From Membranipora membranacea (lineage: Eukaryota > Bryozoa > Gymnolaemata > Cheilostomatida > Membraniporidae): DNA of 64,000 nucleotides. This document shows, one piece after another, positions 1-64,000 of this stretch. Under the pieces are notes generated by a model. That model ran no database searches and was not told the origin of the DNA. It saw only the letters and a program-made list of their open reading frames with translations. The DNA is taken from the NCBI GenBank assembly GCA_914767715.1, contig OU612075.1, forward strand, positions 15,436,001 to 15,500,000, written 5' to 3'. Position numbers and translations under genes: made by a program. Position 1 is the stretch's first letter. Every line of letters starts with the position of its first letter.

Positions 1-1440
1 ACTTAAATACCTTTTAAGTTTTGAGAAATGACGTAATGGCGGTGGGTTGCTGTGTTCAGGGTTGATAAAGTTCCGCATCACGTTAGGTGTTCACGTCAAA
101 TAGTTGTATGCAGGGGAACATTTTCTCCCAGTCGCACAGTTTGATGGTCCAGTCATATGCTAAAACATAGATGATCTATAACGTAATAAAGATATTGTAA
201 AACCTGTCTGTCTGCAGGCATGTAAACTTACATATTTTGCTACAGACCTTCATATCAACCCGTCCACATTATTATTAGTACTAATTTTTATTATACGAGT
301 ATGTGTACATTAGCAACAGATTCCAAAGAGGACAATCGATGCTCAGGTTTCCAGGTGACACCATTTATGAGAGTAAACTGTGTGCAAGTTATAACCTTAT
401 GAAAAGTGATGACATAATTATACTGAATGTTATTGTGCAGTGGTAGGAAATCAGACAGCTATCCTGATCTCCCTATCCTACCAATATATTATCTAGCACT
501 GTTCCTAGTGACTAAACTTCTATACTGAAGTCAACCAGCTGTAACAATGCAACGGTAAGTCATACTTTTTGACACAATTAATTCTCAACAAATCTAGCTG
601 AAGAAGAAGTCTATGGTTTGTGATTCCAGCCGTTATTTTAGCATGCTAGATTAATTGAGGCCGGCTAGCACACAAAAGTTGATCAAAATATCGCTAAACC
701 TGACTATTGAGTTGTTGAGTTTATTTTACATTCTTAATTATCCTTTGAAGTGGGAAGTATCAATGATAGTACTTGAATGTTTACAGCATTTAAAAAACTA
801 AAATTTGTGTCCAGAGTTATAATAATTCATATAAAACGTAAAAAAACTGCTATTCCTCTTCTCTGTCATACAAATACCTTTGAAGTTTTGTTGAGTGAAG
901 CACTGGCATGTGTGTTATTGCCTTTCGGGCTGGTTTTGATCTGCATCACACCAGGTGTGTGACCGTCAAATACTTGTATGCAGGACAATTTCTCCTCCCA
1001 GATCCACAGTGTGATAGTCAAGATATCTGGAATAAATGAAAGACATTTAATATATATGGCTAGCTATGAATACGTGTAAAAAAAAAATCAATGGGCGCAT
1101 ACATCAGTTCGAAAGTCCAAGCTTGTTAGGGGACAATATTGGTATCAACCTCAAATATGACAGTGAATTGTTGGTGTTATAGTGGCAGTACTCTTGCTTA
1201 ACATGGTCTTGCGCAGTCGTAGAAAATGAGACGGAACATCCGATTTTTTTGGTAATTGCCAATATTTACTCTAGCATCGTGCTTAGTGGCTCACTTCTTA
1301 TAACACTGAAGTCAACCAGCTGCTCACAACACAAAGGAAGGAATTCACCTACAATAGACGCTGTTATACCATAACTGATGGCATTATAGCATTATTAAAG
1401 CCTTAGAAAGTTTCAACAAATAAAGCCGGTTTACCAGCAA
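1..1440. repeat. Repeat unit A, first duplicated block (two diverged sub-copies)
   Basis: Two diverged copies of a roughly 550-700 base sequence lie at about 1-640 and 870-1440. Shared landmarks are the stretch around 'tgtatgcagg' followed by 'tctcccag', the stretch 'gaagtcaaccagctg', and 'gtgcagt' or 'gcgcagt' about 100 bases before it. The same pair recurs at about 2905-3530 and 3545-4095. I recognise no protein or RNA family in it; a 61-residue reading frame at 777-962 has no features that support a gene. Confidence 0.7.
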
Positions 1441-1616
1441 GCCCGGCAAAGCTAAGATTTACATAGTGAGGCAACCACCGCAATATTCATCAGCTTGTAA
1501 ACAATCGGTAATGAACACATTAGGAGTAAAACAGGGTATAAATAGTTAGAATACATATATAGTAATGAACACATTATTAGGAGCAAAGTAGGAAATCCAT
1601 ATAAGAAAAGATATAT

Positions 1617-1675
1617 AGCTCTCAGTAAGAATTGTCATCATATATCAGACATATGCTTTAAATCATCATAGAGCT
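1617..1675 (-). ncRNA. SNORD27: U27-type C/D box snoRNA, copy 1
   Basis: Read on the minus strand it has a terminal stem (AGCTCT with AGAGCT), C box ATGATGA, D' box CTGA, C' box ATGATGA and D box CTGA. The D' guide contains AAGCATATG, complementary to CATATGCTT near the 5' end of metazoan 18S rRNA; the fifth base upstream of D' pairs with the residue called A27 in human 18S. That is the guide of human U27 (SNORD27). The copy sits between decayed RPS3 exon relics, as the copy in intact RPS3 intron 4 sits between exons 4 and 5. Confidence 0.85.
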
Positions 1676-1790
1676 TCCAGGATCCAGTTTAACATAATTC
1701 TTTATTGGCATTGGAGTTGTGAGCCAAGCAGAGTAGTCTAGTAAACCATTTAATAAGAGTACACTGAAACAATGAGTACAAACAGGAGGC

Positions 1791-1905
1791 ACTTACCCTG
1801 TGGGAGCAGTCATTCAGCTGTGTTGACATACTCTCTGCTAGGCTTCTTATTGTTAATCATTAATCCGGTGACAACAGTCACATCTTTGCCCCCTGTCCTG
1901 TTTAA
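1791..1905 (-). pseudogene. RPS3 exon 4 relic, copy 1
   Basis: Base-level similarity to RPS3 exon 4 (9165-9272) is obvious, for example 'acatactctctgctaggct' and 'ctgtcctgt'. Small indels destroy the reading frame. The flanking splice dinucleotides are kept: a minus-strand GTAAGTG donor at the low-coordinate side and an AG acceptor at the other. Confidence 0.8.
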
Positions 1906-1976
1906 CACAACAAATTTCCATCATTTCCTACATTTTTCAACCACACATAACCACCATAACTTGATCCATCAAGATG

Positions 1977-2045
1977 TGTTCTCAGGCTATATTGTTCACA
2001 TTGTGTGGAACTCGAAAATTAAAACAATTTAACATCATGGAACAG
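1977..2045 (-). ncRNA. C/D box snoRNA type B, copy 1
   Basis: Copy of the snoRNA in RPS3 intron 3. On the minus strand: C box ATGATGT just inside the terminal stem, D box CTGA next to GAACA, and a conserved guide region upstream of D. It lies between exon 4 and exon 3 relics, as in the parent gene. I cannot assign its rRNA target. Confidence 0.7.
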
Positions 2046-2119
2046 TTGAAGTGTATCATGCAGCTTCCTGTTAGGCTCATAGAAAAACAAAACAATAATC
2101 TTGTCACCAGAGATAAGAA

Positions 2120-2230
2120 CCCACCTCTAAGCTGGCATCCATCCATGATGAATCTGGGCACACCTTAGCAGGCTCTGCTGACAGTCATGCCTCCCGATAC
2201 CATGACTAGTCACTTCCTTAGTCTCAAGCT
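2120..2230 (-). pseudogene. RPS3 exon 3 relic, copy 1
   Basis: Matches RPS3 exon 3 (9492-9666) over 'tgaatctg', 'gcacacc', 'tagcaggctct' and 'ctgacag'. It is shortened and frameshifted. The donor motif on the minus strand, AGAG then GTGGGTT, is the same as in the intact gene (GAG then GTGGGTT). Confidence 0.75.
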
Positions 2231-2305
2231 ACAAACACAAGCAAAGTTTAATACATGCTATGTATTATATGGAACAAATAGTTATAGCTACGACACTACT
2301 TGAAG

Positions 2306-2373
2306 TTGTTCTCATTCAAGATTGTCTAAATGGTATTCAACTCTAACTATAGCTTTAAAACATCATAGAACAG
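2306..2373 (-). ncRNA. Degenerate C/D box snoRNA type C, copy 1
   Basis: Aligned with the better copies at 6422 and 7509. The C box ATGATGT is kept, but the D' region that reads GCATATGTCTGA elsewhere is scrambled here and the D box reads ATGA. Probably a dead copy. Confidence 0.5.
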
Positions 2374-2520
2374 TAACAGAGAGTACTGAATCAGATTGAG
2401 CTGCTGGTTCATGTTGTCAGTTATAATGTAATGTGTGTCCATGGCAGCCCGTCAAAGGTTTTATCCTAGATTAATCACTGCCTAGATTCTGGGTGAATAA
2501 TGATTGCATTGTAAGTTACG

Positions 2521-2668
2521 TACCTCAAGTGAACCCATCAGGGAAGTTGAACCACTTTGTAACAGAGCAGTCAATTGTCTAATCCTTTCTCCTTTCCCAC
2601 CCAGATAACCTTTTGCAGCCTGGTATCAAGGCAACATGATTTGTAACTTGATTCCACTGAACCCTGCA
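2521..2668 (-). pseudogene. Chimeric relic: RPS3 exon 5 start fused to exon 2 end, copy 1
   Basis: The high-coordinate part (about 2613-2668) matches the start of RPS3 exon 5 ('caaggcaacat', 'cttgattcca'), including the acceptor. The low-coordinate part (about 2521-2600) matches the end of exon 2 ('gggaagttgaa', 'ctaatcctt'), including a GTACGT donor. The join bypasses everything between exons 5 and 2, so the result is one internal exon with a working-looking acceptor and donor. Confidence 0.75.
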
Positions 2669-2749
2669 AGAAAAAAGTAGAAATATATGATTACTTGGGT
2701 TTATAACAGAGTGAGAGGAGCCATGTCAATGAAAGTGACATATTATTAT

Positions 2750-2808
2750 AGCTCTCAGTAAGGATTGTCATCATAAGTCAGACATATGCTTTAAATCATC
2801 ATAGAGCT
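2750..2808 (-). ncRNA. SNORD27: U27-type C/D box snoRNA, copy 2
   Basis: All boxes and the AAGCATATG guide are intact on the minus strand. A few substitutions occur only outside the boxes and guide, for example in the region before the D box. Confidence 0.8.
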
Positions 2809-2849
2809 ATCAGGATCAGGTTGTGTCCGAGTTATTTGAACTTGCTGAA

Positions 2850-4095
2850 TGCGTTGAGGCTGGTTAGCTTTCAAGTGTGGCTCAAAATATTCCTAGACAT
2901 GACTATAATACCTTATAAGTTTTGTGAAGTGATGCAATGGCAGTGGATTACTGTGTTCAGTGTTTGACTAGATCTGTATCACGTTAGGTGTGTGACCCTC
3001 TAATACTTGTATGCAGGAGAATTTCTTCTCTTCTCCCAGTCGCACAGTTTGATGGTTCAGTCATCTGCTAAAACACAAATAATTTTTATGATGGAATACT
3101 GTTATCTGCAGGCATGCAAGCTTACAAATTTTGCTACAAACCTTCACATCATTATTAGCGCTACTTCTATTATATGACTCTGTGTACATTAGCAACAGAT
3201 TCAGAGGAGAACAATCAATTGGTGTCCATGCCATGGTCATATCAATTATGATGGTAAACTGTTAGCAAGGTATACATTATACACAATGTTATTGTGCAGT
3301 GGTAGGAAATCAGACAGCTATCCTGATCTCCCTATCCTGCCAATATTTTATCTAGCACTGTTCCTAGTGACTAAACTTCTATACTGAAGTCAACCAGCTG
3401 TAACAATGCAATGGTAAGTCCTACTTTTTGACTGAATTAGTTCTCAACAAATCTAGCTGAAGAAGAAGTCTTTGGTTTGTGATTCCAGTCGTTCTTTTAA
3501 CTTGTCGAATAAATTCAGGATTATTGGCGCACTAGTGTGCTAGACCCGACTTCAAATTTAAATACCTGTGAAGTGAAGCACTGGCATGTGTGGTCTTTAG
3601 GGTTGAGTTTGATCAGCATCACTTAGAGTGTGTCACTAAAACACTTGTATGTATGACAATTTCTTCTCCCAGTCCCACAGTCTGATAGTCAAGTGATCTG
3701 GAATAAATAAATCACATATATTATATACCGCTATGAATCCGAGTACCAGAAAATCAATGGGTGCATTTCAGGAGAAAATATTGGTATCAACCTCAAATAT
3801 GAAATTGAATTGTTGGATGTTATAGAAGCAGTACTCTGTGCTTCACATATCATGTTATTGCGCAGTCGTAGAAAATAAGACGGAACATCTGATTTTCTTT
3901 GGTAATTGCCAATATTTGCTCTAGCATCGTGCCTAGTGGCTCACTCCGCATTATACTGAAGTCAACCAGCTGTTCACATCGCAAAGGAAGGATTTCCCAT
4001 GTGTAAGACTCTGCCATACCATAACTGATGTCATAGCATTATGCAAGCCTTATAAAGTTTTAACAAATAAAGCCGGTTTACCAGCGGGCCCTGCA
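2850..4095. repeat. Repeat unit A, second duplicated block
   Basis: Direct duplicate of 1-1440, offset about 2650-2860 bases. Near-identical stretches include 437-620 against 3294-3490 and 1205-1320 against 3850-3970. The block separates snoRNA copies 2 and 3 of the RPS3-derived array. Confidence 0.75.
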
Positions 4096-4099
4096 AAGC

Positions 4100-4425
4100 T
4101 TAAGATTTTGACGTCCATGGTCAGCAAACAAAATCATAACCACCTGCATCTTTACAAGACATTATTAGCACATGGCTTCATTAACAGTGTCCTACTCACC
4201 GAGCCTGTAACATTCCAGTTCTTCCTAGCGAAAAAATTGGCCTCCCTGACAGGTACATCATTGGTAATATCAAATGTGTCTGCAAAAAAAAGGAAAAGGC
4301 ACACCGTAAGGAGACCAATCTAAATAAGCCAGATAAAAGTATTGCAATCCTACATAGTGAGGCAACCACCGCAATATTCATCAGCTTGTAAACAATCGGT
4401 AATGAACACATTAGGAGTAAAGCAG
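4100..4425 (-). repeat. Repeat unit X, with a hydrophobic reading frame
   Basis: A segment containing 'ggcaaccaccgcaatattc' and 'acatcattggtaa' recurs at about 1440-1515 (partial), 4695-5000 and 5575-5735 (partial). On the minus strand the two long copies encode related hydrophobic peptides sharing VSLRCAF. This copy has lost the downstream reading frame relative to the other (DTF..TNDVPVR appears in another frame). I recognise no family. Confidence 0.45.
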
Positions 4426-4451
4426 GGTATAAATAGTTAGAATACATATGT

Positions 4452-4510
4452 AGCTCTCAGTAAGAATTGTCATCATATATCAGACATATGCTTTAAATCA
4501 TCATAGAGCT
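4452..4510 (-). ncRNA. SNORD27: U27-type C/D box snoRNA, copy 3
   Basis: Sequence identical to copies 1 and 4 over the boxes, guide and terminal stem on the minus strand. Confidence 0.85.
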
Positions 4511-4694
4511 ACGAGGATCCAGTTCAACATAACTCATTATTGGCATTCGAGTCGTGAGCCAAGCAGAGTAGTCTAGTAAACCATTGAATAAGAGTACACT
4601 GAAACAATGAGTACAAACAGGAGGCATCACCGATGTCATAGCAATTATGCAAGCCTTAGAAAGTTCCAAAAAAAAAAGAAGCCAGGCCCTGCAA

Positions 4695-5000
4695 AGTTTT
4701 AAGATTTTGTCGTCCACAGTCAGCAAACAAAATCATAACAACATGCATCTTTACAATAAATATTATTATCACAAGTCCAACTCACTGTGTTGGTAACAAT
4801 CCAGTTCTTTACGGCAATCAAATCGGCCGCCCTGACAGGTACATCATTGGTAACTTTAAATGTGTCTGCAATAAAAGTTAAAAAGGCACATCGTAAGGAG
4901 ACCAACATTACCAAGCTATAGAAAAGTATTGCAATCCTACGCAGTAAGGCAACCACTGCCATGTTCAACAGCTTGTAAACCATTAGTAATGAACACATTA
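4695..5000 (-). repeat. Repeat unit X, second long copy
   Basis: Minus-strand reading frame 4720-4998 (92 codons) has a hydrophobic N-terminal third, then ADTFKVTNDVPVR. It aligns with the frame at 4196-4447. The shared protein-level pattern could be real coding or simply recent duplication. It lies directly beside snoRNA copy 4. Confidence 0.4.
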
Positions 5001-5040
5001 TTAGGAGTAAAGCAGGAAATCCATATAAGAAAAGATATAT

Positions 5041-5099
5041 AGCTCTCAGTAAGAATTGTCATCATATATCAGACATATGCTTTAAATCATCATAGAGCT
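5041..5099 (-). ncRNA. SNORD27: U27-type C/D box snoRNA, copy 4
   Basis: Intact terminal stem, C, D', C' and D boxes and A27 guide on the minus strand; the same sequence as copies 1 and 3. Confidence 0.85.
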
Positions 5100-5187
5100 A
5101 CGAGGATCCAGTTCAACATAACTCATTATTGGCATTCGAGTGACCCACCCCGAAGTACACTAAACAATGAGTACAAACAGGAGGCAC

Positions 5188-5298
5188 TTACCCGTGGGAG
5201 CAGTCATTCAGCCGGGTCTACACACTCTCTGCTAGACTCTTTATTGTTGATAATTAATCCGGTGACCACTGTCACAGCTTGGCCCCTCTGTCCTGTTT
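5188..5298 (-). pseudogene. RPS3 exon 4 relic, copy 2
   Basis: Same landmarks as the relic at 1791 ('gggagcagtcattcagc', 'ctctctgctag', 'ctctgtcctgt'). It is frameshifted and closer to the 1791 copy than to the intact exon. Confidence 0.75.
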
Positions 5299-5361
5299 AA
5301 CACAACAAATTTCCATAATTTACTATGTTTTTAAACCACACACTTGATCTATACTGCAGAC

Positions 5362-5432
5362 ATGTTCTCAGGCTATATTTTTTCACATTGTGTGCAACTC
5401 GAAAATTATAACATATGAACATCATAGGACAG
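5362..5432 (-). ncRNA. C/D box snoRNA type B, copy 2 (slightly decayed)
   Basis: Retains the D box with its flank and the guide region. The T run in the guide is longer by one and the C-side stem has changes (ATAGGACAG against ATGGAACAG). Function uncertain. Confidence 0.55.
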
Positions 5433-5762
5433 CCAAGTATCTCACACAGCTTTCTCTTTAGCTTACAGATAACCACAAAAATATCTCGTTACATGAGATA
5501 AGAACCATCTCTGAGCTGAGTGAGAGGTCAACAGATGGAATCAGCTGATTTCTACGTAACTAACCTCTAATAAAACAAGGATTAAACAATCCAGTTCTTC
5601 CTGGTGGTAGAACTGTCCACCTTGACATGTATAGCAGTATAGCATGTATATAAGTTTGTCAGACATACACAGTAAGGCAACCACCGCCATGTCCAACAGC
5701 TTTTGAACGATTGTTTATGAACACATTAAAAAATAAGGATCAAAACAGTAAATCAATATAAT

Positions 5763-5792
5763 AGCTCTCAGTAAGAATTGTCAACATAATCA
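5763..5792 (-). ncRNA. Truncated U27-type snoRNA
   Basis: Only the D-box half is present ('agctctcagtaagaattgtc'). The homology stops before the D' box, so the A27 guide and C box are missing. Non-functional remnant. Confidence 0.6.
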
Positions 5793-5910
5793 ACCTTATT
5801 AATTATCAGCATTCAAGTTGAGAGCCAAGTAGAGGAGCCTGGGACACTATCTAATAAGAGTGACCTGCTCTAGTTGAACACATGAAATGGTGTGAACAAA
5901 CAGGAATAAC

Positions 5911-6023
5911 TTACCTTGACGGAACATTCTTACAGCTAGGTCTACATACTCTCTGCTAGGCTCAACTCTGTTGATCATCAATAGTCCACAATGGCCATAG
6001 CTTAGCCTCTCTGTCCTGTAACA
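5911..6023 (-). pseudogene. RPS3 exon 4 relic, copy 3 (best-preserved frame)
   Basis: Minus-strand translation still contains EPSREYVD and AVR, matching residues of RPS3 exon 4, but the surrounding residues are changed (RTERLSYGHC where the intact gene has [10 protein letters not shown]). This is a coding relic near the point of losing similarity, flanked by kept splice motifs. Confidence 0.8.
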
Positions 6024-6097
6024 TAGAATACACATTTCATAGTTTTCTCATTGATTTTCAACCAAGCATGGTAATAATAAATATCCATACTTTAGAT

Positions 6098-6167
6098 CTG
6101 TTCTCAGGCTATATTGTTCACTTTGTGTGTAACTCAAAAATTAAAACAATTTAACATTATGGAACAG
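6098..6167 (-). ncRNA. C/D box snoRNA type B, copy 3 (C box damaged)
   Basis: The D box and guide are kept, but the C box reads ATAATGT on the minus strand instead of ATGATGT. Probably inactive unless the change is tolerated. Confidence 0.5.
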
Positions 6168-6220
6168 TATCTTATGCAGCTTCCTGTTTAAACCATTGAA
6201 ATATCACAATACAACCTTGT

Positions 6221-6350
6221 CTCTAGAAATAACAACCCACCTCTGAGCCTGCATATATCCATGATAAATCTGAGCACATCTTAGCAGGCTGCCTTGACAG
6301 TCAGGCCTCCTAATACCATGACTATTCACTTCCTCAGCGTGTAACTACAA
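6221..6350 (-). pseudogene. RPS3 exon 3 relic, copy 2
   Basis: Matches exon 3 over 'aacccacctctgagcctg', 'tgataaatctgagcacatc' and 'tagcaggct'; frame lost, donor side retained. Confidence 0.7.
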
Positions 6351-6421
6351 TCACAAGAAAAATTTAATTCCTAATACATATTGCATGGGACAAATGGTTT
6401 CAGCTACAGCACTACTTGAAG

Positions 6422-6488
6422 CTGTTCTCATTCATGATTGTCTACATGGTATTTAACTCAGACATATGCTTAAAGCATCATAGAACAG
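6422..6488 (-). ncRNA. C/D box snoRNA type C with A27 guide, copy 2
   Basis: Minus strand: terminal stem CTGTTC with GAACAG, C box ATGATGC, then AAGCATATGT followed by the D' box CTGA. This is the same A27 guide as in U27 but in a different snoRNA body. The D box reads ATGA, a departure from CTGA. It is homologous to the snoRNA in RPS3 intron 2. Confidence 0.6.
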
Positions 6489-6539
6489 TAACGGAGAGTA
6501 TTCAATCAGATTGAACTGCTGGTTCCCGTAATCAGTAAC

Positions 6540-6683
6540 CTACCTTAAATGTCCCTCTTGGGAAGTTGTATCACTTTTGTTCCAACACAGTCAATTGTCT
6601 AATCCTATATCCCCAAGAAAACCTTTGACAGTCTGGTCCCGCGGCAGCTTGATTCAATTTAATCCTGTAAGACAAAAGGAGAA
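6540..6683 (-). pseudogene. Chimeric RPS3 exon 5/exon 2 relic, copy 2
   Basis: Same exon 5 to exon 2 fusion as at 2521-2668, with the same join point (exon 2 'ccaagaa..acctttg' running into exon 5 'gtctggtccc'). The exon 5 part has an internal deletion. Sharing the join means the fusion happened before the unit was amplified. Confidence 0.75.
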
Positions 6684-6752
6684 ATATCTATGATTACCTG
6701 GGTTTATAACAGAGTGTGAGGAGTCAAGCCCATGAAAGTTATATATTATTTT

Positions 6753-6811
6753 AGCTCTCAGTAAGGATTGTCATCATAAATCAGACATATGCTTTAAATC
6801 ATCATAGAGCT
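6753..6811 (-). ncRNA. SNORD27: U27-type C/D box snoRNA, copy 5
   Basis: Intact boxes, stem and A27 guide on the minus strand. It shares the variant AATCC before the D box with copy 2. Confidence 0.8.
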
Positions 6812-6974
6812 ACTAGGATGAGGTTGTGTTTGAGTCAATGATTACAAGGGCTATGTTCGATTAACTTGCGTTACAATGTTCTCTACTTCTATGAATACCA
6901 GAGATCTTAGTAACAGCCAACATATCTCCTTCAGCTTTCTCTCACAGATGACTACAAAATTATCTTGTCACATG

Positions 6975-7080
6975 AGGTGAGAACTTACCTCTGAGCCTAG
7001 AGCCACATCCCCGACACGGCTCTTCATGATGGATCCATGCTCACCTTGGCAAGTTCTCCTGACATCCATGTGATCAAAAC
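6975..7080 (-). pseudogene. RPS3 exon 3 relic, copy 3
   Basis: Weaker match to exon 3: 'cttacctctgagcct', 'ttcatgatgga', 'cttggcaagttctcctgac'. Frame lost. Confidence 0.5.
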
Positions 7081-7152
7081 TTCAAACAAAACAAGCGTAT
7101 GATTGAATATACATTAAAATGCACACTTCTAGCTGCATAACTACTTCAGATC

Positions 7153-7221
7153 TGTTCTCAGGCTATATTTTTCACATTGTGTGTATTTCGAAAATTAAAA
7201 CAATTGAACATCATGGAACAG
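7153..7221 (-). ncRNA. C/D box snoRNA type B, copy 4
   Basis: Very close to the RPS3 intron 3 snoRNA: stem, C box ATGATGT, guide and D box CTGA all kept on the minus strand. The most likely functional duplicate of type B. Confidence 0.7.
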
Positions 7222-7284
7222 CTAATAAATATCTCAAAGTTTTCTGTAAGCCTTGCAGGGAATAATGTTTAGGAAATTTGGAAC

Positions 7285-7425
7285 CTACCTCTGAGCTTGC
7301 CTGAGCCAACTCTACATCCTTGCATGACTAATCTAGGCACACCATGGCAGGCTCCTCTGACAAGTCAGGCTTCCAAGAAGATGGTACCACATGGATTCAC
7401 GCTGCCACAGCTAACACCTTCAATC
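7285..7425 (-). pseudogene. RPS3 exon 3 relic, copy 4
   Basis: Longer match to exon 3 ('acctctgagcttgcc', 'gcacaccatggcaggctc', 'gattcacgctg'), interrupted by indels. Lies between snoRNAs B and C as exon 3 does in RPS3. Confidence 0.7.
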
Positions 7426-7508
7426 AGATGCATAAACAATTCATAATACATTTTACAAGGAAACACAATGTGGTTTGTTACATCTAGCCACAGATCTACT
7501 ACTTGGCG

Positions 7509-7575
7509 CTGTTCTCAATTATGATTGTCTACATGGTATAAAACTCAGACATATGCTTAAAACATCATAGAACAG
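7509..7575 (-). ncRNA. C/D box snoRNA type C with A27 guide, copy 3
   Basis: Stem CTGTTC/GAACAG, C box ATGATGT, D' guide AAGCATATGT and D' box CTGA. The D box position reads TTGA. Homologous to copy 2 and to the RPS3 intron 2 snoRNA. Confidence 0.6.
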
Positions 7576-8426
7576 CGTGTCTCAAAGAAGGTATTATAAA
7601 AACAGTATTCAGTTTTTCACTACTTGAAATCAACAAAGATTTTTTAGCAAAATAAAGATAATTGATATACTCATTTGTTCAAATAACATACCATCTCAGT
7701 TCGAGCTAGGGATTACTGCCAATCAGTTGTTTATCCGCACCGTACATCTAAGGGTAGGGTTGTTTGATGCAACAGACTTCTGCTTCTCATCTACAATATT
7801 GATACAAAATACCACTGTTACCCTGTGTATGGAATACCCTACTGGTGGAGTTATAGGCATGAATGACTAGTAACCAACATTACACAATTACAAATGTAAT
7901 CCAAGAAAAAGGAATAAAACTTTTCAATTATGGCATGATTCTGTAGGTATTGTACTACGTGTTCGAGCTCAATCGCTCACACGGGTCCAATAATACTAGA
8001 CTGATTTGGAAGTTGGTGGCAACAGGAACAAGATATAATGTTGAAAGAATTCACACATTTTCATGTATTAAGTATTGGTTGTGGCTACTTACTTGTGAGT
8101 GATTTGGAGGTAAAGTAGGCCACCTTGTGAGGCTTTCAGCCGAACAATACTTAACGGAAAGTGGTTATAACCATTACCTGACCTCTTACATGTGTAACAA
8201 CATTCTGACACCATTATTGTGGATTGATCTATTCATTTCAATTAGAAAGGGCAACACAATAGCATATGAGTGAGGATACCAATCCAAAGGTTTGTACAGT
8301 TAGTGAACAAATTGTACAGAGAGATTTGACCTGTGAACAGTTTGTCACAGCATCTTTGACAACATCCCCATTTTACATGTGGGACCTAAGAACAATAACA
8401 CTGCGGTTGACTCTGGCAATAGATGT
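7576..8426. other. No gene seen between the snoRNA array and RPS3
   Basis: AT-rich sequence. A 64-codon frame at 8266-8460 overlaps the RPS3 3' end on the opposite strand and has no supporting features. If the array to the left is transcribed separately, its promoter would be expected here, but I see no TATA box or pyrimidine tract that I would call. Confidence 0.4.
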
Positions 8427-8432
8427 TTTATT
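8427..8432 (-). terminator. RPS3 polyadenylation signal
   Basis: AATAAA on the minus strand, 37 bases past the RPS3 stop codon. It implies that the snoRNA array further down is outside the normal RPS3 mRNA. Confidence 0.6.
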
Positions 8433-8468
8433 GGCCTACCAGATACTGAGACATCAATAAATTAAAAA

Positions 8469-10875
<2,407 letters not shown>

Positions 10876-10884
10876 GATGGATCA

Positions 10885-10896
10885 GGCGGAAAAGGG
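10885..10896 (-). promoter_or_regulatory. 5' TOP pyrimidine tract of RPS3
   Basis: The minus strand reads CCCTTTTCCGCC ten bases upstream of the ATG. Ribosomal protein mRNAs in animals begin with such a tract, which links their translation to growth signalling. Transcription probably starts at one of the C residues near 10896. Confidence 0.65.
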
Positions 10897-10899
10897 AAT

Positions 10900-11285
10900 A
10901 GTGGTGTGTTCTGGGATACGTAACCGTAGTGTCTGAACTTAGTTAACGGGTTTTTAATCGGAAATATAGGGATTTACCCACAAAGAGATAAGAATTTTGG
11001 CTATCATCTGAAAGCGAACAGTTTTGAAGGGAATAGATTGATAGAGAGAATGGTAAAGGTTGTAAGAAAATTCATCAGGCACAGTATAGTACTGTGCAAT
11101 GAACTGATGGATGAGACTCAAACCAGTCAAACATGAGGTTTGTAAATGCAGTGATAAGCTTCTTTAGAGTAACATGTGTTTGGTTAGGATAGTGGCGAGT
11201 GGTTAAAGAGAAAAGGGAATACTTAGAAAAGATAATAATAATGCAAATTATATAATTAAATTATTTTAAATTTATTTCATAGATA
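10900..11285. other. RPS3 upstream flank, no further gene
   Basis: Presumed RPS3 promoter region followed by AT-rich sequence up to the hAT insertion. I see no TATA box at the expected distance, which is common for ribosomal protein genes. Confidence 0.4.
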
Positions 11286-12601
11286 AGATAGATCATAGGC
11301 GTATTTAATCTGTCTGGTCAACTCTCTAAAAAAAAAGCTTGAGCTTACTGAAACTTCGCTCCGCTTCGTTAGATATGATAGGTAACACACAAATAATTCT
11401 TAGAAGATGAGCTATATTTCTGAGCCCAAGCTTGTTAGCCGTTTCATAGACTGACACAGTGTCTGCCGCCACCTTGCCAGAATTTTCGTTCTCATCCAGC
11501 CTACAAGAATATAAAATGAGGCCATCAATCAATGCGAGAGAAAATCATGTCCACCTAGCATTGCTTTTTGCAGTGTTCGAACGAGAAGTGATACGATAAG
11601 TCAGTCCAATACGGCATCAGCAGACTCTACCTTCACACTCTACCTTAATAGATATGAAGTGATATGAAAGTCAAGAGAATATAAAATAAGACTACTAAGC
11701 ATAGATAAGCCTTGTTATGACGACAAATCTGGTTCATGTTCCGTACCAGTAAGTCAGCCAAGTCATCAGCTCCGTACTCATCGTCACCAGGCTTGGTAGT
11801 TCATCCTTGTACAAGGTTATTGCTTCTGTTACATCCTCCAGCCATTTGTCCTCATCTGCCCGCACACATGGGCTTATGATATATTCGGGCATGAGCAGCA
11901 GCATCCCAACTCTATCACCAAACCTGGCTCCCATCTGGTTGATAAGAATGTCTGTAAAAGTCAATAGCAGATGATGCAACATAGTACAATTGTGATCTAA
12001 ATTTGATGCGATTACGAATACAGACTAAGGATTGCCATTGATGACAGAATTGTCTAGTTTTTGAGATAGGTGTCATTGCCCTGTCCTAATTTAGAATGTC
12101 CTGACTATGATAACAACAAGCAGTAAAACAATTACCTAGCATGGGAATGGTAATCACCAGCTTGTAGTAATCAGACTCGGTCTCTGCTGGCATATTGTTT
12201 CTGCTAACTTGGCGTGCCGCCCGTCTGGGGATACAGGCCGGCACGCCCAACCTCTCTGCCAGTAGCAAAGCCTGCGCAAACCATTCCTTGTGGTATGTGT
12301 CGACAGAGTTCCTGAATAGTTTTAGCTTGTCGATAACACTCTCGACCTGACTCTGTGCATCCCAAAGTATTAATTAAGATGACCTTGGAATGTCAATAGA
12401 CAACAAAAAAATCTACTGGTTTCATATCAAAATTTTACTTTTATGTCCAGTGACAAAGAAAGGACAACTGATAATAATAACAGAAAAAGAAGACAATTCC
12501 TCATTACTTGATTCGAGGGTGGAACATTTTTCCCAACACTAACCATCCTTGCCTCTAACATTCGAGAGTTCGAGATAGTTAAATACGCCTATGAGATAGA
12601 T
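11286..12601 (-). mobile_element. Complete 1.3-kb hAT element with 8-bp target-site duplication
   Basis: The element spans 11294-12593. It starts CATAGGCGTATTTAA and ends with the exact reverse complement (15-base terminal repeats, CA...TG ends as in hAT). It is flanked by the perfect 8-base duplication AGATAGAT (11286-11293 and 12594-12601), the hAT hallmark. Inside, on the minus strand, are transposase remnants: an exon near 12355-12140 with RQVSRNNMPAETESDYY, an exon near 11965-11740 starting DILINQMGARF, and the C-terminal dimerisation motif LPIISNEAERSFSKLK near 11400-11340. The N-terminal half and catalytic start are missing, so it is an internally deleted copy. Confidence 0.88.
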
Positions 12602-13138
12602 AGATGTCCATCTGTCTGCAATTGACTGCCCATTTTTCAAACAAGTCCGGGATTCATGGCACTTTCAGTTTCAGTCCATCTCTCCCCTGTGTCTCCAGGG
12701 GCGATTCTAGCCCACTGGGAAAGAGGGGTCTCTTTACTGGCCGAAGGCCAGTTTGCGGGTGGAAGCCCGCTGCGGGGTGGGTCCAGGAGGGGCGCCATAG
12801 CGCCCTCCCGGAGAAGGGGGGGGGGGTGTGGGGGACCTCCCCCCATGAAAATTTTACGTAGTTGGTACCCTAAAAGCCATGTTTTTTTGTCAACTTTCAC
12901 TCATTTACAATACTGGACAGATCACATTATATTTTTACAACATGTACCTGGCAAGTAATTTATTTATTATAAACAATATATTTATAAATGATTGTGATTC
13001 AGTACATCGCAGTCAAGGTAAAGACAAGTTAATACAGCATCTGTTTACAATACTTGTGATTTAAGAATATTCTTTTCCAACTATGTCAGAAAAAAATTAA
13101 GTCACATAGTCATCATAGTCACATAGAAGTCAATAGAC
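12602..13138. other. GC-rich segment beside the larger hAT element
   Basis: 12690-12850 is strongly G/C-rich with 'ccgaaggcc' and a G run at about 12818-12827. It begins CAGGGGCGATTCTAG at 12696, which resembles a hAT terminal repeat, and probably marks the 3' end of the element whose coding remains lie at 13139-15404. The rest is AT-rich. Confidence 0.45.
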
Positions 13139-15404
13139 TTAGATTCTAACAGGGTTTAATAGCTGTAGTCGCCTTGGCTTCTTTGGGGCAAACAGTCGCA
13201 CCAATTCCTCATCCTTAACTTTCTTGAACAGGTCCTTGTGCTTGTACCCAAGGACCTGGGTATTGAGGGCGAGCTGACTCATAGTAGATCGTATCTTGCT
13301 CTTAATGAATTTCTGCGTTGAGTTGCAGCGCTCAACCTCAGCGCTGGTGACCGCCTGAGTGAGATGCACTTTTAGTAGGTACTCCATGTTTGGGTACATC
13401 CCGGATGCCAGGGCCAGCTTGTACGCTTCCTTGACGTTATTGATGGAGGTGTGTTGCTGGCTCTTCAAAAACCGAGTGTGGGTTTCCTGCACAATAGTAT
13501 TATGAGATGGCAGGTCTAAATTGTGCCGCTTTGCAAGGCTGAGGATCTTCTGTTTGTACTCATCATATGAGATGTCTTTTGAAACGCAGGGGATTAGCAG
13601 GAATCCTTCTCTCACCGCTGTAGATATATTCTTAGTGAATCGCTGTTCCATTTCCTCTATAAGGTGGTCAACGTATGGGAAGAAGTAGGGCCGTCTGTAA
13701 TACTCCTTAGCAGTGTCATTATCGTCTCTGTCTCCCTGTAAGCCGAGGCACATGTAGCTCCTCCCCAAACATAGCAGACATGTCACACCAAAGCTTGTCA
13801 AACATTATGTCTGACCTAGCAGACTTCAAGTGACCAATCACCTCGCTGATGTTTTGGTATGCCCCATGGATGTCCTTGCTTGAACCTTGAAGCTGCTGGC
13901 TCAATGGCAAGGTATACCCTAGCATGTGCTCACTGATTGTGAAAGCCGCCACAAATTTGGATGACTGGAAAAACTTCAGTAGCCCCCCCCCCCCGGCGTC
14001 TGCAGCAGTCTTACAATCATATCCAGATCCTGGGGAAAGCATCATTTCTAGCACCCGGATGATATGTGGGTATAGCATCTTGAGTTCAATGAAAGTGTTA
14101 TGACGCTCCATCCGGCGCATTTCACAAAGCATCTTGACCTTTTTTACCTTCATTTCGTTGGGGAGAATTTCCCTCAAGGCATGTTGCCTTTTGGGAGAAG
14201 ATTTGAAGAAGATCCCGCGAGCCTTGGTGTTCTCCATCAAGACCTTAAACTCCATGATTTGAGATGTCTTGTTTAAAGCCAGATTGAGACAGTGGCTTGA
14301 GCAGTGATGAAACTCTGCGAGCGGTTGCATTTCTGCAATTCGAGTTTGGCATCCAGAAATATGGCCAGTCATGTTCCCTGCCCCATCGTATGTCTGCCCT
14401 CAGCAGTCCTGAATGTCAAATCCGTGGCGAGGAAGGTAGTCAACAATACTCCTGTTGATCTCTAGGCCACTTGTACTGTCGACAGCAATGTACTCCAGTA
14501 GTCGTTCCTGTACATCCCCACTCACTGATACAGTTCTCACTACCACACCCAGCTGCTCCTTAGTAGATACATCGGTCACTTCATCTGCCGACACACTGTA
14601 GATAAACTTTCCTTTTTGACTTCTGGCCTCTTTCTTTATCTCATCGTGGATGGAATCAAGAATGATCTCTAACATATCATCTTGGGCAGCAGAACTGACA
14701 TACATGGCATTGTTCGCACCAGTTCGAAGATGCTCCTCTAGTATGGTATCACATTAGTTCACACGAAATGCCACTATAGCCTTGAAGTTGCCGAGGTTGA
14801 CACTTTCACTCTCACCTTCCTCACCAATTGCTGGTAACCTGCCATCTTTCTTTCCTCGCCTTGCAAATCCTCGCTCCACACAAAGTCTCATACATGCGAA
14901 CAGTGAGCCCATGACCTTCTTGTTTTTGGCTACTATCTTGGCATGGGCCGATGACTGGGTTTCAAGAGCTTATTGTAGTTGCCCTGCCTGAACTTGCATG
15001 AACTTCTCCATCTTCAGCTGAGACTCCTTGTGATGTAGGGCATCCATATGTGTTTTCATTTTACTATGAATCTTCTTCCAGTCCTTGTATGGTTCGTTTA
15101 TGAGGTAGCTAGCAGGAGTGCCACGTTCAGGGTTGCATGGCCACAGCTTGCAAGGAACACAGTAAACACCATCTTCTTCTTTGCTGTATCCAAGACAGGG
15201 ATATTTATCAAAAGACTTGATTGAACATTTTCTGCCACTGGATCCGGATGCATTTTTCTTTTCAGTGACCTGGGTGACTGGAAAGCTGAATGATGTGTCG
15301 GCAAATTGCTTGTTCTTTGCAAGTTGATACTTCAAATCAGCAGTCAGCAGTGAAGGAAGTCTGGCCATATCATAACGTGAACCAACAGCGGTGTTTTCAT
15401 TCAA
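13139..15404 (-). pseudogene. hAT transposase pseudogene (TTF-type zinc finger, DUF4371, hATC)
   Basis: Read on the minus strand. 15404-14973 carries a TTF-type zinc-finger-like segment (RKCSIKSFDKYPCLGY, then VYCVPCKLW). 14705-14403 carries the first part of the RNase H-like core with SADEVTDVSTKEQLGV. 14372-13719 continues the core with HCSSHCLNLAL. 13801-13139 ends with the dimerisation region (TSAEVERCNSTQKFIKSK). Breaks: in-frame stops at 14970-14972, 14754-14756 and 14400-14402, and a frameshift near 13720-13800 where GRQR should run into DDNDTAKEYYRR. The stop at 14400 sits where relatives have Arg (CRGQ.YDGA), consistent with CGA to TGA decay. A C12 run interrupts 13983-13994. Confidence 0.85.
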
Positions 15405-16199
15405 AGGAGGCGTATGCAGCGTTGCCTGATCTGGAAGAAGAATCGAAGCCCCTGATGTTGGTTCTGGCTGGGCTGATGGATCTTTGTCAGAGCCTGCAAA
15501 AGCGGGATTATACTGAAGTATTAATACATGTACATGAAAAAACTTAGTTGTACATGATGGTACAAATTACTCACTATAAATTAGATTTCTGTGTTATTTT
15601 TACGGTATCTCAGAGCAACATTCAAACTAAACTTCATGCAGATAAGTTAACAACACAAAACAAGCGGCATTATTCAAACTAAACTTCATGTAGATAAATT
15701 GACAATACAAAACAAGCGGAAAAAAGGGTACCCACACAGCTTGAAACATGATTATTAGACTAATTCTGGCCCTCTGATTGCATCACTTCACTCTAAAAAG
15801 TTAAGTTTTCATGAATAAAAATTTCAATTGATTTTTTCAATTCCATTTACGTGATACCCATGAAAATCCTTGTAACAAGTCCAATTTGCTTGCATATATC
15901 AAACCTCAAGATTCATATTTAGGCACATTTTGAATTTATTTAGTTATTATCACCAGAAATCTATATTGAATAAAAGTGTCTACATCACCATTCACCAATA
16001 CGTGCTAACAAAACAAGGGATATTATCACAAAAAGAGCTCAGCTACTGCCTGCCCAACACTGGAAAAATCAAGAAGATAAAATAATTTTTGGGAAACTTA
16101 CAGATATCCAAGTCACCGGCCACATGAAAAATAACAAACTGAGAAAAACTAACTCAAAGTTTGGCCTTTAAGTGGCTGACAATCTTACAGTTACCAGGA
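15405..16199. other. No gene seen
   Basis: AT-rich. A pair of short near-repeats lies at about 15620-15665 and 15675-15720 ('caaactaaacttcatg', 'aacacaaaacaagcgg'). Possibly the 5' flank of the hAT element. Confidence 0.4.
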
Positions 16200-17280
16200 T
16201 CGTACTCTAGGTCTGCTGCACTCATTATAGTAGACTGTCACTTACGCTTTGTGGTGGTCATAACTGCCTTCTCAGCTTTACTGACTCTGTTCATATCATT
16301 TGACTGAGCATATGGTACATAGTTCACTCCAGAGCCTAAGCCTATGGCGTCAAACCAGTCCACATGTCCGATTTCACAATTGTTGAATGTTATGGTGGCC
16401 AGGCATGTTGTGTGATTGCCTGACGTGTGGTGAACAGTGTCTCAGATTGCCTTCTTCATGTCAGTGATGGTTGAGTTGTCTCTTACGGCAGCCCCATAAT
16501 GCCCCTGAGTGGACTTTATTACCTTTTGGGACGGCCGTCCCATGTCCCCGGCACCATCTCATGGCCTGTTTGCTACCGCTTTGGCAAGCTGCTTACCATC
16601 TTTATCAGCCGTTTTCCCATCCAATTATGGGTATGGCCGGTGCGTGCAAGCTTGTCGATCTGTTTCTCGCCGCGCACCTTGTTGTCTACTACTGTCTTGT
16701 AGGCCTTCGAGTTGCCATCTCCTAAGTACTTTGTATATTTGGGATTATGTAGAGTTTCTGATTGCTGAAAGATTACTAGGGCACCAGCACCTTCCATCGC
16801 ACCAGGTGAGCTGTTATGGTTTTTAGCACACTCATGACCCTGTGCTATAGTTGACAACTTAGTGTTATCATTGTTCTGCTGCACACATTTAGTGCAAAAA
16901 TTACTGAGTGTTTTAGTATCTACAACCTTGTTACTTTCGTGTTTGCCTATAATGGACAAACAAGTTGCAACACCGCTGCGAGAACTATATCCTCTCCTCT
17001 GCCAAGTTCAATCGACTGATACTGAAATGGTCGGCTACCCAGTTATTGGGAGGCTTCATTAGCCGTGTTACTCATAGATTGATTCGCCAAGGCTTCTTCT
17101 TTGACGGTGATAGCTTAAAGGTCCCTAAGCAGGGTTCACCATACGAGACGAATTAGCAACACCATGTCGTGCGCGAGAGTCTTCTACATACCTGGTCAAA
17201 CTTTCATTGCATTTGAACAAATAGGGCCCCCTTGGCAGCTTCTCAAATACATCAATGTCTATCAGCCGCCTCAAAAACAT
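16200..17280 (-). pseudogene. Mutator-like transposase pseudogene (PF20700-like)
   Basis: On the minus strand the start ATG is at 17280 (MFLRRLIDIDVFEKLPRGP). The frame 16959-16573 contains MEGAGALVIF, YTKYLGDGNSKAY and GHTHNWMGKRL, which match the Mutator-like transposase domain common in invertebrate genomes (family from memory). Downstream, to about 16200, TQGHYGAAVRDN and ITDMKKAI continue the same family in other frames. Stops occur soon after the start (near 17110) and again near 16460-16240. The promoter and first roughly 50 codons are part of the large inverted repeat at 17116-17855. Confidence 0.65.
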
Positions 17281-17855
17281 GCCTCAGTTGATGAAGGCTT
17301 TTGATGATGCGTGTTGTTTCCTCATGATTATATATACCATTCATACTGAGTTCCTATTGGCTAATAACTAAGCATAAGTCATGTGACCTTATGGCTTATC
17401 AACTCACATTAAAAACTGAATTTTGCACTAAACTGTGGTATTGTTTTTTTTTTATGTATCAGTCGATTTAATCCTCAACATTTTTGTCTGTATTCTCATT
17501 TCAAACTCACCAACACATTCTGGATAATGAAATAGTCAAATTACATCTGATTTTAACCAGGCATTATACCCCAAAGGTCACATGACTTATGCTTAGTTAT
17601 TAGCCAATAGGCACTCAGTATGAATGGTATATATAATCATGTGGAAACAACACGCATCATCAAAAGCCTTCATCAACTGAGGCATGTTTTTGAGGCGGCT
17701 GATAGACATGGGTGTATTTGAGAAGCTGCCAAGGGGCCCCTATTTGTTCAAATACAATGAAAATTTGAACAGGTATGTAAAAGACTCTCGCGCACGACAT
17801 GGTTTTGCTGATTGTCTTGTATGGAACCCTGCTAGGAGATCTTTAATATTATGAA
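17116..17855. repeat. Large inverted repeat carrying head-to-head promoters
   Basis: The left arm (about 17116-17391) and right arm (about 17575-17855) are reverse complements over roughly 260 bases, separated by about 183 bases. Each arm contains, outward from the spacer, 'aggtcacatgactta' or its counterpart, a CCAAT box, TATATATAA (minus 17336-17328; plus 17628-17636), and an ATG 48 bases further (17280 on minus, 17684 on plus). Both ATGs open the same peptide (MFLRRLID.. FEKLPRGPYLFK). The left arm continues into the Mutator-like pseudogene; the right arm ends in a short frame. Confidence 0.85.
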
Positions 17856-19430
17856 ATATAAATGTACTCATATTTCAAGAAAACTATTCCTTGAATAAAT
17901 TTGCAAACAGAAATGAAACAATATTAGCTGTTGCACGTAATAACCTTTCACAGGATGTATCCAGTTAGATCAGCATGGAACAATGTTCTACAAATGGGTT
18001 CTCCTAGCTCACTTACTAAGGATTCATATCCAACATCCTCTTCTTCTTGATTGGCAAAATGCAACACCAACCTTCGGCCGTCTGATTCTTGCCATCAGGT
18101 TTTCATAGTGTATTTTTGAGGAAGAGATCAGTGGGTTTATAGTATGTACTGGTCAACTTTTTTTCTTTTGAACTCATTTCTGGACATGTGTTGCACATTA
18201 GTTTTTTTCTCACACTTAATTGCATAAGTCTGCAAATTTCCACAGCTTCAGCCTGGATCTTTTCTGTCTTGCAGCTTGGATAGATTCCTGAACTACTATG
18301 CCGCTGTCTTCTTATGAAATGAGTGTTAATTTTCCATAATTGTAAGGATTACTGTCATATCCATCAGATTTTGATTGAAACTGCTGTGAACATGTAGCAT
18401 TGTACTTGCATTAGCTAACATCAAGGACATCATCACGCCATACCACCGTCCTAGGGTGGCAGGAGGGGCAGGCCTCAACTATCAGACATAAGGGGTAACT
18501 TTTTTTCCACTATGGGCTTCTTTATTTTGAAGGATATAAGAATTATCTTAACCCAACACACAGGACTGTCATGGCCTTAAATACACCGACATTCTACCTA
18601 CCGTCATTCTACCTACCTTCGTTCATCCTACAGAACCTGAGTTCAGTCAAAATAGCGGGTACATGAGTGTTTTTTAGCTCGTCCATGACCAAGCCTGACT
18701 GCGAGCTGTCTTCATGCGATCTGCTGGCCCCAATTTTAGAGGAGAAAGCCCTGGCCAGGTGGTTGTTAACTAATTTGGCCACAGGACTGTGGCCACTGCA
18801 GGGCCCTCTTTTTCAAAAGATTGGTTGGCCAATTCAGATTCATTAATATCCCCCTGGAGAATTTCTCTGGCTTTGGTCCTCATCGCCAGGAGGCTGGGTC
18901 TTTGTTAGGAAATTACCCAGTGCCTGAGCTCCTGGTTCAATAGTACCAGACTCAGACATATTATAGTGATTTTCCATTCTAAAATGGTGATTGTTGGAGG
19001 TGTCTACATCTCCTTCAATCTGATTTTCGAGCAACAACTCACCTTCTTCAGCTTCTGAAGGCTGTATATCTATAGTAGTGTCCATGATATTTTATTTCTT
19101 AGCAGATAAAGTTGATGGAATTTTTTTTTCGTTGACTGTTCAATTGTAAACCCAAACCGGAAGTGACGTTAGTGTACCCTTACCGCTATGCCATTCATTA
19201 TTCATGAGATCTTATGTTTTGAGAATGGCGTTGAAGTTGTTATGTTTTCTTTTTGGTAATGCGTTTGGAAAGTCCAGAAACATAGAATCAGATCACTCAT
19301 TAAGTTATCCTGGCTATGGTGCGCAGCAAAGCTTACAGCCTACGAAGTACTGAAGTTCTGCCATATAGGTGTTTTTTCCACTGAATTTCTTCACATACAG
19401 CCTTTTGTAGTTCCCATTTGAACACATTTG
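17855..19430. repeat. Dispersed repeat R, copy 1 (interrupted)
   Basis: Matches 23005-24850 in order: 'aacaatatt' with 'ctgttgcacgtaataacc', 'gattcatatccaacatc', 'ttgcagcttggatagattcctgaact', 'ctagggtggcagga', 'tcttaacccaacac', then 'atgttttgagaatggcgtt'. Between the last two, at about 18590-19195, this copy carries an insertion containing the reading frame at 18605-19085. Confidence 0.75.
18605..19085 (-). pseudogene. Unidentified coding-like fragment inserted in repeat R
   Basis: The minus-strand ATG at 19085 opens 80 acidic residues (MDTTIDIQPSEAEEGELL) with a stop at 18843. In another frame, sequence to about 18610 reads on as VAKLVNNHLARAFSS and LVMDELKNTHVPAILTEL, followed by a possible donor GTAGGT. 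The two parts look like one exon broken by a frameshift near 18780-18840. I do not recognise the family. Confidence 0.35.
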
Positions 19431-19939
19431 TGGTGTGTCCCATCAAAAATGTCCATAAAGAGGTAGGACAAATTTCGAGTTATTGCATGTATCAGATGCA
19501 GAATTCTCTGCTGATTCTGGTGATGTTTTCATTTTTGTTCTACGACAAATATTGACGAAGTTATGTAATTATAAAGCTGCCAGATCCGGCCGTCAGCCGA
19601 AATCGCGAATTCTCAATAATTGGCGTTAAAGTTTTGGTTTGTTGAAAATCGACGGATGGTTTATTTACTACATAGCAACGGGGGTCAATAATGTCCGGAT
19701 CACAATGAAAATTGATACACTAAACAAATGGAACATGCTTAATCCAATGACACTATTTTAAAATTCATCAAGTGAACAGTCTTCTAACTATAGCTGATCA
19801 AATTAACTGAATTTATGGCCAGAGTTGACTCCGCGTGTACTGTAGTTATAGATTATATAAGGGGTCCTTATTAGGATCTGAGCTGATTCGATGAAAGTAG
19901 AATTGCAGTAGTTAATAGTTATTTAATTCAGGGTTGGAT

Positions 19940-22805
19940 TCAGTTCTTCAATTTCTTTGCAGCAGGTCCATCTACTGGTTCTGTTGGCTCAGGGCCGGGA
20001 CAAACTAAGTCTCTGGTTTCAGGTGTACAGAATTCACGGATTTCCTTGAAGAGATATGCCTGTTTGTGGTCTAACCCTTCAGGCACTATCTCGGTTGGTA
20101 GACCTGATACGTTCTGCCGTAGTATAGTCTCCTCAGTCAACTCCGCGTCACTGCAAAATTTCTTTGATTGGACAACACCTACAACACATTATTATTATGA
20201 TATTTAATGCATGCACTCAAACCAGGGCAGCCAGCCAACTCTAATTTCATCTACGGTGCAGGTCATGGTTGTTACCTTGTTTGCTGGAAGTGAAGATGAA
20301 CTGCTGCTTTTCTTTTATTCCCTTCCCTTTTATGCCATCTCCGAGAAAGCCTGTCCAGTCTGCCTGCTTCACAATCACTGTTCCGTCCTGACTACCGACA
20401 AGCTGATGGGTGTTTCCAGCGCATGATGAGTCAAATACCTATGAACCAGATTAGATAATCAATAATGATGTTGGGACCACTGACTGAAAACATATACTTG
20501 TCTGACAGGGCCTCCAAACAGCAGCAGCACAAGATCTTACCTTCGCAATGTCATCTAGGCTTGACACCAGAGTTTGGCGAAATCGTTTCTTGAATATCCC
20601 AAACATCTGGTCACACATAAACTTTGTGTGTCCAGCGATTAGAAAGTTCAGCTCAATTGTATCGTTCATCCCATTCATTACTCGCCATGCCTGGTAGAAC
20701 AGCATGCAGTTGTTTTTGTTTTGTCCCCTGGAAACATGAATAACATATTATCTTATATTGCTAGAGTCATCATCCCCTAGTTTTCTCAATGAATACTGCC
20801 AGGATAATATTACAATTCAAAATTAGGGCACCTAGGCCTTCTTACCAGCATTTATCAGCATGAAGTATCAGCTTTGACACCCTCGGCTGGCAGGAAAGGT
20901 AGTGGTGCAGTAGTGAAATCACCAGATTAGCCCCCTTTGATGTAGATATAGCTTCGTCTATTAGATAATTAACCTGTCTGCCCGTCACCTCATTACAGAT
21001 ACCGAAAATACCACACTTTCTCGGGGTTTTGAAATAAAAAGGGCCCGGTCGATGAGGATGGTATGGGTAGTGAACCAGTCCTGTAATAACATAGCCAACG
21101 CTCACCATTACATTATAGGTATATGCAGTTAAACCATTGCGTGAAATCCGCAACTAGCGGTTTTGGAAGTAAATTGAGGTGGCTGATTAAATTGAAGGGA
21201 AGCGGTGATCGGCACAGAGCATGATTGTGAGAGAAAGCGGGTGTGATTAAAGATTATAGCTTTGGCTACACGACATATACCACAACAAGCTAACATACCT
21301 TGGGAGTCTCAGCTGAAATGAAATGTAATAATTGTTTGTGTGTGAATTTATAACAGTCTTGCTGCAAAAAAGGTTAGCCAGAGTTGTGCTTTTGATAGTA
21401 AATCGGTTCTTGGTCCACTTACCTGTTGGGCGAAGTCAAAGCTGATATGCATCGTTTCAGGGGGAGACTTTTCTTTACATGCACTGATGGAGTCGTTCAT
21501 ATATACTCGTGATTCCTGTGCCCTCATTAGATGTGCTTTCTGTTCTGCAAGCTTCTGAAGTTTGTTGTCATCCTGCTGGTTCACTGACCTATCAAAGATA
21601 ATTTACAAGACAGTAACATCAAGGTACTCCACCAAAGTACCTCCAATCATTTAAACCAATGCTTATAGGTGAGTATTTTTAATACTCACCAGAATGCATT
21701 ACTAACCTCATGAATAGAATGTTGTTTGCGTGACACACCCAGCAAAGATCAGAGGAAGGCTTTGAGATGAGCAGCCAGGGCATGTGGAGGCTCCAGACGC
21801 GGCGAAAACTCTGCCTGCTGCGTGGTTTCACCATGGCAGGGTTTGCTGAGTCTACATACTCCTGGTGAATTCCGACGATAGTCATTGAAGAGGGCAGAAC
21901 CTTTACCTCCTTAGAGAAACCTTGCGAGTAACAAATAGTCATGATTAAAGTAATTGTTCAGGATCATACAATGTCCGAAGGACAATAATACAAATGATGA
22001 TATGCCTTACCTGGAACTCGTCCCGGTAGAGCTGCTAAGCTGTGTATAGCGGCGATGTTGTCTAGAAACTTGATGATGAAGGTTGTATCTTCAATTGTCA
22101 GGGATGCATTATTCCTGCCTTTCTTGAAAAAATCTCTTGGAACTACCCCGACCTCCTTATAGTGTTTGATGTGTTTTTTGAGTGTGTTGTTCCCTATCCC
22201 GTGTAACACCATGAATGTTGGTCGGCAGAGAGGCTTTCCTAAAAAATAGTTAAAAGTGTAGGTTAGTATAAATACGAAATTATGTACTATAGGCTAACTA
22301 AATCATGATAGCTTACATTCTCACCACTGATATAAGAGAAGGCAAGCAGGTTTTACAATCAATTTGCCCCACAAACCCTCAATTGACATACTAAAAAGGA
22401 TGGTCAAACATTATTGTAACACGTACCCTCGAGTCTAAATTCACAACGCGTGCGCTCTCGCTGCTTCTCCTTGTGCTTTGTCTCTTTACCTAGTGCGGCA
22501 CTCGTATGTATCCCTACAGATATCTTTCCCAGTACAACCATGTCTTTCTCTGCTGGAGTGAGGGATTCATAGTATACCAGCTGGTTGAGCATTGCTTCTG
22601 AATCAAACTGGCTGATACAATTCTTCTTGCATGGACACTTGAATTTCTTCAGTATGCTCTGTCTTTTTGTGAGCCCATCCTCAAAGTTGCCTGCAGCTGG
22701 CTGGATTGGATAGGTAACTGTCTGACCCTGATTATCCCCAGCAGCTCCACCATGGGTATCAGCAGCAGCAATATCAACTTGTTGGGCCAAGTCACCATCA
22801 TGCAA
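19940..22805 (-). CDS. Transposon-derived multi-exon protein (DUF7869-like)
   Basis: Minus-strand exons assemble into one protein related to a family I know from invertebrate genomes. N-terminal zinc-binding-like FKCPCKKNC (about 22640); FMVLHGIGNNTL and LPGRVPG (22245-22010); SMTIVGIHQEYV and SDLCWVCHANN (21890-21730); HISFDFAQQ (21440); GPFYFKTPRKCGIFG, RQVNYLIDEA and LHADKC (21080-20846); GQNKNNCMLFYQAW and LIAGHTKFMCDQMFG (20735-20545); a segment with QLVGSQDGTVIV (about 20430-20280); and a C-terminus ending PAAKKLKN with the stop at 19940. The HAD-x-C-x-GQNKNN motif spans an exon junction. No stop interrupts the exons, but the phase at the junction joining 21421 to 21080 does not fit as I read it. 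Role probably transposase-like; function unproven. Confidence 0.6.
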
Positions 22806-22862
22806 TAGATATAATAAATGTATACATCCTGTGTGGTTTCACAAGAGCATCTTTTCCTCAAG

Positions 22863-23004
22863 GAATAATGCCAGGGTTCCTGTTAAGACAGTATCTGTGC
22901 AGGTTGCATATAATCACCTTTGGCCTAAGTTAATGGCCGGTCCCAAGCACTTGAAGATTATTCCAGATGTGGAATGCACTAACTGAGTACAGTGTAGTTA
23001 CGTA
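22863..23004. repeat. Short repeat shared with 25497-25670
   Basis: 'gccagggt', 'ttaagacagta', 'tgtgcaggttgca' and a 'ttccaga..tggaat' core occur in both places in the same order. Confidence 0.5.
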
Positions 23005-25255
23005 ATATTATGAAATTTAAATATACTCGTATTTCAAGAAATCTATCCCTAGAATAGATTTGCAAACAGAAATGAAACAATATTCGCTGTTGCACGTAAT
23101 AACCTAACATAGTTTGTATCTAGAGAGATAAACATCGAACAATGCTCTACGTAAGACGCGGTTAACCCCCCTCCCACTGAATGGGTTCTCCTAGCTAACG
23201 TACTATGGATTCATATCCAACATCATGCACATCCTCTATCTCTGGATAGGCAAAAATGACTCCTCATCACATTTTCGTATTTTACTAAATCATGATTGTT
23301 TTTAATGATAATTACTTAAGAGAATGTTAACGGGAGATCCTCTGACTGCTCAATCAGGTTTTTTTTATCTGTTTGTTGCACATCTGTGCAGCGCTCCTTC
23401 AGATGACTCAGTATCAGGTGTTGAAAGAGCTTCCTTTTTTATGACACTGCAACTTTAGAAGTAGTCCTGTATTCCTTTTTTCTCTCTCCTTCTCAGTTGT
23501 GTATGTTTGTCAGGACCACACTCTTTGCTTTCTTTCTCTTTTCTTGTCACCTTTTCCTAGGTCCAGCCTTGGGTAAGGGAGTGCTATCCCTTGGCGAGAA
23601 TAGTGGTTTTTGAGGTGTGGAAGTGGTTTTGTGTGGTATGTGCTGTTTGTCTTTTTTTTTTCCTTTTCTTGAACACAAGTCTTCCGGTGTCGCACATAAG
23701 TTTTTTTTCCACACACCTTTATGCATGAGTCTGCAATTTTCCAAAGCGTCCGGCCTAGATCTTTTTCGTTTTTGCAGCTTGGATAGATTCCTGAACTAAT
23801 CTACCGATCTAGTAGTACCTTGATATAAAGATATCTACACCAACAGAAGTAAATAGTAAGTTTGTAGATGTGGCTTTTAAAGTGCTCAATCAATACTTTT
23901 TCGTACATTTACCATTTTATTTTTGTTTTTGGTGAAAAATTTGGTTTTCCTGGAACAAAGTAATTCACAAGCCTGGATATTACCTTTCCCACATCCAGGG
24001 CAGAAGCTATCTGACATATCCATGTCAAACCCACAAACTATCGCAATACATGAGTGCCATTCTACAACAATAAAAAAGAACATTCTAAATAGGGAAAATA
24101 TCACCTGATAGCTACTCCGATTCCATCTACTCAACAACCAAAACGCTGTTTCGGCAATTTGTGTCTATCAATGAAAAAATTGGTAAAAATAATGAAAGGT
24201 ATGTTGCAGCAATATTAGCAATACAGTGTCATAAAAATCAAGCAGAAATTTGAATAGGTTACTGAAGGAAATAAAGTGGTAACCAATGTATATATGTGAT
24301 TCAATCAATTTAAATAATGCAAATAACCAATCTAGGGTGGCAGGACGAGCGTCCCTCAATTTTCAGACGTTGGTAGGGTGCAACCTGTTCTAAAAGAAGT
24401 TGTCAGTCGTTGAAATGTGTAAGGATGATGAGGATTCACTACTCAGCCGTGATCTGGTCATTATTTTATTATAAGATGTACAGAGGGCAGAATCAGCTTC
24501 TTCATTTGAAAGGATATCCAGTGGAATCTTAACCCAACACCATCACACATCAATATGAACAATTAATCCTTTGGTACTTGTCATTGATGCTTTGGAGTTT
24601 GGTGTACATGGGAGCTTATGTTTTGAGAATGGCGTTGTAGTTGTTATGTTTACTTTTCAGTAAAGCGTATGGAAATCATAAATATAGTATCAGATGACTC
24701 ATGATGTTATCCTGGCTCATGTAGCTCAGCATATCTTTCAGCCTACGGAGTACTGAGTTTCATTGTTCTGCCAGTTTGGTGTTTATTCAACTGAATTTCT
24801 CCACATACAGCCTTATGTTAAAACCTATTAGTATCTGTGCAAGTTTCACTCATTATCATTAGAGGATGCACAGAGGGCAGAATTGTTTACTTCATGAAAC
24901 AAAGTTTGAAAGGATATCCAGTAGAATCTAAAACCAACATGATATATCAAGATTACTGGCCAGTCATTGTCACTGGTTAATCATTTGGTTCTAATCAGCC
25001 ATGGTTTAGAGTTTGATTACATGGGAGCTTATGTTTTGAGAATGGCATTGAAGTTGTTATGTTTACTTTTCAGTAAAGCTTATGGAAATCATAAATATAG
25101 AATCAAATGACTCAGGAAGCTATCCTGGCTTATGTAGCTCAGCATAGCTTTCAGCCTACCAAGTATGAGTTTCTTTGCTCTGCCATATGTGTTTATTCCA
25201 CTGAATTTCTTCACATACAGCCTTATTAAGTACCCATTTGAACACATTTGAACAC
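23005..25255. repeat. Dispersed repeat R, copy 2, ending in two tandem subunits
   Basis: Counterpart of 17855-19430. Its last part is duplicated: about 24474-24850 and 24857-25255 are tandem units of roughly 390 bases, each with 'cagagggcagaat', 'aaaggatatccagt', 'gggagcttatgttttgagaatggc' and 'ttcagccta'. No convincing coding sequence; short frames here are isolated and lack features. Confidence 0.7.
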
Positions 25256-26880
25256 ACTACAACAAAAGCAGCATACTAACAAATCGAATAGTAACCTTAT
25301 CACTATTGATATCAAGCAATCACCTAGAACCAAACTGATCAACTTTTGTTTATGATGTTTCATGCGAGTTAACCCATAATAAAAAAATCCTATGATAAAA
25401 GAATGAATTCAAGGATAATAGAGAATTCATTGGATTTATTTGCCCTCTTTCTGATATCTGGCTTTTAATTTATAATAAATATAAGGTGTATACCAGCCCT
25501 GTGAATATTGCCAGGGTCGCTATTAAGACAGTAACTGTGCAGGTTGCACACATAACCATAATAACGGAAATTATCGTCCATATTATTATTTTTCTTATAT
25601 TAACATGTAATAATTATATATGTCATGACTGACTTCATATAAATTCCAGAAGTGGAATTTATATGCAACCATTCTCGTCTTCTGACCATTCATTTTTTCC
25701 CTGGCATTGCCGGTTTTGTCAGCTAAGTTTCTGATTTTTAAATCTGACAGCAGTGTCACACCTGAGTATTTAATTGTCAGTGTGCTCCACCACTACATTG
25801 ACCATAGCGCAGGTTGTGGTTGAAAGGGAATGGTATTGCTTTTTTTTGTAATGAAGCTCATACCCCATGTTTAGCCCACTCACGCAATAACTCCAAAATT
25901 TTCTTGGGATTTTGGTACATTCAAGCCTATTATTGAGCCAATTCCCATTTTTTGTGGTTTCACACTTCAATGTGATCTAACAGGTTGCGTGATATGCTAG
26001 ACTGGAAGAAATGCCGGCAACCTGCAAACTTCCATTCTCACCTATTTTTGTAACATGATCAGTTTTTCACTCTGACTGTAATTTGCCATGGATGGGTTAT
26101 GAATTTCTTTCTCTGATTCTTCTGATTTTATTGCTTCGCTATAGATGAGAGAATGATCGATACATTTATCTTAACCATCGAACACATGAAATAGGGAAGC
26201 CTGTTTTTAATGCTTGGTGAATCATCACAGTGAAAGGAAGCATTTTTTTTTATACAGCGGAAGTGCTGAATCACCTAGAGGTCTGTAATGGTTTGTTTTT
26301 ACAAGGCCCTGTATTACTGCTAGACTAAAGAAGCAGCACCATTCTTTTGTCAGGGGCAAAGTGTCTTATTTTTTGTTCTCATAGTTTTGAGGATGGTTTA
26401 TGCCATGAGAATGTGATCGCATAGTGAGTTGTTCTCCTTTTTTTTTAGCTTTAGACTGCACTTAGCTTATTCACACGATGTCCTGTGAGATAAGGGTCAA
26501 ACATACAGTCTGATCTTATATGAAGTTTCTTCATCCTCTCATAGAAAACCTTAGGAAACTGAAATTCCTCAAAGACGACATCATACGTCTTACAAATTAT
26601 CCGTTTAAATAATGATGTTTTTCAATCAGGTAGTCATTTCATGCATGTGATCATGAAATGAGTTTTTCAAAACCAGTTTTTTCATTTTGTCAAGGTTATC
26701 ATAAAAGTTGTTGTTGAAACTTGTACTGTGGCTATGGCTTGTAGCTTCATGGTTTACGACATCTTCGTAAAACCGTACTTACATTCTTCCCCTGCTGAGT
26801 TAAGCTCATCCTCAGATAGAGGATAAGTTTGTTTGTTGTCCCATGGCCCATTCCAGGTGAAGTGAGTCGCCTAAAAATTT
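25256..26880. other. No gene seen; one perfect hairpin
   Basis: AT-rich. 25636-25648 and 25653-25665 are perfect 13-base arms around a 4-base loop (CATATAAATTCCA-GAAG-TGGAATTTATATG). The remainder has no coding sequence that I can support. Confidence 0.45.
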
Positions 26881-27440
26881 TACCCCCTTCAATTTTGATG
26901 AAACTTGGCAGATATGTTCAACTGGTCAAAATATGACCACATACAAAAAATTGGCTCGATATATTAATTAATGACCATTTGGCGGCCATTTTGAAATCGG
27001 CCGGTATTTCCAAAAAATTGGCACCTGCCCCGACAGCCTACTTTGCACACAAATAAATTGATAACGGATTGAGAGAGAGTTTTGAATTTTTGGTTATGGC
27101 CTAACACAATTGCTGACTGTCTGGAAACCAAAATTGAGACGTCTCAGATCATAAGTGTCGGATCTGTGACACATCAAAGATGGCCGCCGGCAGCGATTCG
27201 CGAGTTTGTGTCTATGTTTTGAATGGCCATAACTTTGAGTTCTAATTGAGATAGTCACTCAATTTATTTTTTACTTTGTTTAGAGACATGTATTGAGCAC
27301 ATAAACAACTGTTTTTATGACATATAATGATGAAATAGTACTCAGTGAAGTCATTTGGATATCAAGGTTTGCTCCAAATCTCGTTTCGGCAGCTACTTCG
27401 GCGGCATAGTTGATCATGTCAGCAACTAAAAACAAAAACA
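26880..27440. other. Probable flank of the element at 27.8-30.1 kb
   Basis: Contains 'ggcggccattttgaaatcgg' and 'aagatggccgccggcagc', a style of sequence seen beside repetitive elements in invertebrates. No coding content. The link to the neighbouring pseudogene is only by position. Confidence 0.3.
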
Positions 27441-27852
27441 AAAATTAGTTTTCTGAGTAGTTCAACATGTATTAATGTCCTTTAATGAGTTTCATTAACC
27501 TTTTCAGCTTTTGGATACACTAAACTGTGGCCCAAAAAAATACACATTTTTGTTTCGGAGTTGTCTCCCTAAATGCAATTAATATTGGTTTTAGCGATAG
27601 AGTTCTTCATTCTCAATGTAATCAATTTGCTTTTGACTACTTTAGGCATCATCACTGTATTTGCATGTATGAAGTCACATATTTCTGCAAGTATAGCTCA
27701 TGTATCCTATCAAGATCCTCTGCCTGGGCCATGTAGGTACGGTGGCTCGATGTTGTCAGCTCGAGTTCGAGCGTGCCCAGTACATCAGTTCTCGGAATGT
27801 CACATATATCAGGTCTTGTTGGGTATTGGTAGCTCAGTGGTTGGTCCCCGAC

Positions 27853-30070
27853 CTAAAGGAGTGACAACTCCATGGAATCAAAATCTCCTTCACTAATACT
27901 GATCACGTTGCCAACGTACCAGTGGACGTCAAACAGACAACCAACATACTGGCCGGGTCGGAATAGCTCCGGGGCATCCGGGAGGGAAGATGGACCGGCA
28001 ACATCCTGTTGCGCGGGGCCAGCGGCAACACATGGGATCAGTGAAGTCTTGTGGGTGGTGTGCTGTGTGTCTCCTGACACACGATATACATGTAGGCAGC
28101 CATCAGACTGAGGGACATATTGATGGTGTCCCCTCGTCCCATTGAGCGTCTTGGCACAGGCATCACGCGACCTGTAGAGATCAGTGTATGCTGATCGGTC
28201 CATTTGGCCTTCCCCAAATCGTAAAGCTCTGCAGGGGTCAGAATGTGACCTTCGGTAGGGTGTATGGACTGGCTCTTCTTGCCAAGAATTTTACAACACC
28301 ACCGATGCCATCGCAGGGCGATTTTCCGTGCGACGTTCCAAAGAAGTTCCAGACCGCCTTCACACCAAAGTTCTTCTCGTGATGTGCCAAATTCTCAAAC
28401 CCGGTTTTGTTCTTGTATTGCCCTCCTGCACCATCACTAAAGTAATGAATCATCGCCAACCCGGGAATCACATCTTTCACTAGAGGCACCACAAGATTTA
28501 TGATAGTGAATACACTCAATGTGTCGTGAGTTATTACATCAGAAGTGATGCACATAGACTTGTGTGCCAGTGCTCCTTTTGACTTGTAGTATATGCACAC
28601 TGGGTGGAGGGTTGCCTGCCGGTTGTTCCAATATAAGCTTTGGGCTGCATCCTGACAGACAAAAGCGTAATTCTCTGCGAAGTCGAGAAGAACTATAGCT
28701 TAACCTTCTGGGAGATCTTCCTTTAGTTTTGTGAGGTAGGCTGGCTGTGACTTGGTGATGTAGTGATGTGCGAGTAGCTTTTCCACTTTCGAGACAAGAG
28801 TGACCACTTTCGTTTCGAGGTTGCAGCGATCCGTCGAGATCCACTGTTTGAAAGTGATCATATCACTGTCATCATACTGTGCTTCCAACTTCTCTGTTAT
28901 CCCCTTCCTCAATTCATCTGAGCCTGGGCAGATCCCGCAACGCCCTAGCATACACTCTCTACTTTCGACATCACACACATACATTGCCATCAGGTCATGG
29001 TATGTGGTCTCCTTCAGTTTTCCTACCAGGAACTTTGTATTCTGGTGATATGTGCATATACATACACTGTGGGTGCCGTTGGCGCTTGCAGACTTGATCC
29101 ACTTGTGCTTGTGTTCAGCAAACTTTGACTTGCCAATGATGGCCTCAGGATGTTTTTCTTTGAACTTGTTGTAGAGTACTTCGTTGTTGCACAATAGCAG
29201 TCGTTGTGATCTGTAAATCTTATCGCCGGTAGGTGAACGAACAGATACAAAATCTTTTGCTCCTGGCATGATACGTGTAAACTCATCTGAGTCGTACATC
29301 TCCAAAACCTTGGCTTTGGTATCTTCTGACAAGGACCGACCTGCTTTGGTGCAGTCTTTCACAGCTAAGGCACCGTGCTCCATTTTGACTTCTCGCGCTT
29401 GCTGACACAGACGCTTCGACACTCCAAAGGTGGACATTAGGTTTTCGTTACTTAGCTTGTCTGCAAACAGCGTTAACGCCTGAATCTTGCGCTCTCTAGC
29501 CATCTGTGGTATTGCCTTCTTTATCTTTTCGATCACTGTGCTGTAATCTAGAAGACACATTACATCTTTGTGACGTATCTCCAGTTCAGGTATACCAGCT
29601 GCTGAGGCAAACATTTTCTCTCTCAGATTGTGGTAGCACCGGTCTGCTTTTCGTTCAAGATGGCCACATCTTTCTCACCGCACAACTTTTGAATTTTCAT
29701 TGGCGAGCATCCAATCTCACTACCAAGCGTGCTGTTTAGGGATTCCGTTTAATCGACTTTCATTTCGAAAGCATCAGGATCTGACTCCATCTCTGTGATA
29801 TCTTCTTCAACACCATCTTCACTGCTGTTCAGTTTTTTCCAACAGTTCACACATATCTTGGATCCCAGAAGAGCAAGGACAACCTTGTTTTCCCGTGTCA
29901 TCTGGTTTATAGCTTCCACTTCTGATTCCGTAATGACGTTTAAACATTTTGTGATGCCCTTCTTGTGATGTCCAAACGGTTTTACGCAGTACCGAGTCTG
30001 TGCATTTTCAGTGTAGCTGAGGTGGTAGAGGTGATAGTGGTGAGTACAAATCACTGCGATATTTGCTGCA
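27853..30070 (-). pseudogene. Transposon-like family with SDGAGGQYKN motif, broken
   Basis: Minus strand. 30070-29749: RYCVKPFGHHKKG, then a CxxC pair (ICVNCWKKL). 29614-28703: long middle domain with LMAMYVCDVESRECMLGRCG. 28700-28238: LLDFAENYAFVCQDA, WNNRQATLHP, SDGAGGQYKNKTGFENL and GTSHGKSPCDGIGG. 28203-27853: the tail with FRPGQYVGCLFDVHWYVG. This order is familiar from unnamed multicopy families of cnidarians and sponges. Breaks: TAA at 29749 (KVD*TES), a frameshift near 29640, TAA at 28700-28702 inside EG.AIVLLDFAEN, and a frame change near 28220. The DGA/D-rich core could be a nuclease site; not established. Confidence 0.6.
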
Positions 30071-31883
30071 CGATCTAAAATAAAATGGTGACGAACAGTA
30101 TATTAGTGCAAACTTTCAATTGATTATAAATAAATTGGGTGAGCCTATGAAATTTATATTACATCTACAAAGAAGGCTAACTACCTCTTGCTGCCAAAAG
30201 TAATGACCAATATCATTATTGTCCAGGACGAAATTACCTTATTTTTTATGACCATATTGTTTATCAAATACCTGCTTCATCGGTGAGCCCCTGTAGCACA
30301 CGGGTACCATGGGCGTAGCTGGGTTATCTGTGTTTTAACCACAAAATACAATCAAAATGATACATTACATAATTGGTATTGTTATACTCAGCATGATGAC
30401 CAATTTTGGCGTACATGCACCTCAAAGTGTCCATCTCCACCACTGATCACCACATGACTTTCGCCACTTACCTATTTCTCCTTTCAATGTAGTAGCTGTA
30501 TTCCAACTCAGCAAGATGCTGAGCCGAATACCTGCAAAATAGATCAGGAATGATAAAGCGTTCGTTCGTAGACATAAATGACTATTTTGAGCAATTTATG
30601 AAATATTTGCTGCTTAGTAGGTATGATTCAGTTTCCTTTGAGAAGAGACACCACAACTTTCAAGGCCTACATACATCCGTCTACATATTACTTCAAATTC
30701 AAAATGATTAAGGCTTAGGCCTACTGAAATTTCATAATGCAATATAATGATAATATGATAGGCTAATAATGATAATATGGTAACTAATGAAGGCTTACTA
30801 AAGACAAATCTCACGCCAAAAACAGAAGTTATATACATCTTGATGTCAAAACATAGTTTAGGTCCTCACCTCCCATCCATTAGACCAAATGTGTTATGCA
30901 TCGTCGAAACTGTCTGACTGCCATGAGGCAGTGATTCCTTTAGAACAAGACTGCTTAATCCTGTTGCACCGCATATCAGTATGTTGGTATCAGACTTCAA
31001 CTCGTTCAACTCTTCAACTCTCCTAGAGTATATGTTTGCCAGTACCTGGAACATCAAATGGCCGCAAAAAAGTAAAGCTTTCATCGTAACCAAGTAAACA
31101 GCAGCAGTGCGAACATCACAACCGAGAGCACAACAATGGACAGAGAATCTGAGATAGACACTGTTGATACTGCAGAGTTTGCAGTGTGCAGGTCTGCGAG
31201 GATTCATCGACCAAGTTTAAAAGAGGCAATAAAACAGTCATGGTTGGCGCTTCCGATCAGGCAGATAAAGTAGATGGGAGCCATATTATGATTTGTGGCC
31301 GTTTTGTCAATCTTTCTATATTTTTTCTGACATGCCATGCGACATGCTGATTGATTGATGTGAAAAGAGTCATCGAACTAGGCTATATTGCATAAATCAT
31401 GTGCTATGACCAATTTTTTGTTATTCCATTTGTTTTGGCCCACCCCAATAATAATAGCCCCTGTCTTGATACATCTTCTATTGACACAATCGATATACAA
31501 ATCAAATTCTAGGTTTATTCATGCTTGTGATAGACCTAGGATGCATGCTCGCGGAAAGCTAATGAAAATTACCTGCTTTGACAGTCAGAAGAAAGCTGTG
31601 GCCTGTCATCACCATATCGTAGGCTTTCTGCTGCTCTGAATTCATGATGAAGCTAAAAAAAATACCAAGCAACGATGAGTATTCTAGTGAAAGTTCTCAT
31701 TGCAGACGCTAACAGATTGAATTGTTATAGGCGTAGTATTGTTTGTTTGTTTTAATTTTAAAACTTCTCATCCGAGAATGCTTACAATAACAGACAAAAA
31801 ATGCCCCTTGGTAAATAAAAATGTAAAACTGTAAAAACTGTAAAAACTAGTTCTGAGGTAAAAACAATCATAATATAGAAAAA
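30071..31883. other. No recognisable gene
   Basis: AT-rich. The best frame is 30866-31207 on the minus strand (113 codons, with INSVYLRFSVHCC and ESLPHGSQTVST). It overlaps splice-like signals but has no family I know and may be a 5' exon of the neighbouring pseudogene or chance. Confidence 0.35.
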
Positions 31884-33570
31884 TTAAAAGTCATTATATC
31901 TATGGTTCACTAAGATGGCACAATTCCTCTTCTCTGTCCTACATTTCTGTATATACACACATTTATCTGATCTTCTCGATGAGTGTCTGATGTTTTGATC
32001 TCGTATGGCAAGCCGTGGTCTGAGCGGATGATCGGTACTTTCCACAATTAGCTGTATATAATTGTGGCAGTTCAGCTTTAGTAGTTCGTTGAGCAGAGGG
32101 AGTGAGGCGGCTAGTAAGCGTTCATCGTAATGTTCAACCTCTGGGTAAATTATCCTCAATGCAAGTTTCTGACATTTCTCAAGTTCATCTTGTTGGTATT
32201 TGTTTAAGAATGGATACCAGGCAGGTGCTGAGTGGGAGATTGTTGGTACTATCTGAGCTTTGTACATTTGAACTTAACTCGGCTGGTTCACACCTGATTG
32301 CTTTAAGACAAGAAGTCCGTGACATTTTCTGTTAGCGGATGTACGTATATTTGTGACATGTTCGTTGAACTGCAGATGTTGGTCTATTGTCACACCTAAC
32401 AGCTTGGTGGATGTGACATTTTCAACGCGGTGGGTATCCATCTGCAGTGTGTCAGTCATGGTCATCTTCTTTCTTAGGGATACATTCATAGTTTTTGTCT
32501 TTGTTGCATTAAGTTTCATGTGATTGGCTTGTGCCCACTCTGGCATTCGTCGATAAGCTTCTGGCCGACTTCAGGATGTTTGAACGCGACTGATGTTTGA
32601 GTGGTGCTGACGATTGAAAGATCTTGTTTCCTCAACGGGTTGTAGGTGGTAGTGTCGTCAGCGTATTTAACAGTAGATCCCTGTGTGAATTGCAACGAGT
32701 CCACGAAGGCCAACCACAGAGTAGGGCCGCAGAGTGTCCCCTGTGGTACAACCAGGGCCAGAAGTGACGCGGGAAGATTCAAGGATTTCAGTTTGCGTAG
32801 GAGTGTAGAATGATCCATCAGATCAAAGGCCTTACTAAAATCATAAAGAATCATTTCAGCGCCAATGTTTGATTTATCATCCATAGCTTTTGTGACATCA
32901 TCTAAAACAGATACTAACGTATTAGTACAGCCTACACCCTGCATGTATGCGAACTGGTTTTGATTCAGCTGTGGTATGAGATGATTTCGTAGTCGGGTGT
33001 TCATGAAGCTCTCGATGACTTTACCCACATGCCACAAAAGTGAGATGGGGCGATAGTCTTTGCAACCAGATGGAGAGTTGTTCTTTGCAATAGGAGTGAT
33101 TTCCGCTGACTTATATAACAACGGAAATGTTGCTTCGGATAGAGTTTGGTTGATGATATCAGTTATTGGTATGCATAGGTCCTCATAGCAATATTTACTG
33201 ATCCACGAAGGATAGTCATCACTATGTATAGCTTTCTGTGTGTTGATGTTTTTCAGAGCAGTTTTGACTTCGCCTATTGAAACCTGATCTACGGTGTATT
33301 TCTTATGAGTTTGATAGCACTCGGTTTTTGGGCTTTGAGCGTCACCAATAGAGATATAATAGCTGTTCAGTTTTTCAACAAACTGCTGTGGGTCACAAAG
33401 CGTGTCATCTACAAGATAATGTGTGGGTGTTTTCGTTTTGGTTTTGATATCGAGTGCTTTCACACTTTTCCACCAATTAGCACTACCTGCCTTGAGATGA
33501 TTGATTTTGCGAAGTACTTCATAACCATGACGAAATGTTTGATTTTCTTATATGAATGCTGATAAAATTC
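31884..33570 (-). pseudogene. Non-LTR retrotransposon reverse transcriptase, 5'-truncated
   Basis: Minus strand, Jockey/CR1-like. Order of motifs: KDYRPISLL, LNQNQFAYMQ, ILYDFSKAFDLMDH (motif A), VPQGTLCGPTLW (motif B), VKYADDTTTYN (catalytic YADD intact), then the thumb region and the C-terminal YQQDELEKCQKLALRIIYP. Breaks: a one-base frameshift near 32540 (DECQ into PEWAQANHMKLN) and a TAA at 32274-32276. The 5' part, including the endonuclease, is missing, with coding sequence starting around 33570. The 3' end has short TTTTTACAG repeats (31825-31850), like a LINE tail. Confidence 0.88.
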
Positions 33571-34730
33571 GCAATCAGACCGAACCATTATCTACTGCCC
33601 GGACCCGGACGACAGAACATCTTCCAAACATTACTATTTATGAGATGTTTTCAAATACTGGTTCACTGTGCAACTGTATAAAACTGTACGTTAAATGACA
33701 ACGTCACTACTAACAGAGTTCAATTTTCAATCATTACACAGTCAAAAAATAATCATGGATGGCTATATCACCTCACAGACACGGACAGAGGTAATTTCTA
33801 ACGATGTCGGACTTCTTTTTAGCATGATTTCTCAATGTTCAATGCAGGTGACATTCAACAATGCATTAATTACAGCATCATCTTACATTAGCCCCAGATG
33901 TTTCTTAGTGACGTGTTAAATAAATTAGTTGAACCCATAGCTGATATAGAGCTCTATATCTTTGGTTGAACCCGGCTCGTTGTGAAACTGAAACCATAGT
34001 CAAATCAAGCTCAATATTCCATTATCAAGTTAAGTGCCTAGGCGGTTAACAGCCTTCTATGTCTATAGGCTATGTCAAGAATTATCTTCAATTTTACAAG
34101 GATATGGTACTCGAAATCTCTTCTATTCATTGCCCCATCAGTGACAAAAAGTGAGTACTTCCAACTAATTTACAAGCGAACAGTGAAGGATTTAGATGGT
34201 GAACTCTCTCATTTTCATATTCGCACACACAATTCGCAACTGTTGTTAAGATTTACTTGAGCCAAAAGTGAGAATCCGGCCCTGGAGTCAAGTTTTAATC
34301 AAAATTAAACCTACTTATACTCACCGATTATACAGATTGCCATTCTATAGGGGATTTTCTCTTCTTGTTTGGTTGCTCATATGAAGTCATCCGGTGGAGA
34401 ATCATCATCTGTCGATCATAATACTGTTGAATCAGATAAAGACACAAAGTATTTATGCCAATTTGGCGTACTGTACATAAAGTTAGAATTAAAAGAAGTG
34501 GATATGCTCTCGGTTCCATTCACCTTGCCTCGGCCATTTCTCTATCCTAGGCAGCTGAGAGGTCCGGACATTGAAGGGCAGTGGCCAAATTGTCAGATAG
34601 CTTTAGCACACTCCATGATATTACCATTGCTAGATAAAAGAGTAGACCAATCTACGAAAGAACAATCACAAATATTTTACGGCACAGTAAAGGCTGGTCT
34701 AGAATTGCAGAGTTGGTGGTAAGACGGTTG
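33571..34730. other. No recognisable gene
   Basis: A plus-strand frame of 117 codons at 34369-34722 (contains FGVLYIKLELKEVDML) has no motif that I recognise. The rest is AT-rich with scattered short frames. Confidence 0.35.
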
Positions 34731-34880
34731 CAGTGAGTTGCAGTGTTGTTGCAGTGTTGTTGCAGTGTTGTTGCAGTGTTGTTGCAGGGTTTTAAAAATC
34801 AATGGTTTACAATTGCAGACCGCTGCAATATTGTTGAGTTGCAGTAGGTTGCAGCAGCAATTGCAGCAGGTTGAAGTCAT
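34731..34880. repeat. GTTGTTGCAGTG tandem repeat
   Basis: About five tandem copies of the 12-base unit gttgttgcagtg at 34739-34790, then a looser stretch rich in 'ttgcag' to 34875. Confidence 0.85.
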
Positions 34881-34989
34881 AGTTCACAATTGCACAACAA
34901 GTTGAAAGATATTATAAAAATATTGACCTAAATTTTGCTACTTCTTCCATGCATTTTCTTTTTTTGTTTGATTTTAGAAGTCTGCCTCA

Positions 34990-35110
34990 CTCTTCAGGGG
35001 TGTAACTTTTAGAAAAAGCCAGGGGCGGTATGAGACACGCGCGCACAACAGCTGGGGGGCGCTGTAAGTCCCCCCAACGAGGTCTGGGGCGGAGCCCCAG
35101 CCGCCAAAGC
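34990..35110. mobile_element. Putative terminal region of the third hAT element
   Basis: GC-rich island with CAGGGGTGTAACTTTTAG at about 34995, CAGGGGCGGTATGAG at about 35025 and 'ggcggagccccagccgcc'. Similar sequence lies beside the hAT pseudogene at 12696-12850. The opposite end was not found. Confidence 0.4.
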
Positions 35111-35227
35111 TTTTTGGACTATTTAGAAGCAAACTTGTAGCTATATTTGCATATAAAGTATAAAGCAAAAGTATGAAAAATATTTTCAGATAATGCTAAA
35201 ATAATGTTCAAGATACTTAGTCACAGC

Positions 35228-37895
35228 CTACTTGGTGGCAATCCTGTCAGAGCGACCAGGCTTAGCGCTCACAAACTGTTCGATTACAGCCTGGATATTC
35301 ATATTGCTGTTTACCTCCTTATTGATGTGGAGGACCATCAGAGAGTTAAGACGGTGCTCAGACATCGTAGATCTGAGGTAGGTCTTAACTCGACGAAGTG
35401 TCGAGAAAAACCTCTCAGAGACCGCATTTGTGGCAGGAAGGACCATAAGTAGCTTTACAATAACACTTATCTCGCTAAAAAGACCTTTAGAAGGCAGAGC
35501 CTTGAATGACTTGATGAACTGATTTAATGTCCCCACTTCTTCTTGGTTACAGACAGACTTCAGTAGCTGGAGCTGTGTGGCCAACTTAGCAAAGTCCACA
35601 TCCTCCATATACTTTTGTTTCAGCTCTGGGGAAACCAGGTGAAACCAGGTGAAGATATGGCTCACCCTGAGCAGCAGAGAGCACGATGTTTTGAAGTGTT
35701 ATGTATGTCTCTAAACCTGGCTGATTAAACCTCCCCTCAATAGCTACAATAGCAAAGTCAACAAGCTCATAAAATAGCTGTCTGTAGACATCCTTGGGTG
35801 TCTGGTGGTGGTGTGACTCCCCCTGTCCATCCTCATATCGCGATGGTACCTTCCTTCTTCTTTTCAGTACAGGCTCATCCAAGTCTGAATAAACGCTGGA
35901 CTGTTGTGACAAAATTTACTAAGACAGACTATTTGTCTACAAGGTCTCATTTGGGTGAAGGCTGGTGTATGGGATTATAGAAGAATAATTATAAAATTTT
36001 ACAACGATGACAAACAAATCTGAGGTTATCACTGTTTATACCACAAAAATAGCTGCAACCACAATTTTTTGTTTTGTCCTGTTAAAGACAAAGCCTATAC
36101 TATCATGACGACTTACCAAGATCTTCTTTAAGCTGTATAGCTTTATCATAAAGCTTGTCATAGTGCTCACTGGCCCTCATCTGCTTGAGATGGTTGACAG
36201 TTGTCTTAGCCATTGCCTGGCCATCACTTGCTGTCAGGTTTGTTGCCTGCAGCGACTTGGCTAGATTATCTGTGACGCGGAGCACGTTCTCCGATATGAC
36301 CAATGCTGCAAAATATAGACAAAACTCAGAGCAGATATTTATAACAATGTGAAGGAGTGTTATAAACTCCATGATGATTTTGAATGTTTGGGCCTTAGCT
36401 CATACTTACTTATCAAGTATTCAAACTGCTCCATCATAGTTTTACACCGATTATCCGTGCCTTCATGTCACTGTCAGATATACCTGCTTCTAAGCTCTGC
36501 TCCCATAGAAGAAGCAGCTCCTCATTGTTCGGCATAATAGATTCCAGGCAATCTGCTTTAACTGTCCAGAAGAATCAGAACACTGAGGACAGTTGTATCA
36601 AGGAAGTTCATTATGAGAATAAATGTCCTTGGTTAACTCAACTAGACACACCAAGTTACATTATGTTTTTATTACTTGTTACAAATAGCAACAAGTACGA
36701 AATGTGACGCATCGTGTTGAGGTCATGATGTTTTGATTTAACTTTATTCTCACCTTGTAGTACAGAGTGTCCTCACACCACCCCCAGAGCTCTTGACACG
36801 GGCTTTGATGTCCTCTAACATTGTCTCTCTTTTTGGTGATTTCTTTACAAGTTTGGTGACTTCGTATGTTGTATCCAGGAGATCTCTGACAGGAGCGAGC
36901 GACTTCACTGTATCCTGCACAGCTAGATTTAAAGCATGGCCATAGCAATGCACAAAAAAAGCTTTGTCGTTATCCTCTAAAATGCGTGTCTTCAGGCCAT
37001 TCTTCTTACCTTGCATAGCCGAGGCGCCATCATAACATTGACCTGAAATCATTTAAAAATCAACAGTATGAATAGATGTTTTTATTCATAATCAGTATAT
37101 CTGGCAATCAGAGGCGAAGAGCTCACTAGCTCTACAATAGGTCACAAATTTATTTTGATATAGCGGTCAGTCAGTCTTTTCACCGTAAAAAATTATTGCC
37201 TACCCCTGCAGATTGCTAATGGAATGTTGAGTCTCCTTAGCTCTCCAGTCACATACTCATAGAGGGTCTGTGAGGTAGTGTTAGGAATGTGAGTCAGCGA
37301 TATGAAATCCTCCCTGACGATCAAATCAGCCCCAACGTATCTACATTGGTTAACACATTCACATCATCAATATAGCAAAAGTGATTTTATAGTGTTTAGC
37401 GAGCAATGATACATCTCCTACTATGATATTGAAATTGGCATATCTGTATGGAATGGTAATACGCATGAGGATATGTTTGTCATCAAAATGGAAATAAGTT
37501 GCCATATGTGCTTTTCAGAAGCACATATCACAACACCAATAATACAATTAGCTCAGAACTAAAACTAACCTGAGACAGAGTACCAGTTGTTCCTTATTAG
37601 AGATATCTGTGGTTTCATCGACAGTTGGTTGTACTGGCTGACCTGCTGGGTTTGGATTCCTTTCTACTTGACTTTCTCCACACTGTCTTGCTGAATGGCC
37701 CTGCTTATTGCAGTTTAAACAGAAATACTGGTCATATCACGTTTTCTGGTGTCCATTCTCACCACACCAGTGACATTCAGCTATAGGACAATACTCCGGC
37801 TGGTGATCCGGGTTGGTTACTTTACATATGTGACACCATGTATCACCCTTTAAACTTCCTCTCCCTCCTCTTCCTCCTCTCCTCTCTGTTTAGGT
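35228..37895 (-). pseudogene. hAT transposase with zinc knuckles fused upstream of the catalytic core
   Basis: Minus-strand exons, approximate: 37893-37570 (RGGRGGRG, then CHIC and CHWCGENGH, then a perfect CCHC knuckle CLNCNKQGHSARQC, and in the same frame VDETTDISNKEQLVLC), 37340-37207 (YVGADLIVREDFISL), 37040-36755 (CYDGASAMQG, HCYGHALNLAVQD), 36568-36417 (KARIIGVKTMMEQFEYL), 36305-36113, and 35896-35228 ending with the dimerisation motif LPATNAVSERFFSTLRRVK. Breaks: TGA at 37737-37739 inside the knuckle region, and a 10-base tandem duplication (gaaaccaggt twice, 35631-35650) that shifts the frame. Introns keep GT-AG ends. Confidence 0.8.
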
Positions 37896-37899
37896 AGCA

Positions 37900-39630
37900 T
37901 TATAACTGTTATCCTATTTTCTTGTCTGGTATGTTACTACCTCAAGTTTTTAACAATCCAATGAAAAGAGTTCTGGTGTTTTTATTTTTTTGTTTTCTGC
38001 CAGTTTTCAAGACCAGGAAATTTTAAGATTGTGTCAGCATTATTTAATAAATCAATCAAGTTAAAAAAACATGGTATAAAACTGCAAGTAACTAAAATAA
38101 AGTCCTTTCTATAAATGTGCACACTGCTTGATAATCCACAATGCTCTTCTCAGACATCAGGGCTAAGAAGAATGGAAATCATTTAATAGCGACTGTCAAT
38201 AAATGGCCATAATTTAATTATTCAATGTAGCAGAACCTATGAATTCTGAATATTGTATGTATAGCTTGGCTGATTAGTCATCAGTTTACAGGAAGTTGAT
38301 GAATTATTGGTTTACAGTTCATACCATGAATTACAAGGTATGTGAAACGTGTTCGGTTGCTCATGTGGATAACTTATAGTCACTGCTAATAATTCAGTGT
38401 TCTTTCTGATTGTTCTGAATAACTTAGAGATTGTAGTTGTTCTGTAGCTGAGTAGCTAACTGATAGTTTGTTTAGTTTTGTTCCGGTTTGGATCTGACAA
38501 ATTCTACTTTAGTTTTGTTCGGGTTCAGTTTTGGTTCTGTTTTGTTTAGATCTGTTGAGTTCTCCCCTCATATTTTAGAGAAGGTTTCACTGTAGTATAT
38601 TCCAAAACTTTTCCAGAACGACTTAAAGCTCATCAATTGTTAAACATTTTGCTGAAGCTCATCATCCAGCTGCCTCCTGGATCAGGCCAACTGGATCTGA
38701 TGTGAGTCACAACACGGGAAGGAATGACTCTGCGATTCCCTTTCTCAAGGTGACCATGCATAAAGTTGACATGGCTATCATAAGCGTGGTATCTGCAGTT
38801 TGAAAGCTCCATCAGCTGAAATAGAAGATCACCACCTCAAAACCCAAGATAGAGACGTTGGTCAAGCTAACGGAGTTGCACTGCCAGTTTATGAAATATA
38901 TGGTTGAGAAGCAATCTGGTAGTGAGTACACACACTGCTCTTCCGATCTGGAGATTGGTGAGTTGAAAAGTTTCCTCAAGCAGCACTTCCTCTCCAACCC
39001 TGTCGGCAGCTGTGCGCAGTTTCCACCCCTACACCATGGTTGATTGGTTGGCATCTGTGCAGCCTCCCCAAGATGAGCAGGCCCTAGACTGACAGCAGCA
39101 GGAGCAACAAGAGCTGTTTGGTTCAGCAGCCACACGTCTTGTAACTCCAGCATCATCATTTCCAGCACATCAAAGTTCAATTCTACTACATTCGAGAATG
39201 TTATTGACTGTGATGTTTGTTGTGTCTCATCTCTCCTCGGTCTTCTACTAAAGCGATCCCTAGGCATCAGGTGCTGTTCAGCTCCATCAACTCTATCAGG
39301 CAATATAAGATAAAATTCATAGAGTGCAGGTTTCTCTCCAGGCACGGCTATTTAAAACATAATCTTGCTAATTTTTTCTTTTACGTTTAGTCACAAAATA
39401 GCCCAATATGCACAATATTATTATAACAAAATATGGGCTCTTTGAAACTTACCCACATACTCACTCTTCTCAGATATTGGAATTTTAGGCTATAATCCTC
39501 CTCAATTCTGGATAGAACCTCAAAAGTCAAAAGCTATCTCATGTATTATTTGGTTTTCGACATATTGAAAACAACCAGTTTGAGGCCTACTACATTCAAC
39601 ACATTACGGCTTACCCATAATCTGTATAAC
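37900..39630. other. No recognisable gene; TTTTGTT-rich stretch
   Basis: 38460-38570 repeats 'agttttgttc' and 'ttggttctgtttt'. A 177-codon minus-strand frame at 38812-39345 begins MPGEKPALYEFYLILPD but shows no known domain; it may belong to the nearby FLYWCH or Harbinger remnants. Confidence 0.35.
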
Positions 39631-39631
39631 A

Positions 39632-39960
39632 TCACACAAGAAGGACGATGCTCTTACTCCCTTTGTAATTATGATAGTAACTCCCTGCGTGCCACGGTTT
39701 TACCATCACAACATGTTTTCCATCCAATGAGCCAATGCAGTTCGTAAACTGCCAGCATTCGTGTAACTTCTCTTGTATCTTTGTGTGTAAGCAAAGGGTT
39801 TGGAAATGCCAGTCATATCGGCCATCGGCTCTTTCGCGCTCGGGCATGTATTTATGATCGATACTTTGCCTACCCAATTTCCGGTAATACCGGCCTTGTA
39901 CTACTATCGCCCAGTGTAAAAGCAACTTCAAACTTGCAGAGTTATGCAAGGAAGGTTAGT
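39632..39960 (-). pseudogene. PIF/Harbinger transposase fragment
   Basis: Minus strand: [18 protein letters not shown] followed by [18 protein letters not shown], the first catalytic Asp region of the Harbinger DDE nuclease. The frame stops right after LLV, and the rest of the nuclease domain is not present. Confidence 0.82.
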
Positions 39961-40639
39961 TGTATAAATTATTCATAAATTATTGCTGGAGGACATTTTA
40001 GTAACCCTTGCAGACATTGGACATAAATCATGAAAACACACTCTGAGTGTGTACTAGCACTGTAAGAGCAAGAAGGTGTTGACAAAAAAGTATTGCAATA
40101 TATATTCTATATTATAAACGGCTGCTAGATTCATATGAATGTATCATGTTTAATATATGCTCTGTTCAGACTGAATATGTGAACAAAAATGCGAACAATA
40201 GCCAGTTAGAACTCTTGCCCCTGTATGCCTATCGACTTACCTCAAAATCAAGCCTTGTTGGATGATCAGGTCTCTTTTTTTCTCTCACTTTGCTAACATT
40301 ATATGACGTTCTGTGTTTCGATTCACCTCAATTCCTAGCCCTGCCTGTTCTATCATAACTTCATCGACAATGTGACTGCCACCTGTAAACTTCTATGGGC
40401 GAGCTTTCTCCTTTTCCTGAAATTCAAACTAAACCATGTTGTCTTACTGATTTTTCTCTCTCTCTCTCAATACCATTTTATTTATGTGTCAAATGATACA
40501 AAATCCTTCGTGGCCACACACACACATCTGAATTATGATGCTAATCTTTAATCATCATCATGTCGCTGTAGCTGCTCTAAACGGCTATGTTGGTTCAAGT
40601 AGTGATTATGAATAACACGCAGCACTTGCCTTTTTAGCT
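39961..40639. other. No gene seen
   Basis: AT-rich, with a short (TC)n run at about 40456-40469 and (CA)n at about 40516-40526. Confidence 0.4.
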
Positions 40640-40890
40640 TCATAATTCACAAAACTGGGAGATGTTGGATTTTCTACATATGTCTTCATGTGTGAGAAAA
40701 AGTCTGATCATCACTCTACTATGTTCATGCAACTCAGTTGATACAACATTATCTCTTCTTTGGGTCACCTTGGCCCTGCAACTTTGTTTTGAACAGACCC
40801 AGTACGACGCATTATTGGTAAACTTGTTTATTGAATAACCGAAACACAGGCGATCTCTCCTCATTCTAGAGCCTCCCTCAGATACCTGAA
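40640..40890 (-). pseudogene. FLYWCH-type zinc finger fragment
   Basis: Minus strand: RLCFGYSINKF, YWVCSKQSCRAKVTQ, then VVSTELHEHS. The Gly-Tyr, Tyr-Trp-x-Cys, Cys-x-Ala and His-x-His spacing fits the FLYWCH finger, which usually accompanies Mutator-like transposases. The exon appears to start at an AG just upstream of VSEGGSRMRRD; no transposase domain is seen next to it. Confidence 0.65.
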
Positions 40891-40990
40891 ATTGGCAAAA
40901 GGTGAAGCAATAAGTAAAAGCTGAGAATTTGTACTGTTTGAAAGTCGAGGTTACGCCTGCAGATAAAATTTGATACATGAGGGTTCTCAA

Positions 40991-41699
40991 ATTGAAAAGT
41001 TAAATAAATTTTTTTGATTCTCTGGTGTAAGGTGAGATGATGTGACTTTGATGTTGACTCCTTGCTTTGACTTTGAGATATGTACAACGATTAGATGAAA
41101 CAAAAATTTCATAGATTTTTACTTACTTCTGCATTGCATGTTTTTTTCATTTCAAGGATAAAATACGTTAGCCACAAAGTGACTTCCTTGAAGAACTAGG
41201 TACTTACTGACAACAGTTTTGCTCTGTATCAGAGCCGATTGAACTGGCTGGGGAAGAGGCTGTATGGGATGGAGCTAGAGTAGTGTAGGTAATGTACAAC
41301 AATTATAACAAACTATGAGCATACCTAAAATAACGCTGCAATGTTTTTTTTCTTACTCACAGATGGAAGATCACTTTGATGGTGGGGCTAACAAGAGGTC
41401 CATGTGCTGTTAATGACTGTATTATAGATGCTTGTGCTGTTGGTGAAAATACTGTATTATGTGACCTAGCAGCCTACATTTACGCCCATTCATTATGACA
41501 GACTAGAACTCAATAGAAGAAGTTTATAATCTACCATGAGTAACTTAATGATATTAGCTCCTGAGCTTGGCTCTCCTAAACCTATGATCTCCCTCATCAC
41601 CAAAACCTTTGCCGGGATAATTTTGTGTAGTACAATTCAAACCCACAACACATGTCTGTCATGTTAGCTTCTATATTCCATGTTTACTGCGCAGAGCAA
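40991..41699. other. No gene seen
   Basis: AT-rich. Nothing that I can assign. Confidence 0.4.
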
Positions 41700-41719
41700 A
41701 CACTCATATCAAGATGGTG

Positions 41720-42240
41720 TTCAATTGTCCCTCAAATTGTCTACATAGTTTGTGTATTCAGAAAAGGGGCCCCGTGCCACTGTTTTCCAAGGTGGAACCC
41801 TGGATATTTGTGATGCCATCAGGACCAGTTGCTTTCTTTGGACCACTCTATGGAGCTGGTCTCTTACATCCTCTACTTGCTTCACTTGTGCGCGTTTACA
41901 AGCTGAATTGTCAAGTGGTCGGATGTTCCGATTGGTGTTAGCTTAAATGATTTAAATGCTCCATCGATGTTGCAGTAGCATAGATGTAATTTGCGGCTTT
42001 CTCTTGTTTTGAAGGAGACATATTGTTGGAGTTTAATGGTCAGTTTTGCTTGTCCCAAGTCGCCTGCCATAATGATAGCTTAGTCAGGTTGTTTAATTGT
42101 GCAGCTTTCCACACAATCCTCCATATGCTTAATTGCTGTTCTTTTTTCTGCAACTAGTGATATGTCTACAGCAAACAAGAGAATGGTTTCGATATCTCTC
42201 GGAAAGAAGTGGGGATGGTATTTGAGATGTAAAAGTTTGA
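41720..42240 (-). pseudogene. LINE endonuclease/RT fragment
   Basis: Minus strand: ETILLFAVDISLVAEK, IKHMEDCVESCTIKQPD, a stop, AIIMAGDLGQAKLT, SRKLHLCYCNIDGAF and TSDHLTIQLV. These match the C-terminal half of an AP-type LINE endonuclease, with the Asp-His of the catalytic SDH motif present. Downstream, VLMASQISRV may be the start of the RT domain in another frame, implying an internal deletion. Confidence 0.65.
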
Positions 42241-42449
42241 AGATGTTAGATAGAAAAATGAATTAAATTGATTCTATTTTGGTAAGTAAAGATTTCTCAT
42301 TGGTTCTTAAATTGCTATCTAAACAGAAAAACACCTGAGATTTACCAAATCATCAGCTATCCTATTTTTACCTCGGGTATCGCACAACTGAGCTTCTGAT
42401 TTGTCTATGATAGTTAAAAACCAAATCTTGAAAACATTGAACTTATAGG

Positions 42450-43740
42450 ACAATGTAACTACTGGCTGGAAAGCACTGGTTCTTTACATTGGTGCGATTG
42501 ACGGTAAGCATGTATCAATAAAGGATCCACCAAATTGCGGGTCTGCAGCACAACTTTAAGTCGGGAACACTCTGTTGCTGATGGGTGTATGTTTCAGCAG
42601 GCTGAAGGAGTGATGGGATTACCTGAACAGTCAGTAATAGACGGTAAGTTGGATTCTGTGGTTAGGATAATCATGAATTTTGTTTCTAAATTCAGCGTTG
42701 TCATGCAAGAGAGTGGCATACTACTAAAAAATTATGATAGATTTGTTTAATTTCCCACTGAACTAAAATTCACCTTAATTCACCAGTAATGTGACCATAG
42801 TAAACAAAATGACAATCGACTAGATGCTCTTCGTGTCAAGTAATGCAAATTAATCGGCTATCCGTTATGCTACAGTACCATCGGTTTTTCACATCATGCT
42901 TTCCGTGTATATCTGGAAAATATACTGGTTTACAATGTCCTTTCTTGCAAGTTGTCTTCTCTTTAACATAGAGGAGACTAACCAGATGGCTTGGTACTGT
43001 AATTTGAGACAGCTCGCTCATTGCGATACATAAATGCTTTACACGCTTGAGTTTCCAGCCCCTACCTATCAGCCTGTATGTGATCGCAGTGTAACATAAG
43101 CTCTGCTGCCCTATTTTGCACCTAGTTTTAAATGAATAACTATTTACAATTGCCTGCTGGGAGGTCAGCTTTGCTAAGGCTGCTTACTAAAACGCTTCGC
43201 ATATGCATACTTTACGCAAATTTTTTGTTGTACATAGTTGTTGATGATGTTGGTGATTGCCTCAGCTGCGCAGCTGTCAGTACTACATCTATGCTAAGCT
43301 TTGCTTTAGCTTACTGAAACACATCAGATTATTTACATTCATGTTGTATGGCATAAGATTCTTACGAATCTGTTACCTAAATCTTCTGATCAGTAGGGGT
43401 GGAAGATAAATTGGGGAATGTAAAACATTCTCCCAATCACTCCATCATTTCTTTTTCCAGGAGAACCCTATCCATTGAATTACACTCTGGTCAGAGATGA
43501 GGCCTTTTCCCCAGAGCCATGCCTGCTGAGTCCTTACCCAGGAGAACAAGTTAACGATCAGCGTGGCATTCCAGAGCAAGACGTACCATTGAGAATACCT
43601 TCGGAATCACAGTTCAGATGTTGGGTGTCCTGAAGTCTGAGCTTGATAACTTACTATGTACCCTAATAACGCCAGGTTAATTACGACTGCATGTCATGTG
43701 CCACATTTAGCGTTTGTGGTATGCAGTTACAAAGTAGTTA
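42450..43740 (+). pseudogene. PIF/Harbinger transposase remnant
   Basis: Plus strand: IGAIDGKHVSIKDPPNCGS at about 42500-42550, then after a gap VRDEAFSPEPCLLSPYPG at about 43490-43550, NTFGI near 43590 and a tail resembling the ACxxLHN end. Order and motifs match a Harbinger nuclease spread over 1.2 kb with frameshifts and unrelated sequence between. A different copy and orientation from the fragment at 39632. Confidence 0.65.
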
Positions 43741-45214
43741 TTGCTTATCGCCGCGGTTTCGCTCAGCGTCTACAACGGCCGCAAAATCCGCTTAGGTGTG
43801 TTGAGACCATTAGGTTATTTGTGTGTGGACCTGAATAAAGGAGTAGGTGAGAAAATATGTCACAACTGGTTTTGTTACACATTGTCTAATAGTGATCACT
43901 GATATAAGTCTGCTACATGACATCAACCCAGGGCACTGTTGACAATCTAAGATGGCCTGAATGCTTGTCTGATGTTTTCCTGTTGTGTCATCTTAAATTT
44001 TTATATTTTCTGTCAATTCAATGTTGGCAGCTTCCATCTCCTAATTCGATTCAATCTGATCACTATTTATTAACCTTGTTTCATATCCATAATCTGAATG
44101 TGAATGTAATAGTAATCTATACCTATAATATTTTTTAGTCAGTCCGATCTAGCTATTAGCTATGCAATACAGTGATACATAATTCATCATGCTGATAGTT
44201 TTTCTGTCCAGAGCGAAAAGCATTGGGATTGGCCAAACTATGAGTGTAATTTGTCGCCTGCAAATGCCAATTCAAGCATCTGATCAACGCTATTAGAAAG
44301 TATGTGAGGAGCAGTCCTAAAAATCAAGCAGATTCAAATCAACAAGAGAGTTGCAATGTAGATTAATTACAACCCAAATTTATTAACTTTTCATGTCCGT
44401 GCAGGTGATCCTGCAACTGTATGTGAAAGTCGTGTATGAGTTAGTATAGATTTTCAGTGTATGTAACCTGTATCAGTAGAGGCAAGATAACTTTAACGCT
44501 GGCATGATAACCAGGATTCCACATTGGAAACAGCGGCATGGCACCTTGGAGGCTGATACCTAAATGTACGATCTATGCAGACTTCTTGAGAGATCAAATT
44601 GTTTTATGAAAAGTTTCCCTAGCAAAGGTTTGGCAAGCCAAGCTTCCAGATCATTTACCAACTTGTGGTAGATTATAATAAGTTTTATCATTATCTGTCA
44701 TAATGTAGGATGTATGTAGGCTGCTGGGTTGTATAATCACTATCCTCTCGGTCAGTTTGGATTGATAGAATAAAGATATCAGTTTGTGTCATGGTAGAAT
44801 ATCTGCTACCACCATGAATGAGTGATGAGACCTGGACTTCCTGATTAGCTGATATAACAACAAGAATGTCAAAGTCTTCTGTTTCCTGGTTACTATCTGC
44901 TGGTTGTATGTCGGTTGTCTGCTGGTTGTAGATTTAATCTTCTTGAATAAAGTCCTACCTCTCATATAAGATAGACCTGCCTATTGTATCTCCTGATGCC
45001 TTTGGCTGCACATAGCTGGCAATGATGATATTTTGTTTGTGTGATGAAACCATACACTTTATCGGACTATGGTGGCTAAGCGGTATTTGGCTAAGTGGTC
45101 TTAGTGGAGCAGAATTTCTTATCCCCTCATCTTTTTTGGTGGTCTCAGCTGCGGATTGCACAGAGAAATCTTAAGGTGAAAGAGGCTAAATCCTTCAGTT
45201 TTTATATATAGCTA
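43741..45214. other. No gene seen
   Basis: AT-rich intergenic sequence without recognisable coding or repeats. Confidence 0.4.
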
Positions 45215-45665
45215 ACATTAAGTCTATAATCTCCTACGCCTCCCTGCATGGTATAATCTACTATCAGACACCGATAAAACTAGACTCGAGAGGATACAGC
45301 GCTCTGCTACTCGGATTATGCTGCCATTCTCTGATAACTACGAGCAGAGGCTGGACCATCTAGCACTGCCACCCATCACAACATTCCTGCACACCACTTG
45401 CAGTGAACATTTCACTAGAATAGCTGACAACGATAACCACCCCTTGAACTCTCGTATAAATATAAATACAAATAGAACATCTGCTTGTAGAGCAAAAATA
45501 GATAAATATAGGCCATCCAAGTGTAGAACAACCAAAAGACAAAATACCTTTTTTGAATTTTATATGCGATTTCTAACTAATGCAGCTCAGACTCCTTTTA
45601 TTTTTATTTTTCCACGTATGTGCTGTACATTCGATGCTATCAACCTATCAAAGGATGGATATTAG
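45215..45665 (+). pseudogene. LINE reverse transcriptase C-terminal fragment
   Basis: The plus strand around 45235-45370 reads YNLLSDTDKTRLERIQRSA then TRIMLPFSDNYEQRLDHL, the C-terminal region that follows RT domains. A one-base deletion near 45245 separates it from SIISYAS. Sequence to 45665 continues to a stop. Confidence 0.7.
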
Positions 45666-46540
45666 AATTTAGGCAATAAACAAACTTCAAACTTTTTTGA
45701 GGTGAGACCTGTTTTCGTGGTGGGAAGCTACTGCAACCTGGTAAGAATTCGGACACTATATTATAAACAAAACAAATGAAAAATAGATAAATGAGATGTG
45801 AAAAATAATGGGATTGGAAAACATTGATGCTTGGGTCAGGCTATGAAATGCGAAACTGAAATATATAATCAATTAGCATTTACTCAATGTCATGAGTTTA
45901 TTATAAGCTGCCACCCTATCTATTGAAAATTGGTGATAGGTATACATTAACTAGATGTCACCCCTGATATTCTAGGAATGGCGGAATGTTGCTGAGCCGA
46001 TTCAAAAATCACAGGTGGTCGAAAAATTATTTCAGAACATCTATTAGAGTCAATACAGGCCCACCGTAAAGAAAATCAGATCTATACCAATGGGAGCAGG
46101 GATATTGAAAAGGCAGTTTTGCTTTAATCATGGTTATATACACAAATGATAAAAGGAGATATTGCAACCATTTTCGGCCGTTCCATAGCAGACCCATGAA
46201 AACTTGTAGATCCGATTATTCTGACATGCTGTTTCAGATTTTTGATGTTTTGAAAACACCATCATCAATTTTCGATCACTTTCCTTTTTGCTTGAAGTGG
46301 TTTTGACAATTATTAGCTCATTGTCCAACAACATGAAATATTATTTATATATATATATATACAATATTACTATTGCGATCAGCGTGAAATAACTGTTAGA
46401 CCCTATCCACCCACCTTCATAAATAAAGGTTCATTTCTAGCCACATTTTGCGTTGGCTGCCATAGGGCTACTTTGACATGACGGTAATATGAGTCATCCA
46501 GTCATCAAGCAGTAATAGTCTGCTGAGGTTATATTACAAG
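45666..46540. other. No gene seen; AT microsatellite
   Basis: Includes an AT run near 46346-46361. The right end is the upstream region of the secreted-protein gene. Confidence 0.4.
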
Positions 46541-46546
46541 CTAGGG

Positions 46547-46554
46547 TATATAAG
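46547..46554 (+). promoter_or_regulatory. TATA box of the secreted cysteine-rich gene
   Basis: TATATAAG, 76 bases before the first ATG (46630). The expected transcription start is near 46575-46580. No other promoter element called. Confidence 0.6.
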
Positions 46555-46629
46555 CGATTCAACAGTCAGTTCAGCTACATAGCAACTTCCAACAGAACTA
46601 CCATACACTCCAACTCAACACTGTTATTT

Positions 46630-47555
46630 ATGACAACTTATAAAATGAACGTGCTGATACTGTTAGTTGCTGGTATTTGTTTTACCCAGGCGTATTCTCC
46701 AATCGATTGTGATCATGTGTATGGAAAGGTGAGTAACATCTCTTTCCTTATCCCAGGTTATTTAATTGGAGTTTCATGTCATTGTTGAGGTCTAACATAT
46801 CTGGGCATCACGACAGTTATCAAAAATAAGATTAGATTTGTCAGGCGTAAGATTTCCTCCAGTAATAACCTCGTCAGCCAGCAACAAACCTGACCAATCA
46901 CAATCAGCTTAGTACGCAATCATGATCTTTTCTTTGTTATTTAAAGGATAGAGCAGGCTGTAAGATACCCGATAGAGCCTTGGGCTGCCAGCCGGTGATG
47001 GATTCTAGTGGATGTTGCCCTGTGTGTGCAGCACTAGAGGGAGAGATATGTGGTACATGGGTGGGGTAAGTTCAATTCAAGTTGCTAGTTTTCATACAAC
47101 TATGCATGACAGAAATTCTATGGTTTTGAACATATCAAGTCTATGGTTTAATTTATTGTGTATGTTATGGTTCGTTTATGGTGTTAATATTTATTCTATT
47201 TTTGGCAAACTATTGCGGATGGACATTACAACAGGGAGTTCATCGATTACAATAAGGCTTTAAAAGTTGTACAATATGGATCACAAAACAAATGGTCACT
47301 GTTTCTTGCTTTGCTTTTTTATCTATTATCGTCTTTTGGAAGCATTGTGAGGTCTGTCTGTGCCTGTGACATATAATTTCAAAATCTCAACATATTGAAA
47401 AATAATCAAATGTAGCTTGGAATTCATTTTGCTTTGTTGAGAATTGACTTTGCAATCTCTTCTTTTTTTTACGCAGCGAATGTGCGAAGAATCTGAAATG
47501 TGTGGCTGATGAGTTGGAGCAAATTCCTATGTTTGGAGTGTGTGCACCAATGTAA
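46630..47555 (+). CDS. Small secreted IGFBP-like (single insulin-binding domain) protein
   Basis: Three exons, 46630-46728, 46947-47065 and 47477-47555, with GT-AG junctions in phase, give 98 residues. Residues 1-22 or so (MNVLILLVAGICFTQAYS, or five residues longer from the first ATG) are a signal peptide. The mature part has 10 cysteines: SPIDCDHVYGK, DRAGC, ALGCQPVMDSSGCCPVC, EGEICG, GECAKNLKC and FGVC. The GCCPVCA..EG..CG...G.C...L.C pattern matches the IGF-binding-protein N-terminal domain and its single-domain relatives, though it lacks the full GCGCC motif and two of the usual 12 cysteines. The ATG at 46645 is an alternative start. Exact family uncertain. Confidence 0.8.
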
Positions 47556-47583
47556 GGAAGCTGTTGTTAACAATCAAATCTAG

Positions 47584-47589
47584 AATAAA
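47584..47589 (+). terminator. Polyadenylation signal of the secreted-protein gene
   Basis: AATAAA 29 bases after the stop codon. Confidence 0.6.
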
Positions 47590-48992
47590 CAATTTGCGTA
47601 AATTAAAACACAAATAATTGACAATTATTTTACAAATAAAATGTGATATATGCTGGCTTTCTTATCATTTCTAGTCCTACCCTCATCTAGGCATGTTCCA
47701 ATGGTCAGAGGCCTAGAGAACTACCCGACCTGTTGTGTACCATAACTTGATTTCAATCAATGTAATTTGGGGTAATTCCTGCAAGTGAAAATATAGCAAG
47801 AGCATTAAATTGAGCAAGCATTCAGTTTGTTACAAAAACGTACTAAAACCATCATCTCGGGATATTTCACTTTCGCTTTTAAACAGTATGAATAGAGTTG
47901 TCCTCTTTCAGTTCAAGTGGAGATGACTTTAATATAAAAATATAATATAACACTTATATGCAACCAGGGATGCAACAACTAGACCAAATTTGCACCAGTG
48001 AACACTGTTTGCTCCACATGAGTGTAGTGACAATTAGGATCCTGTTGAAGAATATCAATGTGAACAAGTTATTCTAACCACCAACACTCACCAAGATCTC
48101 TGCTGTCAAAGATTTGACAACCTTAGAATATGAAATCAAAGTGAAACAAACACGAAGTGAAATGTAATGTGTTTTTCATAGCAGCCAGTTATTGATGTAT
48201 GTGTACCCAAAGAGTTGTCTCTAACTCCTTGGTGTACCAGACAATAGTACAATAAATTAATAACCATCTTTATACACAAAAGACAGATTTAGTTGTGGGC
48301 GGGGGGGGGGGGGGTGGAGGGAACCTAACCCACAACAAAAATTGTCAAGACAGGCTAGGCTTGGATATGTTAGGGCTTGGCCATTTTCAGGCTCATGTTT
48401 GTGTTTTATCTGGTATGTTTGGGAAAGATGTACCTACAAACATTATCACCAGGTCAGAATATACTATAATAGGACATATAAATATTAATTTTATTGACAC
48501 TTATTATGGCTGATCATCACTGAAGCAATTATCTAACAATAAAACACCAAGTCTGTGTGGGTAAATAACACACCAACAAAATATCAACAATATTGCAGTA
48601 AAAGGACCACTTTCAAAAAAGAAAAATAATATCATTCGATTAAATCTGACTCGATTAAATCTGACTAGATTATAAGATGATTGTGCAGCCGTTGTATACC
48701 AAAAGATGACCACATTTCCCAGCTATGATGAACGGTGTATTAGACTCGCATTGTGTGACCATTGAATCATTCCCCATTATTCGGTACTTTGGTCAATGCT
48801 TACCAATATAAATAAAACCGAAAGAGAAAATGTATAATTGTGACCAGATTCAAAGAGTAAAAGAAGCACACAAATGAAAACATTGATATATCAGATACCG
48901 GTCACTGTCAGATCTATTCGTATTGCGCAAATAATATAAATATAATATGTGTGGAGTATATTATATAATATTGTTCCTCTATGAGAAAGTCT
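47590..48992. other. No gene; long G run
   Basis: AT-rich intergenic sequence between convergent genes. A 14-base G run occupies 48301-48314 and is followed by GTGGAGGG-like sequence. Confidence 0.5.
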
Positions 48993-50139
48993 CTAGCCCT
49001 CAGCTGATTGGAACATGGAGCTAGCGGCCATCAGGCTCTCTATATACTGTCCCAGTACCTGATTCTCTGCCTTTAGCTTCATATTTTCTTCCTTGACTGT
49101 ATCTACTTTGTTAGACATGGCTGTGAAGAAATAGAACAAAGTTATTATTAATGTTTCCTAGTGTCCGACCTTCTCCCGAAGCAGACCTTGTAGTCTGCTA
49201 GAGTCATCAATTATTGCCTTCGTTTCCTAGTATTCATAGACATATTTAAGATTCCAATATTTATAGATTCCAATGTCACACAGATGGAATAGTCAATAAT
49301 AAGGTATACTATTATTAGAGAGGTTGTGAATTATAATAATTGTTTTCTCCCAATAGGTTAGCTAGTTTGTGCCTGTATCAGTTTCTTGAAGCCTGCTGCA
49401 CACATTAGGAGGTGATTTATGCCCTTGCACATTGATGATGCATTTTAGTTTTTCAAATCCATCATGCGCTCAGTATGAGGATTTGGGACAGCTGGTGACC
49501 ATCTTCAGACCAGCCTAATCCTCTAGTTTTTACTATCAGAAATAATTGTGAATGAACTGAGAATTAAAAATCTAAGTTTACAGATTGTCTAGAATTCTGT
49601 GACTCACCATCTAGGGTATTTTGTAAGTCCAGTATCTGTCCGACTAATTGTTTCTTTTCTTCTTGTATCTCAACAGCCATTTCTGGATCTAAAACAAATG
49701 TAAGCATTAATCATTGAGAAAAACACAAATAAAGATGCATCCCTAAAGCTGTAATATCTCCAATATCTAACACTGTAAACAATGTTTTGCATCTGAGATG
49801 GTAGATGAGAGTTTTTCGAAACCACCTAATAGTAATGCTAATTCACTATAGCTGAGATAGCATTGAACAATTATTTAGATAAAGTTTCAACTCTATGAAT
49901 TACTATTCTGTCATCAGACATGGAATGAAACATCTCATCAGGTTCAATGATGTCATCATTGATTGACCTATCAGAGATCAAGAATTTGAGAATATCTAAT
50001 GAAGCAAAAACTATCTGAAACAATTAATCAGTTGTACCAAAGTGCTGTTTACGTGTAAATATCATACCAAGATCTTCATCAGCCATCTTCTCTCTAATAG
50101 CAACCACTGAGATATCGGCCTCCGTAGCGCCAGCAGAAG
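48993..50139 (-). CDS. SCOC: Short coiled-coil protein SCOC (Golgi/autophagy adaptor), 5' end not found
   Basis: Coding exons on the minus strand are 50139-50068, 49688-49608 and 49120-48993, joined in phase by GT-AG introns. The C-terminal 70 or so residues match animal SCOC closely: [18 protein letters not shown], then [20 protein letters not shown] and [13 protein letters not shown], the conserved leucine-heptad coiled coil. In animals SCOC sits on the Golgi, binds ARL1 and FEZ1 and takes part in early autophagy. The exon at 50139 begins with two bases of a split codon, so an upstream exon is missing from my model; the ATG within it ([13 protein letters not shown]) is a possible internal start. 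The stop follows QSAEG; the lysine-rich tail of vertebrate SCOC is absent. Confidence 0.92.
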
Positions 50140-51160
50140 CTGTTGTGAGAAAAAATTAAATTGATAGTTAAATGGGAAATAAGCATCCTTCAATCAACCT
50201 CAGCAAATAATTTTTACACCCCGACAACTTAATCCTATTGCAATAGGAGATGGCTCAGTTAGTATCTATCGGGTTCTGGGTACAAATCTACATTGAGTTC
50301 ACTGGCTGTTTAACTCTTATATGGTAAACCAGACAAGCTCTGAGCTGCTTACAACAAGATGAGAGCAAGTTTTAACAGTATCTGTGGCTAGGCTTGCGAG
50401 GCAACAAAGCTTATCTCTATGTAAATAAAGAAGATTAGGATAAAGAAATGAACACGCAGCATCGATATAATAAAGATAAATTATTGTGGATGTAGAGGGG
50501 TAGAGGGGTAGAGGTAGGGTAGATCATGAAAGTGAATCATTTCAGTCTTATCATTGGAGTGTAACACTGGCAAAACTCTCTGCTCTGGGTCTGCCAAAAT
50601 AAAACACTCTAGCCAGCAACGGATAATTGAAATTAAAATTCTTTAAAGCATCGATGAAATTTAGCTGACCTCACACATGGACACCCCCTTCTCGCGAGCA
50701 AATATTGAAAGCGCCGACTTCAATATTTTAGTTTTGGGCTTGTTTTAAAGCTGACTAGCTAGGGAAATAACTTTGGCTAATTCCAAACTTAACTTCATGG
50801 ATGCTTAAAAATTCCTCTGAAATAGCTAAACGCTGACACTCTGACCATGCACCACAGGCTCATTCTTATCTTAGATTGGGACAGGACAATTTAAACTCTT
50901 CAAGGAATTCTAATTCCTTGTTAAACCTTGATGGATTGTCAAAGTAGAACACACCTAATTCTTGATTGTGCTGTAGTCTGTGTCATGGTGGACACTGTAG
51001 ACCCTTCTTGAGGACCAGTTTTTTCTACGGTTGACCGAGTTTAATACTTGAACAAAATGATGATCAGCCAACCAGTGCAGTATAGCCTTATCTTAAAGGC
51101 TAATTCAGTGAAGATCGCTTCTATGTCCACCTATGATAAAAATAACCATGTGTATAGTTG
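50140..51160. other. SCOC upstream region; faint tRNA-like remnant
   Basis: Expected to hold the SCOC promoter and first exon, which I could not place. At about 50240-50300 'atggctcagttagta' and 'gggtacaaatc' resemble tRNA A and B boxes, a possible old SINE. A short 'gtagaggg' repeat lies at 50490-50510. Confidence 0.35.
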
Positions 51161-51345
51161 GTTTTTTTTTTTTTTTTGCCTACGTAATCTCCACTTCTTA
51201 GTGTAGAAGGTTCTGGAAATGTGGCATGGCCCACGACGGCCAAATCAGGTAGTACTAGACAAACAGTGGCACCCGGTGGGGCTCGAACTCAGGAACTAAT
51301 GATCCTGAGTCCAATGCCCCTGGCACTGAGCTATCCCTGATCCCT
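51161..51345 (-). mobile_element. tRNA-derived SINE with poly(A) tail
   Basis: The minus strand starts near 51345 with an A-box-like GGATAGCTCAGTG (51324-51336). A B-box-like GAGTTCGAGCCCC follows at 51279-51291 and the body ends in 16 A residues (51162-51177). A pol III promoter plus a poly(A) tail is the standard SINE layout. No target duplication could be identified. Confidence 0.65.
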
Positions 51346-51654
51346 TAATTAACCTTTGACAGCAAAATATTTTTGGTAATTAGCAAACAAATATGAATCG
51401 CTGACTTCTGATCTATAAGATCTACTGCCAAACCAGGGTCTGTGTCTTATTCATTGTTTGCTCCCCTGACCAATGAGTCAACTCTGATCGGTTCGGTGGA
51501 GTGAGAGACCCAATGCCAGGATTTATGGTACAGCCCTCAAGTCAAAGTACCATGTGAAGAGGCTTCACACTATTTATTGATCAACCATCTCCACCTCACT
51601 TGTTCAATCTGTAGTGCAACACTTGCTTACTTAGTACATGAATGTTGTGGCTTC

Positions 51655-51775
51655 GACCTAGATTAAGTTTAACCCAATTGCTTGCATTCCAGTTGCTTCC
51701 TTCTTTCCTGCAGCTTGACCAGTGGATCGGGAGCAACTCCGAATGCAGGCAAATGAACCAAACATGGTCTAGTTC
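51655..51775. mobile_element. Foldback MITE family M, copy 1
   Basis: About 120 bases with inverted halves: the left has 'gcttgcattccagttgctt', the right 'gagcaactccgaatgcagg'. The whole sequence matches 61961-62086 in reverse orientation ('ctagacca', 'tttgcctgcattc', 'gatccac'). Confidence 0.75.
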
Positions 51776-52131
51776 AAACCCCATTCCTGTCCGTGAACCA
51801 AGTTATCATCTGATCCAATATATTTTCACATTTATCCATTTATCAATAAAATGTACTTTTAGGAATGTACCAACCATGTCCATAGTAATGACCTGCCAGT
51901 GCAATGCTCTTCCTAAACCCAATCAAAGCCAACACACATTGGCTACTACTCCCCCCCCCCATGATGGTCACAGACCTTCTATAGCACCAACTGTGATGAT
52001 GGTTATTTAAGTTCTAGTAAATTTAAATGTAAGTAAACTATTACTAATATATTTATTATAGAGTTGCAGTTGGGTAAAAATATCATTGGGCCCCTGGGAC
52101 TTACATACCTTTACTTTCCAATGTCTAGTGC

Positions 52132-52289
52132 GGGTGGTTGATACTGGACATTGGCAAATTAAAGGCATTAAAGCATGCATAGAGTATCATAGGCATCTGG
52201 AGTTACAAGCATGTCCAGTATCAACCACCCCCTTTCCCTTTCCCTCTGGAGATTGATACTGGACATGCTTGTAACTCCAGATGCCTATG
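52132..52289. repeat. Nested inverted repeat with perfect 37-base arms
   Basis: 52188-52224 and 52253-52289 are perfect reverse complements around a 28-base loop rich in CCCTTT. A third partial copy at 52132-52151 (GGGTGGTTGATACTGGACAT) can pair with 52211-52230 instead, giving two mutually exclusive folds. Confidence 0.9.
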
Positions 52290-52767
52290 CATTAAAGTCT
52301 CAGGGTCCCATGGTTGGTGTATATAACATATATATATATATAAAATTTTCCTAATCTTGGATTGGAAGTTGGTAGAGGGAGTGATGGCCCGGGTCAACTG
52401 TGAAAATGAACTACTATTTTGCAGTGAATAAAAACACAACAAACATTACCGCATGCAATGACTTATATATAATCTCATAGGTATTCGGAGGTTTCATCAA
52501 GGAGTGACAGGGGCTGCTGTTCCCTAGTTTCACCAATCAAGGGCCATATATAATAAAACTTGCACTGGATCAATCCTAACTTTTGTAATTGGAGGAATAA
52601 TATACTGTTACTTTCAGAGTTTGGGTAGGTCCTAAGACACCCATAACTGTAAAACATCACAGGCTACACCAACACTTCCGGTGCTTCATTTCCAAGTTTT
52701 CATGGAGAGAGTAGACAACTACCATTAATAATAAATGTAACATAGTGTTGATTGTCAAACCAGGGAC

Positions 52768-52820
52768 CTCCCTGGTTTGACCAATGAACTCCCAGGGAGT
52801 TCATTGGTCAAACCAGGGAG
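52768..52820. repeat. Near-perfect palindrome, 26-base arms
   Basis: 52768-52793 and 52795-52820 are exact reverse complements with a single base between (outer CTCCCTGGTTTGACC). A direct partial copy of the motif, 'tcaaaccaggga', lies just left at 52755-52766. Confidence 0.9.
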
Positions 52821-53570
52821 GGATGGATATCCGACTCTCCTTGGTTGAACCAGCACTCAGTAGGGAGGGTTGAACATCAGAAGAACATCAGATGGAAGTT
52901 CATTTTTTCAAACACCGAAGAGTTTTTAGCAGGAATGAGGTAATGCTGTTTTCCAGTTTTACCAGAGCAACATTTTTGCAGGGCGACATTATAAATAAAT
53001 ATAGAATGATATTATTTCTACTTGCAACAAAAAGTTGAATTGGAGTGTGTTTGAAAAGTATGGTGAAGTGTGTGTCATATTATCAGTATAAGAACTAGTA
53101 CTGTCGCTGGAGCCACTCAAGTATTCAATGATTGTGTTATATTCAGAGCACTCCAATATAGCCGGACAGGCTGTCGGGGGTAGATTGGTGTGGGCTCCCC
53201 CACCCACCCACCCCATTACAGCCTACTAGGATGACTCCAATAGCTTTATATTGAGTCTATGAAGCATGAGAAGGTTGAAGTTATCACCAAACAAGGAGAT
53301 CTGTAGGGTATATTCTGCATATGCAGTGTTTTGTGGATGCATGTTTTGTCGAATCCATCCCACATAGTCTTGCACCTATGGGCTGGTGTTCAATAGAAAA
53401 CAGGTAAGCCTGGACTTAAGTCAAAGATGAAGCAATTTTTGATTTTAAATGCTTGATAGCTGAAGCAGTAAACTTTCTGTCAGCATTTCATAATCGATGA
53501 CAAGCGCTCTTATAATCAGCATGTAGAATTTTTACCAAATCCAAACCAAATCAAACAGTAGACTTTTTTT
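52821..53570. other. No gene seen
   Basis: A 75-codon minus-strand frame at 52989-53216 has no features. The sequence is otherwise AT-rich. Confidence 0.4.
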
Positions 53571-53572
53571 AA

Positions 53573-54010
53573 CGAAAAAGCTAAAAACACTAGGCTTAAA
53601 TGCTGCTGGATTTAAGATATTTTATGAAACCAATATTCGCTTTATTTTAGTTTATGGCTCACCTGCTTGGTATACTCCTTTATGTCAACGATCTAAAGAA
53701 TCACTAGAGGCTATTCAGAGAAGTGCCACACACATTATTCTTCCAGATCATACCTATGACGCCAGGCGTTGCACGTTGTCAGTTCCCCCTTTGAACGAAT
53801 TTTTTTTTTAGAATGTCAAAACCATTCTTACTAAATTTTGTCTGATCTGTCGCATCCACTACTTTCAAGAATTACAACGAATGACTGTAAAATATCCTTA
53901 CGAGCGTCCACTAATCTTTCTAGATAAAGCCCGCACTGAAAAAAACATGCTTTTTGCAATTTTTTATGAGATTTCTAACAACATAAATATTAACATTCAG
54001 CAGAGACCAT
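53573..54010 (+). pseudogene. LINE reverse transcriptase C-terminal fragment
   Basis: Plus strand: GLNAAGFKIFYETNI, LVYGSPAWYTPLCQ, SKESLEAIQRSATHI, ILPDHTYDARRCTLSVPP. This is the post-RT region of a Jockey/CR1-like element. A T run near 53803 and a stop follow shortly. Confidence 0.75.
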
Positions 54011-54334
54011 AACTTGTGTTTTAAATAGACCATCCAATACTATCTACATGTTTTGCATGGGTGATACTGTGATGGTAGATATAATAAATTCAAAACTCTA
54101 AACTCGTAGAGATTTCTCAAGGCTTTTTAAATTGTTTTGTTTTTCCCACTCCCCCAGGCGTTAAATACTTCGGAGAAATTCTTTAGCCTGTCCAGCCTCC
54201 TAATAACAAGTTTAATCCATAATACCTGAATTGCAAGCCGCTACTTGCTATGAGGCCCATTTATGTGACAAATCACTCTTTTACTTCAGGCAGTATAGTA
54301 GAGTAGGGCAATTTTATTTAATTTTGGTTGTTTG

Positions 54335-54560
54335 ATTGGTTACGCGGTATCCCCTCATTACCAACCACCAGAAGGGGAGCTGGAGAAAACGCAACGACTC
54401 ATCGTCATCATTTATGTTGATGATGAGCACTACTATGATCGCCTAGCAGCTGCCAAAATCAGCACATCATCAGAGACTTTAAATCAACCCTGCCATAAAA
54501 ACTCCAGTAAAGTGAAAGCAAACTCAGATCAATTACTGTGGCACAGTTTCACGGCCTAAA
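54335..54560 (+). pseudogene. Second LINE C-terminal fragment
   Basis: Plus strand: EGELEKTQRLIVIIYVDDEH then YYDRLAAAKI. It aligns with QDELEKCQKLALRIIYPEVE and YDERLLAASL of the element at 31884-33570, so it is from the same LINE family. Confidence 0.65.
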
Positions 54561-54977
54561 CAACTCACCACCAAGCTATCTGATTTTTATATACCAAAAT
54601 CAGACTATCAAACTAGGTCAGTCAATACTGTGTTACCCAAGTTACATAGTCAGACAGTATTGATCTTTATATAGCTATTTTATTTGCTGCTATACCTTAC
54701 TCATGGGGGATCAATTTTTAGCAATATTATGTACCCTGTAAAAAAATTCATTTCATGTAAACATCTTTGAGAATGGGTTTTGAAATTAAACAAAAAAACA
54801 AAAAAACATCACCAAATCACTCAATCAGGACTATAATAATATGATTAGAGCTGGTGTCAACTTTAACTTATAATATACAATCCGAAGCACATCACTCTTA
54901 GGGGCCAGTAGACAGGTCGAGAATTAGGGGTGTATAACATTTCCATCAAAAATTATTGCTATCTGTTTTAAACAAAC

Positions 54978-55140
54978 TATTTCGCCTCGAAACCATGGAC
55001 TGGAAGTGGTCTTCGTCTCGAAACCAGGGACTGGAACTGGCCTTCGCCTCGAAACCAGGAACCAGCGCACCCAGCTTCCCAGGGCTCGAAACCAGGGCAC
55101 GCCCGAAGTGCCCGGGACCCTTCCGGCGCACCCAGCTTCC
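54978..55140. repeat. 31-base GC-rich tandem repeat
   Basis: Units beginning 'cctcgaaacca' or 'gtctcgaaacca' at about 54984, 55015 and 55046, with a diverged unit near 55085. A separate 'gcgcacccagcttccca' is repeated at 55066 and 55123. The block is clearly richer in GC than its surroundings. Confidence 0.75.
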
Positions 55141-55249
55141 CAGCTACAAAAATTTACAATGCCAAGACTGAATTTATACGACAGAGTTTTCATACTGCCA
55201 GTCCAACCCGTACAAAACAGGAAGATTTTCAAACAAAGTTCTTAATGAA

Positions 55250-56420
55250 AATTCTCAGGCTGAAAAACCTATCATTTTGAAAGATCGAGCAGGTAGTGGT
55301 AGTGATGACAAAGAAAGTATTGCAAACACTTTCAATCGCTTTTCACTGAGATAGGGGAGGAAATTTCATCAAACCTCCCTCTTCTTAATCAGTCCCCTGA
55401 CTATTATTTTGACTAAACTAAAACCCAAATAATGGCAAAACTTGAAATCTATTAAGTGTATACTAAGACATTCAAAAGATAATTGACATGTTTTTTTAAA
55501 TCAGAAGGTAACTGGTCGATGAAGGTTTATTAATGCGAACATTAAAGTAATTGAAATATTTTTTAATCCCAATTTTAGTTTATCTTACAAATTTAGTCAT
55601 CAAAACATCCATTTACCAGATTGCCTAAAAATTGCTCGCGTAAAATATTTATGCAAAAAGGGTGATAAAAATGTTTGTACAATTCGATACAATTAATCAC
55701 AGTAATTTAATCAAACAATTACCTCTTTTATGAACTCCCACAACCTTTTTAAAAATTACTTAACAAATCGGAGGCAATTTGTATCCTTAGATGGGAGTAA
55801 GTCTGACAGACAGACTGTGAAAATTGGTATGCCCCAGTGGTCAGTCCTTGGGCCTCTTTTATTTTTTGTTTTTCTTTGCAGAGGATACAAATATTTTCAG
55901 TACAGATCGCCAGTTGATGGCATCTCAACTCCAATTAGTGACTCAATGGTACATTTTCAATAGACTCGTCATACATTATGAGAAAACCCATCATTTATTA
56001 TTCAAAGCCTCTAAAAAGCAGCATGATAGCCAAAGCTATAATCTCATGATGGGTTCTGTGATTTTGAAATTAATTGGAGAAAAGTTTTTCGACCTAACAA
56101 TTGATTCAAATATAGATTTTAAATTGCATCTCAAAAGTTTGGCTAAAAAACTTCATTTAAACCTGCTACTGTGAGAGCAGCTAGACCGTTCATAGATGAA
56201 AAAATAATGACTGAGATTTACTACACATTTTTTTATCCCAATCACATATATAGCATTGAGTTCTGGGGCCATGCTTGTGAAACCAATTTAAAGCCAATAT
56301 AAATTTTACAAAAAGCTGTGTTTAGAGCCATTGTTCACGCAACACCTTGTGAACATGTTTCCACATATTTTGAAAAACTTAAAATAATGCCTTTAACAAT
56401 GTAAGTTATGTCCCATATAC
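55250..56420 (+). pseudogene. Decayed LINE reverse transcriptase
   Basis: Plus strand in order: KESIANTFNRFFTEIGEEIS, PDCLKIARVKYLCKKGDKN, LFKNYLTNRRQFVSLDGSK, VKIGMPQWSVLGPLLF, then after a deletion FAEDTNIFSTDRQL and NRLVIHYEKTHHLLFKASKK, and FYPNHIYSIEFWGHAC at about 56235-56285. The catalytic box reads AED instead of ADD, and the residues before it are deleted. Several frameshifts and a stop after NLKPI. Not the same family as the LINE at 31884. Confidence 0.82.
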
Positions 56421-57116
56421 CACATAGTCTCGGATTGGACTAAGTACATAAAATAGAGCGCAACATGGGCTGCACTAACAAATCCTCTACTATGATTTTT
56501 TCATAAAACCAGCTACTACCCAGCTACTACAGAAATGAACTTTTTCTCTTATGCTGAATACAAGTCAATTACAGTCTTCTTCTCTGAATTCTACACTTGC
56601 AACAGGTCTAGCAAGTCTCGAATCACATACATATGTATATACAGTTCAATATAGTACATCAGATATCACGTTGGAATATTACATGCAACAGATCAGCACT
56701 CCTGGATAAGACGCTCATCTGCTACAACAGAGATAACAGATCCATTTTCTCTCTCGCTTTCTTGTACACTCCAGTTCTGCTGTGACAAACACACCCTTGT
56801 GACAATATAGCATCCAAATCCTACAGGAGTACCTCCTCTCTTGCATCTACTAGCCTTAAGCTGGGTCAAGATCACAGTTAACTTATGTCAAGTCACTGTC
56901 AACCTCTCTCCAGCCCTCCCTGCCTCCAGCTCAGCCAGTTATAGAGTTGTCCTCCCGTGACGAAAGAGGAGACAACCAGTTATACCAAGACAGCCTGTCA
57001 TTTACAGACTTGACCTTGAATTTAGCGTGCACCAAGTTTTCTGCTTTCTTCATTCTAACAACTTACTTTTGAGACTGATCATTATTTTCTGAATCCTATA
57101 ACTCCAAGACTTTTTT
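56421..57116. other. No gene seen
   Basis: Mixed AT-rich sequence with a short reading frame on the minus strand (56693-56875) that has no recognisable features. Confidence 0.4.
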
Positions 57117-57163
57117 CATAGGACTGCCGCAGTTCCTGATTTTGGGCCTGCGGCAGTCCTATG
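57117..57163. repeat. Perfect 16-base hairpin
   Basis: Arms CATAGGACTGCCGCAG (57117-57132) and its exact complement (57148-57163) around a 15-base loop, flanked on both sides by T-rich runs. Confidence 0.9.
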
Positions 57164-57269
57164 CTTTTTTTCATATTTAGATACCTGCTTACCACAGAAT
57201 TCTATGCTATTGTACGAGTGAGTTCAGTGCTGCTTACATACTAAAATGATTGGTCTCACTGCACTCACT

Positions 57270-57830
57270 GCTTACAAACAGAAAATCATTTAATCATTTT
57301 CAAAATGATTAAATTATTAGAGGCTGTGAACCGCAAGGCGTTTAGATGGTGTTTCAAAAAACGAAAATATGACTTTATATCTCAACTTATGGCTGAGGCG
57401 GAGTGGCATACTCTAAAAAGCAGACGTGAGATAACAGACATGAAAATGTATCATAAAATTATGTCAGGTTGTGTTAACATTGATGTAGATAGATTCAGTC
57501 TAAACCAAAGTTGCTACAACACCAGAAAAGGTGCCTTCCACCACTCAATTCAAACCAATGTCCAGCGCTTCTCCTTTAAACACCGGATATTCAGGAAGCT
57601 TACGAACTAGTAAAATGCCCTTGCACACTGTTTTGTTGCCCATTCCTTTACAGGTCTTTCAAAAACACTCACACTTAGACATGACCCACTCCATTCTTCA
57701 TGTTTCTCTTGAGCCCTCTGCTCCTGTTCTGTCTGCTATGGAGTGGTTGTCCTTACAAGACCCTGGGCTCAGTGCTACAGAAGTGCTCTCACTTCTCTCA
57801 GCCCGTTTTATTTTATAATTATGACTAGCT
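57270..57830 (+). pseudogene. LINE C-terminal domain fragment
   Basis: Plus strand frame 57305-57610: LEAVNRKAFRWCFKKRKYDF, LMAEAEWHTLKSRREITDM, MYHKIMSG and SFKHRIFRKLTN. This matches the region after the RT domain (paired 'LxxVQRRA..F', 'LxWxTLxxRR', 'MYKI') of Jockey/CR1-like LINEs. Confidence 0.75.
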
Positions 57831-58454
57831 AGAATTACAAGTGCTCTGCCCATTCACTTCTCTCATACAGGTTGTTGCAATGATTCTGCCATTAAATATT
57901 GACCTTAAAACTGTATCTTGTGCTGTCCTTTTTTACTCCCTCACAAATACGCGTATTTCAACTCAGCCCAGTTGTATGTCAACTAACCACTACCACAGGC
58001 CAATCCGGGTGCAGAGGTAAGCCAGGACACTGACGCTGCGAGGGAGGGAAAATACAGCCAAGTCAACACCAGTCGGTCTGTATAACACTGCCATTCACTC
58101 GTCTTCATAATTTCGGAAATAAAATACTGTTATAACCATGCCGTTGTCTACTACTGCACATCGCTTATAAAGACCTCGTCGACGGCGATTAACAAGACGA
58201 AGACTGCAAAGGTTGTGGACAACAATGTTGTTATAATAGTCTTGTAGTATTGATTCTAACTGAACTAGCTTCACTAACTCAAAATTGTCATAAATAAAAG
58301 CACCCACATCATGTTATTTATATGTATATATATATATATACAAAGTAATATCAAGCTTTTCCCAGTCAAACATTGCCAGTGGCCTATGTTTCGGAGTAGA
58401 CCTGTGGTCACAGTGTATAACCTATGAAGTTCGTTCTCCTTCAGTTCATTTACT
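57831..58454. other. No gene that I can support
   Basis: A 70-codon minus-strand frame at 58095-58307 contains VNRRRRGLYKRC and ends VFYFRNYEDE, faintly like the N-terminus of Harbinger proteins, but too little is left to call it. An AT microsatellite sits at about 58321-58340. Confidence 0.35.
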
Positions 58455-58562
58455 CACAGGTCTACTCCAAAACCTGGAATTTTGACTGCCCCTCTTCACT
58501 TTTTGTTAGGGGGGGGGGCAGTCAAAGATTGCCAAAATTCCAGGTTTTGGAGTAGACCTGTG
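58455..58562. mobile_element. 108-base foldback element with C/G-run loop
   Basis: 30-base arms 58455-58484 and 58533-58562 (outer CACAGGTCTACTCC) are exact complements. Inside them a second pairing ACTGCCCC with GGGGCAGT flanks a G10 run. A partial direct copy of the right end lies at 58371-58407. Confidence 0.88.
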
Positions 58563-59974
58563 GGTAAAACCTAACCTAGTAGTAACCATCATAGGATTGG
58601 TGGCTTAGTTTGAGCACTACTATAGGCTACCATTTACTGAGTGAATGTGTGTATGTATGTATGGAGGTTTTGGTAGATAAATCCATTTATTTATTGTCCT
58701 AACTCAGTGATTGGGTGACTAGACGTAAGTAGGCCTATCTATGAGTGTCGGGATAATACGAACATAATAATGACAAACTGAATCGGTATTATATATATTA
58801 TATAGCTTTACTCGGCATTCACTTCATGAGAGTGCCTTGTGTTTGAAAGCCTTTACATTGCTTGCGTTCAGTATCAATTACCCGTGACAACAGCCAGGGA
58901 AAGACATGATATGACAAACTCTATTTATGATTCAATTTATTTACTAAACTTGATCAATTGTTGCAAAGGGTAGTCTTATTTCTTACCCTGTTTGGTAATT
59001 AAGTGCCATGTGGTTGATACCGAATTATGTTGATGGGCTTGCCAGCCCAATCCGCCAACAACATTCTTCTGCTCAGCAGATGTAATGATAGCCATCCCCT
59101 CATTCTCCAGCTTCCGCCTAGTTAAAAGACATATTGGCTGCCAATTGCTGAAAATCTCCCTTCCTAGTCTCTTTGAGTGAAGAGTGTATGAAGCTTGTCA
59201 GCAAATATCAAGAAATGAGTTGGAATTACAGGTTTACATGCCAATATTTATGAATTGCAAGTTTAAACAACCACTGTTTTCCATTTGTGCACAGTTGACA
59301 AGTTTGGCACACCAATGTTATGTGATAAGGTCTATTTTGGAAGGTTGTTGCCCTTTATTTTATATACCCTGATCCTAAGATTCACAAATGACTTCTTAAT
59401 ACAATAAAAGACATGGCGTCTAGGATTGGTTTCTAATGGTTGAGGTTATAAACGGTTTTCTTTGAGTTCCAAGTTTCAATCTTGGCAGTCGTAGTCTTTA
59501 CATCTTTAGTACTGCATTCCTACATCTATGTCAGCTGTGTTTTTGCAAACCCAACATGCAGGTTAGAAGTCCTCCCCCCATCTCTTCAATATGAAAGAGT
59601 AGCCGAATTACCCCATGGTATGGGTTTAGGGTGTGCCTTAAGCAATGTGTGTATCAGCTTCTGTACTCTAGTGAAGATTATTCTCCACACCGGAATAGAG
59701 CATGGCGGTTAGAACAATGAGTTAATGACTCCTTGGTTAGAATCACACAAAACATCCAGATAATTATTATCTCCTTGACCTAACTTTACTTTTATCTCTA
59801 ACAGATTCTTTTTTTGTTGTCATGATCTCCAATTCTTCCCCAGTAAGCAATCCATGTTAAGGCACGTTGTAATAAGCAATGGGAATTATTTGTCAAAGCT
59901 TCTGCTAAAAACAATATTAAAAGGCTTCTCATTTTTATTGTGTACAGAACTGTGGCGGAGTCATTATCCGAAGA
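58563..59974. other. No gene seen; GT49 gene upstream region
   Basis: Two stretches (59440-59490 and 59698-59750) have weak tRNA-like B boxes ('gtttcaatcttggca', 'ggttagaatcac') and may be old SINE debris. 'tgtacag' at 59941-59947 could be the acceptor of a 5' UTR intron before the GT49 start. Confidence 0.4.
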
Positions 59975-61171
59975 ATGAGATTCTGTGCTCTACTTAGAAG
60001 AAGAGTTTATTGGGTTATAGCTGCTGCGGTCCTCATCCTTATAGTCTATAAAATATCTAGTCATAAATCTGCACCCGATCATTTTCCCGTGCTGAGGAAG
60101 TCTTTTCTTCGAGGAGGACAAAATGTCCTCTACGGTCCTTTTGAATCAGAACACGTGAGCAAAGCTGAGAAGAATAATCACTCTGTAACATTGGCCACTC
60201 ACACATCGATGAATAACTTATACAGACTACAGATCGTTAGCCTAGTGTGGAACTCTCCCATATCAGTGGCAGTATGGGCTCATGGAGATCTGACTGAGCT
60301 TGTAGAGCTGTCGTACCTGCTCACTCTAGCGTGTAGTGAAGGACGGTCTCTCACCATATCAATACTTGTGCCACTTAGTCAGCCTCATACAGTAGACATA
60401 ACCAGAATCAACTGGGACCCTATACTGAAGCCCAATGCCAAAACATGCAGTCAGAAGAATTTACACAACAGATTTTACTCATTACGAGCGGAGACAGGCC
60501 AAAATTATGCCAGTAAAGATAGATTACCTTATCCTAATAACAAACTGAGAAACATGGCGCTCGGTACAATCACAACCTCTTATGTCATGGTGACAGATAT
60601 AGATATGACTCCCTCCGTTGATATGGACAATCATATAATGAAATTCTTCCATCACTGGCAGGACAATAACTCTAACAAAGCTTACGTTGTCCCAGTATTT
60701 GAGAGTAAAGATGTGAATACAAATCAGTGGAGCATTGCTCGTCTGCTCAAAGAGTGGCAGTCTGGGAAAGTGAGGCAGTTTTATGTGGAGACTTGTCCTC
60801 AGTGTCAGGGTGCGACTCAGTACACTAACTGGATAGAGAGACAAAGTACGGAGGTCTCAGCTATGAAGAGTCACAGTGTACCTTATGCACCCGGCTGGGA
60901 ACCATTCATAATTATGTCTGCTTCATCCCACCCTCTGTATGATGAGCGATTTGAACAGTTTGGATATAATCGTATGAGCCTGATTTGCCAGCTCCATATG
61001 AGTAGTGTCACATTCGACGTGTTAGACAGGATATTCCTAATGCATGATGGGTTTAAATCTGAGGAGGGATTCCATGCAGAGAAGGATAGGGAACTGAGTG
61101 CAAATGAGAAACTTTACTTTAAATTTAGATCAGAACTTTCTATCAGATATAACACAAAGCGCCAGTGTTAG
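59975..61171 (+). CDS. B4GAT1: Golgi GT49 glycosyltransferase, B4GAT1-like, intronless coding region
   Basis: 398 residues. Short cytoplasmic tail, then a single membrane anchor at about residues 12-27 (YWVIAAAVLILIVYKI): a type II Golgi protein. The catalytic part has YPNNKLRNMALG (186-197), the DxD metal/nucleotide-sugar site VTDIDMTPS (206-214; D208, D210), PVFE (240-243), WEPF (308-311), YDERFEQFGYNRMS (322-335) and HDGFK (357-361). These are the marks of family GT49, in which human B4GAT1 adds glucuronic acid to prime the laminin-binding glycan of alpha-dystroglycan and the LARGE proteins extend it. A single GT49 domain without a GT8 domain favours B4GAT1 over LARGE, but invertebrates have several GT49 paralogues, so the substrate is uncertain. 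No defects. Confidence 0.85.
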   Translation: MRFCALLRRRVYWVIAAAVLILIVYKISSHKSAPDHFPVLRKSFLRGGQNVLYGPFESEHVSKAEKNNHSVTLATHTSMNNLYRLQIVSLVWNSPISVAVWAHGDLTELVELSYLLTLACSEGRSLTISILVPLSQPHTVDITRINWDPILKPNAKTCSQKNLHNRFYSLRAETGQNYASKDRLPYPNNKLRNMALGTITTSYVMVTDIDMTPSVDMDNHIMKFFHHWQDNNSNKAYVVPVFESKDVNTNQWSIARLLKEWQSGKVRQFYVETCPQCQGATQYTNWIERQSTEVSAMKSHSVPYAPGWEPFIIMSASSHPLYDERFEQFGYNRMSLICQLHMSSVTFDVLDRIFLMHDGFKSEEGFHAEKDRELSANEKLYFKFRSELSIRYNTKRQC

Positions 61172-61726
61172 TTTGTTAGCATTTGCATAATATATTACAG
61201 ATCTGTTACTGATTTAGTGAAGCTAGCCTGTATGCAATCATTCACCCATCTCTGATATTATCACAATAATTATGACCTCTTTGTGAGGAAAATACCAATG
61301 AACAGCATGTGTTTCTTATGAATATGATGTGGTATGACTCCCTAAGACGCTGAGCTATATATATATAAGGTATTGACCTCAATGTCTGGCCACATCTGGT
61401 GATTATAGCGGATATGTACTAATCTATCCATGGTTGTGTTATGTGTTCCTGATCATTTGCTAGCTGTCCAGAAATGTAGGTTTTGGTAGCTCATACATTT
61501 CAGTTACAAAATGCAGGTCCTTCATCCTGATTAAGCAATTGATTACAAATTCATAAATGATTGCATGTTTCCGTGATTCAGCAAAATTTAATGCCATCTA
61601 TTCAATCAAACATTGTATGTTTAATGTTAGTAGAGTGCGGTGTGCTAAGCTATCAACTTCCTCCTAGATTCAGTGACCTGCTAACAATCACTTGTTGTAT
61701 ATTGTCAGTCTATCTACTAACTGAGC
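61172..61726. other. Intergenic, GT49 3' end and epimerase 5' region
   Basis: AT-rich, with an AT microsatellite at about 61358-61366. No additional gene. Confidence 0.4.
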
Positions 61727-64000
61727 ATGTCAGGTGATGAGGATCGTGTCACTCTTGAGCTTGACAGCAGTAATAAAGTGGTTGTTCACAAGTTTGGTGC
61801 TACTGTCATATCATGGCTTTGTGATAACAGAGAGGTCTTGTTCCTCAGGTGAGTTTTTATAATTCATTTAAAACTTTGATTCTTGAGATAGGAAATACAC
61901 TATTGCATCCTTGTGTTTGGATGTTTCAATCTGCAGGTTTTCCTCACCCTCTACCCCTACTCTAGACCAAGTTTGATCCATTTGCCTGCATTCCGAGTTG
62001 CTTCTGATCCACTTGTCACGCTGCAGGCAAAGGGATCAGTGGAACGGAGCAACTGGAATGCAGGCTACTGGATTTAACTTGATCTACCCCTACTATGATG
62101 AACAGATTGTTTATTTTGGTTTCACGGAGTAATTACTTACAAACCTAATTTCACTCCTTGTCTTTCCAACCTAACCTGGAGGAATAAAGATTAGCTTGAG
62201 TTGAGATGAGAGGTAGCACTAAATTTTTGCTGCCTGAGATGCGATGTCAAAGAGGGTGGGTAAAGTTAGCTCGGCTTTCATGTGAGCTACTTAACACAAT
62301 ATTCAGACCGTACTTTCTGGGAATACATAACTTCTGTAGGGTATTTTATTAGGCGATCTCCTCCTAATTCATGTGCTGCACTTTTTACTATTTACAGTTC
62401 TAAAGCTGTGTTTGACAATAAGAAAGCAATAAGAGGCGGTATACCTGTGGTCTTCCGTAAGTTATACTTTGTGTCACTCCTCATTCTTCATGTACAACAA
62501 ATTGATTGGGAGTGAATGCCATAAGAATGCCATAAGAATGCCATTAGAATGCCATTAGAAATGCAATATTTGTACATTTTATATGATGTCCTGTCTGTGT
62601 CAGAATTTTTCCTGTTGGTTAAAAATGTGCAAGTCATGTCAGATTTGTTGACAGATGTTGGCAGATGTGACAGCTATGGTAACTATGGTTCCGAGATGCC
62701 TTTATTTGTTATTGTGATCAATGGAAGCCTTTTCTATCGTTACAGCAAATTTTGGACCATGGGATCTAGGACCTCAGCATGGCTTTGCCAGAATCTCAAT
62801 GTGGGAGCTCACTTCTCAAAATGTGAGTAGTCAGCTATACAAAGTTTCCAATTATATGTATGGTCAAGTTTGAGGCTTCAGGATTTACAGATCTTTGCCA
62901 CAACATTTTATGTAGAGGATATAGGCCATATGATAGAGCCTTTGAGAAACATGTGTTTCACTGTAAACCAAATAGTCTGACGTTCAAATCTTCGGTTGAA
63001 TGGGATATTTCTTGAGCATTGGGTTATTTCCTTGTAGTATGAAAGTATGGAGGATGGCAAAATTTACACCTGTAACGGCTATTCAAATTATGACATCCCC
63101 AACAGGAGTTGGTCATATCATCCCAATGAACTCATTCAAATGTTTGATGACTGTAATTTAGGCTTCCTACCTAAAATATAGTACAGTCACAACCCCCCCC
63201 CCCCCCCTTCCACCATTTTGAATCAACCACATGTCGGCAAACCATTCAAATGAGTAATATTCGAATCGCCTATGATCTTAACTAGATAATAAGACTGCAG
63301 GTGAATTGGGACCATAGCTTTTGTCACACCAAATATTACTCCTATTTATCCAGCTCTCATAATATTGCCCAAGTCAGTCAAAGTTGCCTTCTCAGAAATG
63401 AAGGTAAGACAAACCTTGATAAATGCATGCTTTGAGAAGAAACTAGAATTGTCTAATATCTACAATACCAATAAATATCTGGGTATTTAGATGAAGTTAT
63501 ATCATTACAGAAAGGATCTGATGTTTGCTCTGCTGAGTTTAAGCTGGTCAATGATTCAGTTAGTGAGGCCATGTGGAATCATAAGTTCTCTCTCATATAT
63601 AAGGTGGAGTTATCTAAAGCTACTGGGCTCACTACAAGTCTCAACATCACGAACACAGGTAAGCTAAGATTAAGGTTTTTGATTTATTTTTCCTCCTTCT
63701 AACCTTTATTGTTGACGTCATTTGATTAGGTCAGACAGCCCACATCCAACTGTTTCTCTTTCCAACCTTGAAAGTATAATTACGGACATACCACGCAATT
63801 TTATATGTTTCTACAAATACCTAAGTACCAAACTGGAGCTAATATTGAGATTATCATGATAAGAACATCTATATAACTAAGTGTTTCTGTTGTATTTGAC
63901 AGGCAATGATGAGTTTGACTTCACCACACTCCTGCACACATATATCAGAGTGAATGATATCAACACGACCTCGGTGTCTAACCTTACAGGACTCAAGTAT
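61727..64000 (+). CDS. Glucose-6-phosphate 1-epimerase-like (galactose mutarotase fold), partial
   Basis: Five exons seen: 61727-61848, 62398-62456, 62746-62822, 63511-63658 and 63903-64000, continuing past the window. All junctions are GT-AG and in phase. Translation starts MSGDEDRVTLELDSS, then HKFGATVISW, SSKAVFDNKKAIRGGIPVVF, PNFGPWDLGPQHGFARISMW, and LLHTYIRVNDI in the last exon. GGIP..FP.FG and QHGFAR are signatures of the aldose-epimerase-like family that interconverts alpha and beta glucose 6-phosphate (yeast YMR099c, bacterial YeaD); the His of QHGFAR is a substrate-site residue in the family. Cytosolic; no signal peptide. Intron 1 carries a foldback MITE. Confidence 0.88.
61961..62086. 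mobile_element. Foldback MITE family M, copy 2
   Basis: Inverted-repeat element in intron 1 of the epimerase gene. The left half 'tttgcctgcattccgagttg' pairs imperfectly with the right half 'agcaactggaatgcaggc'. Same family as 51655-51775, opposite orientation. Confidence 0.75.
63193..63207. repeat. Long C run in epimerase intron 3
   Basis: 15 consecutive C residues. Confidence 0.9.

Follow-up and report, generated by a model that had tools for sequence, protein, structure and literature searches.

A probable non-coding snoRNA host gene made from copies of RPS3 and COPB2 in the bryozoan Membranipora membranacea

Non-coding host genes of snoRNAs are already known, and their origin is hard to read because their exons evolve fast. 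Examination of a 64,000-nucleotide stretch of the Membranipora membranacea contig OU612075.1 (hereinafter the window) raises the question of whether such a gene could have been derived there by duplication from coding genes. An array of ~10.6 kb on the minus strand, situated left of an intact RPS3 gene, consists of three partial units of decayed RPS3 exons and C/D snoRNAs (U27, B and C), joined to decayed COPB2 exons and H/ACA snoRNAs (Table 1). We propose that this array is very probably a snoRNA host gene, non-coding and with many introns, which arose by duplication out of RPS3 and COPB2.

The initial annotation had described partial tandem recurrence of the RPS3 order of exons and snoRNAs between 7575 and 1617. 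Relics of exons 2, 3, 4 and 5 and the three intronic snoRNAs are indeed repeated there as partial units, and the recurrence proves larger than claimed: the array does not end at 1617 but runs past position 1 for ~3.0 kb beyond the left edge of the window, where it closes with a relic of the RPS3 last exon and 3'UTR. Exon 5, previously listed as an array exon of its own, is instead fused with exon 2 in a single chimeric exon. The parent of the C/D part has its exons at 10875-10846, 10229-10005, 9666-9492, 9272-9165 and 8656-8469 on the minus strand; it is 100% identical to a database protein (P0001) on a 1121-base contig, and the 339-Mb assembly gave no PF00189 match other than this one. No RPS3 relatives were confirmed in the genome_contigs and viral_contigs collections, and a U27 30-mer gave 0 matches in the latter. 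Elsewhere in the window, a B4GAT1-like gene lies at 59.9-61.2 kb, its nearest named relative being bryozoan (54%).

Table 1. Features of the intact RPS3 gene and of the adjoining array, from right to left in window coordinates
Feature	Position	Strand	Remark
Intact RPS3 gene	8469..10875	-	parent of C/D part; by translation
C/D snoRNA C, diverged U27 paralogue without A27 guide	9718..9797	-	RPS3 intron 2
C/D snoRNA B	9341..9412	-	RPS3 intron 3
U27-type C/D snoRNA	8754..8810	-	RPS3 intron 4
C copy	7507..7575	-	A27 guide and D' kept; box D = TTGA
Exon 3 relic	7289..7417	-	77% identical, 6 indels
B copy	7151..7222	-	
Second exon 3 relic	6989..7079	-	
U27 copy	6754..6810	-	boxes complete
Chimeric exon, exon 5 start + exon 2 end	6544..6664	-	acceptor and donor kept
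C copy	6420..6488	-	A27 guide and D' kept; box D = ATGA
Exon 3 relic	6241..6344	-	
B copy	6097..6168	-	box C altered: ATAATGT
Exon 4 relic	5915..6015	-	
Truncated U27	5762..5792	-	3' part only
19-nt exon 3 stub	5512..5530	-	donor GT lost
B copy	5360..5433	-	
Exon 4 relic	5192..5292	-	
U27 copy	5042..5098	-	boxes complete
Exon E relic, COPB2-derived	4786..4865	-	75% to COPB2
U27 copy	4453..4509	-	boxes complete
Exon E relic, COPB2-derived	4200..4279	-	81% to COPB2
H/ACA-type element Hb	3852..3982	-	H box AGAGCA, ACA kept
Exon X relic, COPB2-derived	3566..3697	-	WD40-region exon
H/ACA snoRNA Ha	3283..3409	-	two hairpins, AGAUAA hinge, ACA; z -3.34
Exon X relic, COPB2-derived	2912..3064	-	
U27 copy	2751..2807	-	boxes complete
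Chimeric exon 5/2	2524..2663	-	P0132 splices exon-2 part to 2228
C copy	2304..2373	-	CTGA absent from both D' and D; probably defunct
Exon 3 relic	2125..2228	-	both sides spliced in P0132
B copy	1975..2046	-	
Exon 4 relic	1797..1897	-	joined to exon 3 relic by splicing in P0132
U27 copy	1618..1674	-	boxes complete
Hb copy	1203..1333	-	ACA and closing stem lost
Exon X relic, COPB2-derived	878..1026	-	
H/ACA snoRNA Ha	424..550	-	z -2.87
Exon X relic, COPB2-derived	11..156	-	acceptor AG lost; array goes on leftward (L002)

RPS3 had been named as the source of the array, which holds for its C/D part; two coding genes contributed to the host as a whole, which is a chimera. Four H/ACA elements and two further exon types, E and X, lie within 1-1460 and 2830-4900. 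Comparison of E and X with RPS3 at the DNA and protein levels gave nothing convincing, and folding of the four X stretches was no better than that of shuffles. An earlier reading of E and X as exons of unidentified origin was superseded by a locus on another contig (C9), where both match exons of the COPB2 gene, which also carries eight related copies homologous to the H/ACA elements of the array. The identification is by exon matches to a coatomer beta' gene, the coatomer beta' match having an E-value of 2.1e-104. The order of hairpin, H box, hairpin and ACA is present in Ha at 424 and 3283. Hb at 3852 is assigned by its boxes only, two hairpins being absent from its minimum-energy fold, and Hb at 1203, one of the two window copies, does not qualify as an H/ACA snoRNA.

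U27 sits in UHG in mammals. The five full U27 copies in the window all retain boxes C, D', C' and D, the closing stem and the guide, as had been noted, and both full copies left of the window have the C/D boxes and closing stem. They resemble Rfam SNORD27 (RF00086) in their boxes, stem and guide letters, AAGCAUAUGU, which precede the D' CUGA and align with the family consensus; they differ in length (57 nt against 71) and in score, the five window copies and the RPS3 copy reaching 31.7-35.0 bits. Given that the best of these scores is 35.0 against a gathering cut-off of 52 bits, they are U27-type and not filed as SNORD27. The guide would presumably pair with 18S rRNA so as to place A27 five bases before D'. 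Of 14 genome matches to the guide 15-mer, six further ones have no box C and were not accepted as U27. The claim that the snoRNAs are kept stands for the five full U27 copies, but some window copies of the other types are broken: the type C snoRNA, a U27 paralogue, lacks CTGA at box D in 3/3 array copies, while B keeps box C in three of four copies and box D in all four. The array has 12 full-length C/D copies within the window, and for nine of these the distance to the next exon is 67-89 nt.

Equal substitution rates in snoRNAs and exon relics, which the initial annotation had named as grounds for abandoning its reading, were not seen. In non-overlapping window blocks the rate is 0.067 for snoRNAs, 0.169 for introns and 0.204 for exon relics (34/509, 242/1434 and 134/656 differing sites), and when the masks were rotated 10,000 times, 0 reached a rate as low as that of the snoRNAs. 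The order is the same for the pooled snoRNAs of a unit outside the window, which differ at 16/386 sites (0.041; rotated mean 0.111, with 106 of 10,000 as low). Exon bounds in these masks were set by GT-AG, and looser bounds gave similar results. Class by class, with snoRNAs and introns counted in the same eight blocks of the window, the figures are 1/171 v 108/774 for U27, 4/127 v 48/307 for Ha, 35/280 v 225/1063 for B and 16/138 v 126/513 for C; in the non-overlapping window set C is not slower than introns (10/69 v 87/372, p 0.10). Exon relics are not slower either (206/967 v 380/2125 in the eight blocks), nor is Hb in the window (14/130 v 39/271). In the outside unit Hb (8/131 v 54/209) and B (2/72 v 30/273) are low, U27 falls short of significance (0/114 v 17/571, p 0.07), and C evolves faster than introns (6/69 v 4/177, p 0.02). 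The snoRNAs are constrained and the exons are not, with two exceptions: in the outside unit the C snoRNA, and within the window Hb.

These rates bear on the possibility that we are dealing with a tandem pseudogene array, transcribed and spliced by inherited signals, in which the snoRNAs are passengers that look conserved through conversion or recent copying. Consistent with this, three U27 copies are identical, and those at 4453 and 5042 share a tract of ~100 identical bases that includes flank; recent copying or conversion may lie behind these identities, and they were dropped as proof of selection on their own. The broken type C copies, the single broken B and Hb copies and the fast evolution of C outside the window point the same way. 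However, at sites whose flanks differ, U27 conservation stops where the snoRNA does: with pairs among the three most alike copies excluded, the copies have an identity of 0.94-0.96 within the snoRNA, against 0.45 and 0.57 over the ten bases on either side. The H/ACA snoRNAs and B are likewise conserved relative to introns. Moreover, conversion from RPS3 should import RPS3 variants, whereas all seven array U27 copies share 3 differences from the RPS3 copy. We regard such a pseudogene array as unlikely.

The exon relics are frameshifted, as first reported, with indels relative to RPS3 in 11 of the 12 compared, and they do keep their splice motifs: the RPS3-derived relics in the window retain 9/10 donor GTs and 9/9 acceptor AGs, and those of the whole array 12/13 and 13/13. 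The single lost donor is that of the 19-nt exon 3 stub, which has no acceptor end and was left out of the acceptor count. Splice dinucleotides in the window are kept in 18/19 cases; for the 1055 dinucleotides compared within exon bodies the fraction is 0.50. A database protein of 68 aa, P0132, joins relics of exons 2, 3 and 4 at both predicted splice sites, the introns holding C and B being absent from it; it equals the spliced reading of the window at 67/68 residues, is unreadable in one frame from unspliced DNA, and continues into an exon outside the query. Since P0132 reads across three relic exons at the predicted sites, the part of the array that it covers is almost certainly transcribed and spliced, its 2012-base contig presumably being cDNA. 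The spliced transcript that had been proposed as a check is thereby supported for two introns of one unit; the whole array may be transcribed, and removal of the other introns would follow from the kept splice sites.

P0132 is itself an open frame, and one may ask whether small proteins, or an RPS3-like protein of reduced length, are the product of the array, with the snoRNAs secondary. Position 2 of the relic codons is less changed relative to RPS3 than positions 1 and 3 (0.164 v 0.276 and 0.270, p 0.001), and dN is lower than dS over the 33 codons of two exon 3 relics (0.21 and 0.42), so that selection on the coding sequence may have persisted for a while, or the array may yield a small peptide. 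Against a coding role for the array stand a stop in the P0132 frame within the window sequence, the indels noted above, an exon-relic divergence that equals or exceeds that of the introns, and a longest ATG frame of 84 aa in the predicted spliced RNA of the window exons that 13% of 500 shuffles reach; we consider this explanation very improbable. An assembly artefact, with haplotypes or repeats collapsed or misjoined, is hardly credible: tandem repeats are error-prone and P0132 differs by one residue, but most repeat blocks share 68-94% identity and differ in composition, the contig measures 23 Mb, and P0132, which comes from a separate data source, shows these exon 2, 3 and 4 relics in the same order.

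The proposal that an RPS3 copy was turned by duplication into a non-coding snoRNA host is thus supported by the rates and by the splicing of P0132, with the amendment that COPB2 must be added. Disrupted copies of the two coding genes seem to have been joined into a single long spliced gene that has no recognisable protein but retains small RNAs in its introns. A copy of RPS3 would have arisen beside the real gene, and a tandem duplication between exon 5 and exon 2 would have repeated its middle and produced the chimeric exon. Addition of COPB2 pieces, namely two exons from the WD40 region together with introns carrying H/ACA snoRNAs, might have followed, after which the joint unit would have been repeated into three partial units finishing in the last exon and 3'UTR of RPS3, the exons losing their reading frames. 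RNA polymerase II would transcribe the array from a putative promoter as one primary transcript, the spliceosome joining the exon relics and the introns being trimmed to U27, B and H/ACA snoRNAs, which could raise the guide dose for rRNA modification (18S A27 in the case of U27). A 5'-terminal oligopyrimidine start is typical of non-coding multi-snoRNA host genes; CTTTCC occurs at ~8161, and then GTAAGT at 8092.

Among known systems, UHG/SNHG1, gas5 and U17HG are described as non-coding snoRNA host genes, with many snoRNA-bearing introns, poorly conserved exons and a spliced RNA of low coding potential (PMC2653536, PMC11405852), features that the array shares. Unlike in these, the coding parents of the array are still recognisable, one adjoining and one elsewhere in the genome, and its C/D part derives from one coding host and its H/ACA part from another. 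The array also resembles lncRNAs viewed as fossils of ancestral coding genes, in which coding was lost and gene structure kept; there, as far as the accessible text goes, the coding genes were lost as such, whereas the array is a duplicate that keeps intronic RNAs, and the words "snoRNAs" and "host" are absent from that main text (PMC5577775). Chicken RPS3 is described as carrying U15-type snoRNAs in introns 4, 5 and 6 (PMC2653536), likewise paralogous snoRNAs in several introns of an RPS3 host; the snoRNAs here are others (U27-type and B), and a non-coding duplicate is present in addition. In literature titles and abstract openings, with most subscription journals outside the set, no conversion of a ribosomal protein gene into a non-coding snoRNA host was described.

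The 18S A27 guide is lacking in the intron 2 snoRNA of RPS3, and box C of its intron 4 U27 is ATGATGT. Given that the RPS3 copies thus seem to be relaxing while the seven full array U27 copies are complete, we tentatively suggest, as a possibility still open to considerable doubt, that host functions were split after duplication, with RPS3 supplying the protein and the composite RPS3/COPB2 non-coding gene most of the guide-RNA dose. If true, this would amount to subfunctionalisation between exons and introns, and would represent a way in which hosts of C/D and of H/ACA snoRNAs come to be merged into one non-coding gene. Both coding parents are alive in one genome, the junctions can still be read, and a protein library contains a spliced product, so that the order of events (duplication, chimeric exon, frame loss and capture of the second host's introns) is directly testable. 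The reading of the array as a host gene built from RPS3 and COPB2 would catch a snoRNA host gene while it is arising.

A domain search of the 339-Mb assembly holding the window (18 contigs; G000:C11:15436001-15500000) returned one match to the C-terminal domain of RPS3, and in the window the minus strand carries an intact RPS3 gene, with the C/D snoRNAs C, B and U27 in introns 2, 3 and 4, respectively. The U27 guide, AAGCAUAUGU, lies immediately 5' of the D' box and aligns with Rfam SNORD27 at a score below the family cut-off; by the five-base rule it presumably addresses A27 of 18S rRNA. An additional exon-like stretch in intron 4 has a donor-like motif, CTGTAAGT, at its end, and intron 2 contains a 53-bp palindrome, 94% self-complementary, whose weak miRNA-family matches are probably due to chance. 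Beside the locus are putative hAT-like transposase frames, and the window further encodes a B4GAT1-like glycosyltransferase in a single frame (PF13896 in its relatives; closest named relative in the bryozoan Watersipora subatra, 54%).

Leftwards from 7575, on the strand of RPS3, the array has snoRNAs lying between relics of four RPS3 exons: 3 and 4, the beginning of 5 and the last part of 2. The exon 5 and exon 2 fragments are joined in two exon-like blocks, each with acceptor and donor, and this chimeric block is likely the point where copies of an exon 2-to-exon 5 unit met in a tandem duplication. Comparison with L002, the 20-kb left flank, whose coordinates are those of the window plus 10000, extends the array ~3 kb beyond the window, adding two full U27 copies, one B, one C, one Hb with its ACA and one truncated Ha. 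It ends in relics of the RPS3 last exon and 3'UTR (78-79% identical) in which the RPS3 AATAAA is altered; a different AATAAA starts at L002 6965 (minus strand), and further left inside these 20 kb array sequence finds no match. In the outer unit ~360 bases of the intron between snoRNA C and exon 3, perhaps an insertion, are unmatched in other units.

Coordinates of features in and around the array
Feature	Stretch	Position	Strand	Source
U27, full copy	L002	8469-8525		left-flank comparison
U27, full copy	L002	9870-9926		left-flank comparison
RPS3 last exon/3'UTR relics	L002	7296-7222, 7122-7063, 7057-6980		
Unmatched intron stretch	L002	~9160-9520		
Chimeric 5/2 blocks	window	6664-6544, 2663-2524		
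Relic exons joined in P0132	window	2663-2524 (exon-2 part), 2228-2125, 1897-1797		
Exon-like stretch, RPS3 intron 4	window	8923-9100	minus	
Palindrome, RPS3 intron 2	window	9924-9976		
hAT-like transposase frames (putative)	window	13139-15566	minus	
B4GAT1-like glycosyltransferase	window	59966-61168	plus	
COPB2-like gene	C9	17743915-17753365 (L016 3915-10000 + L017 1-3365)		
mir-34 family match	L016	7188-7261	minus	

The initial annotation held that many exon relics keep their splice sites, and this is upheld: 12/13 RPS3-derived donors and 13/13 acceptors are kept (window, 9/10 and 9/9; left unit, 3/3 and 4/4). The exon types derived from COPB2 have 5/5 donors and 4/5 acceptors in X, and both sites in three of four E copies, the fourth, near 5583-5640, being eroded. 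Relic exon bodies keep 0.50 of 1055 dinucleotides against 18/19 RPS3-derived splice sites in the window, with a p of 4e-5 that assumes independence among sites that are not independent. Exons were predicted from the kept sites, and the translation of a spliced exon 5/2-exon 3 product was used as query against a protein library. One candidate emerged, P0132, a 68-aa JGI protein from a 2012-base contig (E 2.3e-17), which over its full length equals a join of three relic exons at 67/68 residues, the mismatch being a stop in the window. The third exon lay outside the query, and P0132 does not extend into the exon-5 sequence of the chimeric block. In unspliced DNA the middle segment is in a different frame from the outer two; therefore, as the sequences read, two introns are removed at predicted sites, which bears out the proposed spliced transcript for one unit, by way of a library protein. 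The same library has RPS3 on a contig of 1121 bases, less than the length of the gene, and thus the source seems to hold cDNA of Membranipora membranacea.

The predicted inequality of substitution rates was also found. In non-overlapping paralogous window blocks, differences number 34/509 in pooled snoRNAs, 242/1434 in introns and 134/656 in exon relics, and 0/10,000 rotated masks were as low as the snoRNAs. By class, in eight partly overlapping window blocks, U27 (1/171), Ha (4/127), B (35/280) and C (16/138) are each slower than introns (p 0.001 or less); Hb shows no significant slowing (14/130, p 0.32), and exon relics are if anything faster (206/967 vs 380/2125, p 0.08). The left unit, kept apart from these tests, gave 16/386 (0.041) for pooled snoRNAs against a rotated mean of 0.111 (106/10,000 as low), with U27 0/114 vs 17/571 in introns (p 0.07), B 2/72 vs 30/273 (p 0.03), Hb 8/131 vs 54/209 (p 5e-6), C faster than introns (6/69 vs 4/177, p 0.02) and exons if anything faster (80/532 vs 101/1053, p 0.08). 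U27 copies have an identity of 0.94-0.96 within the snoRNA, falling to 0.45 and 0.57 over the 10 bases that flank it on either side, excluding pairs among the three most alike copies. Preservation of the snoRNAs stands in the pooled rates but not in every element: box D of C is ATGA or TTGA instead of CTGA in three window copies and that of L002, box C of B at 6097 is altered, Hb at 1203 has lost its ACA, and one U27 (5762) is truncated, as is the Ha of L002. Type C is a U27 paralogue sharing its 3' half; the A27 guide is present in array C copies at 7507 and 6420 and in one in L002, and absent from the RPS3 copy.

No convincing origin in RPS3 emerged for E, X, Ha and Hb, the two exon types being compared with it by DNA and protein. 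A genome search with Ha found 12 places, five in the array and seven at C9:17743919-17753364, where local comparison detects eight H/ACA copies, one X and one E. Open frames there read as COPB2: when four exon translations are joined, the product matches coatomer beta' at E 2.1e-104; E and X thus correspond, by sequence, to COPB2 WD40-region exons. Array E and X are 74-82% identical to these exons, and array X copies carry stops within COPB2-type frames. With X at 11-156 and E at 4786 left out of the count, differences from COPB2 are 8/127 and 12/127 for Ha, 12/131 and 18/129 for Hb, 22/134, 29/159 and 35/169 for X, 18/83 for E, and 23/84 and 32/84 for two adjoining intron stretches. The COPB2 region also has a mir-34 family match below threshold (29.3 of 53.4 bits, E 0.0068).

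The most probable mechanism is transcription of the array by RNA polymerase II, with splicing and release of the snoRNAs from the introns. The transcript would start between the RPS3 polyadenylation site and 7575 (CTTTCC at ~8161 and GTAAGT at 8092 are only candidate signals) and be spliced through the relics as far as the RPS3-derived last exon, its introns being trimmed to snoRNAs. The review PMC8162545 puts the best C/D position ~50 nt upstream of the branch point. In the window, the spacing to the next exon is 67-89 nt for nine copies (four B, three C, and U27 at 6754 and 2751), 173 and 176 nt for the two U27 that precede E exons, and 591 nt for U27 at 1618; RPS3's own distances are 51, 68 and 97 nt, and those in the array may simply be inherited. 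The literature searched gave no description of a snoRNA host originating by this route; PMC2653536 treats a gas5-like host, the main text of PMC3412847, on sponge ribosomal protein introns, lacks RPS3 and U27, and PMC11405852, PMC5577775, PMC3511168, PMC3488318, PMC4394429, PMC4515611 and PMC2246290 were also consulted. The COPB2-like gene, between whose exons lie eight H/ACA copies belonging to two related types (H-box motif and ACA near expected places in 8/8), is a second amplified snoRNA host, a coding one, and the array, as sequence comparison indicates, is chimeric, derived from two protein-coding snoRNA hosts, RPS3 and COPB2.
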